Assembly: GCF_018613325.1 (NCBI RefSeq) | Contig: NZ_JAGGQJ010000002.1 | Span: 248,001-312,000, forward strand | Direction of reading: 5' to 3' | Source of the DNA: Bacillus sp. ISL-34 | GTDB lineage: Bacteria > Bacillota > Bacilli > Bacillales > DSM-1321 | DNA: 64,000 nt | Shown: piece by piece, positions 1 through 64,000 of the stretch | Layout of the letters: each line of letters begins with the position of its first letter | Position numbering within the stretch: the first letter of the stretch is position 1 | The notes under the pieces: generated by a model | What the model was told of the DNA's origin: nothing | Database searches by the model: none | Seen by the model: only the letters and a program-made list of their open reading frames with translations | Made by a program: the position numbers and the translations under genes

Positions 1-159
1 TGCCCATTCTCCGCATTTCCTGGCACACCTTTCGGAGGGTATAAACAATCAGGATTCGGCCGGGAACTATGTATTGAGACACTTGATCTTTATACAGAAA
101 CGAAAAGCATCATTTCCTATCATGGAAGCCGTCCCTTAAATCCCTTTGGAATTCAATAA
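1..159 (+). CDS. Aldehyde dehydrogenase, C-terminal end only (partial)
   Basis: The reading frame is open from the first base of the window and stops with TAA at 157-159. It encodes the last 52 residues of an NAD(P)-dependent aldehyde dehydrogenase. The segment PFGGYKQSGFGRE is the conserved C-terminal ALDH motif. It lies directly upstream of phenylacetate-type beta-oxidation genes. PaaZ of enterobacteria is an ALDH fused to a C-terminal MaoC hydratase; here the protein ends soon after the ALDH motif, so it is an unfused enzyme. It may oxidise the ring-opened semialdehyde-CoA (PacL-like role) or phenylacetaldehyde. The substrate is inference; the N-terminus is outside the window. Confidence 0.85.
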   Translation, partial: CPFSAFPGTPFGGYKQSGFGRELCIETLDLYTETKSIISYHGSRPLNPFGIQ

Positions 160-173
160 AACATAAAATATAC

Positions 174-258
174 GGCTGGCTGAACGGTATGTCGGAAAGG
201 TAATTCAGGTATGGATGAATGCTGATCTGATTCATCGCAGCCAGCCCTATTTATTTTT
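174..258 (+). terminator. Possible intrinsic terminator after aldehyde dehydrogenase
   Basis: A 9-bp perfect inverted repeat, GGCTGGCTG (174-182) and CAGCCAGCC (238-246), is followed by a T-rich tail. The loop is long (about 55 nt), so this may be only a partial terminator. Confidence 0.4.
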
Positions 259-275
259 GAAGGAGGAATGAACGA

Positions 276-1148
276 ATGATTAGAAATCTAGTGATTGTCG
301 GATCTGGTGTCATGGGCAGGGGAATAGCTTATGTAGGAGCAACGGGAGGCTTTAATGTAGTACTGGTGGATGTGAATCAGGATGCTTTGGAAAGTGCAAG
401 AAACGAGATAGATGCCATTTTTGAGAAGGGTGTGCGCTACCAAAAAATCACCGAGGAAGAAGCGGCAGCTGCAAAAAGCAGATTTTCCTATTCTTCCAAT
501 TTGAAAGAATCAGCAGCATATGCCGACTTGATCATAGAGGCAGTTCCGGAAAAGGCGGAAATTAAGAGGGCAGTCTTTGAAACGATTGAAGTCCATGCAA
601 AAGAAGACTGTTATTTTGCAACCAATACGTCCACGATGAGCCCTACGGAAATTGGTTCTTATGGAAAGCGTCCCGAAAAAACGATTGCCATGCATTTTTT
701 CAATCCTGTACAAAAGATGCCGCTCGTTGAAATTGTACGTGGTCTTGAAACCAGCGATGAAACGGCAGCCATAATAAAAGAGGTAGCCGAAAAAATGGGG
801 AAAGAAACCGTGGTCATAAATGAATTCCCTGGGTTTGTTACAAGCAGGATCAGCTGTTTGGTTGGTAATGAGGCGTTCTTCATGCTTCAAGAAGGTTTAG
901 GCACACCGGAAGAAATCGATAAGGCAATAAAGTTAGGGCTGAATTACCCAATGGGACCATTTGAGCTAGGTGATTTGGTGGGACTGGACGCCCGCTTGAA
1001 TAATTTAAAATACTTACATAGTAAGCTTGGTGAGAAATACCGCCCGGCTCCTCTCCTTGAACAGTATGTTAAAGCTGGCAGGCTCGGGCGTAAGTCAGGT
1101 AAAGGTGTGTACGATTATACAAAAGATGGCGAGCTGGTGAAGAAATGA
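276..1148 (+). CDS. paaH: 3-hydroxyacyl-CoA dehydrogenase (phenylacetate pathway, PaaH-like)
   Basis: This 290-residue cytoplasmic NAD-dependent 3-hydroxyacyl-CoA dehydrogenase has the expected size for the monofunctional Hbd/PaaH family. The Rossmann motif GSGVMGRGIAYVG is at residues 9-21. The catalytic His lies in AMHFFNPVQKMPLVE (about 137-151), and the C-terminal domain carries NYPMGPFELGDLVGLD. A good SD (GGAGG) precedes the ATG. The stop codon overlaps the next gene's start (ATGA), so the two are translationally coupled. The neighbouring 3-oxoadipyl-CoA thiolase and PaaX point to oxidation of 3-hydroxyadipyl-CoA in phenylacetate breakdown. A fatty-acid or butyryl-type role is the alternative. 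Confidence 0.88.
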   Translation: MIRNLVIVGSGVMGRGIAYVGATGGFNVVLVDVNQDALESARNEIDAIFEKGVRYQKITEEEAAAAKSRFSYSSNLKESAAYADLIIEAVPEKAEIKRAVFETIEVHAKEDCYFATNTSTMSPTEIGSYGKRPEKTIAMHFFNPVQKMPLVEIVRGLETSDETAAIIKEVAEKMGKETVVINEFPGFVTSRISCLVGNEAFFMLQEGLGTPEEIDKAIKLGLNYPMGPFELGDLVGLDARLNNLKYLHSKLGEKYRPAPLLEQYVKAGRLGRKSGKGVYDYTKDGELVKK

Positions 1149-2353
1149 AGGATGTTGTGATCATTGATGCTGTGAGAACACCAATCGGAAGATATAAAGG
1201 CGCATTGAAAAGCGTTCGACCGGATGACCTCGGTGCAATTGTAATCAAGGCGCTGACCGACCGCAATCCAGAACTGCCGCCAGATCAAATTGAGGATGTC
1301 ATCTTTGGGAATGCAAATCAAGCTGGAGAGGATAATCGCGATGTGGCCCGGATGTCCGCCCTTTTAGCTGGTCTTCCGGTAAACGTAGCTGGAACGACAA
1401 TAAATCGTTTATGTGGATCAGGACTGGATGCCGTCATGTATGCTGCACGCTCCATTGCTGTAGGGGAAGGCGATATTTATATCGCAGGCGGTACTGAAAG
1501 CATGACAAGGGCGCCTTACGTCATGGCCAAACCTGAGAGTGAATTTCCGCGGGGGTCAATGGAGCTTCAGGATACAACGATCGGATGGCGTTTCACGAAT
1601 GAGAAACTTAAAGAAATGTATGGCACGGATTCCATGCCTCAAACGGCTGAAAACGTCGCCCTGCATTTTTCGGTTTCCAGGGAGGATCAAGATCAATTCG
1701 CGTATCAAAGCCAGCAAAAAGCGAAAAAAGCAGTGGAAAATGAGCGTTTCATTAATGAAATCGTACCTGTTCGATATACGGATCGTAAAGGGAATGAGGT
1801 CATTTTCGATAAAGATGAACACCCTCGTCCTGACACGACCATCGAAAAGTTGGAAAAGCTCAAACCGCTATTTAAAGGCGGCACTGTAACGGCCGGTAAT
1901 GCTTCAGGTGTAAATGATGGAGCCTCGGCATTACTTTTGATGAGTGCAGAAAAAGCACGGGAGCTTGGATTGAAACCTCTTGCCAAATATGTTGTAGGGG
2001 CGGTAGCGGGCTTAGAACCGTCCATTATGGGCCTTGGTCCGATTCATGCCACTAAAAAGGCATTGGAGAGGGCAAGTTTGACGATTGAAGACATCGGGCT
2101 AGTGGAATTGAATGAAGCATTCGCTTCCCAATCCTTGGAGTGCATCCGCCAATTGAAATTGGATCAGGATAAAGTGAATGTCAACGGCGGGGCAATAGCG
2201 TTTGGCCATCCGCTCGGTGCAAGCGGGGCGCGTATTTTAACAACACTTGTCCACGAAATGAAAAAGCGGAAAGTACGCTATGGTCTTGCGACGATGTGTG
2301 TAGGCGTTGGCCAAGGCATATCCGCCATTATAGAAAATATTGAAACAGATTGA
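1145..2353 (+). CDS. paaJ: 3-oxoadipyl-CoA / acetyl-CoA thiolase (PaaJ/PcaF)
   Basis: This 402-residue thiolase would cleave 3-oxoadipyl-CoA to succinyl-CoA and acetyl-CoA. The nucleophilic Cys lies in [11 protein letters not shown] (about residue 90), the catalytic His in [16 protein letters not shown], and the second Cys in TMCVGVGQG near the C-terminus. The N-terminus ([20 protein letters not shown]) and the [13 protein letters not shown] block match the PcaF/PaaJ subgroup better than biosynthetic AtoB thiolases, from family memory. The ATG overlaps the stop of the dehydrogenase gene by 4 nt. A terminator-like hairpin follows before the hydratase gene. Confidence 0.9.
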
Positions 2354-2363
2354 TGATGGGCCC

Positions 2364-2404
2364 GGCCCTTATGGGGTTTTATCTGCATAAGGGTCACTTT
2401 TTTT
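2364..2404 (+). terminator. Terminator-like hairpin between thiolase and hydratase genes
   Basis: CCCTTATG pairs with CATAAGGG around an 11-12 nt loop, followed by TCAC and seven Ts. It may attenuate transcription into the downstream enoyl-CoA hydratase gene, which has its own strong SD. Confidence 0.6.
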
Positions 2405-2421
2405 AAAAGGGGAGGAGACTC

Positions 2422-3198
2422 ATGTCCAAGGTTATTTATAAAGTGATAAATCAAATTGGCTATGTAACAGTGAATCGGCCCGACGTATTGAACTGCTTCG
2501 ACTATGAGACACTTTGTGAACTGCAGGAAGTCATCGATGCAGTTTATTATGACGGCGATATCCGTGTCGTCATTTTCACCGGTGCAGGGGAAAAAGCATT
2601 CAGCGCGGGAGCGGATTTGAAAGAAAGGAAGTCTTTGAATGATGCGGAAGTGAGAAGGAACGTTAAAGCGATTCGTGATGTTTTTAATAGTATCGCGGGT
2701 CTTCCGCAGCCAACCATAGCTGCCGTTAATGGATATGCATTGGGAGGAGGATTTGAATGGCTGCTTTCATGTGACTTTGCAATTGCTGCGGAAGGTGTTT
2801 CTTTGGGGCTCACTGAAACTAGCTGGGCCATCATTCCTGGGGCAGGCGGTACACAGCGGCTGCCGAGATTGATTGGGGAAATGAAAGCGAAGGAATTGAT
2901 CTTCACCGCTAAAAAATTGACTGCAGAAGAGGCATGTCAATTAGGGATCCTTTTGGAGGCCGTGCCAAGGGATCAACTTATGTCAGCTTGTGAGGAATTG
3001 GCAGCCAATATCATGAAAAACGGGCCGATTGCAGTCAAACAAGCCAAATATGCAATTGACCAAGGAATGAATACGGACTTGCAAACCGGAATGGCCATAG
3101 AAGGAAAAGCCTATGAATTGACCATACCGACTCAAGACAGATCGGAAGCGCTCCTGGCATTTAGTGAACGGAGAAAAGCACGATTTACTGGTGAATGA
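2422..3198 (+). CDS. Enoyl-CoA hydratase/isomerase family protein (PaaF/PaaG-like)
   Basis: This 258-residue crotonase-fold enzyme has the oxyanion-hole segments AFSAGADLKE (about residues 60-69) and NGYALGGGFEW (about 103-113), and the second catalytic region LGLTETSWAIIPGAGGTQRL. The start follows a strong GGGGAGGAG SD. It is in the paa cluster, so hydration of 2,3-dehydroadipyl-CoA (PaaF) or the isomerase step (PaaG) is likely. Sequence alone does not decide between them. Confidence 0.85.
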   Translation: MSKVIYKVINQIGYVTVNRPDVLNCFDYETLCELQEVIDAVYYDGDIRVVIFTGAGEKAFSAGADLKERKSLNDAEVRRNVKAIRDVFNSIAGLPQPTIAAVNGYALGGGFEWLLSCDFAIAAEGVSLGLTETSWAIIPGAGGTQRLPRLIGEMKAKELIFTAKKLTAEEACQLGILLEAVPRDQLMSACEELAANIMKNGPIAVKQAKYAIDQGMNTDLQTGMAIEGKAYELTIPTQDRSEALLAFSERRKARFTGE

Positions 3199-3200
3199 TA

Positions 3201-3228
3201 TTGCGCTTTCATTTAAAAAAGATATAAT
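3201..3228 (+). promoter_or_regulatory. Candidate sigma-A promoter of paaX
   Basis: TTGCGC (3201-3206), a 16-nt spacer and a consensus TATAAT (3223-3228) lie about 45 nt upstream of the paaX start. The AT-rich dyad ATAATAATTATTAT overlaps and follows the -10 and could be an operator. Confidence 0.5.
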
Positions 3229-3274
3229 AATTATTATGTCTTCCGTGTGAAAATAGTAACAATGTTAGGACGAG

Positions 3275-4165
3275 GTGAGAAAGATAGGTACTAATACTCA
3301 ATCCATGATTTTTACGATATACGGCGATTATATCCGTAACTATGGAAGTAAAATCTGGATAGGCAGTTTAATTCGTTTGTTAAAGGAATTCGGCCATAAT
3401 GAGCAGGGCGTTCGTGTAGCCGTTTCACGAATGGTCAAGCAAGGGTGGATTCAGTCGGAGAAGCAGGGAAATAAAAGCTATTACTTTTTGACTGATCGCG
3501 GTGTGCAGAGAATGGATGAAGCGGCCAATCGCATATATAAGATGAAACCGAATGAATGGGACGGTAAATGGCGTATCTTAATGTACACGATCCCTGAAGA
3601 TAAGCGGCAATTACGGGATGATCTCCGTAAAGAATTATTATGGAGCGGGTTTGGCAGTTTTTCAAGTGGTTGCTGGATTTCCCCTAATGATTTGGAGAAA
3701 CAAATCAATCGCTTGATCGAGAAATATGACATAGATGAATATGTTGATTTTTTCATTTCGGAGTACAAAGGTCCAAAAGAAAACCAATCGCTTGTCGAGA
3801 AGAGCTGGCATTTAGAAGAGATTGAAAATAAATATGAAGAATTCATCGAGAAATACAGCAAACAATTCATCGTCCATCAAAGCATCATTAACAGGGGCGA
3901 AATGTCCGATGCTGATTGTTTTGTGGAACGAACGAACTTGGTGCATGAATACCGTAAATTCTTATTTATCGATCCGGGCCTGCCAAAGGAACTTCTGCCT
4001 TCAAAGTGGAATGGGAATCATGCCGCTCTTTTATTTAGTCAGTATTATCAAGTCTTGGCTGAACCAGCAAGCCGTTTTTTTGAAAGCGTATTTCAGGAAA
4101 ACAATGATTTATGCCGGAAAGACGAAACCTATGATGCCATGGATCATCCACTTATCATTAAGTGA
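3275..4165 (+). CDS. paaX: PaaX-family transcriptional repressor
   Basis: This 296-residue regulator is PaaX-like over its whole length. The N-terminal winged helix has NTQSMIFTIYGDYIR and GVRVAVSRMVKQGWI, and the long C-terminal effector region ends in a cysteine- and aspartate-containing segment. PaaX represses phenylacetate genes and is released by phenylacetyl-CoA. The start is a GTG inside CGAGGTGAG. SD matching is only moderate (TTAGGA upstream), but alignment of the conserved N-terminus makes an internal start unlikely. It lies between the beta-oxidation genes and the convergent paaY-like gene, as in other paa clusters. Confidence 0.92.
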   Translation: MRKIGTNTQSMIFTIYGDYIRNYGSKIWIGSLIRLLKEFGHNEQGVRVAVSRMVKQGWIQSEKQGNKSYYFLTDRGVQRMDEAANRIYKMKPNEWDGKWRILMYTIPEDKRQLRDDLRKELLWSGFGSFSSGCWISPNDLEKQINRLIEKYDIDEYVDFFISEYKGPKENQSLVEKSWHLEEIENKYEEFIEKYSKQFIVHQSIINRGEMSDADCFVERTNLVHEYRKFLFIDPGLPKELLPSKWNGNHAALLFSQYYQVLAEPASRFFESVFQENNDLCRKDETYDAMDHPLIIK

Positions 4166-4215
4166 AAAAGAGCTTCAGCCAGTCGCTAATGACGACTTGC
4201 CGAAGCTCTTTTCAC
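4162..4215 (+). terminator. Bidirectional terminator between paaX and paaY-like gene
   Basis: A long stem runs from GTGAAAAAGAGCTTC (beginning in the paaX stop codon) to GAAGCTCTTTTCAC. There are T-runs in both directions, suited to the convergent genes. Confidence 0.85.
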
Positions 4216-4242
4216 ATTAATCAATTTCGAATCTTACAATAA

Positions 4243-4755
4243 TTAATCAAGTATCCCTTTGAAGTCTTTTCCTTTTTGAACATATGTATCGATCGAAAGT
4301 TGGATCAATTCAAGATCTTTATTATTCAATCTACGAACCACTTTCCCCGGGGAACCAATAACCAGTGAACGTGGAGGTATGATTTTGCCAGAGGAAATCA
4401 ATGTGTTCGCTCCGATGATGCATTCTTCGCCGATCTCTACATTATCCAATATCGTAGACCCCATACCAATAATGGATCGTTTGCCTATTTTACAGCCATG
4501 CAGGATAACATTGTGACCAACCGTCACTTCGTCTTCAATGACAACTGGGCATCCTTCAAATAAATGAATGGTGGAGTTATCTTGAATACTGCATTTTTCT
4601 CCTATTGTAATTGAATCTTCATCACCGCGCAGTACTGCATTAAACCAAACGGTCGAGTGTTTCCCAATCGAAATATCTCCGATTAAATGAGAGCCAGGTG
4701 CCACGAAAACGGTATCATCAATGGATGGTTTTTTATTATTGTACGGAATGATCAT
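4243..4755 (-). CDS. paaY: Gamma-carbonic-anhydrase-family hexapeptide protein (PaaY-like)
   Basis: This 170-residue left-handed beta-helix protein is built of hexapeptide repeats (IGDISIG, VTVGHNVILHGCKIG, IGMGSTILDNVEIG). The metal-binding His residues are visible in HLFEG and GHNVILHG, as in trimeric gamma-class carbonic anhydrases. In paa clusters PaaY acts as a thioesterase that rescues CoA from dead-end products. The family is certain; the PaaY role is inferred from its position next to paaX. Convergent with paaX. Length is slightly shorter than E. coli PaaY. Confidence 0.82.
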   Translation of the reverse strand: MIIPYNNKKPSIDDTVFVAPGSHLIGDISIGKHSTVWFNAVLRGDEDSITIGEKCSIQDNSTIHLFEGCPVVIEDEVTVGHNVILHGCKIGKRSIIGMGSTILDNVEIGEECIIGANTLISSGKIIPPRSLVIGSPGKVVRRLNNKDLELIQLSIDTYVQKGKDFKGILD

Positions 4756-4835
4756 ATTCTCGCTCCTTTTGAAAAAGTCAGAATTGTTTTTCTAATGAAT
4801 ATAGTATAACATTAAAATGACTGGGAGGGATGAAA

Positions 4836-5801
4836 GTGAAATATATTTGTGAACTTTTTGCGATAAAATATCCAATTATACAAGGCGGCATGGGGAATAT
4901 AAGCAATGCAAGTCTTGCGGCTGCAGTATCCAATGCAGGGGGACTAGGGACAATAGGGTGCGGTACCATGAATCCTGAACAGGTGGAAGCCATCATTCTC
5001 GAAACCAAAAATAAAACCAATAACAATTTTGCGTTGAACATTCCAATAAACGTTAGTCCATATACAGATGAGTTAGTGAATCTTGTCCTGAAGCATGATA
5101 TACCTGTAGTTTCCTTATCTGCAGGAAATCCTGCCGCTTTCATTCCGCTATTGAAAAAAAAGAATATAAAAGTGATCGCCATCGTTGCGTCTGTCAAGCA
5201 CGCGCAAAAAGCGCAAGCTGCAGGGGCTGATGTGCTGGTCGCAGAAGGGTTTGAAGCTGCCGGCATCAATTCGAACCTGGAAATGACGACCTTTACACTC
5301 ATTCCGCAAATCAGCAAGCATGTGACGCTTCCAGTTTTGGCTGCTGGCGGAATAGGCAATGGACAGGGGTTGGCAGCGGCATTGATGCTGGGGGCTTCAG
5401 GAGTCCAATTAGGAACCAGGCTGATCGCTACACAAGAAGCACCGTTCCATCCGTCATATAAACAGAAACTGATCGATGCCATGGGCAATGATACAGTAAT
5501 TTTGGGCAGAACATTTGGCCAGGTCAGAAGAGTATTGAAGGATCCATATACCGAGAAGGTCCTGGATTTGGAAAAGCAGGGGCTGTCTCCTGTGAATTAT
5601 CGTGAAATGACCTCCGAAGTCCATCATATTAATGGGGCGATGAACGGGGATGTTAACAATGGTTTTATGAACAGCGGCCAGGTTGCCGGATTGATTGACG
5701 ATATACCCACTGTTAAGGAATTGCTTGATGGCATGATGAAAGATGCGAAAAAACAAATGGAGGATGGATTGAGGAGGCTCTCTGCCCCCTTTATGATTTG
5801 A
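4836..5801 (+). CDS. Nitronate monooxygenase-family flavoprotein
   Basis: A TIM-barrel FMN protein of 321 residues of the 2-nitropropane dioxygenase / FabK superfamily. The N-terminal YPIIQGGMGNISNASLAAAVSNAGGLG and the phosphate-binding LPVLAAGGIGNGQGLAAAL and GASGVQLGTR motifs are diagnostic. The catalytic region has EGFEAAG in place of the EGxEAGGH of typical nitronate monooxygenases, so the His general base is not obvious. The enzyme may be a reductase or an uncharacterised subgroup. An ATG at 4830 abuts the SD; the GTG at 4836 has ideal 6-nt spacing from GGGAGGG, so I chose it. Confidence 0.8.
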   Translation: MKYICELFAIKYPIIQGGMGNISNASLAAAVSNAGGLGTIGCGTMNPEQVEAIILETKNKTNNNFALNIPINVSPYTDELVNLVLKHDIPVVSLSAGNPAAFIPLLKKKNIKVIAIVASVKHAQKAQAAGADVLVAEGFEAAGINSNLEMTTFTLIPQISKHVTLPVLAAGGIGNGQGLAAALMLGASGVQLGTRLIATQEAPFHPSYKQKLIDAMGNDTVILGRTFGQVRRVLKDPYTEKVLDLEKQGLSPVNYREMTSEVHHINGAMNGDVNNGFMNSGQVAGLIDDIPTVKELLDGMMKDAKKQMEDGLRRLSAPFMI

Positions 5802-5867
5802 GAGCGCAGGGTACCAATCATTAGTTCATGTCTTACCTTCAAGGGTTCATTCCTTGGTAAACTACCG

Positions 5868-5902
5868 AAAGCTTAAGGTCAATTCGTCCTCAAGCTTTTT
5901 TC
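5868..5902 (+). terminator. Intrinsic terminator
   Basis: AAAGCTTAAGG pairs with CCTCAAGCTTT (one weak pair), followed by a run of Ts. It ends the flavoprotein gene. Confidence 0.8.
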
Positions 5903-6032
5903 GTTTCTGGACCATCTGAAATTATATTATCATCCCTCTTAAAATCTTAAACCTATGTGAATAGCCCGATATCATAAAATGGACTCCATACCATTGTTAT
6001 AGGATAACATTTTGGGAAAATGTGATTGAACT

Positions 6033-6105
6033 TGTGATACAATGGAAAATGTCCTTTTTAAAAATCAAGGGGTGCCCAGAATCAATCTGGGAGCACCCCT
6101 TTTTT
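6033..6105 (+). promoter_or_regulatory. dedA promoter and leader with internal terminator
   Basis: An extended -10 (TGATACAAT, hexamer 6038-6043) would start transcription near 6050. Only about 20 nt later a strong intrinsic terminator follows (6069-6105): GGGGTGC/GCACCCC and CCAGA/TCTGG stacked stems with a T tract. The dedA SD and ATG lie just downstream (6138). The transcript must therefore read through or be anti-terminated to express dedA. No known riboswitch is recognisable in the 50-nt leader. Confidence 0.65.
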
Positions 6106-6137
6106 ATGTAATAAAAGTTAGAAAAGGGGAAACCTTT

Positions 6138-6749
6138 ATGGAAACGTTAATAATGGATATGATTGAAGCATTTAAATCTTTATCCTATTTCGGTGTGTTG
6201 CTAGCTTTGACTTTTGAATTCATTCCTGCTGAAATAGTTTTGCCACTGGCTGGATACTGGGTTTATCAAGGTGATATGAATTTATACTTGGCTATCCTTG
6301 CCGGTTCGTTTGGTGGGGTAACGGGCCCATTGACGCTTTATGCTTTAGGCAAGTATGGCGGGAGACCGCTTGTATTAAAGTTCGGGAAATACTTTTTGAT
6401 CAAAGATGAGCAGTTGAATAAGGCTGACCGATTCTTTGAAAAGTTTGGTGGGGGAATTGCCTTCTTTGGGCGGTTTGTACCAGGAATTCGTACCGCCGTT
6501 TCGCTGCCATGCGGTATATTGAAAATGAGTATTTGGAAATTCATTTTATATACCTATATGGCGATGCTTCCTGTTACAAGCGTTTATGTTTATCTAGGGT
6601 ATAAGTTAGGACCGAGATGGGAGCAGGCAGGAGCCATCTTTTCACAATACGCGAATTTCTTGCTTATCCCCATCGCACTTATAGTCATTTGGTTCATTAT
6701 GAAGACTCAAAAACAAAAGCGAAGACAAAAACTAAAAGTCAATTCATAA
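6138..6749 (+). CDS. DedA-family membrane protein
   Basis: This 203-residue polytopic DedA/SNARE-associated (VTT-domain) protein is of the kind implicated in lipid-carrier (undecaprenyl phosphate or phosphatidylethanolamine) flipping. The signature FFGRFVPGIRTAVSLPCGILKMS is present (split here: RFVPGIR and AGxxKM-like GILKMS), with the acidic EFIPAEIVLPL near the N-terminus. An upstream in-frame ATG at 6042 would place the terminator hairpin in the coding region. The ATG at 6138, with AAAAGGGG SD, is therefore the start. A second, distinct DedA is at 38512. Confidence 0.88.
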   Translation: METLIMDMIEAFKSLSYFGVLLALTFEFIPAEIVLPLAGYWVYQGDMNLYLAILAGSFGGVTGPLTLYALGKYGGRPLVLKFGKYFLIKDEQLNKADRFFEKFGGGIAFFGRFVPGIRTAVSLPCGILKMSIWKFILYTYMAMLPVTSVYVYLGYKLGPRWEQAGAIFSQYANFLLIPIALIVIWFIMKTQKQKRRQKLKVNS

Positions 6750-6753
6750 CAAA

Positions 6754-6781
6754 GAAGGCGCCATGTTCAGGCGCCTTTTTG
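6754..6781 (+). terminator. Intrinsic terminator (dedA / YjcZ convergent)
   Basis: AAGGCGCC, 7-nt loop, GGCGCCTTTTT. It lies between the convergent dedA and the YjcZ-type gene. Confidence 0.85.
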
Positions 6782-6794
6782 ATTTATTTCATTA

Positions 6795-6947
6795 TTAGCA
6801 GCATCCACCGAAGCCGCCGCCACCGAATCCCCAACTGCATCCGATGATGATCAACAAGATGAATAATACGATCAGCAATGCAAATCCGTTATCGAATCCG
6901 CCGCAGCCGCCACCGCCGCCACAACATTCGTTACCATTTCCACCCAT
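6795..6947 (-). CDS. YjcZ-family sporulation-associated small membrane peptide
   Basis: A 50-residue peptide too short for most gene callers. It has a Gly/Cys-rich head (NECCGGGGGCGG), one hydrophobic transmembrane segment (GFALLIVLFILLIIIGCSW) and a Gly/Cys-rich tail. This is the typical architecture of the YjcZ/YtzL-like peptides of spore formers, which are made late in sporulation. GAGGAGG SD spaced correctly from ATG. The six cysteines, four in CC pairs, are unusual. Function unknown. Confidence 0.85.
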   Translation of the reverse strand: MGGNGNECCGGGGGCGGFDNGFALLIVLFILLIIIGCSWGFGGGGFGGCC

Positions 6948-7163
6948 TTAATTTCCTCCTCATACATATTATGAATTACATACCTAGCAAAACATCTTTA
7001 CCGGGAATACTTCATACTATGTATTCTAGGCCGAAGTGTTTGCTTATTCATAAAAAATGGGCGTGGGCAAATCAGGGGGAATAAGCCCGAATATTTTTTT
7101 GATGTCGTTTTAAATGTTATAATATACCATGTGGATTGTGGGGGAAGGGAGCTGAACTAAGTC

Positions 7164-7907
7164 ATGAAAGTTGCCATTATTACGGATGTGCATGGTAATG
7201 CTTCAGCGTTAAAAGCCGTTCTTAGGGATATTGATCAAAGGGAAGATATAGATCGTCTCTATTGTTTGGGAGATATGGTCGGGATTGGCCCGGATACAAA
7301 TGAGGTCCTTGAACTTTTATTTTCAAGAAATGATTTATCGATGATAACTGGAAATCATGATGAAGCTGTCCTGGCCATCATTAACGGGGAGCCGCATCCG
7401 GACGGTCATATCCATGTAAAGGAGCATCATGAATGGATAGCTGAAAGGATGCATCGGAAATTCATAAATGAATTGGAAAAATTGCCTCGCACCATACATC
7501 ATATCATTAATGATCACTCCGTTTACTTCACCCATTATCACATGGAATCGAAGAAAGTGGATGAGCACATAAGCCAAAATCCATTTAGTAAAATCGTTGA
7601 ACCGAGTTTGAATAACTTAGAAACGCTTTTCAAAGATCAGTATCACGATTTAATAGGATTTGGACATCATCATCCTATCCACCTTTTTAAAAATGACCGG
7701 ACGATATTCTTGAACCCTGGTTCTCTTGGCTGTAATGGTGAACCAGTTGCTCCTTATGCCATTGTTGCGATTGAAAATACCGGTATTCAGGTAAAGCTTG
7801 AAAGAGTCGGCTATGATAATACATCGTTCCTGTCATCGTATCAAAGCTTACAAGTTCCAGAGCATGAATTCATTATACGTGCCTTCCATGGCGGCCAGCA
7901 AGTCTAG
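7164..7907 (+). CDS. Calcineurin-like metallophosphoesterase
   Basis: A 247-residue binuclear metallophosphoesterase. All family motifs are visible: DVHGN (residues 8-12), GDMVGIGP (about 37), GNHDE (about 66), THYH (about 124) and GFGHHHP (about 168). It resembles the cytosolic YfcE/ApaH-like group. The substrate cannot be predicted. The SD is GGGAAGGGAG. A TATAAT at about 7116-7121 is a possible promoter element. Confidence 0.85.
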   Translation: MKVAIITDVHGNASALKAVLRDIDQREDIDRLYCLGDMVGIGPDTNEVLELLFSRNDLSMITGNHDEAVLAIINGEPHPDGHIHVKEHHEWIAERMHRKFINELEKLPRTIHHIINDHSVYFTHYHMESKKVDEHISQNPFSKIVEPSLNNLETLFKDQYHDLIGFGHHHPIHLFKNDRTIFLNPGSLGCNGEPVAPYAIVAIENTGIQVKLERVGYDNTSFLSSYQSLQVPEHEFIIRAFHGGQQV

Positions 7908-8004
7908 GGCGTTTAAAAAAGATGAAGTATGGGGAAATGTTGAGCATAAAGGTACATGCCTGTGGATACGATAATAGGCAAACTCACGAAGCTGGAGGTA
8001 GGTC

Positions 8005-8136
8005 ATGAAGGAAAAGGAACAGGTAGTAAATCAAGAGCAGGAAGAGATGGAAATGCACAGTCTTGTCTGTAATGATGAATTGTTTAATAAGGATCTGCAC
8101 GCCATTGTCGATGATACGATGCAAGAGGAAAGATAA
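8005..8136 (+). CDS. Small acidic protein, 43 residues
   Basis: The ORF starts with ATG after a good GGAGGT SD, is very Glu/Gln-rich at its N-terminus (residues 2-16), and is followed directly by a strong terminator. The single Cys is in LVCND. I do not recognise the family. The SD plus terminator make a real small gene likely, either co-transcribed with the phosphoesterase upstream (about 100-nt gap) or alone. Confidence 0.55.
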   Translation: MKEKEQVVNQEQEEMEMHSLVCNDELFNKDLHAIVDDTMQEER

Positions 8137-8144
8137 ACGGGAAA

Positions 8145-8178
8145 AACGCTGCAGGAAACGTCTGTAGCGTTTATTTTT
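8145..8178 (+). terminator. Intrinsic terminator
   Basis: AACGCTGCAG pairs with CTGTAGCGTT (one G-T), followed by TATTTTT. It ends the small gene. Confidence 0.8.
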
Positions 8179-8281
8179 ACTTTGAAATGGTCGAGGCAGA
8201 ATTTTGGTTTTTCGTAAAAGATCACATCCACGCTGTTTTCATCACTCTTTTTACAGCAAGTGAATCCCTGAAGTGAATCAT

Positions 8282-8310
8282 TTGAAACCATTCTGGATTT
8301 ATCCCATACT
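8282..8310 (+). promoter_or_regulatory. Candidate sigma-A promoter of the czcD-like gene
   Basis: TTGAAA (8282-8287), 17-nt spacer, CATACT (8305-8310). The following AT-rich ACTATATATAAGT could hold a metal-sensor operator, but no clear dyad is visible. Confidence 0.45.
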
Positions 8311-8344
8311 ATATATAAGTTTCAAATCCGAGAGGAGGGATGGC

Positions 8345-9271
8345 ATGGGACATCATCATGGTCACGCCCATGATCATGGGCACGGACACCATCACCATTC
8401 TAATAATAAAAAAGCCTTGTTGGCATCTTTCTTATTAATCTCCACATTTATGATAGTCGAGGTAATTGGTGGATTCTTGACTAATAGTCTGGCTTTGCTG
8501 TCGGATGCAGGTCACATGCTTAGCGATGCGGCAGCTTTAGGGCTTAGTTATACAGCGATAAGGTTGGGGGAAAGGAAAGCGACATCGTCCAAATCGTTTG
8601 GATATAAACGGTTCGAAATCATTGCTGCTTGTTTGAATGGATTGACCTTGATCGTCATATCCGTATTCATTTTCGTAGAGGCAATTAAGAGGTTCCTGGA
8701 TCCCCCTGAGGTGCAAAGCTTGGGAATGCTAATGATTTCAATCATCGGCTTACTTGTTAATATCATTGCGGCCTGGATTTTAATGAGCGGAGATAAGGAA
8801 GACAATCTGAATGTACGGAGTGCTTTTTTACATGTTATTGGTGATATGCTTGGATCTGTGGGTGCCATTGCAGCCGCACTTTTGATTTATTTTTTCGATT
8901 GGGGAATTGCAGATCCGATTGCGAGCGTCATAGTCGCGGTTTTAATTATTATCAGCGGTTTTAGGGTAGTGAGGGATTCTTTCCATATCTTGATGGAGGG
9001 CACACCAGACCAAGTCGATATGGATGAAGTGAAAGCATCCTTGATGGAATTGAACGGTGTATCCGATGTCCATGATCTCCATATCTGGACGATCACCTCT
9101 GGTTTTTTGACAATGAGCTGCCATGTTGTCATAAATGAGATCGGTAATCACGATTCAATTTTAGCAGAAGCGCAAAAACTGCTTCATGATCAGTTTGGAA
9201 TTGAACATAGCACGATCCAAGTGGAAAGACAGGAAGCGGGCTGTCCGAATCCACATGAGACATGTAATTGA
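8345..9271 (+). CDS. czcD: Cation diffusion facilitator, zinc/cobalt exporter (CzcD-like)
   Basis: This 308-residue CDF antiporter has a His-rich N-terminus (many H within residues 3-20), six membrane segments, and metal sites HxxxD-type SDAGHMLSD in TM2 and HVIGD in TM5. A cytoplasmic C-terminal domain follows (SDVHDLHIW). This is the CzcD/ZitB zinc-type pattern, exporting Zn2+ (Co2+, Cd2+) in exchange for H+ or K+. The GAGGAGGG SD fixes the start at 8345 rather than upstream in-frame starts. A second CDF of the manganese-type branch is at 42161. Confidence 0.9.
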   Translation: MGHHHGHAHDHGHGHHHHSNNKKALLASFLLISTFMIVEVIGGFLTNSLALLSDAGHMLSDAAALGLSYTAIRLGERKATSSKSFGYKRFEIIAACLNGLTLIVISVFIFVEAIKRFLDPPEVQSLGMLMISIIGLLVNIIAAWILMSGDKEDNLNVRSAFLHVIGDMLGSVGAIAAALLIYFFDWGIADPIASVIVAVLIIISGFRVVRDSFHILMEGTPDQVDMDEVKASLMELNGVSDVHDLHIWTITSGFLTMSCHVVINEIGNHDSILAEAQKLLHDQFGIEHSTIQVERQEAGCPNPHETCN

Positions 9272-9275
9272 AAAG

Positions 9276-9303
9276 GGCTGGCTCAGTTTAGAGCCAGCCT
9301 CTT
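9276..9303 (+). terminator. Stem-loop terminator after czcD-like gene
   Basis: GGCTGGCTC, 6-nt loop, GAGCCAGCC, then TCTT; the T tract is weak. Confidence 0.6.
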
Positions 9304-9531
9304 AAGAGTGTAATAAGAAGATCATAATTTTTACGACCATGTAGTAGCATTCCTGTTAAAATGAATCGAGATAACTTACACAAAGTTACTATGTAAAAAC
9401 ATAAGTTAATTTTACTGCGAACATAATCCTGACACATAAAAAGGGTAAGATTGAGGGAAAAAGCTTTCTGTTTTCAATAGTTAGCATATCTAAAATGATT
9501 CCACTATAATTCAGGAAGGAGGAATCCATAA

Positions 9532-10221
9532 ATGAAGAAAATTCTTGTAGTAGAAGATGAAATCGCCATATCGATGGTATTGAAAGCATATTTGGAGCGG
9601 GAAGGTTTTGAAGTAGTCCAAGTTTACGACGGGCTAAAGGCCGTGCCGGTGTTTGAAGAAACGAAGCCAGACCTTGTCCTGCTTGATGTCATGCTGCCTG
9701 GTAAGGAAGGCTGGGATATATTGAAGGAAATTCGGGAGGAAGATACTTGTCCGGTTATCATGTTGACTGCACTGACAGATGTCGATTACAGATTATCGGG
9801 ATTTAAGTCAGGTGCGGATGATTACATCTCCAAACCCTTCGTTGCCGAAGAAGTCGTGGCCCGGGTGCATGCCGTATTAAGAAGGTCTTCATCGGCTGTT
9901 ACGGAAGATGGTCATGTACATGAGTTTGGGAGTTTAACCATCGATGATCTGTCTTATATGGTGCATTTGAATGGGGAAGAGATAAACTTGACGCCGCGTG
10001 ATTTGTCGCTGCTCGTTTTTTTCGCTAAGCACCCTAATCAAATTTTCACGAGAGAACAGCTGCTCGACCAAGTGTGGGGCATGGATTATGACGGCAGTGA
10101 CCGTGCGGTGGACCTGGCTATCAAACGAATCAGGAAGGCGATAGATGCATGGCCTGTAACTGAGGGGGAAATAAAAACATTGCGTGGATTGGGGTATCAA
10201 TTGAGTGTCTATGAAAACTAA
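9532..10221 (+). CDS. OmpR/PhoB-family response regulator
   Basis: This 229-residue regulator has a receiver domain (acidic pair EDE at about 8-10, phospho-Asp in LLDVMLPG at about 53, Lys in SKPF at about 102) and a C-terminal winged helix (ELTPRDLSLL-like NLTPRDLSLL, DRAVDLAIKRIRKA). It is followed by and overlaps its histidine kinase. AGGAAGGAGG SD. The signal and regulon are unknown. A TATAAT at about 9505 with a TTAGCA -35 leaves almost no 5' untranslated region. Confidence 0.9.
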   Translation: MKKILVVEDEIAISMVLKAYLEREGFEVVQVYDGLKAVPVFEETKPDLVLLDVMLPGKEGWDILKEIREEDTCPVIMLTALTDVDYRLSGFKSGADDYISKPFVAEEVVARVHAVLRRSSSAVTEDGHVHEFGSLTIDDLSYMVHLNGEEINLTPRDLSLLVFFAKHPNQIFTREQLLDQVWGMDYDGSDRAVDLAIKRIRKAIDAWPVTEGEIKTLRGLGYQLSVYEN

Positions 10222-11641
10222 AAAAAGAACCACTTTACAACGCTATTGGACCAAGAGATACGTATTGACCTTGATTTCCGGTTTGATATTATTATCTGTT
10301 TTTTCCTTATGGTGGATGGAAAAAACAGCTTTGGAATATAGGCTTAGCCTTCTTAAGTACTTAGCTGATGAAACATCCGACAGGGCGATTAAGGAAAACG
10401 GCCAGATTGTCGTTGGCCCGATCCTTTCGGAAATTGTTGAGGAAAGGGAGAAAATCCTCCATCTGAACCAACAGCCAATCATCTATATCGTCGATCCCGA
10501 TGCCACCATCATATATACGATGCCACAGTTGTATATCGATCCGGATGAAAATAAACTCCCGGACGTCATCATGGAAAATACGGAGTTAGTCCAGAAGGTC
10601 AAGATTTCCGACAACAAAGTATATGTCGTCAAATCCCCCATTACGTTCAATGATGAGACGAGAGGCTGGGTGGTCATTGCCCAGGAAGAAGGGGCATTGA
10701 AGGAAATCAACCAAGATCATGGCTTGTTGGCGATCATGATTGGAGGCCTTCTGATTCTGGGAACGGGAGTCATTTATTTTCTTTCCAGGCAGATTTCGCG
10801 GCCCATCCAAGACGTAGCTAACGCAGCTGTCCAGGTTCGTGAAGGCAACTATGATATCCATTTCAAAGAGGAAGAGGAAATCAAGGAAGAAGAAATTTAT
10901 GAACTGATAGAATCATTTAAGGAAATGACCAATCGTTTGAAGGTCATGGAGAAGTTGCGGGCGGAACTGCTTGCAGGCGTAACCCATGATTTGAAAACGC
11001 CAGTCACTTCCATTAGCGGACTGATACAAGCGGTTAAGGATGATGTCGTTAAGGGAGAGCAAAGTAAGGAATTCCTCGATATTTCCTTAAAGGAAACCCA
11101 ACGTTTACAAGGTATGATAGAGGATTTACTCAATTATAATGCCATATCGGCAGGCGCTTTTAAAATTCGGGTACAAAAAGAGAATATCAATATATTCATC
11201 AAGGAAATCGCCTATCGCTGGCAGGTGACCCAGGATGATGATCAAGCGTTCGCTTTTGAGATAAAAGTTCCTGATGAACCGGTCTTTGGTCAAATTGATT
11301 CATTGCGGATGCAGCAAATCGTCATTAACCTTTTGAATAATGCCAGACATGCACTTGATGGCAAAGGGAAAATAGCGATTCACCTTTATGAAAGAGATGA
11401 AGAACGAATCTGCATTGATGTGCTGGACAGCGGGCGGGGGATTCCAAAACATGAACAACAATATGTGTTCGAACCATTTTATCGAGGTGAAAACAAAAAG
11501 TTGAAGGTACGTGGTTTAGGTTTGGGACTGCCATTCAGTAAAATGCTCGCAAAAGCGCAAAAAGGAGATCTTGTGCTTAAGGATAGCGATGAACAAGGCA
11601 CCACCTTCACGATTGTCATAGAGAAAGCGGATAAGATATGA
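10211..11641 (+). CDS. Membrane sensor histidine kinase
   Basis: This 476-residue kinase is the partner of the regulator it overlaps. TM1 is near residues 12-32, followed by an extracytoplasmic sensor domain of about 130 residues with no recognised fold, and TM2 (LLAIMIGGLLILGTGVIYF). HAMP follows, then the H box GVTHDLKTPVTSISG, N box NLLNNARHAL, G1 DSGRGIP and G2 GLGLGLPF. An in-frame GTG lies two codons upstream (10205). I chose the ATG at 10211; the overlap with the regulator suggests translational coupling. Confidence 0.9.
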   Translation: MKTKKRTTLQRYWTKRYVLTLISGLILLSVFSLWWMEKTALEYRLSLLKYLADETSDRAIKENGQIVVGPILSEIVEEREKILHLNQQPIIYIVDPDATIIYTMPQLYIDPDENKLPDVIMENTELVQKVKISDNKVYVVKSPITFNDETRGWVVIAQEEGALKEINQDHGLLAIMIGGLLILGTGVIYFLSRQISRPIQDVANAAVQVREGNYDIHFKEEEEIKEEEIYELIESFKEMTNRLKVMEKLRAELLAGVTHDLKTPVTSISGLIQAVKDDVVKGEQSKEFLDISLKETQRLQGMIEDLLNYNAISAGAFKIRVQKENINIFIKEIAYRWQVTQDDDQAFAFEIKVPDEPVFGQIDSLRMQQIVINLLNNARHALDGKGKIAIHLYERDEERICIDVLDSGRGIPKHEQQYVFEPFYRGENKKLKVRGLGLGLPFSKMLAKAQKGDLVLKDSDEQGTTFTIVIEKADKI

Positions 11642-11644
11642 AAA

Positions 11645-11678
11645 AGGGTTGTCCGATGTAATGGACAACCCTCTTATT
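11645..11678 (+). terminator. Intrinsic terminator between kinase and spx-like gene
   Basis: GGGTTGTCC, 8-nt loop, GGACAACCC, then TCTTATT; it lies between convergent genes. Confidence 0.75.
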
Positions 11679-11685
11679 ATGCTGA

Positions 11686-12081
11686 TTAAGCCAATTGGCT
11701 TATTGCACGCCATAACTGTACATGACGGACCTTCCTTGGAAGGAAGCGTCCCATTTCTTCTTCATTGTATCCTGCATGCAGGTTCTTATGGTCGAAAATG
11801 ATTGGCCGGCGAAGTAAATCCGGGTTATCTTGAATAAGCTTGCAAAGATCATTAAGTGGTGTATTATTTATATCGATATTCAGGCTTTTGAATTTTTTGG
11901 AACGGGTTGAGATGATTTCATCTGTCCCGCCTTCCGTTTTACGTAAAATCTCTTTTATTTCTTCTATAGAAAGAGGTTGGGAATATAGGTTGCGTTCATT
12001 AAAGGAAATTTCGTTCTTCTTAAGCCAAGCTTTTGCTTTCCGACATGCTAAACTGCTTGGGGTAGTATAAATTGTTACCAT
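11686..12081 (-). CDS. Spx/ArsC-family protein, Spx paralogue with SXXC instead of CXXC
   Basis: 131 residues, exactly the length of B. subtilis Spx, which binds the RNA polymerase alpha C-terminal domain and senses thiol stress. The start is fixed by GAAGGAG SD and by alignment (VTIYTTPSS). The alpha-CTD-contact Gly is present in TEGGTDEII (about residue 52), as is the conserved Arg of LLRRPII (about 92). The redox switch that is CXXC at positions 10 and 13 in Spx reads SLAC here, so the first Cys is replaced by Ser and no intramolecular disulfide can form. It is therefore either a constitutive or differently regulated paralogue, or a YusI/ArsC-like relative. Confidence 0.8.
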
Positions 12082-12230
12082 TAAAATCGACTCCTTCAAA
12101 GTTTTCAAGTTTATTGGAATGAAATTATTTTTGTATTTGTGATACTCTTACTTTAACGTTCCTTTGTGTCAGCAAGATGTCAAGAAAAATAAACCTAAAT
12201 GTTATTTTAAAAAGAAAGGGAGAAAATGAA

Positions 12231-12332
12231 ATGGAATCTGCCTTTAATGAAAAAGAAACGGTTTGGGTAATGATGCCGAAAAAGGACCTGAATATGCCGA
12301 TATTTAACAGTGATGTGCGGATAGTATCATGA
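12231..12332 (+). CDS. Short ORF (33 residues) directly upstream of modB, possible modA remnant or leader
   Basis: It begins at ATG 12231 after AAAGGGAG and ends in TGA, overlapping the modB start (ATGA). A second ATG at 12226 opens a 14-residue basic peptide in another frame that resembles the start of a signal peptide. modB homologues normally follow modA (molybdate-binding lipoprotein), which is absent here. The stretch may be what remains of modA, or a leader peptide coupling modB translation. No similarity is recognised. Confidence 0.3.
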   Translation: MESAFNEKETVWVMMPKKDLNMPIFNSDVRIVS

Positions 12333-12982
12333 CAGCGGATTTTTGGTCACCAGTCAGGCTATCGATTCAAGTAGCGGGACTATCGGGTATTCTTGTTTTC
12401 ATTTTAGGAATTATCCTAGCGCGAATGATGGCTAAAAAGAAATTCAGGGGAAGAGTCCTGTTGGAAACAGCGTTTTTATTGCCGCTTGTTTTGCCGCCTT
12501 CCGTCGTTGGTTTTTTATTGATTGTGATTTTTGGCAAGAGTGGTATGCCGGGGCAATTCATTGAAAGGGTTTTTGGTCAGCCCCTGATGTTCACGTGGTG
12601 GGCGGCGGTCATTGCATCTACCGTGGTAGCGTTTCCGCTTATGTACCAATCCGCTAAAACGGGCTTTGAAGGTATAGATGAAGAAATCGAAAATGCAGCT
12701 AGGGTTGACGGGGCCGGCGAGTGGAGATTATTCCTGAATGTATCCCTTCCATTGGCGGTCAAATCCATCGTCACAGGTGCCATCTTGAGCTCTGCGCGTG
12801 CGTTGGGGGAATTCGGGGCCACACTCATGTTTGCCGGAAACATTCCCGGACAGACACAAACCATACCGACCGCGATTTATATCGCCATGGATTCCGGGAA
12901 TATGACGTTAGCCTGGCTATGGGTTGCCATAATCATTGTCATTTCATTTCTTATGCTTTTTATCGTGACATACATAAAATGA
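12329..12982 (+). CDS. modB: Molybdate ABC transporter permease ModB
   Basis: This 217-residue inner-membrane permease has about five TM segments and the cytoplasmic EAA loop EIENAARVDGAGEWRLF (about residues 115-131) that contacts the ATPase. The LPPSVVGFLL and GATLMFAGNIPGQTQTIPTAIY blocks are typical of ModB. Neither modA nor modC is adjacent; B. subtilis also lacks an adjacent modC. The 3' end overlaps the opposite acetyltransferase gene by about 39 bp. Confidence 0.88.
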   Translation: MTADFWSPVRLSIQVAGLSGILVFILGIILARMMAKKKFRGRVLLETAFLLPLVLPPSVVGFLLIVIFGKSGMPGQFIERVFGQPLMFTWWAAVIASTVVAFPLMYQSAKTGFEGIDEEIENAARVDGAGEWRLFLNVSLPLAVKSIVTGAILSSARALGEFGATLMFAGNIPGQTQTIPTAIYIAMDSGNMTLAWLWVAIIIVISFLMLFIVTYIK

Positions 12983-13429
12983 ATGCTGTTTCTCGTATAT
13001 GCTTATGAAAAAAAGTGGTGCGGCTTCTACGTCCTCTTTATGGGTGAAGCCGTTTTTTTCGTAAAGGTTCCGTGCAGGCAGGTTCATTTTACCGGTCGAA
13101 ACGGATATCTTTTCCCAGTCGCCGTGTAATTGAAGAGCATGCAACAGTGCATCCGCGATACCCTGCCGAAAATGATCAGGATGGACGACCATTCGGCAAA
13201 TCAGTATTTGACCATTTTCTTTTGTATAAGATATTGCACCTGCTAAGGCATCGCCCTTTAAAAAGCATAAGAACGTTTCATGACAATGAATGAATTGTTC
13301 ATATGTTTCCAATAATGGAGGGATATCGGCAAAGCCGATCATATCCGCTTCCACCTTATAGGCTTCTTTCTGAAGTTTAAATAGCTGCCGGCCATAATCG
13401 GAGTCCAGGTCCCGAATTGTCATGATCAA
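12944..13429 (-). CDS. GNAT-family N-acetyltransferase
   Basis: A 161-residue GNAT fold with the acetyl-CoA loop RMVVHPDHFRQGIADALL (about 79-96) and the C-terminal ARNLYEKNGF. The start is a TTG at 13429 with GGGAG SD 9 nt away; the ATG two codons on is the alternative. The last 13 codons lie antisense to the end of modB. Substrate unknown. Confidence 0.78.
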   Translation of the reverse strand: MIMTIRDLDSDYGRQLFKLQKEAYKVEADMIGFADIPPLLETYEQFIHCHETFLCFLKGDALAGAISYTKENGQILICRMVVHPDHFRQGIADALLHALQLHGDWEKISVSTGKMNLPARNLYEKNGFTHKEDVEAAPLFFISIYEKQHSFYVCHDKKHKK

Positions 13430-13537
13430 TCAAATCACTCCCTTTCATTACATTATAATGGAAGAGGGCATTATTGTTTCTAATCAGTCTGTGTTATAAT
13501 CGACAAACAATATGAACTAATGAAATGAGGAAGAAAT

Positions 13538-14029
13538 TTGTTAACATTTGAAGAAAAATTGAGCATCATTGAAACTTTTCCGGAATTACAGCGAAAAGAC
13601 GTTTCATTGGGACGTGTGAACTTCCATTATCCAGATAGCGTCCAGGAGAAAAAAATCGTCGTTCAGCACTTGCATCCCAATGGAAATGGATTCGTTTACG
13701 CGGGGCATATGAGAAAAAAAGACACTGACCGTAAAGGGTTTATCAATATACGTGACTATAATGAAGCTGAATTGAAAGAATTGATCCAAAAAAGCGTGGA
13801 CTACCTATCCGAACCTCCGGTTGAATTCGAAGAAGAGGAAAACGAGTTCGCTAGGTTGGAAGGGGCTTGGATTGGCCCTGAAAAGCAAGAGCTTACACTT
13901 GAAAGGGAAGACCTGCTTTGGAATGTTTATTCAGGGTCGAATCTTGAGGAATGTTTCGAAAGTCCGGTTGAGGCGGAGCGCTACTTATTGGACGAAGGAT
14001 TCCGACAAAGCAAGAAGAGGAATATGTAG
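13538..14029 (+). CDS. Conserved-looking hypothetical protein, 163 residues
   Basis: The TTG start follows TGAGGAAG. A consensus TATAAT (13495-13500) lies about 38 nt upstream. The protein is soluble and acidic, with a very Glu-rich central run at about residues 95-103 between two predicted small domains. The N-terminal half has HLHPNGNGFVYAGHM; the C-terminus ends in basic residues. I do not recognise a family or catalytic motif. Confidence 0.7.
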   Translation: MLTFEEKLSIIETFPELQRKDVSLGRVNFHYPDSVQEKKIVVQHLHPNGNGFVYAGHMRKKDTDRKGFINIRDYNEAELKELIQKSVDYLSEPPVEFEEEENEFARLEGAWIGPEKQELTLEREDLLWNVYSGSNLEECFESPVEAERYLLDEGFRQSKKRNM

Positions 14030-14069
14030 AATTTTAGGATAATTTGTCGGTTGATTTACTGCGATAATC

Positions 14070-14099
14070 TTGTTTTTTTAGGATTTCCCATGCTATAAT
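14070..14099 (+). promoter_or_regulatory. Promoter of the cold-shock gene
   Basis: TTGTTT (14070-14075), 18-nt spacer, extended -10 TGCTATAAT (hexamer 14094-14099). The predicted 5' leader is about 120 nt, typical for thermosensing csp mRNAs. Confidence 0.65.
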
Positions 14100-14226
14100 A
14101 TGAGTAATTATTTTTGTTCGGAAAAGTTTGATAGAAGGATTTACTGTAATAGGATTCCTCTTGAAACATTATCCAGAACCAAAAATAGTAATAAAATGGA
14201 TTTTTCCAAACACAGGAGGAACTATC

Positions 14227-14424
14227 ATGGTACAAGGTAAAGTAAAATGGTTTAACGCAGAAAAAGGTTTCGGTTTCATCGAAGTTGAAGGCCAAGACGA
14301 TGTATTCGTACATTTCTCAGCTATCCAAGGCGAAGGCTTCAAAACGCTTGAAGAAGGCCAAGAAGTTTCTTTCGAAATCGAGCAAGGCGCTCGTGGACCA
14401 CAAGCAGCTAACGTTCAAAAATAA
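14227..14424 (+). CDS. Cold-shock protein (CspB/CspD-type)
   Basis: A 65-residue OB-fold nucleic-acid chaperone. RNP1 (KGFGFIEV, residues 14-21) and RNP2 (VFVHFSAI, 27-34) are intact, and the start [14 protein letters not shown] matches the family. It binds single-stranded RNA and DNA and prevents mRNA secondary structure. AGGAGG SD. The long leader and strong promoter suggest cold-inducible, high expression. Confidence 0.95.
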
Positions 14425-14440
14425 TTGAACGCATATAAAA

Positions 14441-14467
14441 AAAAGACTCCGATTTTGGAGTCTTTTT
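14441..14467 (+). terminator. Intrinsic terminator of the csp gene (bidirectional)
   Basis: GACTCC, 6-nt loop, GGAGTC with T5 on the plus side and an A8 tract (T8 on the minus strand) on the other. Confidence 0.88.
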
Positions 14468-14484
14468 CTTTTTCTTTTTCTTTT

Positions 14485-14639
14485 TTTTTCGGCGAGTTCC
14501 TTTAATACGTTGTCCAATTTTTCTTCGATCCGTTTAGTACGATTTAAATGCCTGACAGGAAAAACACGAAGAATATAACGAATACGACAAGCACTAGCAT
14601 AAAAAGGATAGGCAGGAACTGTGTTATATTTTCAGTCAG
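14485..14639 (-). pseudogene. Possible frameshifted small membrane/coiled-coil gene after the flavodoxin
   Basis: Reading the minus strand after the flavodoxin stop, one frame gives a hydrophobic helix (PILFMLVLVVFVIFFVFF). A second frame, entered at a T5 run near 14560, continues VRHLNRTKRIEEKLDNVLKE and then a Lys/Arg run. A helix followed by an amphipathic coiled coil is a common layout in Bacillus small proteins. The two halves join with a single-base indel. The 3' end is lost in a CTTTTT microsatellite next to the csp terminator. No good start or SD is visible. Confidence 0.35.
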
Positions 14640-15055
14640 TTCTGGAATAGCGAGGCGAACTTTTGAAGTCTGGGCAAGTCTGATTCTTGATACATCTGTT
14701 CTATCTTCAATGTCACCAATAACTGGCTCTTGGCAAATAACATGTCCCGGAAATGATCGACCGCCCCACAAAAATGATTATAGTTGGTTTCACCAGTGCC
14801 GAAGACTCCCGTTTTCAGATGAGCAATAGGCAACTGTTCCAGTTCTTTATAAAGGGCTGCTGATTTAGCGGGAAGCTCCCCATTGCCCCATGTATAGGTG
14901 CCGATAATCAATGCATCGTAATCCGGCACTGTACGTAAATCGAATTCATTCATTCGATATAGTCCAGCTTCAGGTATAAGGGAAGCGAGGGCTTCAGCAA
15001 GCGCTTTTGTATTGCCGCCGGCAGAATGATAGACAATGGCAACTTTACAGCTCAT
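14636..15055 (-). CDS. Flavodoxin (NrdI-like role possible)
   Basis: A 139-residue flavodoxin. The FMN phosphate loop is YHSAGGNTKALAEAL at the N-terminus, followed by IIGTYTWGNGELP (W-loop) and GVFGTGETNYNHFCGAV (Y-loop). The start overlaps the nrdB stop by 11 nt (ATGAGCTGTAA), so it is translated with nrdB. It resembles short-chain flavodoxins more than classical NrdI. Position in the nrd operon suggests it supports cofactor assembly or reduction for NrdB. Same operon and riboswitch control as nrdAB. Confidence 0.82.
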   Translation of the reverse strand: MSCKVAIVYHSAGGNTKALAEALASLIPEAGLYRMNEFDLRTVPDYDALIIGTYTWGNGELPAKSAALYKELEQLPIAHLKTGVFGTGETNYNHFCGAVDHFRDMLFAKSQLLVTLKIEQMYQESDLPRLQKFASLFQN

Positions 15056-16097
15056 CGAACCCATTGCTGGCATTTACTTGACTGTATGTCCTTGACTTCT
15101 GTTCGAAGAAATCGGTTTTGGTAAGTCCGATGGATTCATCATCGAACGTTTTGATCCATGGCATCGGGTTCTCGCCATACTCTTTATACAAATTTTCAAG
15201 GCCTAGCATACGTAACCGTTTGTTGGCGATATATTCGATGTACTCATTGAATTCTTCCAAATCGAGATCGGCTTTGGTTTGGATATCTTCGAGCATATAT
15301 TCGGACCATTCCTTTTCGAGTTCGACTGCTTTTTCAATCGTTGTATAGATAAACTTCGTGTTTTCTTCATTATTTAGCTCAGGATATTCATACATCAAGA
15401 TTTGAATGAGCATTCCAATGAAATCGAAATGGACCATTTCATCGCGATGAATATAGGATATCATCGTAGCGGAACCGGTCATTAAATTTTGGCGTCCTAA
15501 ATTATAATAAAAGGCGAAAGCCAGATAGAAATATATCCCTTCAAGGTTCGTTGAATGGATCAGTGCCTCGAATAAATGCTGAGGGCTGGGATCGTCCACG
15601 AACGTTTGATAAGCATCAACGATCGGTTGGTTACGCTTAATCACTTCAGGATGTTCTTTAATGCGGTCGAAAAGCTGTTTTTGCTTGCCTACCGGAATCA
15701 AGGAAGCAAGGATATAGGAATAAGATTCATTATGGATCGATTCCTGCTGGGCCATGTTGGCCAGGATAGCTTTTGCCGCCGGATCTTTGATGTACCGAAG
15801 GATTTCTACTAAAGTGGGCGTTTGAAGACTGTCCATTCCAGCAATCATCGTAAGGATATCGAGAAAAGCGTCCTGGATATCCTCGTCCAATTCGCCCCAC
15901 TGCTTTTTATCCTGAATCATGTTCACGCTCGAAGGCTTCCAAAAGTTATTGATGAGCTGTGTATAGGTATCATAGAATTTTTCATACTGAATATCGTTCC
16001 AAAGGAGGAAGCCTGAAGCTTCTCCTTTGAAAACACCGGTTGCCTTGGTTGGATGCGTCGGTTCCAGCATCCGAATTTTTTTGATATGATTGGTCAT
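15045..16097 (-). CDS. nrdB: Class I ribonucleotide reductase small subunit
   Basis: 350 residues, ferritin-like R2 fold housing the metal cofactor. The ligand set is visible: Asp in MIAGMDSLQT, ExxH in QQESIHNESY with the radical Tyr four residues after the His, Glu in NLEGIYFY, and ExxH in RDEMVHFD. It delivers the radical to NrdA. AAAGGAG SD, 45 nt after nrdA. Whether the cofactor is Fe or Mn cannot be read from the sequence. Confidence 0.93.
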   Translation of the reverse strand: MTNHIKKIRMLEPTHPTKATGVFKGEASGFLLWNDIQYEKFYDTYTQLINNFWKPSSVNMIQDKKQWGELDEDIQDAFLDILTMIAGMDSLQTPTLVEILRYIKDPAAKAILANMAQQESIHNESYSYILASLIPVGKQKQLFDRIKEHPEVIKRNQPIVDAYQTFVDDPSPQHLFEALIHSTNLEGIYFYLAFAFYYNLGRQNLMTGSATMISYIHRDEMVHFDFIGMLIQILMYEYPELNNEENTKFIYTTIEKAVELEKEWSEYMLEDIQTKADLDLEEFNEYIEYIANKRLRMLGLENLYKEYGENPMPWIKTFDDESIGLTKTDFFEQKSRTYSQVNASNGFDEL

Positions 16098-16142
16098 TCG
16101 TGAAAACTCCTTTAAGAATAGATTACTGGGTCATGATTGTCG

Positions 16143-18440
16143 TTAACTTGAACAGCTTTCGCAGGCATTGTCATATTCGGAAGAAGTCGAACGAACATAA
16201 TACGTTGATTTCAACCCGCTTTCCCATGCAGTTAAATGGATATCCAATAGGACCTTCGCTTTGATAGTATTGTGTACATACAGATTAAAGCTGATTGCTT
16301 GGTCAATATGGCGTTGGCGGGCTGCATTTTGCCTGATGCTTTCCAGTTGGTCCAAATTAAATCGCGTCTTTTTATAATATTCATACGTATTTGGCGTCAA
16401 GCCTGGTGCGGTCACCTTGAATTTGAAGTTTTTCTTTTCTTCGTAAAATTCAATTTCATACAAAGGATCGATTCCATCCGTGGAATTACCGATCTTAGCT
16501 GTCGATGAATTGGGGGCAATTGCCATTAAATATCCATTACGGGTCCCATGTTCCTGCACGTCTGCTTTTAAATCCCTCCATTTTTGATCTGTATAATCAC
16601 GCAGTTCGAAATAGTCCCCTGTATGCCAATCAGATCCTTCAAAATATGGGTATGATCCTTTTTCCTTGGCCAATTCGTTTGATGCCTTGATTGTTAAGTA
16701 AGCGATCTTTTCGTATAAAGCATCGGCATAGTGAACTGCCTCATCTGATTCCCAATAAATATTCTGTGTGGCAAGTAAATGATGCCATCCAAACGTTCCT
16801 AAACCAATTGCCCGGTAACGTTTGTTCGAGATGGATGCTTGTTTGACAGGAAGATTATTCACATCAATGACATTGTCCAGCATACGGATCTGAATCGGAA
16901 TCAATCTTTCCAAAACATCGCTGCCAACCGCTCGGGGCAAGTTAATGGATGAAAGGTTGCAGACAACGAAATCGCCGCTTTTACGAACCACAACAACATC
17001 TCCATCTTCTGTTTCATATTCATCCGTGATCGTCGAAGGGCTTAGGTTTTGGGCAATCTCCGTGCAAAGGTTAGAACAATAAATCATACCTTTATGTTTA
17101 TTGGGATTCTTCCGATTCACTTCATCGCGGTAGAACATATACGGTACGCCTTCTTCTAATTGAGAAATCATGATGCTTTTCATGATGTCCATCGCATTGA
17201 TTTTTTCAAAGCTATAATTTGGAAGTGTGCCATTTTCTGCGGCCTCGACAGCAAGTGCATAATGATTCCTGAAGCTTCCTTCGCCTTTCTTCTCGTCATA
17301 AAGATCTTCAAGTGAAAATCCAAGGGTTTGCTTAACGGTATGCGGATCGAAAAGGTACCATTCTTTTCTGTCGCGTACAGCCTCCATGAATAAATCGGGA
17401 ATGCATACACCTGTAAAAATATCATGGGCTTTTAATCTGTCATCCCCGTTTTGTGTCTTCAAATCGAGGAAGCTCATGATATCTTTATGCCAGGCATCCA
17501 AGTAAATCGCGATGGCACCTTTACGTTGACCCAATTGATCGACACTTACAGCTGTCTGGTTGAATAGTCGAATCCAGGGCGTCGTGCCGGAACTGTTTCC
17601 AGAGAAACCCCGGATATCAGAACCAAGCGAGCGAACCTTACCAACGTAAAGACCGACACCGCCGCCGAATTTAGATACTTTTGCTGCATCGTAGTTTGAT
17701 AGATAGATGCCGTCAATGGAATCTTCAATTGCGTCGATAAAGCAAGAGCTCAACTGTCCATGTGTTTTACCTGCATTGGAGAGTGTAGGAGTCGCAACGG
17801 TCATATAAAGGTTGGACATGGCCCAGTATGCTTCTTTTATAAGTTGCAGGCGGTGCTCCGTTTTTTCCAATCGCATGATTTCCATCGCGATGATCATGAA
17901 ACGTTCTTGCGGCAGTTCGTAGACCTTGTCCTTTTTTGGGCGGGCCAAATAGCGGTCGTTCAATAAGTAGATGCCTATGTAGGAAAATAATTTATCTTTT
18001 TCCGGGTCGATCACCGAACCCAATTCCTCAATTTCCGCTTTTGTATATGAAGATAGCAGTTCTGGCTTATAAATGGGATAACGTTGACCTTCTGAAAGCT
18101 GGGAGAGTTCCGTGATCAGCTCATAGAATGGGCCATAACTCATGCCTTCATAACCTCGGTTGGCTTGTGCATCCCTATACATTGTATTCAACAGTTCTGC
18201 TGCAGCAACGAACGTCCAATCCGGAGCATCGATATCCACACCTTCAAGAGCGAGCTGAATCAGTTTTTTTGATGCCTGTTCTTCGGTTGAGTCACTTTTG
18301 CGATCAAGCCATTTTGTAAAACGCTTTTTGAACTTTTCCATATCGAGACGGCCTTCGAATTCCTTCGATAACATCTCAAGCTGGATGGATTTCGTTTCTG
18401 TGTCATTTTCACTTATGGTAGAGTTATATGTTTGAGTCAT
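16143..18440 (-). CDS. nrdA: Class I ribonucleotide reductase large subunit
   Basis: 765 residues, catalyses NDP to dNDP reduction. Active-site cysteines lie in SSCFIDAIEDS, NLCTEIA (radical Cys and Glu) and VVCNLSSINLP. The Tyr-Tyr relay is in STYYVRS, and the C-terminal redox pair is CESCSS. No obvious ATP-cone motif is seen in the first 90 residues, so dATP feedback through that domain may be absent. The gene is first in an operon with nrdB and flavodoxin and is preceded by a B12 riboswitch and terminator. Confidence 0.95.
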   Translation of the reverse strand: MTQTYNSTISENDTETKSIQLEMLSKEFEGRLDMEKFKKRFTKWLDRKSDSTEEQASKKLIQLALEGVDIDAPDWTFVAAAELLNTMYRDAQANRGYEGMSYGPFYELITELSQLSEGQRYPIYKPELLSSYTKAEIEELGSVIDPEKDKLFSYIGIYLLNDRYLARPKKDKVYELPQERFMIIAMEIMRLEKTEHRLQLIKEAYWAMSNLYMTVATPTLSNAGKTHGQLSSCFIDAIEDSIDGIYLSNYDAAKVSKFGGGVGLYVGKVRSLGSDIRGFSGNSSGTTPWIRLFNQTAVSVDQLGQRKGAIAIYLDAWHKDIMSFLDLKTQNGDDRLKAHDIFTGVCIPDLFMEAVRDRKEWYLFDPHTVKQTLGFSLEDLYDEKKGEGSFRNHYALAVEAAENGTLPNYSFEKINAMDIMKSIMISQLEEGVPYMFYRDEVNRKNPNKHKGMIYCSNLCTEIAQNLSPSTITDEYETEDGDVVVVRKSGDFVVCNLSSINLPRAVGSDVLERLIPIQIRMLDNVIDVNNLPVKQASISNKRYRAIGLGTFGWHHLLATQNIYWESDEAVHYADALYEKIAYLTIKASNELAKEKGSYPYFEGSDWHTGDYFELRDYTDQKWRDLKADVQEHGTRNGYLMAIAPNSSTAKIGNSTDGIDPLYEIEFYEEKKNFKFKVTAPGLTPNTYEYYKKTRFNLDQLESIRQNAARQRHIDQAISFNLYVHNTIKAKVLLDIHLTAWESGLKSTYYVRSTSSEYDNACESCSS

Positions 18441-18470
18441 TAATAATCCTCCTTGTTAACTTCCGATAAA

Positions 18471-18500
18471 ATAAAAAAAACCGCCCAATGAATTGAGCGG
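18471..18500 (-). terminator. Riboswitch-controlled terminator upstream of nrdA
   Basis: On the minus strand CCGCTCAA, TTCA loop, TTGGGCGG and eight Ts lie between the cobalamin aptamer and nrdA. An additional 9-bp stem (AAACGATAG 18553-18545 with CTATCGTTT 18512-18504) lies between the aptamer and the terminator and may take part in switching. Confidence 0.85.
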
Positions 18501-18593
18501 ATCAAACGATAGAATAAAAGAGCCATGAAAAAATAGCCGTTATACTATCGTTTCATCATCTCAATCCCCGAAGAATAAGAAACATGAAAAATT

Positions 18594-18748
18594 CAAGGCA
18601 GGTCTCCTGACTCATGATCATCCTACTTTGAGTCCTTCCCGTATAGAGAGCTATACAGTGGGTTTCTCATTTCGTCACATTTACAGTTGCGGGGACAGTT
18701 CCGGGTTTACACCGGATTCCCTTTTCAGCCATCACTGGCACCTTGGAT
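18594..18748 (-). promoter_or_regulatory. Adenosylcobalamin riboswitch (B12 element)
   Basis: On the minus strand the core elements are in order: GGGAATCCGGTGTAAACCCGG, CTGTCCCCGCAACTGT, then the closing B12 box GAGTCAGGAGACCTGCC. This is an almost perfect match to the cobalamin-riboswitch consensus. It precedes a terminator and nrdA, so B12 should switch off the B12-independent reductase. Confidence 0.96.
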
Positions 18749-18908
18749 TATAAAAAATTCTATATATAGTTATTGGTATTGTTTGTATAATCAATATCTA
18801 GTATTTCTGCTTATATTATCGTAAGCCATATACGATGATAATTCAACTAATATATTTGAAAAAAACCAACCCTTATCTATTGACAAAGTGAGGGCAGAGG
18901 GTGAAGCA

Positions 18909-18974
18909 ATGAAAGATTTTATTGGGGAATGGATAATTCAAGCGCTGATTTTACGGGATTTTGTGTTAAAATAA
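18909..18974 (+). CDS. Possible 21-residue leader ORF upstream of ppaC
   Basis: ATG after GAGGGTG SD-like sequence, stopping at TAA 18972. TTGACA lies just upstream (near 18884), and a hairpin (CCCCTTAT/ATGAGGGG, 18995-19014) precedes the ppaC start. A second promoter-like CTGATT...TAAAAT overlaps it. It could be fortuitous. Confidence 0.2.
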   Translation: MKDFIGEWIIQALILRDFVLK

Positions 18975-19052
18975 AGTGTCTAGTAAAGGTGGCTCCCCTT
19001 ATTGCGATGAGGGGATTCGCGGAAAAATATTTATGAAAAAGGGGATTAAATC

Positions 19053-19982
19053 TTGGAAAAAGTATTAGTTTTTGGACATAAAAACCCGGATACAGACACA
19101 ATCTGTTCAGCAATCGCTTATGCAGATCTGAAAAAGCAGTTAGGTATCAACGCTGAACCAGTTCGTCTGGGTGAAGTGAATGGTGAAACTCAATATGCAT
19201 TGGACCAATTCAAATTCGAAGCTCCCCGTCTTGTGGAAAAAGTTGCAGGGGAAGCTGATGGCGTAATCCTGGTCGATCATAACGAACGCCAGCAAAGTGC
19301 TGAAGATATTGACCAAGTCCGTGTGTTGGAAGTTATCGACCATCACCGTATCGCTAACTTTGAAACAAGCGATCCTTTATATTACCGTGCGGAACCAGTT
19401 GGCTGTACGGCAACCATTTTAAATAAAATTTATAAAGAAAACGGCATTGAAGTCCCTAAAGCAATCGCAGGTCTTATGCTGTCTGCCATCATTTCCGACT
19501 CTTTATTGTTCAAATCACCAACATGCACGGAGCAAGACGTTGCAGCAGCAATGGAATTGGCTGCCATTGCAGGGGTCGACGCTGAAACATATGGCTTGGA
19601 AATGTTGAAGGCGGGAGCTGACTTAAGCGACAAAACGATTGCCCAGCTTATCACTCTTGATGCAAAGGAATTCTCCATGGGAATGGCTAAAGTGGAGATA
19701 GCACAGGTCAATGCTGTTGATCCGAACGAAGTCCTTGCTAAGCAAGCGGAATTGGAAGCGGCGATTGAAGCGGTAATCGCTGTGAAGGAATTGGACTTAT
19801 TCCTATTCGTCGTAACGGATATCTTGACTAATGATTCTGTTGCCTTGGCTCTTGGTAAAGCAGCATATGCAGTGGAAAAAGCATACGACGTTTCATTAAA
19901 CAATAACATCGCCGTATTGGAAGGCGTTGTATCGCGTAAAAAACAAATCGTCCCGGTCTTAACGGACGTATTCAGCAAATAA
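19053..19982 (+). CDS. ppaC: Manganese-dependent inorganic pyrophosphatase (family II)
   Basis: 309 residues, the usual length. Hydrolyses PPi to two Pi in the cytoplasm. DHH-superfamily motifs: GHKNPDTDT (residues 7-15), VDHNE (about 74), VIDHHRI (about 95) and, in the DHHA2 domain, [10 protein letters not shown] near the C-terminus. The start is TTG, supported by the conserved N-terminus ([12 protein letters not shown]) and the GGGGATT SD. Confidence 0.95.
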
Positions 19983-19992
19983 TACAGGAAAA

Positions 19993-20028
19993 GGGGTGCT
20001 CATCAAAAACATGGGCATCCTTTTTTTT
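19993..20028 (+). terminator. Intrinsic terminator of ppaC
   Basis: GGGTGCTCAT pairs with ATGGGCATCC (two G-T pairs), followed by eight Ts. Confidence 0.85.
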
Positions 20029-20037
20029 GTACACGCA

Positions 20038-20082
20038 AAAAAAAAGACTCAACCATCCATTAAGGGTGTTTGAGTCTTTTTT
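20038..20082 (+). terminator. Second, bidirectional terminator
   Basis: An A-run, GACTCAA ... TTGAGTC and a T-run. It ends the minus-strand small gene that follows and backs up the ppaC terminator. Confidence 0.85.
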
Positions 20083-20083
20083 C

Positions 20084-20230
20084 TTAATTCAAAGCTTCCT
20101 TTTCTTTTTCATAGGCGATGACAATCAATTCTTTATTGGCTTCCTCGCCAAGTTTGCTTTCAAAGCTTTTCAGTTCATTCAATAAATCCGGTGACAGATT
20201 TGCTGCCGTATAATCCTGCTCGGGTGTCAT
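20084..20230 (-). CDS. Small acidic protein, 48 residues
   Basis: The ORF has a GAAAGGAG SD at ideal spacing and is followed by a strong terminator. The protein is a predicted helix (LSPDLLNELKSFESKLGEEANKE is its core, split as LSPDLLNELKSFE and SKLGEEANKE) with no Cys and no membrane segment. This looks like one of the conserved Bacillus small proteins, but I cannot name it. Confidence 0.7.
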   Translation of the reverse strand: MTPEQDYTAANLSPDLLNELKSFESKLGEEANKELIVIAYEKEKEALN

Positions 20231-20315
20231 GCTTTTCGCTCCTTTCAAAAGGAAATAATTCATGTTATCTATTTTGTCGGTTTGAAAAGTTTCTATTCAG
20301 CAGAAATTTTTTTCT

Positions 20316-21773
20316 TCAAGATATTTTACTTTCTGAGGTGGCGAGTTTTTCAAGCAATAACGAACTTTCATCATCAAGTCCTTGCACTTGTACAGGTATT
20401 CCCAGAAGCTGATATTTAAGGACAACCGTATCAACAGCACCGACTGCTGAAGCATCCCATATTTTAGAATGGGAAAAGTCGATGATGATTGCATCGGCTT
20501 TTTCCTTGAAATCGAACTTCGAAACAAAGTCCTGGACTGAAGCGAAAAATATTTGTCCGCTGATAAGATAAGTGATTTTCTTAGCCTGGATGTCTTCCGT
20601 TTTCTCTACTGCCACTTTAGAAATTTTAGCCGAGAAGAAAATCATGCTCAAGAGCACTCCTGCAAATACCCCTTTTGATAAGTCATGTGTATAAAGGACA
20701 ATGAGGACAGTCACGATCATCACGGCTGCATCCGACTTTGGAGCTTTAGTGAGCCTCTTTAGGGAAGACCAGTCAAAGGTCCCGATTGAAACCATGATCA
20801 TCACTGCGACAAGTGCAGCCATCGGTATTTTAATAAGGACATCATTCAATACCACGATTAATACCATAAGGAATGCGCCAGCTACAAAAGTGGAGAGCCT
20901 GCCCCTTCCACCCGATTTAATGTTGATACCGGACTGGCCGATCATCGCGCATCCTGCCATGCCGCCGAAACATCCGGCAATGATATTCGAAATCCCCTGG
21001 CCTTTGGCTTCCTTATTTTTATTACTGTCCGTGTCAGTCATCTCATCGACTATTTGAGCCGTCAATAACGATTCAAGCAGCCCTACAAACGCAAGGGCTA
21101 TGGAATAAGGGAAAATGATCGCCAAGGTTTCGAAGGTCAAAGGGATGTCTGGAAGCATGAACATCGGAAGCGCTTCGGTCAATTGCCCCATATCCCCGAC
21201 CGTACGCACCGTAGCCCCCGTGGTAACTGCAACGATCGTCATGAATATGATGGCGACAAGTGGTGAAGGTATGACTTTCGTGATTCGCGGAAAAAGATAA
21301 ATGATAGCTAATGAAACGGCTGTCATGACATACATGATCCATGTTTCGCCAACGAAATGGGTGAGCTGTGCCGTGAAAATCAAAATGGCTAAGGAATTCA
21401 CAAAACCAGTCATGACCGGCTTCGGAATGAACTTCATTAACTTCCCGATTTTTAAGACCCCTAGCAAAATTTGCAGCAAACCAGTCAATATTGTTGCAGC
21501 AAGTAAATAGTTCAAGCCATGATCTTTTACAAGGTCGACCATGACGAGTGCCATTGCCCCAGTGGCAGCCGATATCATTCCCGGCCTCCCGCCGACAAAA
21601 GAGATGACGATGGCAATGCAGAATGAGGCATATAGACCAACCATTGGGTCAACGCCGGCAATGATCGAAAAGGCAATCGCCTCAGGAATCAATGCCAAGG
21701 CAACGACAATTCCGGATAGAACATCCCCTCTAACGTTGCCGAACCATTCCTGTTTGTATGCAGATGTATTCAA
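20316..21773 (-). CDS. SulP-family anion transporter with STAS domain
   Basis: 485 residues. About 10-12 membrane segments (residues 15-390) with the SulP signature [18 protein letters not shown] near the N-terminus and [20 protein letters not shown] in the middle. A C-terminal STAS domain (about 400-480) contains [19 protein letters not shown]. It is close to B. subtilis YbaR/YvdB. Substrate (sulfate, bicarbonate or another anion) is not determinable. The start follows a moderate SD. Confidence 0.88.
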
Positions 21774-22047
21774 AGAAACACTCCTTCTTTCTTTTATATA
21801 TGTGTGTTCATTTCTTTTAACGCACTAAATTATAGCATGAGTCCTTCTTTCTATCTATATGGATAATATAAACGACAAATCGAGGGCTATTCATTCTTAT
21901 CATAGGCGAATGAAGGTAAAAGGCCTAAAGGGGGAAATTTCAAGAAATGACGATGGGTATCATCCAATAAGGAAGGGTGAAAAATTTCCAAAGGCTTCTG
22001 AATCGCTTTCGCTTAAGAATCATTGAAGGCTGACTGCAAGAAGATTA

Positions 22048-22397
22048 GTGAAATTCGTTATAATCCAAGAAAAATTGGATGTGGAATCATTTCAATTGGA
22101 ATTTTCGTGGGACTTTGTGGCAATCGTATTGAGAGGGGATGATCATTAGCATTTCCCTGATTCTTTTCCCATTCACCTTGGTGAAAATCCTGAAATTCTC
22201 GAAGCAGAGGTAAAGGACAGTCACATTGATTGAACTATACAGGCCACACAGGATTGCCGTTTTGAAACTGGAAGAGGTGTCACTTACTGCCCTCGAATCT
22301 AATCGAAAGAGAAGCGGAAAAAGCTGCGGAATGGGATCATATGAAAGAACAGCTTTATCTTAAATATAAGGAAATCATCGTGACAAAAACGGGATGA
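22048..22397 (+). pseudogene. Decayed gene with several frameshifts
   Basis: Protein-like stretches occur in successive frames on the plus strand. They are KFVIIQEKLDVESFQLEFSW from a GTG at 22048, then SFPIHLGENPEILEAEVKD, then LYRPHRIAVLKLEEVSLTAL, then LIEREAEKAAEWDHMKEQLY and a TGA at 22395. Each is bounded by a stop or frame change. A proper terminator follows at 22468. The simplest reading is a gene of about 110 codons inactivated by at least three indels. Family not recognised. Confidence 0.5.
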
Positions 22398-22467
22398 TAT
22401 GATGATACTGCATGATTTATATGAATCGAGCCAGTTATAGTCCGCCGCACAATCACTTTACATAGCA

Positions 22468-22500
22468 ATGATAAAAGACCTTGAAAGGGTCTTTTTTTAT
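22468..22500 (+). terminator. Intrinsic terminator after the decayed gene
   Basis: AAAGACC, short loop, GGTCTTTTTTT on the plus strand. There is no intact gene upstream of it, which supports the pseudogene call. Confidence 0.75.
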
Positions 22501-22540
22501 TGAATTTTGTGTGTAATCTGGGTAAGGAGGCATGAGGAAG

Positions 22541-22711
22541 ATGGCTATTGTTATCGGAACAATAACTTACATTTTCAACATACATGGAAGTGGTGAGGGT
22601 GAAAAGGCCAGCTCTATCAAAGTTTTTGGAGTAGGAACCCTCCCGGTGTCAAGAGGCTATTCCTTATCAATGATACTGTATTTACATTTAGGACATGTCA
22701 CTTCTTTATAG
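22541..22711 (+). CDS. Weak small ORF, 56 residues
   Basis: ATG 10 nt after GTAAGGAGG. The last 18 codons overlap the oppositely oriented zinc-ribbon gene, and the sequence has no recognised similarity. The SD is the only support. Confidence 0.22.
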   Translation: MAIVIGTITYIFNIHGSGEGEKASSIKVFGVGTLPVSRGYSLSMILYLHLGHVTSL

Positions 22712-22851
22712 TGCTTGAACCTGATCTTTCGAAGGTCGCTTCTGGTCAACATTGCGAATACATTATACCTTGTGCCGCATGCACAAGTATTTTTATCTTT
22801 AACTATGTGTCTCTCATCCGTAGTAGCTGAATAAATGGTTGGAAAAAACAT
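22657..22851 (-). CDS. Small zinc-ribbon-like protein under c-di-GMP riboswitch control
   Basis: 64 residues, ATG after an excellent AGGAGGG SD. Two Cys pairs, CACG (residues 23-26) and CPKC (54-57), are spaced like a zinc ribbon, separated by a basic helix (SDLRKIRFKHYKE). The N-terminus is hydrophobic-aromatic (MFFPTIY). No enzyme motif. It is the only gene directly downstream of a c-di-GMP-I aptamer, so it is presumably part of a motility/biofilm or surface response. Such a fold could bind nucleic acid or a protein partner. I do not recognise a named family. Confidence 0.75.
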   Translation of the reverse strand: MFFPTIYSATTDERHIVKDKNTCACGTRYNVFAMLTRSDLRKIRFKHYKEVTCPKCKYSIIDKE

Positions 22852-22929
22852 ATATAACCCTCCTATTTTTAATTTTAGGCAAATTAAAAAGGGGCAAGAA
22901 ATTGATAATAAAGAGATCCATTCAAGAAA

Positions 22930-23019
22930 AATCTTGGCAGCCCGGCTGCCATGACAACTAAGATGTTGTGTTAGGCCCGTGGCTTTGCGTCTTTTACTTT
23001 CATAAAATTTGCCTAAAAT
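22930..23019 (-). promoter_or_regulatory. c-di-GMP-I (GEMM-I) riboswitch
   Basis: On the minus strand the conserved features occur in order. A GAAA tetraloop closes TTTTAT/GTAAAA, followed by GACGCAAAGCC and GGGCCTAA (tetraloop receptor). A P3 stem ACAAC/GTTGT comes next, then ATGGCAGCCGGGCTGCC. This is a textbook GEMM-I aptamer. The segment ATTTTAGGCAAATT at its 5' edge (minus strand, 23019-23006) is perfectly complementary to a segment at 22872-22885 immediately upstream of the SD of the zinc-ribbon gene. Confidence 0.92.
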
Positions 23020-23130
23020 AATCTTAACATAAAATTTGATGCGTTATGAAGTGTTATGGCTGCAGCCAACCTTCCCCTTTTATTAAGTATCAACAGCAAT
23101 CAGCAGGATTGTCCAAAATATAGAAGGAAA

Positions 23131-23206
23131 ATAGCGAAGTATACAAAAGGGTTTCTTCGATTCGTACAAAAAGTACGATTGAAAGAGACCCTTTTGGTAC
23201 GCTATA
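23131..23206. repeat. Long imperfect hairpin in intergenic DNA
   Basis: ACAAAAGGGTTTCTTCG... is mirrored by ...GAAAGAGACCCTTTTGG around an AAAAA loop (about 24 bp, few mismatches). The stem is extended by ATAGCG/CGCTAT with an unpaired insert. It has no T tract, so it is not an ordinary terminator. It may be a relic of a small palindromic element or a structured RNA upstream of the riboswitch. The rest of 23020-23370 shows nothing I can support. Confidence 0.5.
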
Positions 23207-23370
23207 ACTTGGGAAACCATGTGCAGCAGCTGGTTTTCAATATTCCTTTTTCGTGTGTGCAGGACTTCTGTTCGTTTTTCTCCTCACTGCCTGTATCGGA
23301 ATACGGCCGAAACGAAATTCAGTTCCAGAGGTATCCAGAACTACTGCTGTATGAGAGCATTAAACATGAG

Positions 23371-23403
23371 AAAGCCTGCTTCCAGATGGAAGCAGGCTTT
23401 CTT
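23371..23403. terminator. Terminator of the MFS gene
   Basis: A 13-bp perfect stem AAAGCCTGCTTCC / GGAAGCAGGCTTT with a 4-nt loop. The T tract is short on both sides. Confidence 0.7.
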
Positions 23404-23415
23404 GCCAAAGTGTGA

Positions 23416-24627
23416 TTAATGTGATCTGGCCAACTCCGGATTGCGGTGCATCGCGAAATAGAGGATAAGTCCGGCTATGAGGAGTAACGTGCTGGTCGTG
23501 ATGAAAACGGCGGAGAATCCGTAGAAACCAGCAACCATACCGCCCATTGCGGGTCCGATGATATTGCCTAAAAAGCGCAGGCTCGTATTGTACCCAAGTA
23601 CTTCCCCCTGCATTGCGACAGGCGCTTCTTGGCGAATGTAGGCAATCCTTACAGGGATGATGCCGCCTATTGCCATGCCTAGTATGAAACGTACAAAAAC
23701 AAGCTGCCAAAAATGATTGATGAAGGCACCGGGCAAGTAGACAAGAGCTGTCAGAAAAAGAAGCAGCACAAGAATCTTCACATGTCCATGCCGATCACCT
23801 ATCTTGCCCCAGTGACGCGCCATCAATAAATTCCCCAGGCCTGCTGCAGAAAAGGCGATTCCTGAATAAAATCCAAGATTGGAAGTTCCATGCAGCTCAC
23901 CAACGTATAAAGAAAGAATGGGCTGGATGCTGAAGTGGGCAACTTGAACAAGTGTCGAAATGAGCATGACATTCACCAGGATGGGATTCCTTAAGATATG
24001 CGAGAGCACCTCCCTGCTTGTATAGCTCGACTTCGTTCCCTTCTGCCGTTCCATTCGGTACTCCTTGGTTGCAAAAACAAGAAGCCCAGAAATGAAAATG
24101 GTGATGGAGGTGAATTTAAAGGCGGTTGAATAGCCGAGCGTGTCTGCAAGCAGGCCGCCAAGCAATGGACCGAAAAGGGAACCGGTTATATTTCCCGTTT
24201 GCAAGGTTCCCAGTACACGTCCGGCAATTTCTTTTGGGGTCTGCGTTGATATGAAGGCCTGTGACATGGAAATGAAGCCAGTAAATATTCCTGTGAACAT
24301 CCTTAAGACGAATAGCTGCCATACATTTTCAACGAATCCCATCAGGAAAATGGACAGGCCCATCCCAAAGGCGCAGGCAATCAATATTTTCTTTCTGCCG
24401 TACCGGTCACCAATGCGTCCCCAAATGGGAGAAAATAAAAAGGCAGTCACAAAAGTGATTCCAAAAGTCCATCCGGACCAATGCTGGATATATTGAGTCG
24501 AATAATCTCCGAATGTACCAATGTATAAGGATATGAATGGGAGAACCATTGTCATGCTCCCGCCTATGAAGAAATTGGCGAACCACATGATGAAAAGGTT
24601 CCGTTTAGCTATTTTATGAGCATTCAT
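23416..24627 (-). CDS. MFS drug-efflux-type transporter
   Basis: 403 residues, 12 TM segments. Motif A GRIGDRYGRKKIL is in loop 2-3, and a second copy in loop 8-9 reads GKIGDRHGH. The antiporter motif C-like LFGPLLGGLLAD is in TM5. This matches the DHA1 (MdtG/TetA-like) multidrug group. No regulator is adjacent, so the substrate is unknown. The start follows a GGAAAGAAG-type SD. Confidence 0.87.
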   Translation of the reverse strand: MNAHKIAKRNLFIMWFANFFIGGSMTMVLPFISLYIGTFGDYSTQYIQHWSGWTFGITFVTAFLFSPIWGRIGDRYGRKKILIACAFGMGLSIFLMGFVENVWQLFVLRMFTGIFTGFISMSQAFISTQTPKEIAGRVLGTLQTGNITGSLFGPLLGGLLADTLGYSTAFKFTSITIFISGLLVFATKEYRMERQKGTKSSYTSREVLSHILRNPILVNVMLISTLVQVAHFSIQPILSLYVGELHGTSNLGFYSGIAFSAAGLGNLLMARHWGKIGDRHGHVKILVLLLFLTALVYLPGAFINHFWQLVFVRFILGMAIGGIIPVRIAYIRQEAPVAMQGEVLGYNTSLRFLGNIIGPAMGGMVAGFYGFSAVFITTSTLLLIAGLILYFAMHRNPELARSH

Positions 24628-24826
24628 TTTACATACAACACTTCTTTCCTCCGAAAAAACTTCGGGTTCCTAAATAATAGTATACAGAATTTGACTAATT
24701 TATTAAACGAATTTGTTTTACTGGTTTTTTAATGAATGTGCAAATGGTATAATGTGAAAATATTGATTTTTCAGAAAAATTAAAAATCAAAAGATATTCA
24801 TTTTTCCATTTAAAGGAGTTTTTAAC

Positions 24827-26134
24827 ATGTTAACGATTTTAGGATTTTGCATGATTTTAACGTTTCTGGTCTTAGTCATCACAAAGCGCTTATCAGTGGT
24901 TGTCGCTTTTATCTTCACGGCGATAGCTTTTGGTGTGATTGGTGGGTTTGCTTCGGAAATGGGAGATATGATGGTTGCGGGTATTTTAAAGGTGACACCG
25001 ACAGCAGTCATGATCGTTTTTGCTATTCTATACTTTGGTTTAATGATTGACGTTGGTTTATTCGATCCCATGATCGCTAAAATACTGAGTTTTGTAAAAG
25101 GAGACCCGCTAAAGGTTGTCATGGCAACCGCCATTATAACCATTTTGGTAGGTTTGGACGGAGACGGTTCTTCCACATTCATGATCACCGTTTCAGCCAT
25201 GCTGCCGCTTTATATCAAATTAGGGATGAACAGGCTCGTATTGGCCTGTGTCGTTGGTTTAGCCGCTGGGGTCATGAATATGATCCCTTGGGGAGGTCCT
25301 TTGGTCAGGGCGGCCGCGAGCCTTCAAGTTGAAGTATCGGAGTTATTCATTCCGCTCATTCCGGTCATGATTTGCGGTCTTTTATGGACGCTTTTTTCGG
25401 CATATGTACTTGGCAAAAAGGAAAGGGAGAGATTGGGGGTCAGTTCCATGGAGACGACCATGCCACCTGGTATGAGCGAACAGGCAGCAGCTGTTGAAAC
25501 CGCACCTCAAGGAACATCCAAGCTTTTTTGGTTTAATTGGCTTCTGACGATTTTATTGATGGTATTGCTTGTGATGGAAGTGCTGCCGATCCAAATCTTA
25601 TTCGCCTCCGCTTTTGCGATTGCATTATTTGTTAACTTTCCGAACCCGAAAGAACAGCAGGAAAGGATTTTAAGTCATGCCAATAGCTTCGTGATGATCT
25701 GTACACTCATTTTCGCTGCAGGGATTTTTACGGGTGTATTCACAGAAACGAAGATGATGGACTCGATGGCCGCTTCAATCGTAACCGTCATCCCGGATTG
25801 GCTTGGGGCACATTTGCCACTGGTGGTAGCGCTGACGAGCATTCCGATGGGATTCATCTTTTCACCTGATGCCTATTACTTTGGCATTCTGCCGATAATA
25901 AGTGAAACGGCATCGAGCTTCGGGATTGCCCCTGTAGAAATCGGAAGGGCGGCTTTATTAGGTCATTCGACCACAGGGTTCCCCTTATCGCCATTGGTGC
26001 CTGCCACCTTCATATTGATTGGCCTTGTAGGTGTGGATTTTGGGGATCACCAAAAATTCCTGTTTAAATGGGCATTTGGGACAACCATCATCATGACGAT
26101 CGCAGCCATTACTTTCGGGGTCATCACTTTGTAG
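24827..26134 (+). CDS. CitMHS-family metal-citrate/H+ symporter
   Basis: 435 residues, about 11-12 TM segments. The family block DGDGSSTFMIT (about residues 105-115) and the C-terminal TGFPLSPLVPATF are characteristic of CitM/CitH of B. subtilis, which take up Mg- or Ca-citrate. AAAGGAG SD. No CitST two-component pair is adjacent. The metal preference is not readable. Confidence 0.88.
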   Translation: MLTILGFCMILTFLVLVITKRLSVVVAFIFTAIAFGVIGGFASEMGDMMVAGILKVTPTAVMIVFAILYFGLMIDVGLFDPMIAKILSFVKGDPLKVVMATAIITILVGLDGDGSSTFMITVSAMLPLYIKLGMNRLVLACVVGLAAGVMNMIPWGGPLVRAAASLQVEVSELFIPLIPVMICGLLWTLFSAYVLGKKERERLGVSSMETTMPPGMSEQAAAVETAPQGTSKLFWFNWLLTILLMVLLVMEVLPIQILFASAFAIALFVNFPNPKEQQERILSHANSFVMICTLIFAAGIFTGVFTETKMMDSMAASIVTVIPDWLGAHLPLVVALTSIPMGFIFSPDAYYFGILPIISETASSFGIAPVEIGRAALLGHSTTGFPLSPLVPATFILIGLVGVDFGDHQKFLFKWAFGTTIIMTIAAITFGVITL

Positions 26135-26299
26135 TGAGCCCATTAAGCTATAATGCAAAATCCTTGTCTGTGAATTTAGTAAGGGTTTCACTCTCAAGGA
26201 ATAATCCATTTTCCTATTTATCCCGCTTTATGTTTATTCTTCCATAATGGTGGAAAGTAATAAGAGAAAGATACATATAAGAGAGTGAGGGAGTTTATC

Positions 26300-26932
26300 A
26301 TGAACTATAAACAAAAACTTGTACTGCCTATGTGTGCTGCCCTTTTACTGTATGGATGTAATTCAGCGGATGATTCAAATCAGTCCGATAATGATGCCGA
26401 GGACATGACTACAGTGGGACAAGGAACAGATACAGAGGTTGATCCGCAGGTGAAAGCGGAAGTTAAAGATGTAGATGGTAAAACACTTGGGACGGTAAAC
26501 TTTAGCGCTGAAGAGAATTCCGTAGTGATCGAGACCGCTTTGGAAGGCCTTGAGCCAGGCTATCATGGATTCCATGTTCACGAAAACGCAGCATGTGAGG
26601 CAGATGCCAAGGATGGCCCTTTCACTACAGCAGGAGGACACTTCAATCCAACTGGTGAAACGCATTCTAAACACGCAGGTGATATGCCTCCTTTATATGT
26701 AAAAGAAGATGGGACGGCAAAATATTCGGCAACATTGGATAACATGACAATAGACCAACTGAAGAAAGAAGAGCTGGCTGTAATCGTTCATGCGAATCCA
26801 GACAACTTTGCCAATATTCCTGACCGCTATGAAGCCAATGGAGAAAAAGGACCTGATGAAGATACTTTGAAAACTGGTGATGCAGGCGATAGGCAAGCTT
26901 GCGGGATTGTTGTAAGTGCAGAGGCAAAATAA
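26300..26932 (+). CDS. sodC: Cu,Zn superoxide dismutase-like lipoprotein (YojM/SodC)
   Basis: A 210-residue extracytoplasmic lipoprotein. Signal peptide with lipobox LLYGC (Cys near residue 20), acidic linker, then the SOD beta-barrel. All metal ligands are present: GFHVHE, GGHFNP, the bridging and zinc His in THSKHAGD with the zinc Asp, and IVHANPDN. The catalytic Arg is in DRQACG, and two Cys can form the usual disulfide. I recall B. subtilis YojM as lacking copper ligands; this copy looks complete. Start at 26300 by GTGAGGGAG SD. Confidence 0.88.
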   Translation: MNYKQKLVLPMCAALLLYGCNSADDSNQSDNDAEDMTTVGQGTDTEVDPQVKAEVKDVDGKTLGTVNFSAEENSVVIETALEGLEPGYHGFHVHENAACEADAKDGPFTTAGGHFNPTGETHSKHAGDMPPLYVKEDGTAKYSATLDNMTIDQLKKEELAVIVHANPDNFANIPDRYEANGEKGPDEDTLKTGDAGDRQACGIVVSAEAK

Positions 26933-26944
26933 CATTAATGAAGT

Positions 26945-26978
26945 AAGAGCGATTCCTCTAAAGAGGAATCGCTCTTTT
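26945..26978 (+). terminator. Intrinsic terminator of sodC
   Basis: A 14-bp perfect stem AAGAGCGATTCCTC / GAGGAATCGCTCTT, then TTC. The stretch from here to 27181 contains nothing else I can support. Confidence 0.85.
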
Positions 26979-27181
26979 CATTGAAGATAAAACGGCTGGC
27001 CGCTAAAATCTCAAAGCTGAAACCATTCTTTTTCCGATTTAAGAAGGTTTTTTCTATTGTGATATAGAAGTAAGAATGTAAGTAATATTGCAGTAGAGGC
27101 AGATGGCATTAAAAGATCATAGTTAATTCTAGCAGTGGAATGAAGTCCGAGACATAGGTTTAATATAGGAAAATAAGATTT

Positions 27182-27222
27182 AAAAAAACCCGAATAGGGA
27201 TCATGTCCACTGATTCGGGTTT
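27182..27222 (-). terminator. Intrinsic terminator of trhO
   Basis: On the minus strand AAACCCGAAT ... ATTCGGGTTTTTTT. Confidence 0.85.
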
Positions 27223-27229
27223 GCTAAAA

Positions 27230-28195
27230 TCATTTTGCCGTAATGTTTTCTTCGATTAGCTGTAATCTCTCAGCCACTTCTTCTTCAGAAAGGTTATGCT
27301 CGACTACATAGCGGTTACGCGGATGCACTCGGCATTCATGAGTACAGCTGCGCATATGTTTGTGTTCGTTCTCTTCACTGCAAAGGATTTTCTTGTTGCA
27401 TTCAGGATTAGCGCAATTAACATAGCGTTCACAAGGTTCGCCGGAATAAATATCGCGTCCGACAATGACATGTTCCTTTTGATTGATAGGTACGGCAATC
27501 CTTTCATCGAAAACATACATTTGGCCATCCCATAGCTCACCTTGGACTTCGGGATCCTTCCCGTATGTTGCGATGCCGCCATGCAGCTGGCTTACATCTT
27601 CAAAGCCTTCTTCGACAAGCCAGCCGGAGAATTTCTCACAGCGGATACCGCCGGTGCAATACGTCAGGATTTTTTTGCCTTCGAACATTTGCTTATTTTC
27701 CCGGACCCATTCAGGAAGTTCACGGAAATTCGTGATTTCCGGCTTGATTGCACCCCTGAAATGTCCTAAGTCAAATTCATAGTCATTTCTGGCATCAAGG
27801 ACGATGGTATTTTCATCTTGCATTTGCTCGAAGAACTCCTTCGGGCTCAAGTATTTGCCTGTCGTCTGGTTCGGGTTGATGTCATCTTCCAAGCGAAGCG
27901 TTACAAGTTCATTGCGTGGACGAACATGCATTTTTTTGAAAGCATGGCCGTCAGCTTCATCTATTTTAAACACGATATCGGCAAAGCGGGGATCGCTTTT
28001 CATCATGTCCATATATTTGTTGGTTTGTTCGATCGTACCTGAAACTGTTCCGTTGATACCCTCTGATGCCACCAAGATACGGCCTTTCAATTCAAGGGCT
28101 TTACATGCCGCAAGATGCTCGGCAGCGAATTCTTCGTGATTCTCGATTGGTGTATACAAATAATAAAGTAATACTCTATATGGTTTTGTTTCCAT
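27230..28195 (-). CDS. trhO: tRNA uridine(34) hydroxylase (rhodanese-domain TrhO)
   Basis: 321 residues. The N-terminal acylphosphatase-like domain has [16 protein letters not shown]. The central rhodanese domain has the active-site loop [13 protein letters not shown] (Cys at about 178), and the C-terminus is Cys-rich, with four Cys-containing turns that may bind metal. It makes 5-hydroxyuridine at tRNA position 34 in an O2-dependent, prephenate-independent route. Closest B. subtilis relative is YbfQ. Confidence 0.93.
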
Positions 28196-28336
28196 TTTTT
28201 ATTTACCACCTATGTTTTATATTTGCAAGATATAAAGGGTGATCATTAAGACACTTTTCTCTTACAGATAATCATTATACCAAGAAAACGTAAAAATGAT
28301 AAGGTCATGAAGAAAATTCAAGAGGAGTTGTATGGA

Positions 28337-29353
28337 ATGTTGAAAGAGTTACTGAGATATCCAATCATTCAAGCACCTATGGCAGGAGGAGCTTCAACTC
28401 CGAAGCTTGCAGCTGCAGTATCGAATGCAGGTGGATTGGGCTTTCTCGCAGCTGGCTATAAGACTGCGGAAGAGATGAAGGACGAGATAGAGCAGACCCG
28501 TCATTTGACTGAGCGCCCTTTTGGCGTGAATGTATTTGTGCCAAGCAACGAGGCGGTGGATGAAAATATATTATCTGCCTATCGTGAAAAGATCGAAAAA
28601 GAGGCTGAGAGCGTTGGGGCTGAGATTGGAAAAGCCGATAGTGATGACGATGATTGGGGAAATAAACTACATGTATTGAAGGAGGCTGGGGTCGCTGTCG
28701 TCAGTTTTACGTTTGGATGTCCAACGGAAGATGTAATAAGGGAGCTCCAAGATGTCGGTTCCCTTATAGCCGTGACAGTAACCAACCTTCAGGAAGCAAA
28801 AAAGGCGGCGGGAGCAGGCGCGGATGTTCTATGTGTGCAGGGGTTTGAAGCAGGGGGTCACCGGGGCAGCTTTGATAACCGCACAGAAGATGATTACGGT
28901 CTTTTAGTATTGATTCGGATGATAAAAGATGAGCTGAACTTACCGATCATTGCGGCGGGCGGACTGATGCATGGAAAGGATATCGCAGCTGTGCTCGAAG
29001 CGGGAGCAACAGCGGCGCAATTGGGAACTGCTTTCCTTCGCTGCCCCGAAAGCGGGGCAAGTCCGGTCCATAAGGCAGCGCTGGGAAATCCCCGATTTAC
29101 TAAGACCTCTGTTACCCGAGCCTTCAGCGGCCGGAGGGCACGCGGTTTGGTGAATCACTTTTTAACGGAATATGATAGCCTTGCACCGGTCGCCTATCCT
29201 CATGTCCATCACATGACAAAGCAAATGCGCAAAGCGGCTGGACAAAAAAACAACCCTGAATTGATGGCTTTGTGGGCTGGACAGGGATATAAGTTGAGCA
29301 GGGAACTTCCTGCATCGGAATTGGTTGAATTTCTTGCAGAAGAACTAAACTGA
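28337..29353 (+). CDS. Nitronate monooxygenase
   Basis: 338 residues, FMN-dependent TIM barrel that oxidises propionate-3-nitronate and related nitronates. YPIIQAPMAGGASTPKLAAAVSNAGGLGF lies at the N-terminus (FMN binding), the catalytic His in QGFEAGGHRGSF, and the phosphate sites in PIIAAGG and GATAAQLGTAFL. Start at 28337: GAGGAG SD 9 nt away, rather than the in-frame ATG at 28307. It is followed after 17 nt by a GNAT gene, probably one transcript. Unlike the protein at 4836, this one keeps the catalytic His. Confidence 0.9.
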   Translation: MLKELLRYPIIQAPMAGGASTPKLAAAVSNAGGLGFLAAGYKTAEEMKDEIEQTRHLTERPFGVNVFVPSNEAVDENILSAYREKIEKEAESVGAEIGKADSDDDDWGNKLHVLKEAGVAVVSFTFGCPTEDVIRELQDVGSLIAVTVTNLQEAKKAAGAGADVLCVQGFEAGGHRGSFDNRTEDDYGLLVLIRMIKDELNLPIIAAGGLMHGKDIAAVLEAGATAAQLGTAFLRCPESGASPVHKAALGNPRFTKTSVTRAFSGRRARGLVNHFLTEYDSLAPVAYPHVHHMTKQMRKAAGQKNNPELMALWAGQGYKLSRELPASELVEFLAEELN

Positions 29354-29370
29354 GAAGGGGGTGGTTGCTG

Positions 29371-29826
29371 ATGGAGATAAGGGAATTATTCATGGGTGAG
29401 CCACCCCCGATGCATTTATTGCTTTTGGCAGATCCTTCAAGGGAATTGGTCGAGGAATACTTGGGAAGCGGAACTTGCTTTGTTGCCGTGAGTGATAAGC
29501 GAATGATCGGTGTTTATGTTTTACTGCAAAAAGGCCCGGAACTGATAGAGATAATGAACATCGCAGTGGATGAACGGCACCATGGAAGAGGAATCGGCAG
29601 GCAATTGATTGAACACGCCAAATGCCATGCAAGGCAACAGGGATATAAAAAGATTGAAATCGGCACGGGAAATTCGGGGATAGGGCAGCTTGCCCTTTAC
29701 CAAAAATGCGGTTTTAGAATAACTGGGGTCGATCGGGATTTTTTTAATAGAAACTATTCCGAGGCCATTTATGAAAATGGGATTCAGTGCCAGGATATGA
29801 TTCGCTTGTCACTAAGTTTAGACTAA
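29371..29826 (+). CDS. GNAT-family acetyltransferase
   Basis: 151 residues with the GNAT core IMNIAVDERHHGRGIGRQLIEHA (pyrophosphate loop RGIGRQ) and YQKCGF near the C-terminus. It resembles B. subtilis YvbK. The ATG at 29371 has GGGGG SD at about 9 nt. Co-transcribed with the nitronate monooxygenase. Acceptor unknown. Confidence 0.85.
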   Translation: MEIRELFMGEPPPMHLLLLADPSRELVEEYLGSGTCFVAVSDKRMIGVYVLLQKGPELIEIMNIAVDERHHGRGIGRQLIEHAKCHARQQGYKKIEIGTGNSGIGQLALYQKCGFRITGVDRDFFNRNYSEAIYENGIQCQDMIRLSLSLD

Positions 29827-29898
29827 GCAATGATCATCCAAGTTTGACGGAAGCTTTACAGACAAAAGTGCACTTCGCATTGCTTGGGGGGAAGGAAC

Positions 29899-30042
29899 TT
29901 GTTCTTTGGTGATATGATTTATCTTCTTTTTGCTTTACTAATGCCGTTTTTATTTGCGATTGGCGTTTTCGTATTCATTCGATCAACGAAAAGGCAAAAG
30001 GATTCTTTATCGAAAATTCACAAAGACTCACATGGAAAATAG
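29899..30042 (+). CDS. Small single-pass membrane protein, 47 residues
   Basis: TTG start after GGGGGAAGGAAC; an in-frame ATG lies at 29914. One hydrophobic helix (YLLFALLMPFLFAIGVFVF) is followed by a basic, hydrophilic tail. A strong terminator follows 10 nt later. Typical of Bacillus small membrane peptides; family not recognised. Confidence 0.55.
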   Translation: MFFGDMIYLLFALLMPFLFAIGVFVFIRSTKRQKDSLSKIHKDSHGK

Positions 30043-30051
30043 CAGCAAGAG

Positions 30052-30087
30052 AAAAAGAGTGCAAAACAACGGCACTCTTTTTTCTCA
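30052..30087. terminator. Bidirectional terminator
   Basis: AAAGAGTGC, 9-nt loop, GCACTCTTTTTT, with an A-rich left arm giving Ts on the minus strand. Confidence 0.85.
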
Positions 30088-30090
30088 TCT

Positions 30091-30669
30091 TCACCTTTCC
30101 AAAAAAGCTTCCAAATTCCTTTTCACACTGGGCCATTCATGCTCGAGAATACTGTAGACCACCGTGTTCCTGATCCTTCCATCTTGCAGTTTTTTCTCCA
30201 TCCTCAAAATGCCTTCTTCAAGGGCGCCGAGCCTTGTTATTGCTGCACGCGATCTTTTGTTGCGTTCGTCAGTCCTGAATTCAACCCGTTTCATTTGCCA
30301 CTTTTCAAAAGCATGCTGCAATAGCAGGTACTTACATTCTGTGTTAATGGCTGTTCGCCATTTGTCGGGATGATACCAAGTTGCGCCGATTTCCAGGGAT
30401 TGATTATGAAATTGAATATTTCGTAAGCTCGTGCTGCCAATTATCGAATCATCAGTCTGATCGATAACGACAAATGGATGATGAAGTTCCTGTTCCCTTG
30501 CTCGAATGCCTTCTTTTACATAGGAAACCGCCTCTTCATATGACAAAATTTTTGTTGCGCTCCATTCCCATATTTCAGATGGCAGGGAAGCGGCGTAAAG
30601 CGGTTCGATATGATGTTCCATCATCGGGGCGAGTATCACGTGTTTCCCGAATAATTCGATAAGTTCCAT
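30091..30669 (-). CDS. RimJ/RimL-type GNAT acetyltransferase
   Basis: 192 residues, with the RimL-group features GATWYHPDKWRTAINTECKY and EFRTDERNKRSRAAITRLGA. Start at 30669 fixed by AGAGGAGG SD. It is divergent from the MocR regulator gene with 103 nt between starts, so probably its target. Acceptor unknown. Confidence 0.85.
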   Translation of the reverse strand: MELIELFGKHVILAPMMEHHIEPLYAASLPSEIWEWSATKILSYEEAVSYVKEGIRAREQELHHPFVVIDQTDDSIIGSTSLRNIQFHNQSLEIGATWYHPDKWRTAINTECKYLLLQHAFEKWQMKRVEFRTDERNKRSRAAITRLGALEEGILRMEKKLQDGRIRNTVVYSILEHEWPSVKRNLEAFLER

Positions 30670-30711
30670 AATTTCCTCCTCTTGATTGATATCTTCATTA
30701 TAAAAATATTC

Positions 30712-30756
30712 TGGTTCTGCAATAAGGACCAATGCTGATATAATTTATGGAACCAG
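30712..30756. promoter_or_regulatory. Candidate MocR operator and promoter in the divergent region
   Basis: TGGTTC, then GGACCA (30727-30732), then GGAACCA (30749-30755): three half-sites of one motif in alternating orientation flanking TATAAT (30739-30744). MocR regulators typically bind such repeated half-sites overlapping their own promoter. Confidence 0.5.
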
Positions 30757-30772
30757 TTTGAAGGAGGAGCAA

Positions 30773-32164
30773 ATGTTTGAAATCACTCTAACGTTAGATA
30801 AAACGAATAAAGAAGCTTTATATGTCCAATTGTATAAATACTTTATAAAGGAAATCCAGAATGGGCAAATAAAGGCCGGAATGAAACTGCCTTCTAAACG
30901 AAAACTGGCCGTGCATTTAGGGATAGGCCTGAATACAGTCGATACGGCTTATCAGCAGTTGATGGCAGAAGGATATGTGGAAAGTCAATTAAGGAAAGGA
31001 TATTACGTAGCCGATTTAGAGCCGATCTCAGCTTTGAATGAGCCGTTGCCTGTAACAGAAGGGATGATGGGCCCTCCGAATGAAAGAAATGAGATAGATT
31101 ACAATCATGGCCGGGTGGACGTGGATTCTTTCCCGCATGCCGTGTGGAAAAAATGCTTGAACAATACGTTGTATCTACAGGAAAGGGAAATGTTCATGAG
31201 CGGCGATCCTCAAGGGGAATGGGGGCTCCGGGCTCAAATCTCATCCTATCTATTTCAATCGAGAGGAGTTCGCTGCGGGGCTGATCAAATCATCATTGGG
31301 GCAGGTACCCAGTATTTCATCCATCTGCTGCGGTTACTTTTTGAAAATGAGCGGGTATTTGGGTTGGAAGACCCTGGGTTTCATCGGGTAAGGGAGGTAC
31401 TGAGACTGGAGGGAGCAAACATGGCATACATACCTTTGGATGAAAGTGGAATGAGTGTGGACTCCTTGAAAGAGAGTGCAGCGAATGTTGCTTATGTCAC
31501 TCCTTCCCATCAATTTCCTTCCGGTATGATCATGCCGATAACTAGACGGGTGGAATTGCTGAATTGGGCAGTGGAGAAAAAGGGTTATATTATTGAAGAT
31601 GATTATGACGGGGAATTCCGACATGCAGGAAAACCGATTCCGTCCTTGCAGGGGTTGGACACTAATGGAAGGGTCATCTACCTAGGCACGTTTTCAAAGT
31701 CGCTCATTCCATCAATCAGGGTGGGATTTATGGTGTTACCGATGGAGTTGGCTTGCCGCTATCAGCAGAAGTTAATAGGATACAAACAGACCGTTTCCAG
31801 ACTGATTCAGGAAACGCTCTGTCTTTTTATGAAAAATGGACATTGGGAACGCCATCTGAATAAAATGCGAACGATTTATCGTAAAAAGAATAAGGTGCTG
31901 CTGAATGCAATTGAAGCGAGCTTTCATGATCGTGTAGCCGTAATCGGTGAAAAGTCGGGATTGCACGTTCTTTTAAAAGTAAAAAACGGCAGCAGTGAGG
32001 CAGAGCTCATTCAAAAGGCTGCCAGTGTGGGGGTTAAAGTCCACCCAACATCGGTTTATCATTCAAAGAATGTGAAGGATCCGACTATTTTGATTGGGTA
32101 CGGTGGGTTAACCGAAAGGGAAATCGAAGCAGGAATCCGTCTTTTAAAAAAGGCATGGCTATAG
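30773..32164 (+). CDS. MocR/GabR-type PLP-dependent regulator
   Basis: 463 residues. N-terminal GntR winged helix (YVQLYKYFIKEIQNGQIKAG, KLPSKRKLAVHLG) is joined to a fold-type I aminotransferase domain. The PLP Lys is in GTFSKSLIPSIRVGF and the Asp/Tyr pair in IIEDDYDGEFR. Start at 30773 by AAGGAGGAG SD. It probably controls itself and the divergent acetyltransferase gene. The ligand is unknown. Confidence 0.92.
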   Translation: MFEITLTLDKTNKEALYVQLYKYFIKEIQNGQIKAGMKLPSKRKLAVHLGIGLNTVDTAYQQLMAEGYVESQLRKGYYVADLEPISALNEPLPVTEGMMGPPNERNEIDYNHGRVDVDSFPHAVWKKCLNNTLYLQEREMFMSGDPQGEWGLRAQISSYLFQSRGVRCGADQIIIGAGTQYFIHLLRLLFENERVFGLEDPGFHRVREVLRLEGANMAYIPLDESGMSVDSLKESAANVAYVTPSHQFPSGMIMPITRRVELLNWAVEKKGYIIEDDYDGEFRHAGKPIPSLQGLDTNGRVIYLGTFSKSLIPSIRVGFMVLPMELACRYQQKLIGYKQTVSRLIQETLCLFMKNGHWERHLNKMRTIYRKKNKVLLNAIEASFHDRVAVIGEKSGLHVLLKVKNGSSEAELIQKAASVGVKVHPTSVYHSKNVKDPTILIGYGGLTEREIEAGIRLLKKAWL

Positions 32165-32222
32165 CTTGGTGCGAAAGTAAGCTTCCTTCATACTTATTCA
32201 ACAATGATATAAGATACGCATT

Positions 32223-32642
32223 TTAGTTTCTTATATTATTGAGGATTTTAAGGACCGTCTGGAAAAATACTTCCTGTTCTTCTTCAGTAATGCCATCCAG
32301 GGCTTTTCCTTCGATTTTTTCTGCAATCTTAAGACATTTTGTATGTACCTCTTTTCCCCGGGGGGTCAGTTCGATTCGTTTTTCCTGTTCATCTTTACCA
32401 GGAACTTGTTTAATCATATTATTCTGTTCCATACTGTTGACCGAACGTGTGATGATAACACTATCCACATCCAAGTAACTGCAAATATCGGGGATTGTGG
32501 AATAGCCACAGTTCTTTAAGTAATTCAGGATTGTCCACTGATTATGGTAAATTTCAAGGGCTGTAATTTGTTCATTCATTTTGCTGACTAATGATCTCGA
32601 TACTTGTAAATATTGATGAAATAATTGAGTAGGGTTCGTCAT
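32223..32642 (-). CDS. MarR-family transcriptional regulator
   Basis: 139 residues. Winged helix with DVDSVIITRSVNSMEQNNMIKQ as recognition region and wing DEQEKRIELTPRGKEV. Start at 32642 set by AAAGGAG SD. A perfect inverted repeat lies in its own promoter region (32656-32678). The regulated neighbour is not obvious, as no transporter is adjacent on that side. Confidence 0.9.
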   Translation of the reverse strand: MTNPTQLFHQYLQVSRSLVSKMNEQITALEIYHNQWTILNYLKNCGYSTIPDICSYLDVDSVIITRSVNSMEQNNMIKQVPGKDEQEKRIELTPRGKEVHTKCLKIAEKIEGKALDGITEEEQEVFFQTVLKILNNIRN

Positions 32643-32655
32643 ATGATTCTCCTTT

Positions 32656-32678
32656 ATAATGGTCGACCAGTCCATTAT
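32656..32678. promoter_or_regulatory. Candidate MarR autoregulatory operator
   Basis: Perfect inverted repeat ATAATGG-N9-CCATTAT, 14 nt upstream of the MarR start and partly overlapping the SD region. Confidence 0.6.
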
Positions 32679-32774
32679 ATTCTTTAATTCTTAAAAGTCT
32701 ATTGTAAAGAATCATTTATTTCAGTCAATGTTTATTTTTGGAAGGTAAGCGGGAAAGGGGAAAATACTGGCAAT

Positions 32775-32922
32775 ATGAATGAATCTAGGAAAAAGCTCAG
32801 TCTTCCCAAATCATCAAAAAACAACCGGGGAAGCATATGCACGACCACAAGAAGAATCTTAATGGAATATATTTCAGACTATAGACAAATTCGAGAATTC
32901 GAGTTTGCCTATAGTTTTTTAT
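32775..32922 (+). other. Short transcript with strong terminator but no clear gene
   Basis: A long-stem terminator (32878-32920: ACTATAG, CAAATTCGA / mirrored strand, then TTTTTT) ends a plus-strand transcript. Upstream are GGAAAGGGG with ATG 32775, whose frame runs through the terminator, and GGGGAAG with ATG at 32836, a 15-codon peptide whose stop coincides with the stem. It could be a micropeptide or a small RNA. No other content is seen between 32680 and 32990. Confidence 0.4.
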
Positions 32923-32992
32923 GTCACTCGCGCCCTCGGCGGGAATTGGTAAAAACTTACCTTGAAAGCTGAATGCAATATATCCTGCAAAC

Positions 32993-33023
32993 AAAAACCA
33001 GCCTCTAAAGTGGCTGGTTTTTG
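32993..33023. terminator. Bidirectional terminator
   Basis: AAAAACCAGCC, 8-nt loop, GGCTGGTTTTT. Confidence 0.85.
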
Positions 33024-33024
33024 T

Positions 33025-33228
33025 TTAAAACTTCTCGCTGGTGGAGCGGTGTTTAGTTTCTTTTTTATTTCGTTCTTCTTGTTGTTCATATTTAATTTCA
33101 TCAATTGGTAAATCATCAATGGGCATGACTACTTGATCACGTTCCAGCTGTTTTTCCTGGCTTTTCTTGAAGGCCTTGGATTTATCATTACGCTCATCAA
33201 GATACTTTTCTTTATCTTTATTATCCAA
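33025..33228 (-). CDS. Small highly charged protein, about 67 residues
   Basis: Lys/Glu/Asp/Gln-rich and probably disordered. The C-terminus has MPIDDLPIDEIKYEQQEERN. A TTG start at 33228 has GGAGGG at 7 nt. The in-frame ATG at 33243 lies inside that SD region with no SD of its own. Terminator directly after. Divergent from ytvI. Resembles small spore-former proteins but I cannot name it. Confidence 0.65.
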   Translation of the reverse strand: MDNKDKEKYLDERNDKSKAFKKSQEKQLERDQVVMPIDDLPIDEIKYEQQEERNKKETKHRSTSEKF

Positions 33229-33356
33229 TGTCAATCCCTCCATCTCTTTGTATCTCTTTTTCCCCTTATTGAGAAAATAAAACGTATAAGCGAAATATAT
33301 GTGACCCCATTTCATAAATATAAGGAGAACAGGAAAGTGCAAGGAGGGTTTGTTCA

Positions 33357-34400
33357 GTGAATGTCGCCGTCTTTTTTCGCTGGTTTTGGAGGGGGATTCT
33401 CCTTTTAGTCATATTAATCGTCATTCCCTATTCATGGGCGTTGATTTTAGCATTGCTTACCGCCATTCTTTTGGATGGATTGGTCCGCATGATTGGTGAA
33501 ACGGCAAAGCTGCATCGTTTTTGGGCAGTGTTGATTTCATTTGTTTTATATGTAGGCGGGCTTATGAGCATCACTTATTTTTCCTTTTCGGTATTAATCA
33601 AGAAGGTCATTGTCTATTCGGAAGAATTTCCCGGTTTCATACGTGAAGTGTATTTGACGGCTATATTGCCAGTCATTAGGCAATGGGAACGGTATTCCCA
33701 AACTTTGCCGCCAAATCTCATTCAATCAATAGAACAAACGATGGAAAAGGGAGTCATGGCTCTGGAGGGGTTCACAGAGGGCTTTGTTCAGGATATGGTT
33801 CAGTTCGTTACACTCATTCCGGGGCTTTTCATTGACTTTTTAATTTATTTAATCGCTTTATTCTTATTTAGTCTTGAATTGCCTAAGTTAAGAAAAAAGG
33901 CAGTCCTTTATTTGAAGACATCCACCTATCAAAAGATTTCGCTAGTTTATCAAGATTTAAGTATGGCAGCCGTAGGCTTCATCAAGGCACAAATCCTGTT
34001 GAGTTTAATAACGTTCATCATGGCTTATGGAGGACTATGGTTGTTGAATGTAAAATATACGATTCCATTGGCACTGTTAATAGTAGTTGTGGACATTCTT
34101 CCTATCTTGGGTACGGGATCTGTGCTGGTTCCTTGGGCAGCAATCGTTTGGGCTCAAGGAAACCATCATCTGGGTATTGGCCTCATCATCCTATTCCTGG
34201 TCATTACCATCATAAGAAGGACCATCGAACCAAAAATCTATTCAGCAAATATGGGATTGAGCCCATTGGCATCGTTGGTCAGTCTTTATTTAGGGTTTAA
34301 GATGCTTGGTTTCATTGGGCTTTTCCTTGGACCTTCGATACTGATTGTTTATGATACGTTAAAGAGGGCAGGTGTCATCAAAACCAATTTCAAAATATGA
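33357..34400 (+). CDS. ytvI: AI-2E/YtvI-family membrane protein
   Basis: 347 residues, GTG start with AAGGAGGG SD at 8 nt. About seven to eight TM segments, with the typical long soluble central region (residues 95-150). The conserved C-terminal block is DILPILGTGSVLVPW ... RTIEPKIYSANMGLSPLASL. YtvI is the sporulation-linked member in B. subtilis; the PerM/AI-2E superfamily includes exporters. Ortholog assignment is from family memory. Confidence 0.82.
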   Translation: MNVAVFFRWFWRGILLLVILIVIPYSWALILALLTAILLDGLVRMIGETAKLHRFWAVLISFVLYVGGLMSITYFSFSVLIKKVIVYSEEFPGFIREVYLTAILPVIRQWERYSQTLPPNLIQSIEQTMEKGVMALEGFTEGFVQDMVQFVTLIPGLFIDFLIYLIALFLFSLELPKLRKKAVLYLKTSTYQKISLVYQDLSMAAVGFIKAQILLSLITFIMAYGGLWLLNVKYTIPLALLIVVVDILPILGTGSVLVPWAAIVWAQGNHHLGIGLIILFLVITIIRRTIEPKIYSANMGLSPLASLVSLYLGFKMLGFIGLFLGPSILIVYDTLKRAGVIKTNFKI

Positions 34401-34407
34401 AAGATTA

Positions 34408-34557
34408 TTAGATGTTTTTTGCCTGATTTCTTAAATTTGACATATCTTTTACCGCTTTACCTTGACCGTTGCAATGATTGCAGTCCCGGGAAAAGAATTG
34501 CAGATAACGGGTTTTCCCTTTCCCTTTGCAGTGCTGGCAAATGGTTATGAGTTTCAT
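34408..34557 (-). CDS. 49-residue DnaJ-type zinc-finger / anti-TRAP-like small protein
   Basis: Two CxxCxGxG-type repeats, CQHCKGKGKT (residues 7-16) and CNHCNGQGKA (about 28-37), form the cysteine-rich zinc module of DnaJ. The size and layout are close to B. subtilis anti-TRAP (RtpA). GGAGTGAGG SD ahead of ATG. Convergent with ytvI. It is a free-standing zinc module rather than a DnaJ fragment, since SD, start and stop are intact. An anti-TRAP function is only a possibility. Confidence 0.75.
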   Translation of the reverse strand: MKLITICQHCKGKGKTRYLQFFSRDCNHCNGQGKAVKDMSNLRNQAKNI

Positions 34558-34697
34558 GATTCCTCACTCCTTCAAAAAGTATCGCTTTTTTAACAGTATG
34601 AAACAATAAAGGTAGAACTATACTTCATGTAATCATTCAATGTTAAATGCAGCAGGTTTTATATAATATGTATTTATTTTATTTCATGTACCAGTTG

Positions 34698-34745
34698 GAA
34701 AAAAATAACCCCCGCTCCTATTGTCTTTTAGGAACGGGGGTTATT
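34698..34745 (-). terminator. Intrinsic terminator of the first CNNM/CorC-like gene
   Basis: A 16-bp stem around ATAACCCCCG / CGGGGGTTAT with T7 on the minus strand. Confidence 0.9.
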
Positions 34746-34746
34746 A

Positions 34747-36099
34747 TCATGAAACGATTTCGGTTTGTGATATCATCGGGAATTCTTTCACTTCGCTAAC
34801 GACTTTTGCCGGTTTGAATATTTCAATATAACGTATATGGTGATCTTCCATTTCTTTTATCCTAAAGTTATAGGGACCATAAGTCAGGATATCACCTTGT
34901 TTGGCCTCGTAATCCTCGGTAAGGATCCATCCGCCCATCGTATCAATATCTTCATCATTGATATCCAATCCGAGTAAATCATTCACTTCACTGACTAATA
35001 CCTTGGCATCGATGATGTAGTGATCTTCTTTTAATTTGCGGACATCCGGCACTTCATCCAGGTCGAATTCATCGCGGATATCGCCAACGATTTCTTCAAG
35101 GATATCTTCAACGGTCACCAAACCTGATGTACCGCCGTATTCGTCCATGAGGATAGCCATGTGGATTCGTTCCTTTTGCATTTTTAAAAGTAAATCGTGA
35201 ATTGGGATACTGTCAATGACACGGATGATCGGACGAACATATCGGTCGATCGTTGACGCTGCCTGATTGTTCTTGTCTATCATTTCAGTGAAAAGCTCTT
35301 TAATATTGACCATTCCGATAACATGATCCTTATCACCATCAATGACAGGATATCGTGTAAAGTTCTCCTCCGCCATAACGGTAAAAAACTGCTGGATCGT
35401 ATCATCTTTGGATACCGTTGCAATTTCTGTACGTGGAACCATGATTTCTTTTGCGATCCGATCATCGAATTCAAAAATTTTATTCACATATTTAAACTCT
35501 GATTGGTTAATTTCGCCACTTTTGTAGCTTTCGGAAACAATGATACGAAGCTCTTCTTCTGTATGAGCCAAATCATGTTCGGAAACTGCTTTTAATCCTA
35601 GCATTCTTGTAAGCGTCCTTGCAGAGCCATTCAGTACCCAGATGAATGGATACATGATTTTGTTAAAACCAATTAAAGGTTTGGAAACCAATAAAGTTAC
35701 TTGCTCCGCTTTTTGGATCGCCAATGTTTTTGGTGCCAATTCCCCAACAACCACATGTATGAAGGTAATGAAAGAAAAGGCAATTGCAACCGAGAGTGCA
35801 TGAGAAGCTGAATTTGGAAGATTCAATTGATTCAAGAGTGGGTGCAAAATGTTTTCAACTGTCGGTTCCCCAAGCACCCCAAGCCCTAGAGCGGTAACGG
35901 TAATTCCGAGCTGGCATGTTGAGAGGTATTCATCCAGGTTGGATATGACTTTCTTTGCTGAAAGAGCATTCGGCGTTCCTTCTTCAATTAATTGATCGAC
36001 CCTCGTGCTTCTCACTTTAACAATCGCAAACTCCGTAGCTACAAAAAATGCTGTTAAAGCAATTAAAATGGCAATAAGAACCAAGTTTATTATGTCCAA
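34747..36099 (-). CDS. Hemolysin-family CNNM/CorC-type membrane protein, paralogue 1
   Basis: 450 residues. DUF21/CNNM transmembrane domain (about 1-185), two CBS domains (about 215-335; [33 protein letters not shown]) and a C-terminal CorC_HlyC domain (about 355-435). Such proteins are Mg2+ exporters or transport modulators (B. subtilis YhdP/MpfA type). The TTG start is supported by AAGGGAG SD and by the aligned paralogue (39202), which shares nearly all motifs. The pair sits 3.1 kb apart in the same orientation. Confidence 0.88.
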
Positions 36100-36712
36100 A
36101 TAGTCTCCCTTAACTCGCCTTCGAGACGAATAAGGAGTACACCTCCTACATTTTTAAAATATACAAGTATATTTTTTTTGCCGTGCTGAATATTTTCGGG
36201 ATTACTTCAAAATGGCTAGAAATAGATGTGCAGCCGTTTGTATTCCCATTTCTTTTAGTGATGAAGAGAATTATAGTATATGCCGATTAGCGATGCGTAG
36301 ACGGGAAATAGAAGAATTTCTGTCTGAAGGAATGCAGCCATTTTCCAAAAGGATGCACATATCCGTTACGCAAAGCAGCGTCCGCCCGTCAAAACGAACA
36401 TTCTTTAATGCCCCATCAAATCACCCCAATCTAATTAATTTAAATACTTTTATTATAGAAAGAGTTAATCATTCAGTCAAACAGCTTACGGCACCTTAAA
36501 TCCGGTAAATTGCTTGTAAAGGATCAGTTTGAGCTAATAATTAGCTGTTTTTGACTGTTTTCTCTACTTTATTGTATCATATTATGGAATATTCAGAAAA
36601 ATAGGGACCGTTTCATAAAAAATTGGTCAGTTTCATTATTTTTTTGATTGTACAAACATATTCTATAGAAACCAAGACAAGTTTTAAATGCAGATTAAAG
36701 GGGGTGGCAGCC
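36100..36712. other. Long intergenic region: leader of the CNNM-like gene and promoter/operator of yitT-like gene
   Basis: For the plus-strand gene: TTGACT (36551-36556), 18-nt spacer, TATCAT (36575-36580). It is preceded by a palindrome AGCTAATAATTAGCT (36532-36546) well placed as operator. For the minus-strand gene: ATTATA (36270-36275) gives TATAAT, implying a leader of about 160 nt. The leader carries GGAGGTG and a 10-codon GTG ORF just before the TTG start. Between 36295 and 36400 are interleaved complements (GCGTA/TACGC and GACGGG/CCCGTC), a possible pseudoknot. I could not match it to a known riboswitch. Confidence 0.4.
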
Positions 36713-37285
36713 ATGAAAATCATGGAAAGGATGGCAGCGATCATTGCCGGCAGCATGCTTGTAGGTGTGGGAATCAATTTTTTTCTGATACCTTATCATT
36801 TATTGGATGGTGGCATGATAGGGATTGGGCTGATTTTTCATTACTATATAGGACTTCCGACAGGACTGGGTGTGATTTTGAGCAGCATTCCATTATATAT
36901 ATATGCATGGTATTTTGAAAAAAAATTATTTTTGAACAGTTTGCATGGCTTGCTTTTTTCCTCTTTATGCATCGATATTTTTTCCGACGCTGTCACCGGA
37001 TGGAATCTTCCCATTTATGTAAGTGCGATAATTGGGGGAGGGTTGATTGGACTAGGAATCGGCTTGATGCTTCGGTATGGGACCTCTACAGGCGGAACGG
37101 ATATGTTGGCACAGATCCTTTCCAGGAAGAGTGGACTCAATGTAGGTCTGCTGATTTTTTTCATTGATGGATGCGTACTGCTTTGCGGATTGAGTGTTGT
37201 GGGGACTTCAATCTTTTTATATTCATTTTTAACGATCATCGCGGTCGCCATGCTGACTTCAGTCACCGTGATGCGAACCACTTAG
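36713..37285 (+). CDS. YitT-family membrane protein (short form)
   Basis: 190 residues, about five TM segments, with the family block GTSTGGTDMLAQILSRKSGLNVG (short motif GGTD) at about 120-142. It lacks the C-terminal DUF2179 domain of the 280-residue YitT/YxkD proteins, so it is the short subgroup. Start at 36713 by AAAGGGGGTG SD. Function unknown. Promoter and palindrome upstream. Confidence 0.82.
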   Translation: MKIMERMAAIIAGSMLVGVGINFFLIPYHLLDGGMIGIGLIFHYYIGLPTGLGVILSSIPLYIYAWYFEKKLFLNSLHGLLFSSLCIDIFSDAVTGWNLPIYVSAIIGGGLIGLGIGLMLRYGTSTGGTDMLAQILSRKSGLNVGLLIFFIDGCVLLCGLSVVGTSIFLYSFLTIIAVAMLTSVTVMRTT

Positions 37286-37379
37286 TGTTAAATCATGTAT
37301 AAAAATCTGAAAAAAGGAAAGGATGGGCAATATGAAAAGGACAGATTTTTAGTCTAATAAATAGTAAAGGGAAGTTCTT

Positions 37380-38093
37380 ATGAAAAAACTCTATATGTGT
37401 ACTGCGTTGTTGGTTATGCTGGCTGGGTGTCAAGAGTCTGAAATGCCAGAGGATAAAGAAGTGAACAGTGCTGTTCCAGAATCGATGGATGCATCAATTG
37501 TCATTAAAGGGAAAGTGGAGCCTGGAAAAGAAGTCATTCTTGAAACGACAGTGAAACAGGGAAGCCAATTGGTGAATGAAGCAGATGAGGTACTGTTTGA
37601 AGTGAGAAAGTCCGGACAGGATAAACGGGAAATGCTTGAAGCGAAGAATACTGGAAGTGGCATGTATCAAGTGATGCATACTTTTGAAGAACAAGGCAAA
37701 TATATAGTAGTCTCCCATGTAACGGCCAAAGGCCTTCATGTAATGCCTGAAAAAGAAGTTGTCGTTCCAGAACATGAAAGTGAAGGTGCATCGGTTCACC
37801 CTAGTACGGATGTATCTATCGAGTTTCAAAGTAATCCTGTAAAGGCGGGAAACAGTTCTAACTTTGAAGCGTCAGTTGAATTGAATGGGAAGCCACTGAC
37901 AAATGCAGATGTGAATTTCGAGGTCTGGAAGGAAGGCAGCGAAGAGAGTCATTTCACCAAAGCTGAAGAAGATGGAAATGGAACATATCTAAATAAGGTA
38001 TCTTTCGAAGAATCGGGAACCTATAAAGTGCAGGTACATGTTGAAAAAGACGAAGTGCATGAACACCAACTGCAAACGATTCAAGTCAATTGA
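37380..38093 (+). CDS. Lipoprotein with two YtkA/FixH-like domains
   Basis: 237 residues. Signal peptide with lipobox VMLAGC (Cys 19), then two tandem beta-rich repeats (about 38-130 and 143-236). Each has the pattern ...F.V.K.G..... G.Y....FEE.G.Y.V.(V)HV. It is probably an extracellular metal- or redox-handling or adhesion-like protein of the YtkA family. Several His occur in the second half. No SD stronger than GGGAAG is visible. Confidence 0.78.
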   Translation: MKKLYMCTALLVMLAGCQESEMPEDKEVNSAVPESMDASIVIKGKVEPGKEVILETTVKQGSQLVNEADEVLFEVRKSGQDKREMLEAKNTGSGMYQVMHTFEEQGKYIVVSHVTAKGLHVMPEKEVVVPEHESEGASVHPSTDVSIEFQSNPVKAGNSSNFEASVELNGKPLTNADVNFEVWKEGSEESHFTKAEEDGNGTYLNKVSFEESGTYKVQVHVEKDEVHEHQLQTIQVN

Positions 38094-38185
38094 TTGTTTT
38101 TTGGATCGAATCGTTTAAACAGGTTTTATTTCTTCGTTAAATGGGAAGTTAAAGGATAACCGTACAGCAGAAAGGGAGGGTAAGC

Positions 38186-38350
38186 ATGAATAATCAAATA
38201 ATCAACAAGTATAAAGATCTCGGGATTTCTATTGAAAAAACGAAATCCCGCCAGGAGATTTTCACAAATGTTTCACAAAATGATTCATCCTTACTCACCA
38301 CAGCTGTTTTTTCTCAATTTTCCCAAAAACGGGAGCTAAAAGAATATTGA
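38186..38350 (+). CDS. Small protein, 54 residues
   Basis: ATG after AAAGGGAGGG SD, ended by a strong terminator. Soluble, Ser/Thr/Gln-rich, no Cys or TM. Family not recognised. SD plus terminator support a real gene. Confidence 0.65.
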   Translation: MNNQIINKYKDLGISIEKTKSRQEIFTNVSQNDSSLLTTAVFSQFSQKRELKEY

Positions 38351-38357
38351 TGCAAGG

Positions 38358-38389
38358 AGACCGGAGTACGTATCAGCTGGTCTTTTTTT
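38358..38389 (+). terminator. Intrinsic terminator
   Basis: AGACC ... GGTCT stem followed by seven Ts. Confidence 0.75.
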
Positions 38390-38511
38390 GTGCATTCCTA
38401 AATGTGATGCATTGTGAAGCTGGATATGAAAAATCGAATAGAACCTTATGAGCTGAAATAGGATAGAAGGACAAACAATTTTGAAATTAGCGGTAAGGGG
38501 AGTCCTATTGC

Positions 38512-39144
38512 ATGATATCACAGCTTATTATGACGATATTGAATTGGTTTGCGGAAATGGGGTATATGGGGATTTTATTGGGGCTGATGGTTGAAATCAT
38601 TCCGAGTGAGCTTGTTCTCGGATACGGTGGTTATGTGGTCGGCCTGGGGAAAATGAATTTTTGGGGAGCTGTTCTTGCAGGAGTGGCAGGCGGGACGATG
38701 GCACAACTATTTCTCTATTGGGCTGGTTATTATGGCGGACGGCCATTTCTCTTGAAGTATGGAAAATATATTTTAATTAAAGAAAATCATATTGTAAATG
38801 CCGAAGAGTGGTTTCAAAGGTATGGCGTAGGGGTGATTTTTACGGCACGATTCATTCCAGTGGTTCGCCATGCCATTTCCATCCCTGCCGGAATTGCGAG
38901 GATGTCCGTATGGAAGTTTATATTTTATACGGTTGCAGCTGTCATACCTTGGACCATATTGTTCCTGACCTTAGGAAGGATCCTCGGCGAGAATTGGCAG
39001 CAAATCCGGGAAATAACTGAACCATATCTAATTCCGGCTGCTGGCTTTTCCTTTATCTTTATCATGCTGTATATCTTATGGAAAAAAAAGAGTACACCTC
39101 CAATCGTAACGGTCAAAAAAATGGGACGGTTTCCCGATAAATGA
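38512..39144 (+). CDS. DedA-family membrane protein (second copy)
   Basis: 210 residues. DedA/VTT signature FTARFIPVVRHAISIPAGIARMS region (short form RFIPVVRH and AGIARMS), with acidic EIIPSELVLGYGG in the N-terminal re-entrant region. It is probably a lipid scramblase or transporter like the first copy at 6138, from which it differs in both conserved loops. GGGGAG SD. Its leader has no terminator, unlike the first copy. Confidence 0.88.
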   Translation: MISQLIMTILNWFAEMGYMGILLGLMVEIIPSELVLGYGGYVVGLGKMNFWGAVLAGVAGGTMAQLFLYWAGYYGGRPFLLKYGKYILIKENHIVNAEEWFQRYGVGVIFTARFIPVVRHAISIPAGIARMSVWKFIFYTVAAVIPWTILFLTLGRILGENWQQIREITEPYLIPAAGFSFIFIMLYILWKKKSTPPIVTVKKMGRFPDK

Positions 39145-39154
39145 ACCCAAATCG

Positions 39155-39198
39155 AAAAAACAGCCACGTGAAATCACCTTTTACGTGGCTGTTTTTAA
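39155..39198. terminator. Bidirectional terminator
   Basis: AAAAACAGCCACGTGAAA / TTTTACGTGGCTGTTTTT, between convergent genes. Confidence 0.9.
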
Positions 39199-39201
39199 TC
39201 A

Positions 39202-40533
39202 TTATCCTTGGGTAAGGTCTTCTTCGAGAGGAAGCTGTACGACCTTTTTTGTCACCTCGATAGAACGAATCGCGTGATCTTCCATTTCAATCACTTTAAA
39301 GCAGAATCCGTCTTTTTCCATGATGTCCCCTACCTTCACATCATAATTTTCAGTAAGGACCCATCCGCCTATGGTATCGACATCATCTTCTTCCAAGTGA
39401 ATGCCAAGTAAATCATTCACTTCCTTTACAAGAAGTTTAGAGTCTAAAATATAATGTCCATCTTTAATTTTCCTGATCGAGGCAACTTCATCGATATCGA
39501 ATTCATCACGAATTTCCCCAACGATTTCCTCGAGGATATCCTCGACTGTGACAAGTCCGGAAGTTCCGCCGTATTCATCCATCAAAATAGCCATATGAAT
39601 GCGTTCTTTTTGCATTTTTAACAGCAAATCGTGAATTGGTATATTTTCCATTACCCGAATGATTGGACGAGCGTAATTTTCTATCGCTTTGATATGGATT
39701 TCCCGATTCTTAATAAGATCCGAGAAAACTTCTTTTAAGTTCACTAAGCCGATGACGTGGTCTTTATCACCTTCGACAACAGGATATCGAGTGTATTTTT
39801 CCAATTTGGCCACATCGACGAATTCCTGTACCGTTTCATCTTTGGATATGGTCATGATTTCTGTCCTTGGAACCATGATTTCCTTGGCAACACGATCATC
39901 GAATTCAAAGATGTTGTTTACATATTTAAATTCCGACTGGTTAATCTCTCCGCTTTTATAGCTATCTGATAGGATGAAACGCAATTCTTCTTCCGTATGG
40001 GCTATTTCGCTTTCGGATGCTGGCTTGAAGCCAAATAAGCCGACAACTAATCGGGAAGAATGATTCAGGGCCCAGATGAAGGGAAAGGCTATCTTATGGA
40101 AAAATATCAGCGGGCCGGCTATTGCCAAGGCCACTTGCTCAGCCTTTTGGATGGCAACCGTCTTTGGAGCCAATTCACCTACAACCACATTCAGGAACGT
40201 AATCAGGGAAAATGAAATGACGAATGTCAGAATGCTTGTGACTTCTTGAGGGATATTCAAGGCATTGAATATTGGCCCAACCAATTTGAGGACGGTCGGT
40301 TGTCCAATCCACCCCAATCCAAGGGCGGTAACGGTAATTCCAAGCTGTGTCGCGGATAGGTACTCATCAAGATTGGATGTAACCTTCTTAGCCGCAATGG
40401 CTTTTTTGTTTCCCTCTTCAATCAATTGATCGATCCTGGAGCTACGAACCCTTATGATCGAAAATTCAGAGGCTACAAAAAAGGCCGTTAAAGCGATTAA
40501 AATAATGACGAATAAAAAACTTAATATGTCCAA
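39202..40533 (-). CDS. Hemolysin-family CNNM/CorC-type membrane protein, paralogue 2
   Basis: 443 residues with the same DUF21 - CBS - CBS - CorC_HlyC order as the protein at 34747 and near-identical motifs ([33 protein letters not shown]). The start must be the TTG at 40533: an in-frame TAA precedes it immediately. Yet no SD stands in front of it. A GGGAGGTG about 65 nt upstream opens a 23-codon GTG ORF whose stop lies just inside the gene, which may couple translation. Mg2+ efflux or modulation is the likely role. Confidence 0.87.
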
Positions 40534-40814
40534 TTAGTGTGGGACTTGATTGAATCGCCAGTTGTGCCGAACGATTTAATTATCCCAGTCACCTCCCAAA
40601 ACCAATAATGAATGAAATGATATTAAAGTATAAAATGTTAGATGAAAAATAAGTCTTGTCTATCTTGTATGAAAATTATGCTGGTTTATATTTTCAATCT
40701 ATAGGATCATTCACCTCGATTAGTAGTGGAACCTACATATTAGTATAAGTAACTGGACGTCAATCAGTCAAAAATTTCACACTAAAAACCTAAGTAAAAA
40801 AGGATGTTTATCCA

Positions 40815-41924
40815 TTATTTGGTTTTCAATTGTATGGAAAAGGTCGTTAGGAAATCGGTAGAGTGGCAGGTTAAGGTTCCTTGATGCTTTAAAACGATTT
40901 CTTTACAGACGAATAGTCCCAATCCCGTTCCTCTTTTTTTGGTGGTGATGAATGGTTCAAAAATATTCGGCAGGACGTCGTCAGGTATCTTCGGCCCGTT
41001 ATTCGATATATTTAAAGTAAGAATGCCGGGTGGTGACTCAGAGCCTGAAATGTAAATGGATGGGGAAGGCATCCCTGCAACAACATCAAGAGCATTTAAA
41101 ATAATATTAAGTAAAACTTGACGGAATTCTTCTTTAGAACCGGAAATTACGGCATCCTCGGCAATATTACATGTAATGGAAGCATTTACTTCCAAGATGC
41201 TGGGATATAAAAATTCGATCACCTCATTCACAAGCTGAGCAATGGAAAATAAATCAGGTGATGATGCTGAAGTTTCCTTTTTGGAAATATTAAGAAATTG
41301 TGTGATCCGGTAATTGAGCTGATCCAATTCCTTTGATATGATATCAAGGTATTTTATCTCGGGTTGTTCTGCCTGTAACAATTGTATGAATCCCATGATG
41401 GAAGTCAGTGGATTTCTGAATTCATGGACAAAGCTTGAGGTCATTTGGCCAAGGAGCGTCAAACGGTCTTTATGGTTTGGGCTTATGAATTGATAGCGTT
41501 CTTCCAGTTCCATCGTTTTCAATTCGGTATAATGGGATAATGCAAAATGAATGAGTTTATCGAAGTAAACGTTTATTTGCTTAATTAGATCCGATATTTC
41601 TTCTTTTGGTGCTTCAGAATTCAATACGTGCTCAATGATGATGGATCTCCCGATGGTTGAAGTGGAAAAGAAATTTTCCATATCCAATTGCTTATTGACT
41701 CGATCAGACGCAATCTTTTCCCCTACGACCTGCAGTACATCGCCTATTTCAGTATCCGATTTTCCAAGCTGATCCATTAGCAGATTAAAAATATTTTCCA
41801 CTTCTCCTTTAAAATACCCCAGATATCCGTCCGGTAAATGCAGCAACTCATCTTTCCATTTGGAAATGATGCTGGTTTTTTGAGAAGATAAAAAGTGAAT
41901 GGTCATTTCTCGATTAGATACCAT
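40815..41924 (-). CDS. Orphan cytoplasmic sensor histidine kinase (sporulation-kinase type)
   Basis: 369 residues without TM segments. An N-terminal all-helical sensor region (about 1-150, resembling the HisK_N type) is followed by the H box SFVHEFRNPLTSIMGFIQLL, which is characteristic of Spo0F-phosphorylating kinases. Then come N box NIILNALDV, G1 NISNNGPKIP and G2 GTGLGLFVCKEI. No response regulator is adjacent, as expected for a phosphorelay kinase. Start at 41924: GGAGGG SD; the ATG at 41936 overlaps that SD. Confidence 0.85.
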   Translation of the reverse strand: MVSNREMTIHFLSSQKTSIISKWKDELLHLPDGYLGYFKGEVENIFNLLMDQLGKSDTEIGDVLQVVGEKIASDRVNKQLDMENFFSTSTIGRSIIIEHVLNSEAPKEEISDLIKQINVYFDKLIHFALSHYTELKTMELEERYQFISPNHKDRLTLLGQMTSSFVHEFRNPLTSIMGFIQLLQAEQPEIKYLDIISKELDQLNYRITQFLNISKKETSASSPDLFSIAQLVNEVIEFLYPSILEVNASITCNIAEDAVISGSKEEFRQVLLNIILNALDVVAGMPSPSIYISGSESPPGILTLNISNNGPKIPDDVLPNIFEPFITTKKRGTGLGLFVCKEIVLKHQGTLTCHSTDFLTTFSIQLKTK

Positions 41925-42141
41925 TTTGCCCTCCATACTGTAGGAAAATGAATTTACTTTTGACCCAGTAAGTGCTTTATTAGAATAAAATTACAAAATA
42001 TCAAAATAATTACATCTTGTTTTCATGATAACAGATTACTGTTACTTTAACATGTGTCAATTGGATAAATATTCGGCAATCATTCAATAAATCCCTTTTT
42101 TTGACACAGTTTTATTACAGTAATTACAAGAAATAATAGCA

Positions 42142-42182
42142 AAAAAAGGTATCCGTAAAGTTAATGACGGTTACCTTTTTTA
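42142..42182 (-). terminator. Intrinsic terminator of the CDF gene
   Basis: On the minus strand AAAGGTA-CCGT ... ACGG-TACCTTTTTTT. It begins at the gene's stop codon. Confidence 0.8.
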
Positions 42183-43048
42183 TGAAATGCATATGGTTCG
42201 ATGTGAACGATCACATGCTGGATATTATATTCCTTCAAAAGATTCTCTTCGATTTTAACCGTAATATCATGACCTTGAATGACAGTCAAAAGAGGGTTAA
42301 CATGAACGGTAGTTTCGAGCAGGATTTCACTTCCGTGCATCCGGGCTTTAATTTCACTCATGTCTTTAACACCTTCTGTCAATATAATGGTTTGTCCGAT
42401 CTTTTGCAGGAGCTGCTCATCGAAACCATCGGTTAAAGAGATGGAGGCATCACGAAAGATATCCCAGGCCGTTTTGCATATGATGACCCCCACGACTGCT
42501 GCAGCTATCGCATCCAGCCAAGGGATTCCCATCTTGGTACCGATGATTCCAATGAAAGCACCAACACTGACAAGGGCATCGGAACGATTATCCTGTGCAA
42601 CGGCATAGATGGAAGAGCTGTTGATCTTTTTACTTAATGATAAGTTAAAACGGTAGATTCCGTACATGAAGATTGCAGAGAATAGGGCGACATAACCGGT
42701 CAGCATACTGGGAACGGTTGTTGAATCTTGGTGAAAGAAGGATTCAATGGCACTGAATACAACCTGGAGGCCCACGGTGATCATGATGAAGGCAGCTACC
42801 AACGAGGCTACGGTTTCCGCCCGTAAGTGACCATATGAATGATTATCATCAGGAGGTCTCTTTGAAATTTTTAAACCGATCAATACGGCTACGGAGGCGA
42901 TGATGTCAGTCGTATTATTTAAACCATCAGCCCAAAGGCCTTTAGAATCTCCGAAATAACCGAATGACAATTTAAGAGCAGACAAGAATATGTAAGCGGC
43001 GATGCTTATGTAGGCGCCTTTTTCAGCTGAAATCGAATGTTTATCCAT
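42161..43048 (-). CDS. Cation diffusion facilitator, manganese-type (MneP/MneS-like)
   Basis: 295 residues, six TM segments. Site-A DGLNNTTD (DxxxD with Asn in TM2) and DNRSDALVS in TM5 differ from the His-containing zinc-type CDF at 8345. They match the manganese branch (B. subtilis YdfM/YeaB, MneP/MneS). The C-terminal domain has HVNPLLTVIQGHDI. Start at 43048 because GGGGAGGG is then 7 nt away. Confidence 0.87.
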   Translation of the reverse strand: MDKHSISAEKGAYISIAAYIFLSALKLSFGYFGDSKGLWADGLNNTTDIIASVAVLIGLKISKRPPDDNHSYGHLRAETVASLVAAFIMITVGLQVVFSAIESFFHQDSTTVPSMLTGYVALFSAIFMYGIYRFNLSLSKKINSSSIYAVAQDNRSDALVSVGAFIGIIGTKMGIPWLDAIAAAVVGVIICKTAWDIFRDASISLTDGFDEQLLQKIGQTIILTEGVKDMSEIKARMHGSEILLETTVHVNPLLTVIQGHDITVKIEENLLKEYNIQHVIVHIEPYAFHKKGNRH

Positions 43049-43288
43049 GTCCATTCCCTCCCCAATGTAAATTAGGCTTAATAAAGATACCAAATCAAAC
43101 CTTAGTGAGTCTATAGAAAAATTGTCGTATTTAGCCATCTAACTTGGTTAATAGCAGGTGTATTGAAGGTCTGTAAAGAAGTTGGATAAATGAAAGAATA
43201 TCGCCATAAAATGGGGATGGCATGTTTTGATGACATGTACATTTACTTTAATTGTAATATTCTAACCGATGATCGAAAATTAAATACT

Positions 43289-43383
43289 TCCAAAGGGGAG
43301 CCAAAAAGGCTGAGAGTGAACGGTTTTAGTTCAGACCTTTTGAAACCTGATGGTTGGCACTGGTGCAGGGATGTGGTTTTGGA
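43289..43383 (+). promoter_or_regulatory. Orphan TPP (thiamine pyrophosphate) riboswitch, partly degenerate
   Basis: Closing stem TCCAAA/TTTGGA, GGGGAGCC, GGCTGAGA, a P3 stem TGAAC/GTTCA, ACCTTTTGAAACCTGAT and GCAGGGA match the THI element in order. The GGxUAAUxCCAG part of the P4/P5 arm is altered (GGTTGGCACTGG) and no longer pairs well. No thiamine gene follows. There is a 36-codon stub (ATG 43371) that ends inside a terminator at 43461-43496. Confidence 0.82.
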
Positions 43384-43460
43384 TACAAGCAATACTGGGC
43401 GGCAATGGCGCCCCGGTGCTTTTGGGCTGCATCAATGTATTACTGAAAAATCCCATTAAT

Positions 43461-43496
43461 AAAAAGGCCGGATTCTATTAGAATCCGGCCTTTTTT
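43461..43496. terminator. Bidirectional terminator
   Basis: AAAAAGGCCGGATTC / GAATCCGGCCTTTTTT. It ends both the TPP-riboswitch transcript and the universal stress gene. Confidence 0.9.
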
Positions 43497-43542
43497 CGAA
43501 GTATGATCAACTAATGCCATTCAGGGAGAACCGGCTCAATCT

Positions 43543-44067
43543 TCATTTTGCAATGAATACCGAACAGGGTGCGTTTTTCGCAATGGAACTACTAGTACTG
43601 CCAAGGAAGAATTTTTCCAAACCGCTCTTAGCGCTATTGCCGACAACGATCAGATCAGCTGAAGTTCTTGCTGCAAAGTCACATACGCTATCTGGCGCAT
43701 GTCCTTCCAATAGTTCGAATTTCCCCTGGACTTGACATTCACTTAACAATCTCAACGTATTACTTTCTGCGTTCAGAATACTATTCTCGACGGCGGAAGG
43801 GGTGTCATTTACCTTTTGATTTCGTGGCTGATCAACTTCAACAACGGGATGTGTTTGGACTGGATCCACATAAAATCCGGCAGCAGGCACGAACCCTGGA
43901 GCCGAGGCGTCACCCATGATCCGCTGTTCAACCTTATCATTTAAGACATGAACTACGGTCAACTCGGCTTTTGGAAAGGCCTTTTTCAATGTTGCTCCAT
44001 ATTCGACGGCCCGTTTACTCTCTTCATTTCCATCAAAAGCGACGACAATATGTTTTAAGTCTTTCAT
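43543..44067 (-). CDS. Universal stress protein (UspA family)
   Basis: 174 residues. N-terminal HIVVAFDGNEESKRAVEYG and the ATP-binding loop VVGNSAKSGLEKFFLGSTSSSIAK (GxxGxxxxxxxGS(T/S) pattern, here GNSAKSGLEKFFLGSTS) near the C-terminus predict an ATP-binding Usp. The mid-region insert (about 55-100) is longer than in short Usps. Start at 44067, about 9 nt from GGGGAGAG. Confidence 0.88.
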   Translation of the reverse strand: MKDLKHIVVAFDGNEESKRAVEYGATLKKAFPKAELTVVHVLNDKVEQRIMGDASAPGFVPAAGFYVDPVQTHPVVEVDQPRNQKVNDTPSAVENSILNAESNTLRLLSECQVQGKFELLEGHAPDSVCDFAARTSADLIVVGNSAKSGLEKFFLGSTSSSIAKNAPCSVFIAK

Positions 44068-44397
44068 TAATATCATCTCTCCCCATTTTAAGACCTTAAA
44101 AGTGTTATACCCACTTTTAAATGGCTTCACGCCTTTAATCGGTATATAGATTGCTATTTACGGGTAAAGGATAGATACGGGCATAGTCAAAATGGTAGGA
44201 TGAAATCTGGTCCTTCATTTACTTGGCATGCACGGAAGATGAGGGGATTCATCGGCAAAGGTGCCGATATCCGAGTATAGTGCAAAAAGAAAAGGGCGCC
44301 TAGCTTCGGCCTTTTATTCAATCGACGAGTTTTCTTTAATAAAAAGGGTAAAATATTTTTAATGAAACATGTCGCAGATGGGAAAATGGGGGTACAA
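44068..44397. other. Intergenic region between usp and pbpG
   Basis: It holds one small terminator-like hairpin (AAAAGGgC ... GCCTTTT, 44288-44318) on the plus strand without a gene in front, and the SD of pbpG. No convincing promoter or other gene is seen. Confidence 0.35.
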
Positions 44398-46395
44398 ATG
44401 AGAGGGTTAGTGAAATTAGGACTAATTATAATATTGGCAATTGTGGTTTTAGGCGCCGGTTCACTATTGTATTTCAGGCAGGGTGCAGATATAAGCCATC
44501 TTGAAAATAATCTTCAGCAACCGACAGGAATCTATGATCTGGATGGGAATCTTGCCAGTACGATCACGGCAAATAAATCCGAAGGTGTTGCGATAGATGA
44601 AATACCGGAACATATGAAACAAGCGGTGGTTTCCATTGAGGATCACCGTTTTTATGAACATCACGGCATAGATTATCAAGGGATTATGCGGGCTTTGGTT
44701 GAAAATGCGAAGGCTGGAAGTGTTGTTGAAGGCGGGAGCACGCTCACCCAGCAGCTTGTGAAGATCACGATGCTGGAATCGGATCGAACACTGAAGAGGA
44801 AGATAGAAGAGTTTTTTCTAGCACAGGAAGTTGAAGATAAATATACAAAAGATGAAATTCTGGAAATGTATTTGAATCAAGTATACTTTGGCCATGGGGC
44901 ATGGGGAATCAAAAAGGCTGCAAATATTTATTTTTCCAAAGAAGTCTCTGAATTGACCGTTGCCGAGGGAGCTTTGCTGGCGGGTGTCATAAACTTGCCA
45001 TCCAAACTTGATCCATACAAGAATTTAGACGGGGCAGTGAAGCGGCGTGATTTGGTTCTTTCCAGAATGGCGGAACATGGTTATTTGACGAAAGATGAAG
45101 AAGCAGCTGCAAAAAAAGATTCGGTGACACTTCTTATGGGGGAGAAGGAAACCGATCCACTAAGAGGTAAGTATCCTTATTATGTCGATCATGTTTTATC
45201 GGAAGCAACGAGTAAATATGGAATCAAACTTGAGGATCTGCTTTCAAAGGGCTATAAAATTTACACGACCCTGGACCAATCCATGCAGCAGGCTACAGAA
45301 ACCGTGTATGGGAATCCAGCCAATTTTCCAGTTGGAACGAGTACCGAAGAACTGGTTCAAAGCGGGTCTGTCCTCCTTGATCCTGAAACGGGAGGCATAA
45401 ATGCACTTGTCGGCGGTAGAGGCCAGCATCAATTCATGGGATATAACCGGGCAACCCAGCTGACAAGGTCTCCTGGTTCATCGATTAAGCCGCTTGTCGT
45501 TTATACGCCAGCTGTTGAAGAGGGATATGATATCACTGACCCTTTAAAGGATGAGAAAATGAGCTTCGGTGAATATGAGCCAACAAACCTGAGTGGTGAA
45601 TATAAAGGAGAAGTCCCCATGTATGAAGCGGTGATGAATTCCTTGAATGTTCCAACGGTTTGGCTATTGAATGAGATTGGCATCGATAAGGGGCTTGATT
45701 CACTTAAGCGGTTTGGGATTCCATATGACAAGAATGATCGGAACCTGTCGATAGCACTGGGAGGGATGCAAAAAGGTGTGTCCCCGCTGCAGATGGCAGG
45801 AGCCTTTTCAGCTTTCGCCAACGAAGGGGAACGGATGGAAACCCATGCCATTGTAAGAATAGAAAATGCCGATGGAAAAGAGGTTGCCGCCTGGGAAGAG
45901 AAAAGCACCAAAGTGACCTCTGCAGGCGCCGTCGACAAAATGAATGCCATGCTGCTTGGAACAGTGGAATATGGCACAGCGAAAAACGCGGCAGTTTCCG
46001 GTTATGAAATAGCAGGTAAAACAGGTTCCACACAAGTTCCAATCGAAGGAATATCAGGAGTTAAAGATCAATGGTTCATCGGTTATTCACCTTCGCTGGT
46101 CGGTGCTGTATGGGCCGGATATGATAAGACGGACGAAAAACATTATTTAACGACACACAGCAGTCAGGGAAGTGCACTCATCTTTCAAAAAATAATGTCG
46201 CAAGCTTTACAGAATCAAGCGGCCCAATCTTTTAAAGCTCAAGATATCGGACCGCTAATAGCTGAACAAGAGGCACTTATAGCTGAGCAACAGGAAAGGG
46301 AAGAAGAGGAGAAAAGGAGACAATATTGGATTGATAAAGGAAATGAGATTCGGGAAGGTTTGAATAAATGGAGGGACTGGGAGGTTCCATGGTGA
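44398..46395 (+). CDS. pbpG: Class A penicillin-binding protein (PbpG/PBP2d-like)
   Basis: 665 residues. N-terminal TM anchor (about 8-25) and GT51 glycosyltransferase domain (EDHRFYEHHG, GGSTLTQQLVK, EMYLNQVYFG). The transpeptidase domain has SxxK in SPGSSIKPL, SxN in NSLNVPT and KTG in AGKTGSTQ. A charged Glu/Arg-rich C-terminal tail follows. It polymerises and cross-links peptidoglycan outside the membrane. The closest B. subtilis protein is PbpG, used in forespore engulfment and cortex primordium. The in-frame ATG at 44362 lacks an SD, so 44398 was chosen (GGGGGT SD). Confidence 0.85.
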   Translation: MRGLVKLGLIIILAIVVLGAGSLLYFRQGADISHLENNLQQPTGIYDLDGNLASTITANKSEGVAIDEIPEHMKQAVVSIEDHRFYEHHGIDYQGIMRALVENAKAGSVVEGGSTLTQQLVKITMLESDRTLKRKIEEFFLAQEVEDKYTKDEILEMYLNQVYFGHGAWGIKKAANIYFSKEVSELTVAEGALLAGVINLPSKLDPYKNLDGAVKRRDLVLSRMAEHGYLTKDEEAAAKKDSVTLLMGEKETDPLRGKYPYYVDHVLSEATSKYGIKLEDLLSKGYKIYTTLDQSMQQATETVYGNPANFPVGTSTEELVQSGSVLLDPETGGINALVGGRGQHQFMGYNRATQLTRSPGSSIKPLVVYTPAVEEGYDITDPLKDEKMSFGEYEPTNLSGEYKGEVPMYEAVMNSLNVPTVWLLNEIGIDKGLDSLKRFGIPYDKNDRNLSIALGGMQKGVSPLQMAGAFSAFANEGERMETHAIVRIENADGKEVAAWEEKSTKVTSAGAVDKMNAMLLGTVEYGTAKNAAVSGYEIAGKTGSTQVPIEGISGVKDQWFIGYSPSLVGAVWAGYDKTDEKHYLTTHSSQGSALIFQKIMSQALQNQAAQSFKAQDIGPLIAEQEALIAEQQEREEEEKRRQYWIDKGNEIREGLNKWRDWEVPW

Positions 46396-46443
46396 TTCTC
46401 AGATAAGGGAAGTATGGCACATGCTCATTAAATAAAATTAACA

Positions 46444-46479
46444 AACTGAGACTGTCAATCATTTGACAGTCTCAGTTTG
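46444..46479 (+). terminator. Terminator-like perfect hairpin after pbpG
   Basis: A 16-bp perfect stem AAACTGAGACTGTCAA / TTGACAGTCTCAGTTT with a 4-nt loop. Confidence 0.75.
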
Positions 46480-46513
46480 TCGGCGAAAGGGAGCGGATTT
46501 CTGAAATCAACTG
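46480..46513 (+). repeat. Fragment of the dispersed intergenic repeat (3' end)
   Basis: GGCGAAAGGGAGCGGATTTC followed by TGAAATCAACTG matches the 3' end of the full repeats at 46634, 48802 and 49030. Confidence 0.75.
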
Positions 46514-46633
46514 AATAATTTATAAGAATAAACTGTAGGCAAACTGCTTTTGCTCCAAAAGGAGGTTCGCAATTTTAAAGGGAGAAACTTGGTTATCCTT
46601 CATGTTTTTTTATTTGTTTATACAGATGAAGCC

Positions 46634-46751
46634 CTCATTGAAGAAATTTGCGAGACTCCTGCCGAATAACTGGCTAGCCGAGACCCCACAGACGCTTGCG
46701 TCGAGGAGGCTTGGCAGACAGTCGGCGGAAAGGGAGCGGATTTCTGAAATC
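46634..46751 (+). repeat. Dispersed intergenic repeat, copy A
   Basis: About 118 bp. Starts CTCATTGAAGAAATTTGCG, has GCGAGACTCCTGCCGAA, GGCTAGCCGAGACCCC, GAGGAGGCTTGGCAGACAGT and CGGCGGAAAGGGAGCGGA, and ends TGAAATC. It belongs to the family of GC-richer palindromic repeats scattered between genes in many Bacillaceae. Directly followed by a recurrent hairpin (AACTGCAGGCAAAC / GTTTGGCTACAGTT). Confidence 0.9.
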
Positions 46752-46766
46752 TATACGTTGTTAAAA

Positions 46767-46807
46767 TAAAAAAACTGCAGGCAAACTCGCGTTTGGCTAC
46801 AGTTTTT
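46767..46807 (-). terminator. Terminator of the 22-residue gene, part of the repeat unit
   Basis: On the minus strand AACTGTAGCCAAAC, 4-nt loop, GTTTGCCTGCAGTTTTTTT. Similar hairpins follow repeat copies B and C. Confidence 0.75.
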
Positions 46808-46814
46808 CATCATT

Positions 46815-46883
46815 TTAAAAAATTAGATTTGCTATTATGCTGATTACGACGATTGCGCCAATCACCATTAAAATGGTTCTCAT
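46815..46883 (-). CDS. 22-residue single-pass membrane peptide
   Basis: The ORF reads a single hydrophobic helix (ILMVIGAIVVISIIANLIF) after MRT, with GAAGAGGGTG SD at 7 nt and a terminator immediately after. It is too short for routine gene calls. SD, stop and terminator make it credible as a membrane micropeptide. Function unknown. Confidence 0.55.
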   Translation of the reverse strand: MRTILMVIGAIVVISIIANLIF

Positions 46884-46919
46884 TTCTATACACCCTCTTC
46901 ATGAAGTAGTCGGAATCAT

Positions 46920-47228
46920 TTAAATATTAACGGTTTGGTTCGATTGGAAACCGAAAGCACTTTCATCATTTTCTTCACAAATAGCCTGTACTTTTTCTAG
47001 CATGGCATGTACATTCTCGCCTTCAAGGATGACTTTCATGGTTGCACACTCTTGAAGAATGAGCACAAAGGATACGAAAGTCGAAAGTTTCTTGGCATCG
47101 ACCAATTTATGGTTACAGATAAAATATATATTCCCTTTAAACTCTTTTGTTACTTGATATAGGTTCATGATTTGTCGCATGGATAATCTTTTATTTGTTT
47201 TAATGTCAGAAGAAATCACTTTATTCAT
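46920..47228 (-). CDS. HPr-fold-like protein without the phosphorylatable His
   Basis: 102 residues. The second half (LVDAKKLSTFVSFVLILQEC ... KVILEGENVHAMLEKVQAI) follows the HPr pattern around the Ser-46 helix and C-terminal strand/helix. The first half lacks the GxHARPA active-site His of PTS HPr. It may be an HPr-like regulatory protein. Start at 47228 by AAAGGAGC SD. Confidence 0.65.
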   Translation of the reverse strand: MNKVISSDIKTNKRLSMRQIMNLYQVTKEFKGNIYFICNHKLVDAKKLSTFVSFVLILQECATMKVILEGENVHAMLEKVQAICEENDESAFGFQSNQTVNI

Positions 47229-47420
47229 GTCGTTTGCTCCTTTTGTTTTTATACTTTTGAAAAGCATAATCAAGATGTCAATTTGGCTACAACTTTTTAA
47301 AAAATGAACAAGTATGTTTGTTTTTTTATGTAATTGTTAGCGGGTCATGTTGTATATTTACCCGGGTAAAAGATTTTGAAACCTATTTGAAAATTCCTAT
47401 TTTTGAAGGGAGAAGGAAAA

Positions 47421-48596
47421 ATGCTCACACTTATAAAAAATGGGGAGCTTTATGGTCCGGAATATATGGGCCAAAAAGATATCCTCTTGGTTGGAAAGCA
47501 AATTGGCTTCATCGAGGACAAGATTGATGTACCTGCCAATTTCGTTGAATTCGAAGTGATTGATGCGAGTGGCCAAATCGTGGCTCCGGGTTTTATAGAT
47601 GCTCACGTACATATTATCGGCGGAGGCGGGGAAGGGGGCTTTAAAACGAGGACTCCTGAAATCCAATTAACAGATGCCACTTTAGCGGGTATAACGACAT
47701 TGGTAGGGGTAATCGGAACGGATGGAACGACTAGGACGATGCCAGCACTGCTTGCTAAAGCGAGAGCGCTTGAAGAAGAAGGAATTAGCTGCTTCGTTCA
47801 GACGGGTTCCTATCAAGTTCCAGTCAAGACGTTAACCGGCAAGATCGAAGACGATTTGATTCTTGTGGATAAAATTATCGGTGTTGGCGAAATAGCCATT
47901 GCCGATCATCGTTCCTCGCAGCCGACTGCAGCTGAACTGGCTAAACTGGCCTCCCAGGCGCGTAATGGAGGTCTGCTGTCCGGGAAAAGCGGTGTCGTCA
48001 ACATTCATGTCGGCGACAGTCTAGATCATTTGCATGTAATTGAGGAAGTTGTCGAGACAACGGAAATACCGATCACTCAGTTCTACCCTACACATATAAA
48101 CCGAAATCCGCATTTATTCAATGCAGGGGTGGAATATGCAAAAAAAGGGGGTTATATCGATTTTACGACAAGTACGATCGAGAAGTTCCTTGAAGAAGGA
48201 GAGGTCAAAGCAAGTACAGCAATAAAAAGGGCACTGGAAGAAGGCGTTGAAATCGGGCAGATCACCATAACTTCAGATGGACAAGCCAGCCTGCCTGACT
48301 TCGATGGAAGCGGCAACCTGCGCGGTTTGAACATTGGTACATGCATGTCCTTATATGATTGTGTTGTCGATGCCGTCCTCGAGGATGGAGTGACAATTGC
48401 CGATGCCATACGGGTTGCGACGGCAAACCCGGCAAACATTTTAAAACTTTCTGCAAAGGGACAGCTTGCGGTAGGTAAGGACGCCGATATCATCATTATG
48501 AATAAACAAACTTTAGAAATAAAATGTGTAATCGCGATGGGGCAGGTCATGGTCAAGGATGGTCAAGCAGTCGTGAAAGGAACATTTGAAAAATAG
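47421..48596 (+). CDS. iadA: Isoaspartyl (beta-aspartyl) dipeptidase
   Basis: 391 residues, same as E. coli IadA. An amidohydrolase with a binuclear Zn site: DAHVHIIGGGGEGG (HxH), NIHVGD, HINRNP and TITSDGQ (Asp). It hydrolyses L-isoAsp dipeptides left from damaged proteins. Start at 47421 by GGGAGAAGG SD. The gene stands alone between repeat-containing intergenic regions. Confidence 0.92.
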   Translation: MLTLIKNGELYGPEYMGQKDILLVGKQIGFIEDKIDVPANFVEFEVIDASGQIVAPGFIDAHVHIIGGGGEGGFKTRTPEIQLTDATLAGITTLVGVIGTDGTTRTMPALLAKARALEEEGISCFVQTGSYQVPVKTLTGKIEDDLILVDKIIGVGEIAIADHRSSQPTAAELAKLASQARNGGLLSGKSGVVNIHVGDSLDHLHVIEEVVETTEIPITQFYPTHINRNPHLFNAGVEYAKKGGYIDFTTSTIEKFLEEGEVKASTAIKRALEEGVEIGQITITSDGQASLPDFDGSGNLRGLNIGTCMSLYDCVVDAVLEDGVTIADAIRVATANPANILKLSAKGQLAVGKDADIIIMNKQTLEIKCVIAMGQVMVKDGQAVVKGTFEK

Positions 48597-48801
48597 AGCT
48601 TTCTAATTTTGTTGGCAGGGCATTCCGCGAATGGATTGCGGTTATACCACGAGCTATTTCCGGTGCGTGTCATAGCCCCCATCAATCATGAAATGTAAAA
48701 AGACCCATAATTATATAATGGGTCTCAGTTTGTCGACAAAGGGGTTCGATTGATCTAATCCCAAACCATTATTTTAAAAGTAAACTTGGATTTATGAAAC
48801 T

Positions 48802-48927
48802 CTCATTGGATTGAAGGAATTTGCGATATCTCCTGCAGGGAATAGTTGGCTAGCCGAGACCCCGGAGACGTTTACTTTGATGAGGCTTGGCAGACAGTAG
48901 GCGGAAAGGAAGCGGATTACTGAAATC
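48802..48927 (+). repeat. Dispersed intergenic repeat, copy B
   Basis: About 126 bp, the most diverged copy: CTCATTGGATTGAAGGAATT, CTCCTGCAGGGAATAG, GGCTAGCCGAGACCCCGGAG, GAGGCTTGGCAGACAGTAGG, TGAAATC. It begins 75 bp after a hairpin (AGACCCAT ... ATGGGTCT, 48701-48725) that recurs at 49220. The remainder of 48597-48800 holds nothing else I can support. Confidence 0.88.
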
Positions 48928-49029
48928 AATTGGAACGTTTTTATTAGAAAAAACTGCAGGCTGTTCTATCCCGAAGCATGACTTTAAATAAGATTCTAGG
49001 ACTGTCCTTAAAGGTTTTTTCCTGTAATC

Positions 49030-49152
49030 CTCATTGAATTGAAGAAATTTGCGACACTCCTGCCGAATAGCTGGCTAGCCGAGACCCCACAGCCGCTAAC
49101 GGCGAGGAGGCTTGGCAGACAGTCGGCGGAAAGGGAGCGGATTTCTGAAATC
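49030..49152 (+). repeat. Dispersed intergenic repeat, copy C
   Basis: About 123 bp, nearly identical to copy A over its 3' two-thirds (GGCTAGCCGAGACCCCACAG; GAGGAGGCTTGGCAGACAGT; GGCGGAAAGGGAGCGGATTT). Followed by the same AACTGCAGGCAAAC hairpin (49170-49218). Copies B and C are direct repeats about 100 bp apart. Confidence 0.9.
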
Positions 49153-49218
49153 AACTGGAATTTTTAAAAGGAAAAAAACTGCAGGCAAACTGGCTTTTCT
49201 TCGAGTTTGTCTACAGTC

Positions 49219-49253
49219 TAAGACCCATTTATTATATAATGGGTCTTTTTTTG
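49219..49253 (+). terminator. Intrinsic terminator in repeat region
   Basis: AGACCCATT, 8-nt loop, AATGGGTCT and seven Ts, with no gene immediately upstream. The stretch 49254-49592 up to the E1 alpha gene is AT-rich and shows only the SD. Confidence 0.8.
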
Positions 49254-49592
49254 TGCTGGATACTTTTTGGATAGGTTTTGAATCGACCGAGCATCTCAAC
49301 AATTTGTAGGTAATCAATATGAAATTTCCCCACTAAAGGTTCTCGTTTTCAAAATGAAGGTGAGGTATCAGAAAACATATTCTAAATAAAGGTAATATGC
49401 GAAAAATTCATTCTATTTAACATATTATTAAAAACTTGGATGTATTATCCTTTTATATAAGGAAATGTAGTTTATGAAACAGCATTTAATCACAGACATA
49501 AAGACCGATAAAACATTTTGGGCTGTTATTTCATGACTGTTCAAAACCTTGGTAAGTTTGCGAAACAAATCTATCTTAAGGGGAGAAATGAA

Positions 49593-50705
49593 ATGGAAAA
49601 GACGGGAAACCCAATAATGAAAGCGCATTCAGGCGGAACTGAGCCGGAAATGTTTCAAGTATTGACTCCTGATGGTGAAATCATTGAAGCGATTGATGGA
49701 AAAATCGATAAATCACTTATGTTAAAGATGTATGAGAGCATGCTTCTGCTCAGAACATTTGACCGAAAATCAATTAATCTCCAGCGCCAAGGCAGGATTG
49801 GAACATATGCACCTTTCGAAGGACAGGAAGCATCACAGGTAGGGAGCGCTTTAGCGTTGTCGGCTGGGGATTGGATGTTTCCCACATACCGTGATCATGG
49901 AGCGGCAATCATTCATGGGCAGGAATTATACCGTGTTTTCCTATACTGGATGGCGCATTTTGACGGCTCAATTTGTCCAGAAGGAAAAAGGATTTTGCCA
50001 CCAAGTGTTCCTATTGCCACTCAAATGGTTCATGCGGTTGGAACGGCTTGGGCAAGTAAGATCAAAGGTGAAAAGAATGTTAGCATTGCTTATTTTGGTG
50101 ATGGAGCCACTTCTGAAGGTGACTTTCATGAGGCACTGAATTTTGCTGGCGTTCATAAAACCCCGACAATCTTTTTCTGCCAAAATAATGGCTACGCAAT
50201 CAGTGTGCCTTTTGAAAAGCAATCGGCATCCAAAACGATATCCCAGCGGGCTGTTGCTTATGACATCCATGGGGTGCGGGTGGATGGAAATGATATTTTT
50301 GCAGTATGGCTGACTGTAAAGGAGGCTGTCGAAAGAGCGCTTAAAGGGGAAGGACCTACATTAATCGAAGCCATTACCTTTCGCTATGGCGCCCATACTA
50401 CTGCAGACAATCCGAACATTTATCGCGATCAGGACGAAATTTCAACGTTCTGGAGGGAAAACCGCGATCCCATTACACGTCTTAGAAAGTATTTGAATAA
50501 AGAGGGTCATTGGAATGACGAGCAGGAGGAATTGGTGTTAAAACAATTCAACGAACTGATCGATGCACACCTTCAAAGAGCCGAAGGGTATCCAAAATCC
50601 GACCCGCTCGAAATGTTTAACCATGTATATGCCGAGGAGTCATGGCATCTAAAGGAACAGAAGCAGGAATTGAACCAAATCTTAAGGAAAGGCGGGAAGA
50701 AATAA
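49593..50705 (+). CDS. pdhA: 2-oxoacid dehydrogenase E1 component, alpha subunit (PdhA-like)
   Basis: 370 residues. Thiamine-diphosphate motif GDGATSEGDFHEALNFAG ... NNGYAIS, with the phosphorylation-loop-like RYGAHTTADNPNIYR. The length and N-terminus (GRIGTYAPFEGQEASQVGSA) match PdhA/BkdA1 rather than acetoin AcoA. First gene of a four-gene operon. Start at 49593 by AAGGGGAG SD. Substrate (pyruvate or branched-chain 2-oxoacids) is unresolved. Confidence 0.88.
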   Translation: MEKTGNPIMKAHSGGTEPEMFQVLTPDGEIIEAIDGKIDKSLMLKMYESMLLLRTFDRKSINLQRQGRIGTYAPFEGQEASQVGSALALSAGDWMFPTYRDHGAAIIHGQELYRVFLYWMAHFDGSICPEGKRILPPSVPIATQMVHAVGTAWASKIKGEKNVSIAYFGDGATSEGDFHEALNFAGVHKTPTIFFCQNNGYAISVPFEKQSASKTISQRAVAYDIHGVRVDGNDIFAVWLTVKEAVERALKGEGPTLIEAITFRYGAHTTADNPNIYRDQDEISTFWRENRDPITRLRKYLNKEGHWNDEQEELVLKQFNELIDAHLQRAEGYPKSDPLEMFNHVYAEESWHLKEQKQELNQILRKGGKK

Positions 50706-51688
50706 TGGGCAAAAATTTAACGATGCTCCAGGCTATTACGGAAGCGCTCGACCAAATGCTGGGCCATGATGATCGCGTGATGATCTTGGGTGAGGATATT
50801 GGAGTGAATGGCGGGGTTTTTCGATCGACGGAAGGGCTTTATGAGAAGTATGGAAAAGATCGAGTTGTGGATACGCCATTAGCTGAATCCGGAATCATCG
50901 GCTCTGCGATAGGTTTAGCCCTTAACGGAATGCTGCCCATAGTGGAGATCCAGTTTCTCGCCTTTATTTATCCGGGATTCGAGCAACTCGTTTCCCACGC
51001 TGCCCGTATGAGGTATCGTACTCGTGGGCAATTTGGGGTGCCACTCGTAATCCGTACGCCATATGGTGCCGGTATCAGGGGTCCTGAACTTCATTCCGAA
51101 AGTGTCGAAACCTTCTTTGCCCATACTCCGGGTTTAAAGGTGGTTGCACCAAGTAATCCATATGACGCAAAAGGGCTGCTCATTTCAGCGCTCGAAGATC
51201 CAGATCCGGTGATTTTTTTGGAACCGACTAAATTGTATCGGGCTTTTAAGGAAGAAGTTCCCGACGAAATGTACCGAATACCAATCGGTCAAGCAAAAGT
51301 GGTCCAGGAGGGAAGCGACCTGACCATTTTTGCATGGGGGGCCATGTTAAGGGAGGCATTGAATGCCGCTAAAAAGATTGAAGCGGAAAAAGGCTGGAAG
51401 TGTGAAGTGGTCGATCTACGAACATTATACCCTCTGGATAGGGATACGATCGTGCAATCCATTAAAAAGACAGGTCGTGCATTAATCGTCCATGAAGCCC
51501 ATAAGACTGCCGGATTAGGTGCCGAGATCATCTCCATTATTAATGATGAAGCTCTTATTTACCTGAAAGCGCCGATTAAGCGTGTAACAGGATTTGATGT
51601 ACCGGTTCCGCCGTTTACGATAGAAGATCATTATTTACCGACTGTGGACCGTGTAAAACAAGGTATAGTCGAAACGATATCATTTTAA
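50705..51688 (+). CDS. pdhB: 2-oxoacid dehydrogenase E1 component, beta subunit (PdhB-like)
   Basis: 327 residues, transketolase-type E1 beta. Typical blocks GEDIGVNGGVFRSTEGL, DTPLAESGIIGSAIGLAL, RTPYGAGIRGPELHSESVE, DLRTLYPLDRDTI. The start overlaps the E1 alpha stop by one base (TAATG). Confidence 0.93.
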   Translation: MGKNLTMLQAITEALDQMLGHDDRVMILGEDIGVNGGVFRSTEGLYEKYGKDRVVDTPLAESGIIGSAIGLALNGMLPIVEIQFLAFIYPGFEQLVSHAARMRYRTRGQFGVPLVIRTPYGAGIRGPELHSESVETFFAHTPGLKVVAPSNPYDAKGLLISALEDPDPVIFLEPTKLYRAFKEEVPDEMYRIPIGQAKVVQEGSDLTIFAWGAMLREALNAAKKIEAEKGWKCEVVDLRTLYPLDRDTIVQSIKKTGRALIVHEAHKTAGLGAEIISIINDEALIYLKAPIKRVTGFDVPVPPFTIEDHYLPTVDRVKQGIVETISF

Positions 51689-51719
51689 TTGTGGTTTTAA
51701 GGGAGAAGGAGGATGACGC

Positions 51720-52994
51720 ATGATGGAATTTAAACTTCCTGATGTAGGGGAAGGGATGCATGAAGGGGAAATTATCCAATGGCTCATCAAAGAAGGGGAT
51801 GCGGTAAAACAGGATCAACCGATTGTTGAGGTGCAAACGGATAAAGTCAATGCGGAATTGACTGCTCCCGCACCGGGAGTGGTCAAGAAAATATTTTTTT
51901 CCGAAGGGGATATCGTGGAAGTGGGAACCACAATATTCACAATTCAGGAAGAGAACGATATTTCAGTTCCGGATGCAGGCATTATTGAAGAAGAAAACCA
52001 AGTCGTGCAATCTGACGATGTAAAAGTGAATCCAGAGCATATTACGACTAAACAGCATCATGAGGCAGTGCGTGCGTTGGCAACGCCATTCGTGCGTCAA
52101 ATGGCGAGGGAAATGAAGGTTGATATCGAGAAGGTTAAAGGCACGGGTCCGGCTGGGCGAATTACCGAAAGTGACGTGAAGCAGTTTAAAGAAAATAACT
52201 CGATTATACGTGAAAATGCCAAACACGATAATGACAAGATTGTTCAAGATACGATGAAGGATGCCATCCAGGCAAAAGGAGTGGGAAATGAGCGGGAAGA
52301 GCGGATTCCGCTTAAAGGCATTCGTAAAAAAATCGCTGAACATATGGTAAAGTCGGTTTCGACCATTCCTCATGTAACCCATGTAGATGAATTGGAAATG
52401 GACCGATTGAAGGAATTTAAAAATCAATTAAAGGAGTACTCCGATGATAAGGATATTAAATTGACCTTTTTGCCATTTTTCGTTAAAGCCATTGTCATCG
52501 CCTTAAAGGAGTTCAAAACATTAAACGCTTCAATTGATGAAGGAACCAATGAAATCATCCTGAAAAATTATTATCATATTGGGATTGCAACGAATACAAA
52601 AGAGGGTCTCATTGTTCCAGTCATAAAACATGCCGATCAAAAAACCATTTTCCAACTGGCTGATGAAATCAGGCAATTGGCGGCACAAGCCCGTGAAGGA
52701 AAGTTGAGCATAGATCAAATCACAGGCAGTACATTTACCATAAGCAATGTTGGACCGATCGGAGGGATGCACGCGACCCCGATCATTAACTATCCGGAAG
52801 CGGCCATATTAGCTTTGCATAAAATGGAACATCGTATGGTCGTTCGCGATTTGGAAGGTGTTATCCGTTTAATGATGAATATGTCTCTTTCTTTCGATCA
52901 TCGTTTGATTGACGGGGTAACAGCGGTGCAGTTTACCAATAGAATCAAGGAATTACTGGAAAATCCAATTCGTTTAGTTGTGGAGATGAGATAA
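51720..52994 (+). CDS. 2-oxoacid dehydrogenase E2, dihydrolipoamide acyltransferase
   Basis: 424 residues. One lipoyl domain (1-77, lipoylated Lys in VQTDKVNAEL), an E3/E1-binding domain (ATPFVRQMAREMKVDI ... GTGPAGRIT, about 120-160) and the catalytic acyltransferase domain with SFDHRLIDGVTAV at the C-terminus. Strong AAGGAGG SD. It forms the complex core. Confidence 0.93.
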   Translation: MMEFKLPDVGEGMHEGEIIQWLIKEGDAVKQDQPIVEVQTDKVNAELTAPAPGVVKKIFFSEGDIVEVGTTIFTIQEENDISVPDAGIIEEENQVVQSDDVKVNPEHITTKQHHEAVRALATPFVRQMAREMKVDIEKVKGTGPAGRITESDVKQFKENNSIIRENAKHDNDKIVQDTMKDAIQAKGVGNEREERIPLKGIRKKIAEHMVKSVSTIPHVTHVDELEMDRLKEFKNQLKEYSDDKDIKLTFLPFFVKAIVIALKEFKTLNASIDEGTNEIILKNYYHIGIATNTKEGLIVPVIKHADQKTIFQLADEIRQLAAQAREGKLSIDQITGSTFTISNVGPIGGMHATPIINYPEAAILALHKMEHRMVVRDLEGVIRLMMNMSLSFDHRLIDGVTAVQFTNRIKELLENPIRLVVEMR

Positions 52995-54419
52995 ATGGTA
53001 GTTGGGGAAGTTGCTGTAGAGACGGATGTTGTCATCATGGGAGGAGGTCCGGGGGGATATGCTGCGGCTATCCGTCTCGGCCAGTTAGGAAAATCGGTCG
53101 TGCTTGTTGAAAAGGATAAGCTGGGCGGGGTTTGCCTTAATCGGGGCTGTATACCTTCAAAGGCATTGATTCACGCAGCTGATCAATACCAAAGGCTTAA
53201 CGATTTAGGGAAAATGGGAATCCGGCTGTCTCAGGAAAGAACCACTATGGACTTGGGAGTTTGGCAGGATTGGAAAGCGGGCATCACATCTCAGTTGGGG
53301 CAAGGTATTGCCCATTTGTGTAAGGAAAATGGAGTGACGGTGGTTAAAGGTCAAGCAACCTTTTTATCTGATGACCGCATTGGAGTCGAAACCGATGGCG
53401 ATTTTGAAACCTATAAGTTTGAACAGGCAATTATTGCGACGGGGTCCAGGCCTTTCATTCCATCCTTCATTAAAGTCGATGGAGAATATATATTGGATTC
53501 GACCTCATCTTTGCAGCTGCAGGAAGTTCCATCAAGCTTGTCGATCATTGGCGGTGGATATATCGGAATCGAATTGGGTATGGCATTTGCAAAGCTAGGT
53601 ACTAAAGTGTCCATCATTGAAATGGCCAATCGCATACTCCCCCAAGTTGCTGAAAACCTGGTAAAGGAAGTCATCCGGAATGCCAAGAAGCTTGGGATGA
53701 ATATCAAAACATCCTCAAGGGTAGAAAAGGCGACTGTATTGGATGGCCATGTACATCTTCATGTGTCCTCGAAAGAACAGGGGACGGAAGTGGTCGTGAG
53801 CGAAAAGACCCTGGTTACAATTGGCAGGATGCCTAACACTGAAGAAATCGGCCTGAATCGGGCTGGAGTGACGGTTGGTGAAAAAGGCCATATAGCAGTT
53901 GATATGGAATGCCGTACAAATGTGCCGCACATCTTTGCCATCGGTGACACTACACCTGGTCCAGCTCTTGCCCATCGAGCCTCCAAACAGGGAATCGTGG
54001 CAGCTGAAGTGATAGGGGGGTTGCCAAGTGCCGTTGACTCACCTTATGTTCCCTATGTAATCTTCTCGGAACCACAAATAGCTGGTGTTGGTTTAAGCCG
54101 TGAAGAAGCTGAACAACAGGGATACAGCGTCAAGAGCGGCAAATTTCCGTTCAGTGCCAACGGAAGAGCGCTTGCAACGAATGAAACGGAAGGATTTGCT
54201 GAAGTGATCGTGGATGCTAATAGCCACATATTGCTCGGAATGCATATGGTAGGTGCCGATGCTTCCAACCTTATAGGTGAAGGGGTCCTTGCCCTTGAGC
54301 TGGCGGCTCGGGTCGAGGATATAGCCCTCAGCATGCATCCTCATCCAACTTTGACCGAGGGGTGGATGGAAGCGGCTGAGGCAGTTTTGGGACATGCGAT
54401 TCACATCGTAAATAAATAG
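52995..54419 (+). CDS. lpdA: Dihydrolipoamide dehydrogenase (E3)
   Basis: 474 residues. FAD motif GGGPGGYAAAIRLGQLG, redox disulfide CLNRGC, NAD motif GGGYIGIELG, and catalytic His-Glu in MHPHPTLTE. Its ATG follows the E2 stop directly. Completes a self-contained E1-E2-E3 operon. Confidence 0.95.
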   Translation: MVVGEVAVETDVVIMGGGPGGYAAAIRLGQLGKSVVLVEKDKLGGVCLNRGCIPSKALIHAADQYQRLNDLGKMGIRLSQERTTMDLGVWQDWKAGITSQLGQGIAHLCKENGVTVVKGQATFLSDDRIGVETDGDFETYKFEQAIIATGSRPFIPSFIKVDGEYILDSTSSLQLQEVPSSLSIIGGGYIGIELGMAFAKLGTKVSIIEMANRILPQVAENLVKEVIRNAKKLGMNIKTSSRVEKATVLDGHVHLHVSSKEQGTEVVVSEKTLVTIGRMPNTEEIGLNRAGVTVGEKGHIAVDMECRTNVPHIFAIGDTTPGPALAHRASKQGIVAAEVIGGLPSAVDSPYVPYVIFSEPQIAGVGLSREEAEQQGYSVKSGKFPFSANGRALATNETEGFAEVIVDANSHILLGMHMVGADASNLIGEGVLALELAARVEDIALSMHPHPTLTEGWMEAAEAVLGHAIHIVNK

Positions 54420-54794
54420 GAAAAAGTAAAGTCATGGGGATTGCCAATGTAGTCCCCGATTAGAGTGTTTTATTTTAATGGAGTCAGAAACCTGTCATTG
54501 GTCCCCGAAAGGCAAGGCTATCAGCAGCAAATTCACTCCATTTCGAAAATCTGGCCCGGCGTTTGACCAAACAGGAGCCGTATTAGCCTGCGATGATTCC
54601 TCTTGTAAAACTAACGGCATATTGATATCATTTTTACTTTGGGGAAGTATGAGAAAAGTTTTCAAGAAGGCTTTGCATCCTTCCACTCCTAAACCATAAC
54701 GGTTGATGAGATAACTTATCCATTCGCCATTCAACGATTGAAATGGTTTTGATTTTTTATATGTGAAAATTATGGAATGAAGGAGGCAGTTGTA
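54420..54794. other. Intergenic region after lpdA, possible gene remnant
   Basis: Opposing ORFs of 73 and 79 codons overlap (54478-54734) but neither has an SD. The minus-strand frame (SYLINRYGLGVEGCKAFLKT...) looks more protein-like and might be a fragment. Near 54795 is the strong SD of the permease. No terminator with a T tract follows lpdA. Confidence 0.3.
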
Positions 54795-56174
54795 ATGGAT
54801 TCAAATGGCGGGTCACTGCAAAAGAAATTATTGCCGCGACATATTAGCATGATGGCAATGGGAGGGGCAATAGGTACTGGGATTTTTAAAGGAAGTGCCG
54901 AAACCATATCGTTAGCAGGGCCAGGAGTCATATTCACTTATATTTTTGCAGGATTATTATTGCTTGTAGTCATGGGTGCTATAGCAGAAATGGCAATTGT
55001 CTATCCAAATACGAATATGAAAGGTTTCGTTCAGAAGGCATTCGGTAAGCGCTTTTCCTTCATCGTAGGCTGGATGTATTGTTTCATGTGGCTGTCCGTA
55101 TGTGTCATTGAGGTAGTGGTGGCAGGAAGCTTCTTGCAGTATTGGCTCCCAGCAATCCCGCTATGGATATTAAGTTTAGGGTGTACGGCTTTCATCATTG
55201 GGATTAACATGATGAATGTCAAAAATTATGGTGAATTTGAATTTTGGTTTGCTGGCATTAAAATTACCATGATCATCGTATTCATCATATTGGGAGTCTG
55301 TATTTTATTTGGAGTCATCCCAAGCGGCGGATCTAATTATCTGCAAAACTTCACAGGGCATGGAGGATTTTTCCCAAATGGGTGGATGTCCATCTTTTCG
55401 GCATTACTGATCGTCATGTTCTCGTATGGCGGTTCCGAGTTAATAGGGGTGACGGTAACGGAAGCAAAGGATGCGGAACGCATTTTACCGAAGGTCATTA
55501 AAAACTATATTTGGAGAGTCGTATTATTTTTCACCTTACCAATACTTGTAATCTGCGGTTTGATTCCGTGGAACGAAATTAGCGACCAGGCAAGTCCGTT
55601 TGTACAAGTTTTGTCAATGTCAGGTTTTCAGGGGTCTGCACATATCATGAATTTCATTTTGATTACGGCCGTCTTATCTGCTGCTAACTCTGGAATATAT
55701 GGGTGTACTCGGATGCTGCATTCTTTAGCTGCAGAAGGGGAAGCTCCCAAGTCGTTCTCTTATGTATCAAAAAATGGCGTTCCCTTGTATAGTTTGATAT
55801 TAAGTGCATTTGTATTGGTCGTCGGCTCCATGATTACTTTCGTTGCACAGGACAAGGCATTTACTTTATTAATGGCGTTTCCGGGTTTTGTAGTATCACT
55901 TGTATGGATCAGCATCTGTTTAGCGCAGCTAAAACTTCGCAATTCATATCCCAAAGCTCCGAGTTTTAAATTGTGGGGCTTTCCATATGTAACCTTGTTT
56001 GCCGTAATCACCTTAAGCATCATTTGTGTCACGTTCGTGTTCAGTGAACAGAATCGGATCAGTATCATTGCTTGCCTGATTGTATTGGCTGCATTAATCT
56101 CGATTTCGATTTTTAAATTTAAAAGTGTGGATGAACAGGAAACACCTATTATAGAAAAGGATATTGCTAAATAA
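54795..56174 (+). CDS. Amino-acid permease (APC superfamily, AAT family)
   Basis: 459 residues, 12 TM segments. GGAIGTGIFKGSAETIS in TM1, the loop EMAIVYPNTN and SGIYGCTRMLHSLA in TM8 mark the AAT family of proton-coupled permeases. Substrate unknown. Start at 54795: AAGGAGG SD 8 nt away, rather than the ATG at 54777. Proximity to a 2-oxoacid dehydrogenase and an aminotransferase hints at branched-chain or aromatic amino-acid use. Confidence 0.88.
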   Translation: MDSNGGSLQKKLLPRHISMMAMGGAIGTGIFKGSAETISLAGPGVIFTYIFAGLLLLVVMGAIAEMAIVYPNTNMKGFVQKAFGKRFSFIVGWMYCFMWLSVCVIEVVVAGSFLQYWLPAIPLWILSLGCTAFIIGINMMNVKNYGEFEFWFAGIKITMIIVFIILGVCILFGVIPSGGSNYLQNFTGHGGFFPNGWMSIFSALLIVMFSYGGSELIGVTVTEAKDAERILPKVIKNYIWRVVLFFTLPILVICGLIPWNEISDQASPFVQVLSMSGFQGSAHIMNFILITAVLSAANSGIYGCTRMLHSLAAEGEAPKSFSYVSKNGVPLYSLILSAFVLVVGSMITFVAQDKAFTLLMAFPGFVVSLVWISICLAQLKLRNSYPKAPSFKLWGFPYVTLFAVITLSIICVTFVFSEQNRISIIACLIVLAALISISIFKFKSVDEQETPIIEKDIAK

Positions 56175-56183
56175 ATCCACGTA

Positions 56184-56223
56184 AAAGATACGGCATGGGC
56201 AAAGGCGTCCATGTCGTATCTTT
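56184..56223. terminator. Bidirectional terminator between permease and hisC
   Basis: AAAGATACGGCATGG / CCATGTCGTATCTTT, 15-bp stem with one G-T pair and Ts on both ends. Confidence 0.85.
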
Positions 56224-56264
56224 CATTAATAATCATCGATATACTGTAACTTCATTTCAATCGG

Positions 56265-57377
56265 TCATGAACCAGATGTTTTATTGATTATATGTTGCAA
56301 GGATGCTATGAATCTCTCGTTTTCAAGCGGAGTGCCGATGGTCACGCGGATAGTATTATCATAGCCTAGCAAATGACCGGAACGGATGATGACACCTTGA
56401 ATTAATAATTTCTCAAAAATATCCCTGCCAGGCTGGTTCAGTTTGACCATCAAGAAGTTGGCATGTGAAGGGAAGAATGTTAAACCCATCTTGCTTAGTT
56501 CGTTTTCTAAATATCTTCTTCCTTCCCCATTCTTACGAACACAATTCTCAACAAATGGATGGTCATCGAGGGAAGCGAATGCCGCAGCCTGTGCTAAACG
56601 ATTGGTATTGAAGGGTTCCTTCACTTTAACTAGCTCTTGGATGATGGAAGCATCCATTAAACCGTATCCAATCCTTAATGCAGCAAGGCCATAAATCTTT
56701 GAAAAAGTGCGTAAGATAACCAGATTTGAATGCATATTTAGAAGTGGCAAGGTCTTTAAATATTCTGCATCATCGACATATTCATAGTATGCTTCATCAA
56801 CGATCAGTAAAATATGTTTCGGCACCTTCTCGATAAAAGAGCGCAACTTTTCTTTTTGAACGATTGTTCCTGTTGGATTATTGGGATTACAGATAAATAT
56901 CATTCTTGTTTTTTCCGTTATGGCCTCATACATGCCCTGCAGGTCATGTACACCATTAATAAGTGGTATCTTTACAGGTGTCCCGCCGTCAATCAATACA
57001 TTCGTTTCATACCGTGGAAATGTCACATCAGCCATGATGACTTCATCATTTTGTTGGATATAGGTTCTTGTTAACAAACGTATCACTTCATCAGATCCAT
57101 TGCCCAATATGATATGATCTTTATTGATATTCAATTTCCTTGCCAGCTTTTCAGCTAATGACGGGGCCATACCTTCAGGATAAAAGGAGGTTTGCTCCAT
57201 TTCGGTAAGCATGGCTTCTTTTGCTAGAGTTGAGCAACCGAATGGATTCTCATTGGATGCCAATTTAACGATCGTTTCAAGACCGAGCTCACGTTGCACT
57301 TCTTCAATTGGCTTGCCGGAAACATATGGGCTAATGCTTTCGATGTTTTGCCGAACCGGGATTTTCGTAAAGGTCAA
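56265..57377 (-). CDS. hisC: HisC-type histidinol-phosphate / aromatic aminotransferase
   Basis: 370 residues, fold-type I PLP enzyme. LASNENPFG at the N-terminus, NPNNPTGT, VDEAYYEY (Asp-Tyr pair) and the PLP Lys in FSKIYGLAALRIGYG are the HisC signature. It stands outside a his operon, beside and divergent from an Lrp-type gene, so it may act on aromatic or other amino acids. TTG start with GGGAGG SD at 8 nt. Confidence 0.88.
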   Translation of the reverse strand: MTFTKIPVRQNIESISPYVSGKPIEEVQRELGLETIVKLASNENPFGCSTLAKEAMLTEMEQTSFYPEGMAPSLAEKLARKLNINKDHIILGNGSDEVIRLLTRTYIQQNDEVIMADVTFPRYETNVLIDGGTPVKIPLINGVHDLQGMYEAITEKTRMIFICNPNNPTGTIVQKEKLRSFIEKVPKHILLIVDEAYYEYVDDAEYLKTLPLLNMHSNLVILRTFSKIYGLAALRIGYGLMDASIIQELVKVKEPFNTNRLAQAAAFASLDDHPFVENCVRKNGEGRRYLENELSKMGLTFFPSHANFLMVKLNQPGRDIFEKLLIQGVIIRSGHLLGYDNTIRVTIGTPLENERFIASLQHIINKTSGS

Positions 57378-57550
57378 TGCAGGTTCCTCCCTTTGGTAAA
57401 TTCTGAATTTTCTTTTTCTATTTGATTATTTTAATGATAGAATATTAACTGGTAAAATTACATACAAAAATGAATGTGTTTTTCGCTATCCATACAACAT
57501 TTTAAAGAAATATAAGCTTATATTCCTTCATTATGAAAGGCGGTTGCTTC

Positions 57551-58018
57551 ATGGATGAAATAGATGTCAGTTTACTGGAACTTTTACAAAGAGATGGACG
57601 CATTACGATTAGTGAACTATCGAAGAAATTGGCGCTCAGTCGACCTAGCATCTCTGAACGTATGTATCGCCTGCAAGAAAAGGGGATCATTGAGGGGTTC
57701 AGTGCAAGGGTTTCACCTCTGGCAATAGGAAGGGGTGTACTTGTGTTCATCCAGGTGAGTGAACTTAAGGTTCCTGTTTCCGATTTTGAGCAATTGGTGA
57801 AAAATGATTTAGACATTATCGAGTGCCATCGTGTAACAGGAACGGTTGGATATTTTTTGAAAGCGGCTTTAGCTGATATGGACAGCATGAGATTACTGAT
57901 AGATCGATTAATACCCTATGGACATCTGAATACATCCGTGGTTTTGACATCCCCGGTACCTTCCCGTGCCATTCTTCCAAGGATTAATGAAATGGAGGAT
58001 CATGGGGCGAAATCCTAG
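57551..58018 (+). CDS. Lrp/AsnC-family regulator
   Basis: 155 residues. HTH ISELSKKLALSRPSISERMYRLQEKG, then a RAM effector domain (about 65-140) with HRVTGTVGYFLKAALADM. Start at 57551 (AAAGGCGG SD). Divergent from hisC, hence its probable controller. Confidence 0.9.
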   Translation: MDEIDVSLLELLQRDGRITISELSKKLALSRPSISERMYRLQEKGIIEGFSARVSPLAIGRGVLVFIQVSELKVPVSDFEQLVKNDLDIIECHRVTGTVGYFLKAALADMDSMRLLIDRLIPYGHLNTSVVLTSPVPSRAILPRINEMEDHGAKS

Positions 58019-58078
58019 GTGATAATTCAGCGGAAATGGATTCGGTGACCGGTCAAACTAGAAAGTAGGTTTTTTACA

Positions 58079-58112
58079 GAAAGGAACGAGGCGCGGCGCC
58101 TGTTCCTTTTTT
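58079..58112 (+). terminator. Intrinsic terminator
   Basis: AAAGGAAC ... GGCGC/GCGCC ... GTTCCTTTTTT compound stem between convergent genes. Confidence 0.88.
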
Positions 58113-58116
58113 GGTG

Positions 58117-58515
58117 TTATTGTAAATCCATCAATGCCCCGAAATATTGCTGGGCGGTTGTAAAACAAATGAATGCCAATAGTTCAGAAATCTCTTCATC
58201 ACTGAATGCCTCCTTCAACACGTGGAAAAACTTTTCCTCTGTTTTTTCACGTTGCAAGAGGAATACTTCCGCAAAGGCGATTGCATAGCTTTCTTTCATA
58301 TCTTCCGGCTTTAATGGAATTCCTTTTGCCTGACAGTATGAGCAGCCATTACCGTAGGCCAGCACCCTTCTGACGTTTTCCTTTAACTTTTTCGAAAGTT
58401 TCCCATCTGCAGATATGCAATCTGAGAGGTCCGACCATTTATTCGAAATCTCTTCAGAATGAAATAATCTTTGAAATGGACTGGATCCCTGCGATGATTT
58501 TTTTATTCTTGTCAT
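58117..58515 (-). CDS. Carboxymuconolactone-decarboxylase-like (AhpD-fold) protein
   Basis: 132 residues, all-helical. The redox CxxC lies in YGNGCSYCQAKG (about residues 56-59), as in AhpD-like peroxidase partners, but the downstream His of the AhpD proton relay is not obvious. Start at 58515, 6 nt after GGGGAG. Convergent with the Lrp gene. Confidence 0.78.
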   Translation of the reverse strand: MTRIKKSSQGSSPFQRLFHSEEISNKWSDLSDCISADGKLSKKLKENVRRVLAYGNGCSYCQAKGIPLKPEDMKESYAIAFAEVFLLQREKTEEKFFHVLKEAFSDEEISELLAFICFTTAQQYFGALMDLQ

Positions 58516-58633
58516 ATACATCTCCCCTTTGAGATAATCTTAATATAAAAAACCAGGAATATTAATTCCGTTTGTAAAGCTTTCCGGATGAATAATGAAT
58601 AAATGTAAAGAAAAGAAGGGGAATAATAATAAA

Positions 58634-59062
58634 ATGAAAATAGATGAAAAAGACCGGAGCATCCTTGCTGAATTAACGCTGAATAGCCGAATATCCATGA
58701 GGGAATTGGCAAAGAAAGTAAACCTCTCAGCCCCCACCGTTGCCGAGAGGGTACGGCAAATGGAGTCGTTCGGCATCATTAAAGGGTATGTTGCCGAGAT
58801 TGATCAAAAAAAAATCGGCTTTCCGATTGAGTGCATCGTGGAAGCAACGATAAAAAATGGCGAATATGAGAAATTCAAAAAGTATATTTCCAAGGAGCCG
58901 AATGTCGACTTTTGTTATCGAATTGCCGGGCAGGCTTGCTTTATGCTGAAAATCCACAGTGAAAGCCTTGAAGAAGTGGAGGAATTCATCAATCGGACCA
59001 TTCCTTTTGCGGCAACCGTTACCCATGTGATCCTTTCACAGGTGGAGCGGGAACTGGAATGA
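58634..59062 (+). CDS. lrpC: LrpC-type Lrp/AsnC regulator
   Basis: 142 residues, closely resembling B. subtilis LrpC throughout: ISMRELAKKVNLSAPTVAERVRQMESFGIIKGY in the HTH, CYRIAGQACFMLKI in the RAM domain, TVTHVILSQVE at the end. LrpC organises DNA and affects sporulation and amino-acid metabolism. The ATG at 58634 is chosen by alignment; its SD (AAGGGGAA) is rather distant. Confidence 0.88.
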   Translation: MKIDEKDRSILAELTLNSRISMRELAKKVNLSAPTVAERVRQMESFGIIKGYVAEIDQKKIGFPIECIVEATIKNGEYEKFKKYISKEPNVDFCYRIAGQACFMLKIHSESLEEVEEFINRTIPFAATVTHVILSQVERELE

Positions 59063-59209
59063 GTATGTGTGCAGCGCCTGGATACTTCCAGGTGTTTTTT
59101 TTGTGATCAATGCTTTCTGTGATTCAAGAAAGAATAAGCTGATGGAATAAGGGGTACATGTAATAACGATGAACATGGATTCTAATCAGAAAAGATGGGG
59201 TGAGGTATC

Positions 59210-60142
59210 ATGGAGGGAACGAACGACTATAAACCTGAACTAGCCAGAGAAGCAGTTAATGTGATTGAAAATGTAGCTGGAAAACATCCTGGTTATCGGC
59301 GTGCACATGCAAGGGGGTATGTTTATGAGGGGGTTTTTACCCCAAACGGGAAAGCGTCCCCATTAACGGTGGCTTCGCATCTTCAGGGTGAAGCCGTGCC
59401 GGCGATCATTCGGTTTTCAAATAGCTCGCCGATTCCAAGCCATCCTGATGCCATTTCCCCTGTAAAGGGCATGGCCGTCAAGTTTCAATTGCCGAATGGA
59501 GAGGTGTCAGATCTTATTACTGTGACCATTCCGTTATTCTTCGCGAAAACACCGGAAGCGTTTGTAGATATTGCTGGTTTTTTCAAATCTGCCAAAGAAG
59601 GTTTCCCCAATCTGAAAGAGCTTGCAAAAATCCTGTGGAAATACCCTGAAAGCAGGGCAAGCCTGCAAATGCTTAAAGAAATGCGTTCTCCAGCCAGTTT
59701 TTCAACATGTCAATATTACTCCATTCATGCATTCTATTTCATTAATGCGGAAGGAAGGCGGCAGGCCATCAAGTACGAGTGGGTACCTGATGCCGGCCTT
59801 AGTATGCTAGATAAAAAGGATTTGGCCAAGCATTCGCCAGAGTATCTGAATGAAGAAATGGAAGAGAGGCTCAAGCGAGGTCCGGTGGGCTTTAAATTGA
59901 ACATACAAATAGGAGGGGAAGATGACCCGACTGACGATCCAACCACAGCTTGGTCGGAAGATAAACAGGTAATCACGATTGGGCATTTAATGATCACCAA
60001 AAAATCGGATGTGCTTAAAGATACTTTAATGTTTGATCCAACCAATATTCCTGAAGGAATCGAGTGCTCGGAAGACCGAATCTTGCATTTTCGCCATAGC
60101 GCGTATGCCGTTTCATATGAACGTCGGATAAATAACCAATGA
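59210..60142 (+). CDS. Small catalase-related heme peroxidase (SrpA-like)
   Basis: 310 residues, clearly shorter than typical monofunctional catalases (480+). Catalytic His in RRAHARGYVYEG (about residue 34), RFSNSS, and proximal heme Tyr in RHSAYAVSYERR near the C-terminus (RxxxY). No signal peptide is seen, so it is cytoplasmic. It would use H2O2 or organic peroxides. GGGGTGAGG SD. Confidence 0.88.
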   Translation: MEGTNDYKPELAREAVNVIENVAGKHPGYRRAHARGYVYEGVFTPNGKASPLTVASHLQGEAVPAIIRFSNSSPIPSHPDAISPVKGMAVKFQLPNGEVSDLITVTIPLFFAKTPEAFVDIAGFFKSAKEGFPNLKELAKILWKYPESRASLQMLKEMRSPASFSTCQYYSIHAFYFINAEGRRQAIKYEWVPDAGLSMLDKKDLAKHSPEYLNEEMEERLKRGPVGFKLNIQIGGEDDPTDDPTTAWSEDKQVITIGHLMITKKSDVLKDTLMFDPTNIPEGIECSEDRILHFRHSAYAVSYERRINNQ

Positions 60143-60149
60143 ATGATCA

Positions 60150-60177
60150 AAAAAAGGGAACCCCTGGGGTTCCCTTC
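60150..60177 (+). terminator. Intrinsic terminator
   Basis: AAGGGAACCCC / GGGGTTCCCTT, short loop, weak T tract. Confidence 0.75.
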
Positions 60178-60286
60178 AGACTGTCAAGCCAAAAAGGATT
60201 ATAGTAAAAGGAAAAGTCTTGTTTTAATTTCATGGTTCGGGATCGTCAAAAGGGTTTCTATCTAAATATTAAAACAAAGTTGATTG

Positions 60287-60318
60287 GAACGGATTCGAGA
60301 CTCCTGCGGAAAGGAAAT
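60287..60318 (+). repeat. Remnant of the dispersed intergenic repeat
   Basis: CGAGACTCCTGC joined directly to GGAAAGG: the start and near-end of the 46634/49030 repeats with the middle deleted. Confidence 0.5.
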
Positions 60319-60334
60319 CAAAGTTTCGTGAAGT

Positions 60335-62005
60335 TTACATTTTTCCGGACCTGAAAATGGTGTAGAGCATAAGTAAGAACATCAGGGTTGCAACGACAAA
60401 TCCAATCTCGATAACCGGTATTTTCCATAGGATCAAGGTTTCCCCACCTATTGCAGAGCCGATAATGAGACCAACCATTATTATGCTGAATGCTAGCAGG
60501 ATAATACTGAACGACAGCCGGTTCGAGATTTGATCAAGCTTATGTAAAAAAACTTGAAGTTCGGGAATGTTGATATCGAGCCGCAATTTCCCTTTTTTAA
60601 TGATACCTGTCACTTCCTTGATATCCTTGGGAAGTTCGGCAATGGCTTCAGCAGACTCAATGAATTGATTCCATGCGTTTTTCGCAATGTTTTTTGGGTT
60701 GTAGCGTTCCTTAAAAAGCCTTTCACCAAAAGGTTCAGCTGCCTTCATGATGCTGAAATTCGGATCTAACCCTTCGACAATGGCCTCCATCGTAAGCAGA
60801 GCCTTGCCGAGCATCGTGAATTCGGGAGGGATTTGGACTTGATGCCGATTGGCAACCGTGAACAGGTCATTGACTGCTCCGCCTAAGCTGATTTGGCTCA
60901 ATGGGATATCATAATATTTATTTCGCAGTTCATCAATATCCCCCCTTAATGGGGCCATATCGATTTCATCCGTCAGGAGGCCCATATCTGAAAGCGTCTT
61001 GATCAATCCATTGGTGCTTCCGCGTTTCAGATTGATGACAAGCGAGGCGAACTGATACTTCGTTTCTTCCTCCAGACGTCCCACCATTCCGAAATCCATG
61101 AGTGCGACGACATTTCCTGGCAAAATGATGATATTGCCAGGGTGGGGATCGCCGTGGTAAAAGCCATCGATCAATATTTGCTGAAGCATGGAGTTAGCTA
61201 ATCTTTCCGCGATCTTCCGGCGATCATAACCTTCATCATCAAGCCGTTTATAATGATTGATCTTAATTCCTTGAATGAAATCCATCGTCAGGACCCTTTT
61301 TGTGGAAAACTCCCAATGGATCCTTGGTACCTTAAACCCTTGATCATCGATGAATTGCTTGGCAATTCTTTCCCCGTTTCGACCCTCGTAGTTATAATCG
61401 AGTTCTGCGCGGAGTGATTTAGCGAATTCATCAATCATTTTTCTGATTTGATAGCGTCTTGCCCAAGATATGCGAGCTTCCATAAGCCTTGCCAAATCAT
61501 CGAGAATTTCCAAATCCGTTTCCACTGTCGGCAGAATATCGGGCCGCTGCACTTTGATTGCTACGACTTCCTGTGACGGAAGCCGTGCCGTATGGACCTG
61601 TCCAATCGAAGCGGTTGCCAGAGGGGTTTCATTAAATTCAAGAAAAATGTTTTCCAAAGAATCACCCAATTCGGCTTCGACAATTTTGCGAACCCTATCA
61701 AATGGAAAGGGGGTCACCTGGTCCTGCAGCTTTTCAAGTTCGCGGACGATCTCGTCAGGAACGAAATCACGCCTCGTACTTGCAATCTGACCAAGTTTAA
61801 TGAATGTAGGTCCCAAGCTTTGTAATATCGTATGCAGCCGCTCTCCGATTGAGCGGAGGTTCAGGTTTTCATCGGGTTGGAGTTTCGATTCCGCTTTGCT
61901 CTCGGATAATCCCAGGCGATAGATGAAGTAACCGAAACCATTTTTCAAGAAGGCATTAATGATTTCTTGGTAACGATGTGCGTGTTTCAGTCGCTTGCGA
62001 AACAT
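60335..62005 (-). CDS. UbiB/ABC1/AarF-family atypical kinase
   Basis: 556 residues. KxGQ motif FIKLGQIASTRRDF (about 72), the A-rich-loop equivalent ASIGQVH, VAIKVQRP, HGDPHPGN and MDFGMVG are all present. Two C-terminal TM helices. The family acts as an ATPase in quinone or isoprenoid lipid handling. Operon with the upstream phasin-like gene (14-nt gap). Confidence 0.9.
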   Translation of the reverse strand: MFRKRLKHAHRYQEIINAFLKNGFGYFIYRLGLSESKAESKLQPDENLNLRSIGERLHTILQSLGPTFIKLGQIASTRRDFVPDEIVRELEKLQDQVTPFPFDRVRKIVEAELGDSLENIFLEFNETPLATASIGQVHTARLPSQEVVAIKVQRPDILPTVETDLEILDDLARLMEARISWARRYQIRKMIDEFAKSLRAELDYNYEGRNGERIAKQFIDDQGFKVPRIHWEFSTKRVLTMDFIQGIKINHYKRLDDEGYDRRKIAERLANSMLQQILIDGFYHGDPHPGNIIILPGNVVALMDFGMVGRLEEETKYQFASLVINLKRGSTNGLIKTLSDMGLLTDEIDMAPLRGDIDELRNKYYDIPLSQISLGGAVNDLFTVANRHQVQIPPEFTMLGKALLTMEAIVEGLDPNFSIMKAAEPFGERLFKERYNPKNIAKNAWNQFIESAEAIAELPKDIKEVTGIIKKGKLRLDINIPELQVFLHKLDQISNRLSFSIILLAFSIIMVGLIIGSAIGGETLILWKIPVIEIGFVVATLMFLLMLYTIFRSGKM

Positions 62006-62019
62006 TCAAGTACCTCCTG

Positions 62020-62322
62020 TCACGATTGTAAGTCTTGGTTCTGTTTCTCCAAAATTACGATACGGCGCTCCAATTCCTGAACTTCCTCTTTAGTTGCCAA
62101 GTTTAAGCCATTGAGCGCTTGATTGACTTTGGCCTTGACGGAATCATCCAGCTGCTTTTGGGCTTGTTCCCCTTTTTCGACCCATTGCTTAATAAGGACC
62201 CTGGAGTCTTCTTTGCTGATATCGCCTTTTTTGACAAGAGAGTCCACTGCTTTTTCAATTTGCTCTTTTGTAGCAGCGGCAGCACCTAATCCTAAAGAAA
62301 ACACATTTTTTAATAAGTCCAT
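62020..62322 (-). CDS. Phasin-like coiled-coil protein
   Basis: 100 residues. DLLKNVFSLGLGAAAATKEQIEK then a charged coiled coil (LVKKGDISKEDSRVLIKQWVEKGE) and a C-terminal ELERRIVILEKQ helix. This matches the phasin/PhaF-type polyhydroxyalkanoate-associated family. Start at 62322, ATTGGAGG SD. Pairing with UbiB in one operon suggests a membrane-lipid role rather than granule coating; that is inference. Confidence 0.8.
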   Translation of the reverse strand: MDLLKNVFSLGLGAAAATKEQIEKAVDSLVKKGDISKEDSRVLIKQWVEKGEQAQKQLDDSVKAKVNQALNGLNLATKEEVQELERRIVILEKQNQDLQS

Positions 62323-62541
62323 TTTTACATTCCTCCAATATAAATTTTTACACTGTAAGAAAGATAATGACGGATGCCTTTCACCGTGGTTCATTCTTGT
62401 TGTTACTATCTATCATACATTACTTTAGGGCAGCTAGAAAAATATAAGGGTCCTGCTGATTATTGATGATAGGAAATTGTTTGAAGTGAAGCGAATTGGA
62501 TATTATGATAGGGACAAATCTGTGAAAGTGAGGATGAAATA

Positions 62542-63291
62542 ATGGGTTTCAAAAATAAAACGGTGATTGTAACAGGCGCTTCGAATGGTATAGGGAGAGG
62601 CGTGGCAAAGGGATATGCAGAAAGCGGCGCTTCAGTCGTTCTCGCAGATTTGGACGAGCGGGAAGGTCTTCTGTATGTGGAAGAGCTCAAAAGTAACGGT
62701 CATGAAGCCATGTTCGTCAAAACGGATGTACGCAAGGAAGCTGACATTCAACATTTGATGGATGTAACTCTAAAAACATATAAGACCATTGATATATTAA
62801 TCAATAATGCAGGTAAGGCATTATTCAAATCGCTTTATGATCTGACGATTGAGGAATGGGACGATATGACGAATACGAATTTGCGCAGTGTTTTCCTTTG
62901 TTCACGGGCCGTGGCAGAAGCGATGCGGAAAAATGAAAAGGGAGGTGCAATCATCAATTTAGCATCAACCAGAGCGAAGATGTCTGAGCCGGATTCGGAA
63001 TCATATGCAGCGACAAAAGGAGGGATCAAAGCACTGACACATGCACTTGCCGCTTCTTTAGGCAAAGAGAATATTACGGTCAATTCGATTTCTCCGGGGT
63101 GGATTGAAACGGGAGATTATGAATCGCTGAGGGATAAAGATCACCAGCAGCATTTTTCCAATCGGGTTGGCAAACCGGAAGATATTGCAAGGGCCTGTCT
63201 TTATTTGACGGCAACGGAAAATGATTTCGTTACGGGTGCGGATCTTATCATCGATGGAGGCATGACAAGAAAAATGATGTACGAGGAGTGA
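62542..63291 (+). CDS. Short-chain dehydrogenase/reductase
   Basis: 249 residues, classical SDR. TGASNGIG (NAD(P) loop, residues 11-18), NNAGKA, catalytic Ser in NLASTRA and YxxxK in SYAATKGG, and SPGWIETG. The Asp in LADLDERE after strand 2 favours NAD(H). Substrate unknown. GTGAGGATG SD. Confidence 0.9.
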   Translation: MGFKNKTVIVTGASNGIGRGVAKGYAESGASVVLADLDEREGLLYVEELKSNGHEAMFVKTDVRKEADIQHLMDVTLKTYKTIDILINNAGKALFKSLYDLTIEEWDDMTNTNLRSVFLCSRAVAEAMRKNEKGGAIINLASTRAKMSEPDSESYAATKGGIKALTHALAASLGKENITVNSISPGWIETGDYESLRDKDHQQHFSNRVGKPEDIARACLYLTATENDFVTGADLIIDGGMTRKMMYEE

Positions 63292-63293
63292 CC

Positions 63294-63524
63294 TCATTTT
63301 TTTCGATAAAGATATTGCAGTTCAGTCCCGAGCTCACGGTTGAGCAGCTGTTCCATTTCTTCAAGCTCTTTTATGCCGATAGGGGGATCGGCAGCTGTCC
63401 AGTGAATGGTATAAACAAAATAGTAATCTCTTATTTTTCGGAAAATAACAGGCGAATTCGGGAATTGATCAAAAATTGCCCTGATATTATAGCCTCTCAT
63501 GTAGGACCACTTAACAAGCTGCAT
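63294..63524 (-). CDS. Hypothetical protein, about 76 residues
   Basis: Soluble, with FRKIRDYYFVYTIHWTAADP and an acidic C-terminal helix. Convergent with the SDR gene (stops 3 nt apart). It starts at ATG 63524 or 63536, with AAAAGGATGGG upstream. Probably co-transcribed with the AIM24-family gene. Not recognised. Confidence 0.6.
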   Translation of the reverse strand: MQLVKWSYMRGYNIRAIFDQFPNSPVIFRKIRDYYFVYTIHWTAADPPIGIKELEEMEQLLNRELGTELQYLYRKK

Positions 63525-63588
63525 GTAGCTACCCATCCTTTTCAAAAGAGATCAATGACTGCCATGATGGCAGCCATTGGTCCGGTTC

Positions 63589-64000
63589 TTATTTATCGTT
63601 GAATAAATTGAATAAGCCTCTAGCCACGCTGCCTTCCTCGGATGATCCTCCATTTTGCGGCGCTGCAGCAAATACACGGCTGGCAAGCCGGCTGAATGGC
63701 AAAGATTGCACCCAGACGGTTCCGGGTCCTTTTAATGTTGCAAAGAATAAACCTTCGCCTCCGAATAAAGCGGTTTTCACGCCTTTTACAGTTTCAATAT
63801 TATAATCTACCCCGCTAGTCATTGCCACTAAACATCCTGTATCGACGCGTAAGATTTCTCCTGCTGCCAATTCCTTTCTATGGATCGTGCCGCCGGCATG
63901 AACGAAGGTCATTCCATCTCCTTCAAGTTTTTGCATGATGAAGCCTTCACCGCCAAAGAAGCCTGCCCCTATTTTTCTTTGAAACTCAATTCCGACCGAA
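63589..64000 (-). CDS. AIM24/TIGR00266-family protein (5' end outside the window)
   Basis: The minus frame is open to the right edge; the visible 137 residues are the C-terminal part. Glycine-rich beta-strand repeats ([39 protein letters not shown]) are typical of this tryptophan-RNA-binding-like beta-barrel family. Function unknown; some members are linked to envelope stress in Bacillus. Confidence 0.8.

Follow-up and report, generated by a model that had tools for sequence, protein, structure and literature searches.

The c-di-GMP-I (GEMM-I) riboswitches act through sequesters and anti-sequesters or through terminators, as set out in excerpts of PMC11218506. Two described members of the class are closest to the locus reported here. 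Vc2 of Vibrio cholerae, which shares its aptamer class with our riboswitch, is a translational OFF switch whose switching element is P1, and in the class as a whole P2-P3 is described as a stable scaffold, P1 as labile (excerpts of PMC9262584). Since P1 is labile, the 5' strand of the aptamer is a natural place for switching. Bc1 of Bacillus thuringiensis, of the same class and also from Bacillales, precedes an mcp gene; its platform, up to 220 bp in length, includes two terminators, and in the excerpts that deal with it the downstream expression is unchanged with c-di-GMP (PMC11218506).

We analysed a stretch of 64,000 nucleotides, the window, from a genome that belongs to Peribacillus. In it we found by computation a c-di-GMP-I aptamer, a conserved complement of the aptamer's 5' edge, and a Shine-Dalgarno (SD) hairpin whose arms co-vary. 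Comparison across leaders lends good support to the predicted platform and target. We think it somewhat likely that the zinc-ribbon gene downstream is controlled at translation, with OFF the slightly favoured, unsettled sign.

The aptamer and its target gene

Rfam gave three matches in the window. One of them is RF01051 at full length (model positions 1-87; 78.0 bits against a gathering score of 35; E 1.3e-13), so that the GEMM-I aptamer of the original prediction stands far above threshold; by its sequence the element is a c-di-GMP-I riboswitch aptamer, a class already known. The predicted compact expression platform was also borne out on the minus strand, with 81 nt between the aptamer and the ORF of a 64-aa CxC..CxxC protein (Table 1). 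Both GG bases of AGGCAAA (23013 and 23012) are G, as looked for at the ligand-selectivity position. G11 of Bc1 and Cd1 has been equated with Vc2 G20 (excerpts of PMC11218506 and PMC9262584), and by analogy the equivalent of G20 would be one of the two G in the 5' GGC.

Table 1. Parts of the riboswitch locus, in window coordinates.
Feature	Position	Strand	Basis
Extended -10 promoter element TGTTAAGAT	23021..23029	-	TGnTAnnAT pattern upstream of aptamer GGC
c-di-GMP-I (GEMM-I) aptamer	22933..23023	-	Rfam RF01051
AGGCAAATT, probable mRNA 5' end and conserved aptamer core, complement of the anti-aptamer	23006..23014	-	Alignment; -10 position
GGCAGCCGGGCTGCC, stem of the originally predicted terminator, within the aptamer 3' strand	22936..22950	-	Terminator-like site
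Small hairpin CAAGATTTTTCTTG after the aptamer, spacer	22923..22936	-	By eye in listed leaders, with changes
Anti-SD arm GCCCCTTTTT	22886..22895	-	Pairs with the SD arm in the isolated-platform fold; arms co-vary
Anti-aptamer AATTTGCC, complementary to GGCAAATT; SD-hairpin loop with upper 5' arm	22878..22885	-	Fold; complement counts
Shine-Dalgarno AGGAGGG	22858..22864	-	Sequence; paired in the isolated-platform fold
64-aa CxC...CxxC zinc-ribbon-like protein gene, ATG start	22657..22851	-	ORF; homologues

The small hairpin after the aptamer is absent, on reading by eye, from leaders L027 and L029. The remaining Rfam matches in the window are a cobalamin riboswitch (18580-18760, minus strand, 122.6 bits) and a cspA thermoregulator (14088-14470, plus strand, 84.7 bits against 78); the latter seemingly lies largely over coding sequence, so it may be no thermoregulator but a match to the coding region.

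Elsewhere in the window genome, genes for SinI-like anti-repressors (37.9 and 36.0 bits in Pfam SinI, against a cut-off of 31.4) lie behind the two other c-di-GMP-I aptamers (L113, G000:C24:16652-16737; L114, G000:C1:22986-23067). The one relative scanned (L150) has the same arrangement, through which an RNA would connect c-di-GMP with the SinR biofilm switch. In L114, L135 and L141 the GGCAAA block is AGCAAA, and in L180 it is CGCAAA; if its first G occupies the position of Vc2 G20, these aptamers may prefer other cyclic dinucleotides (cGAMP variants). Among the matches listed, the number of c-di-GMP-I aptamers per genome is 17 in G027, 11 in both G009 and G011 and 10 in G023, with the others down to 1.

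The gene behind the SD had been proposed to encode an uncharacterised small protein, and no family scored above its curated cut-off. The best matches of the 64-aa protein were ZNF512_C2HC (15.4 against 27 bits) and Zn_ribbon_4 (14.7 against 30.3 bits) in Pfam and YnfU (16.4 against 36 bits) in NCBIfam; its PHROGs matches had E values of 0.0025 or worse and were mostly unnamed, and a sequence search of PDB gave nothing below E 0.49. A search with its predicted model found no fold below E 3.7, which says little, since the model is only of medium confidence (pLDDT 78.6). Residues P4, H15, V17, D19, C25, G26, F32, I43, F45, C53 and C56 are invariant in 16/16 aligned rows and C23 is nearly so; the cysteine pattern suggests that the protein binds zinc. 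A second copy of the gene in the window genome (L095, G000:C3:210436-210621) is 71% identical and has lost the first cysteine (CxC to FxC). By eye a decayed aptamer seemed to precede this paralogue; Rfam returned no RF01051 match there at E up to 10, and we dropped it. In G014, G018, G019 and G030 (L104 is one of these loci) the aptamer is flanked by two paralogues, with a diverged zinc-ribbon copy just upstream.

The aptamer was expected to travel with the protein, and to a large extent it does. Among 36 genomes of the genus (the related contigs include Peribacillus simplex, P. frigoritolerans, P. butanolivorans, P. asahii and P. loiseleuriae), RF01051 was matched in all 36 and the protein in 34, with no match in the other 2. 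The aptamer lies directly upstream of the best zinc-ribbon homologue in 26 of the 36, and all 26 leaders were read; in the other eight genomes, the leader of the best homologue had no RF01051 match in the seven read (G010 and second copies set aside). Beyond these genomes, gene and aptamer were also found together in G039 (L089), G357 (L090) and Bacillus sp. S/N-304-OC-R1 (L110), with aptamer scores of 84.6, 73.6 and 76.3 bits. Within 3 kb, none of the loci L106-L110, all of which have the aptamer, has a neighbour cluster in common with the window; shared synteny is thus not enough to account for the association of aptamer and gene. At E up to 1e-8, the protein occurs in 15 of 397 sampled genomes of the order.

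The 5' edge of the aptamer and the Shine-Dalgarno hairpin

The original prediction drew attention to 14 nt at the 5' edge of the aptamer that are complementary to a strand ending about 6 nt before the SD. The complement is indeed perfect (23019-23006 with 22885-22872), but the gap to AGGAGGG is 7 nt. When the 86 nt downstream were dinucleotide-shuffled, 2 of 20000 shuffles gave the 24-nt 5' edge a match of 14 nt. Complements of at least 7 nt are present in 26/26 Peribacillus zinc-ribbon leaders, and outside Peribacillus 14 of 22 loci have one that covers GGC, against 0.79 expected; leader counts and shuffles together rule out a chance origin.

What is conserved of the 14-nt pairing is only its core, GGCAAAUU/AAUUUGCC. 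In the 16 aligned leaders of the 26, GGCAAATT and ATTTGCCT are invariant, and the core pairing of GGCAAATT with AATTTGCC keeps seven pairs unchanged in 16/16 and the eighth in 15/16. Each of the outer six pairs is lost in 2 to 7 leaders, and the linker varies freely, with more than 30 nt lost in some. The 14-nt pairing as a whole was therefore rejected as a conserved element. It shows no double change in the 16-leader alignment, and its paired fraction was reached by 188/500 shuffles; taken literally, this is the lack of covariation between pairing segments that the original prediction had said would speak against it. Since the core is invariant, its covariation is impossible. The flanks of the anti-aptamer also lacked covariation in a larger set (p=0.10 for 29 leaders; p=0.034 in the smaller set of 15).

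A TGnTAnnAT element ends 6-9 nt before the aptamer GGC in 29/29 zinc-ribbon leaders. Of the 20 leaders of response-regulator genes described in the last section, 14 have it at a distance of 7-10 nt; a generic scan of the region did not have the extended -10 among its listed sites. The usual spacing of a -10 element puts the mRNA start at the A before GGC or close by. The mRNA probably starts, then, at or next to the aptamer GGC, no more than about 3 nt from the complementary block. Of the 14 nt, the outer ATTTT falls between the conserved -10 and this start and is thus probably untranscribed promoter spacer. In Bacillus, RppH and RNase J attack mRNAs whose 5' ends are free. A helix so near the first nucleotide in 29/29 leaders might thus mainly shield the mRNA from decay, c-di-GMP altering its half-life and not the access of ribosomes; this would leave the co-varying SD stem unexplained, and we consider the chance of it very slight.

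That stem had been only half described. The AT hairpin TTTTTAATTT/AAATTAAAAA of the original prediction is present, but the hairpin is longer than the one given there, because CCCC before it reaches GGAGGG. This pyrimidine (anti-SD) arm, previously missed, stands directly before AATTTGCC and pairs with the SD in the isolated platform. By sequence, for example, the arms pair as CCCC/GGAGGG in the window, CTCCT/AGGAG in L025, CTCTTT/AAAGAG in L089 and CCTTTCT/AGAAAGG in L090, and in the response-regulator leaders as TTACCTTTC/GAAAGGGTAA in L197 and CTCTTTTC/GAAAAGAG in L220. Folded alone, the hairpin is stable (mean -10.8 kcal/mol in zinc-ribbon and -10.1 kcal/mol in response-regulator leaders).

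Covariation of the arms was assessed by a swap test, in which the fit of each 5' arm to its own 3' arm is compared with its fit to the arms of other leaders. The 29 leaders, chosen for TTTGCC, were 13 zinc-ribbon representatives and 16 response-regulator leaders; L116 and L128 from Peribacillus were added to the latter, and L193, L194, L195, L199, L200 and L203 (six of 20), which have no exact TTTGCC, were left out. Own arms fitted better at p=0.00005 (the floor of 20000 permutations) for all 29, p=0.0021 for 15 leaders, p=0.0002 for the 16 response-regulator leaders and p=0.012 for the 13 zinc-ribbon leaders, in statistics that ignore relatedness. With the anti-aptamer nucleotides removed, the values were p=0.00005 for all, p=0.0004 for response-regulator and, weakly, p=0.044 for zinc-ribbon leaders. 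The upper stem formed from the anti-aptamer AAUUU fitted its own partner in zinc-ribbon leaders (p=0.005) and weakly in all (p=0.040), and was unsupported in response-regulator leaders (p=0.69). In the 16-leader alignment the SD hairpin has 6 double-change cells, a number reached by 19/500 shuffles, while the other four measures were reached by 63 to 492 of 500. The arms thus have the look of the conserved SD-pairing stem of a translational riboswitch, less clearly so on the 16-leader alignment.

The original prediction also held that GGCAGC/GCTGCC followed by AAGATTTTT could act as a terminator. Both elements are present, as a terminator-like site of 7 pairs, 5 of them G-C, and the 551-nt region has 3 such sites of any kind against 0.4 in shuffles. 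Read as a transcriptional ON switch, the site would terminate without ligand, while c-di-GMP would retain the stem bases within the aptamer and so bring read-through. Terminator ON switches are known for this kind of aptamer, pilM, which senses c-GAMP, being the example in excerpts of PMC9262584. The stem, however, follows from the RF01051 consensus itself, whose consensus line is much alike. Furthermore, 7/96 cells are unpaired, with one pair broken in 5/16 leaders and another in 2/16, and a run of at least 5 T follows the stem in only 10/26 leaders. We found no conserved intrinsic terminator in the platform across the 26 leaders read for the T-run and the 16 read for the pairs. Termination would also account for neither the conserved AATTTGCC nor the co-varying SD arms. 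With its broken pairs and scattered T-runs the terminator was rejected as the main mechanism, and an ON switch of this kind appears very unlikely.

Direction of the predicted switch

We propose that the mRNA 5' GGCAAAUU has two exclusive partners, namely the c-di-GMP pocket of the aptamer and AAUUUGCC in the loop and upper arm of the SD hairpin. GGC presumably holds the G20 equivalent, and its pairing with AAUUUGCC should then exclude ligand binding. With c-di-GMP bound, the 5' end would be held, the full SD hairpin would form and translation would be OFF; without it, the 5' end would pair with AAUUUGCC, the upper stem would be lost, the SD hairpin weakened and translation ON. We infer the start site, the exclusivity of the partners, the level of control and, above all, the sign. 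The architecture itself seems to us probable, and given the architecture an OFF sign is only a little better than even; OFF is favoured for the window gene because the supported upper stem competes with pairing of the 5' end. The window genome has 2 GGDEF matches above cut-off.

Folding of the two states gave results that depend on the assumed 5' end, in a program (RNAfold) that excludes pseudoknots. With a 10-nt leader, SD pairing in the window was 0.11 free against 0.77 with the 5' strand held, and of 31 leaders 24 gained more than 0.1 in SD:anti-SD pairing and 1 showed a fall; L026 shows the reverse direction on holding the 5' strand. With 9 nt before GGC, holding the 5' strand lifted SD pairing by more than 0.1 in 22/29 zinc-ribbon leaders. 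When the RNA started 1 nt before GGC, pairing of the 5' end averaged 0.09 in zinc-ribbon leaders, exceeding 0.5 in 3/29 and standing at 0.00 in the window; the average in response-regulator leaders was 0.48, with 8/16 above 0.5. SD pairing rose by more than 0.1 in 14/29 and 7/16, respectively, falling in 1/29. Including 30 coding nt, with a cruder definition of the SD, the two states hardly differed (SD unpaired 0.36 against 0.32, lower in 17/31). A simple thermodynamic flip holds only with about 9-10 nt before GGC; with the probable start or with coding sequence most of it is gone.

When the anti-aptamer was masked, the SD stayed paired (above 0.5) in 45/45 leaders, with a mean stem of -6.9 kcal/mol in zinc-ribbon and -7.7 kcal/mol in response-regulator leaders. 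Both helices could therefore be present at once, as a pseudoknot, and the folds do not settle the sign. This opens a serious rival of opposite sign, in which without c-di-GMP the 5' end and the loop of the SD hairpin would form an H-type pseudoknot, its helices stacked, that locks the SD (OFF), and c-di-GMP would draw the 5' end into the aptamer, undo the pseudoknot and raise translation (ON). The helix gap and loop lengths suit such a structure, with 0-1 nt between the helices in 38/45 leaders and a next loop of 8-15 nt in 38/45, although the masking itself favours short second loops. The response-regulator leaders also point this way, their lower stem co-varying and their upper stem not, which leaves the anti-aptamer free in the loop. 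In zinc-ribbon leaders, on the other hand, the supported upper stem is incompatible with full pairing of the 5' end. The hairpin alone being already stable, release of the 5' end may not expose the SD, and, by the limits usual for pseudoknot loops, the 5-6 nt of four of the loops seem rather little to span 8-11 bp. We regard the ON pseudoknot as possible but rather unlikely, and keep OFF as the slightly favoured sign for the zinc-ribbon gene.

Related leaders and comparison with known systems

A search for the 5' half of the aptamer in 397 genomes of the order returned 33 places in 30 genomes, from 17 of 135 genera; the same pattern read backwards returned 0 in genome rows. Reading 22 of the 24 places outside Peribacillus, we found that 20 precede a CheY-like receiver and 2 a zinc-ribbon gene. 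RF01051 scores above cut-off at this place in each of the 20 receiver loci. PF00072 was above cut-off in 11/11 receivers scanned, as truncated peptides, the other nine being judged by eye, and 19 of the 20 have complete ORFs of 117-130 aa. The original prediction, which set the target apart from the usual motility genes, was right about an uncharacterised protein, but the CheY-like receivers behind sister riboswitches bring a motility-type target close. At one receiver locus (L203), a second c-di-GMP-I aptamer lies about 250 nt away on the opposite strand.

Within the genus, other c-di-GMP-I leaders (77 testable of at least 80) carry the complement at 7 nt or more in 11/77 and at 8 nt or more in 9/77. 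Those nine include the leaders of receivers L116, L128, L130 and L177, assigned by eye, and the terminator contexts L143 and L149, in which the complement is the 3' strand of a terminator plus its T-run. In L120 (G003), TTGCCTTTTT is complementary to the 5' edge of the aptamer, and its CCTTTTTT can face the SD AAAAAAGG.

We tentatively suggest, as a possible though not the likelier reading, that leaders of this layout form a distinct Bacillales-wide subtype in which the pocket nucleotides would also be the first nucleotides of the mRNA and the pseudoknot strand on the SD hairpin, so that c-di-GMP and the pseudoknot would compete for the 5' end; its targets would be CheY-like receivers and, for Peribacillus with a few relatives, the orphan zinc-ribbon gene. 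If so, the orphan zinc-ribbon protein would be a new c-di-GMP output. One such platform before single-domain CheY-like regulators of many Bacillales would tie c-di-GMP directly to chemotaxis-type output at the level of translation, and the subtype shared with them gives a hint, no more, that the zinc-ribbon protein takes part in the motile-sessile decision. For Peribacillus, the analysis names a predicted c-di-GMP target together with a falsifiable control circuit.

Among the titles returned by searches of open-access papers, none concerned a c-di-GMP-I riboswitch with a zinc-ribbon gene in Peribacillus, nor a platform with 5' capture before CheY-like genes. The target, the conserved layout of 5'-end capture and its spread to CheY-like genes look new. 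Closest to the window locus are the response-regulator riboswitches (L193-L204, L206, L207 and L217-L222), which have the same aptamer variant, with RF01051 in 20/20, an exact TTTGCC in 14/20 and the extended -10 in 14/20; they differ from it in their CheY-like target and in an upper stem that is not supported. Compared with Bc1, the window platform is short and has no conserved terminator. Compared with Vc2, the target is an uncharacterised zinc-ribbon protein, and, in general layout, the switching strand here would be the 5' GGC of the aptamer, probably the very 5' end of the mRNA, which the SD hairpin would catch with its loop.
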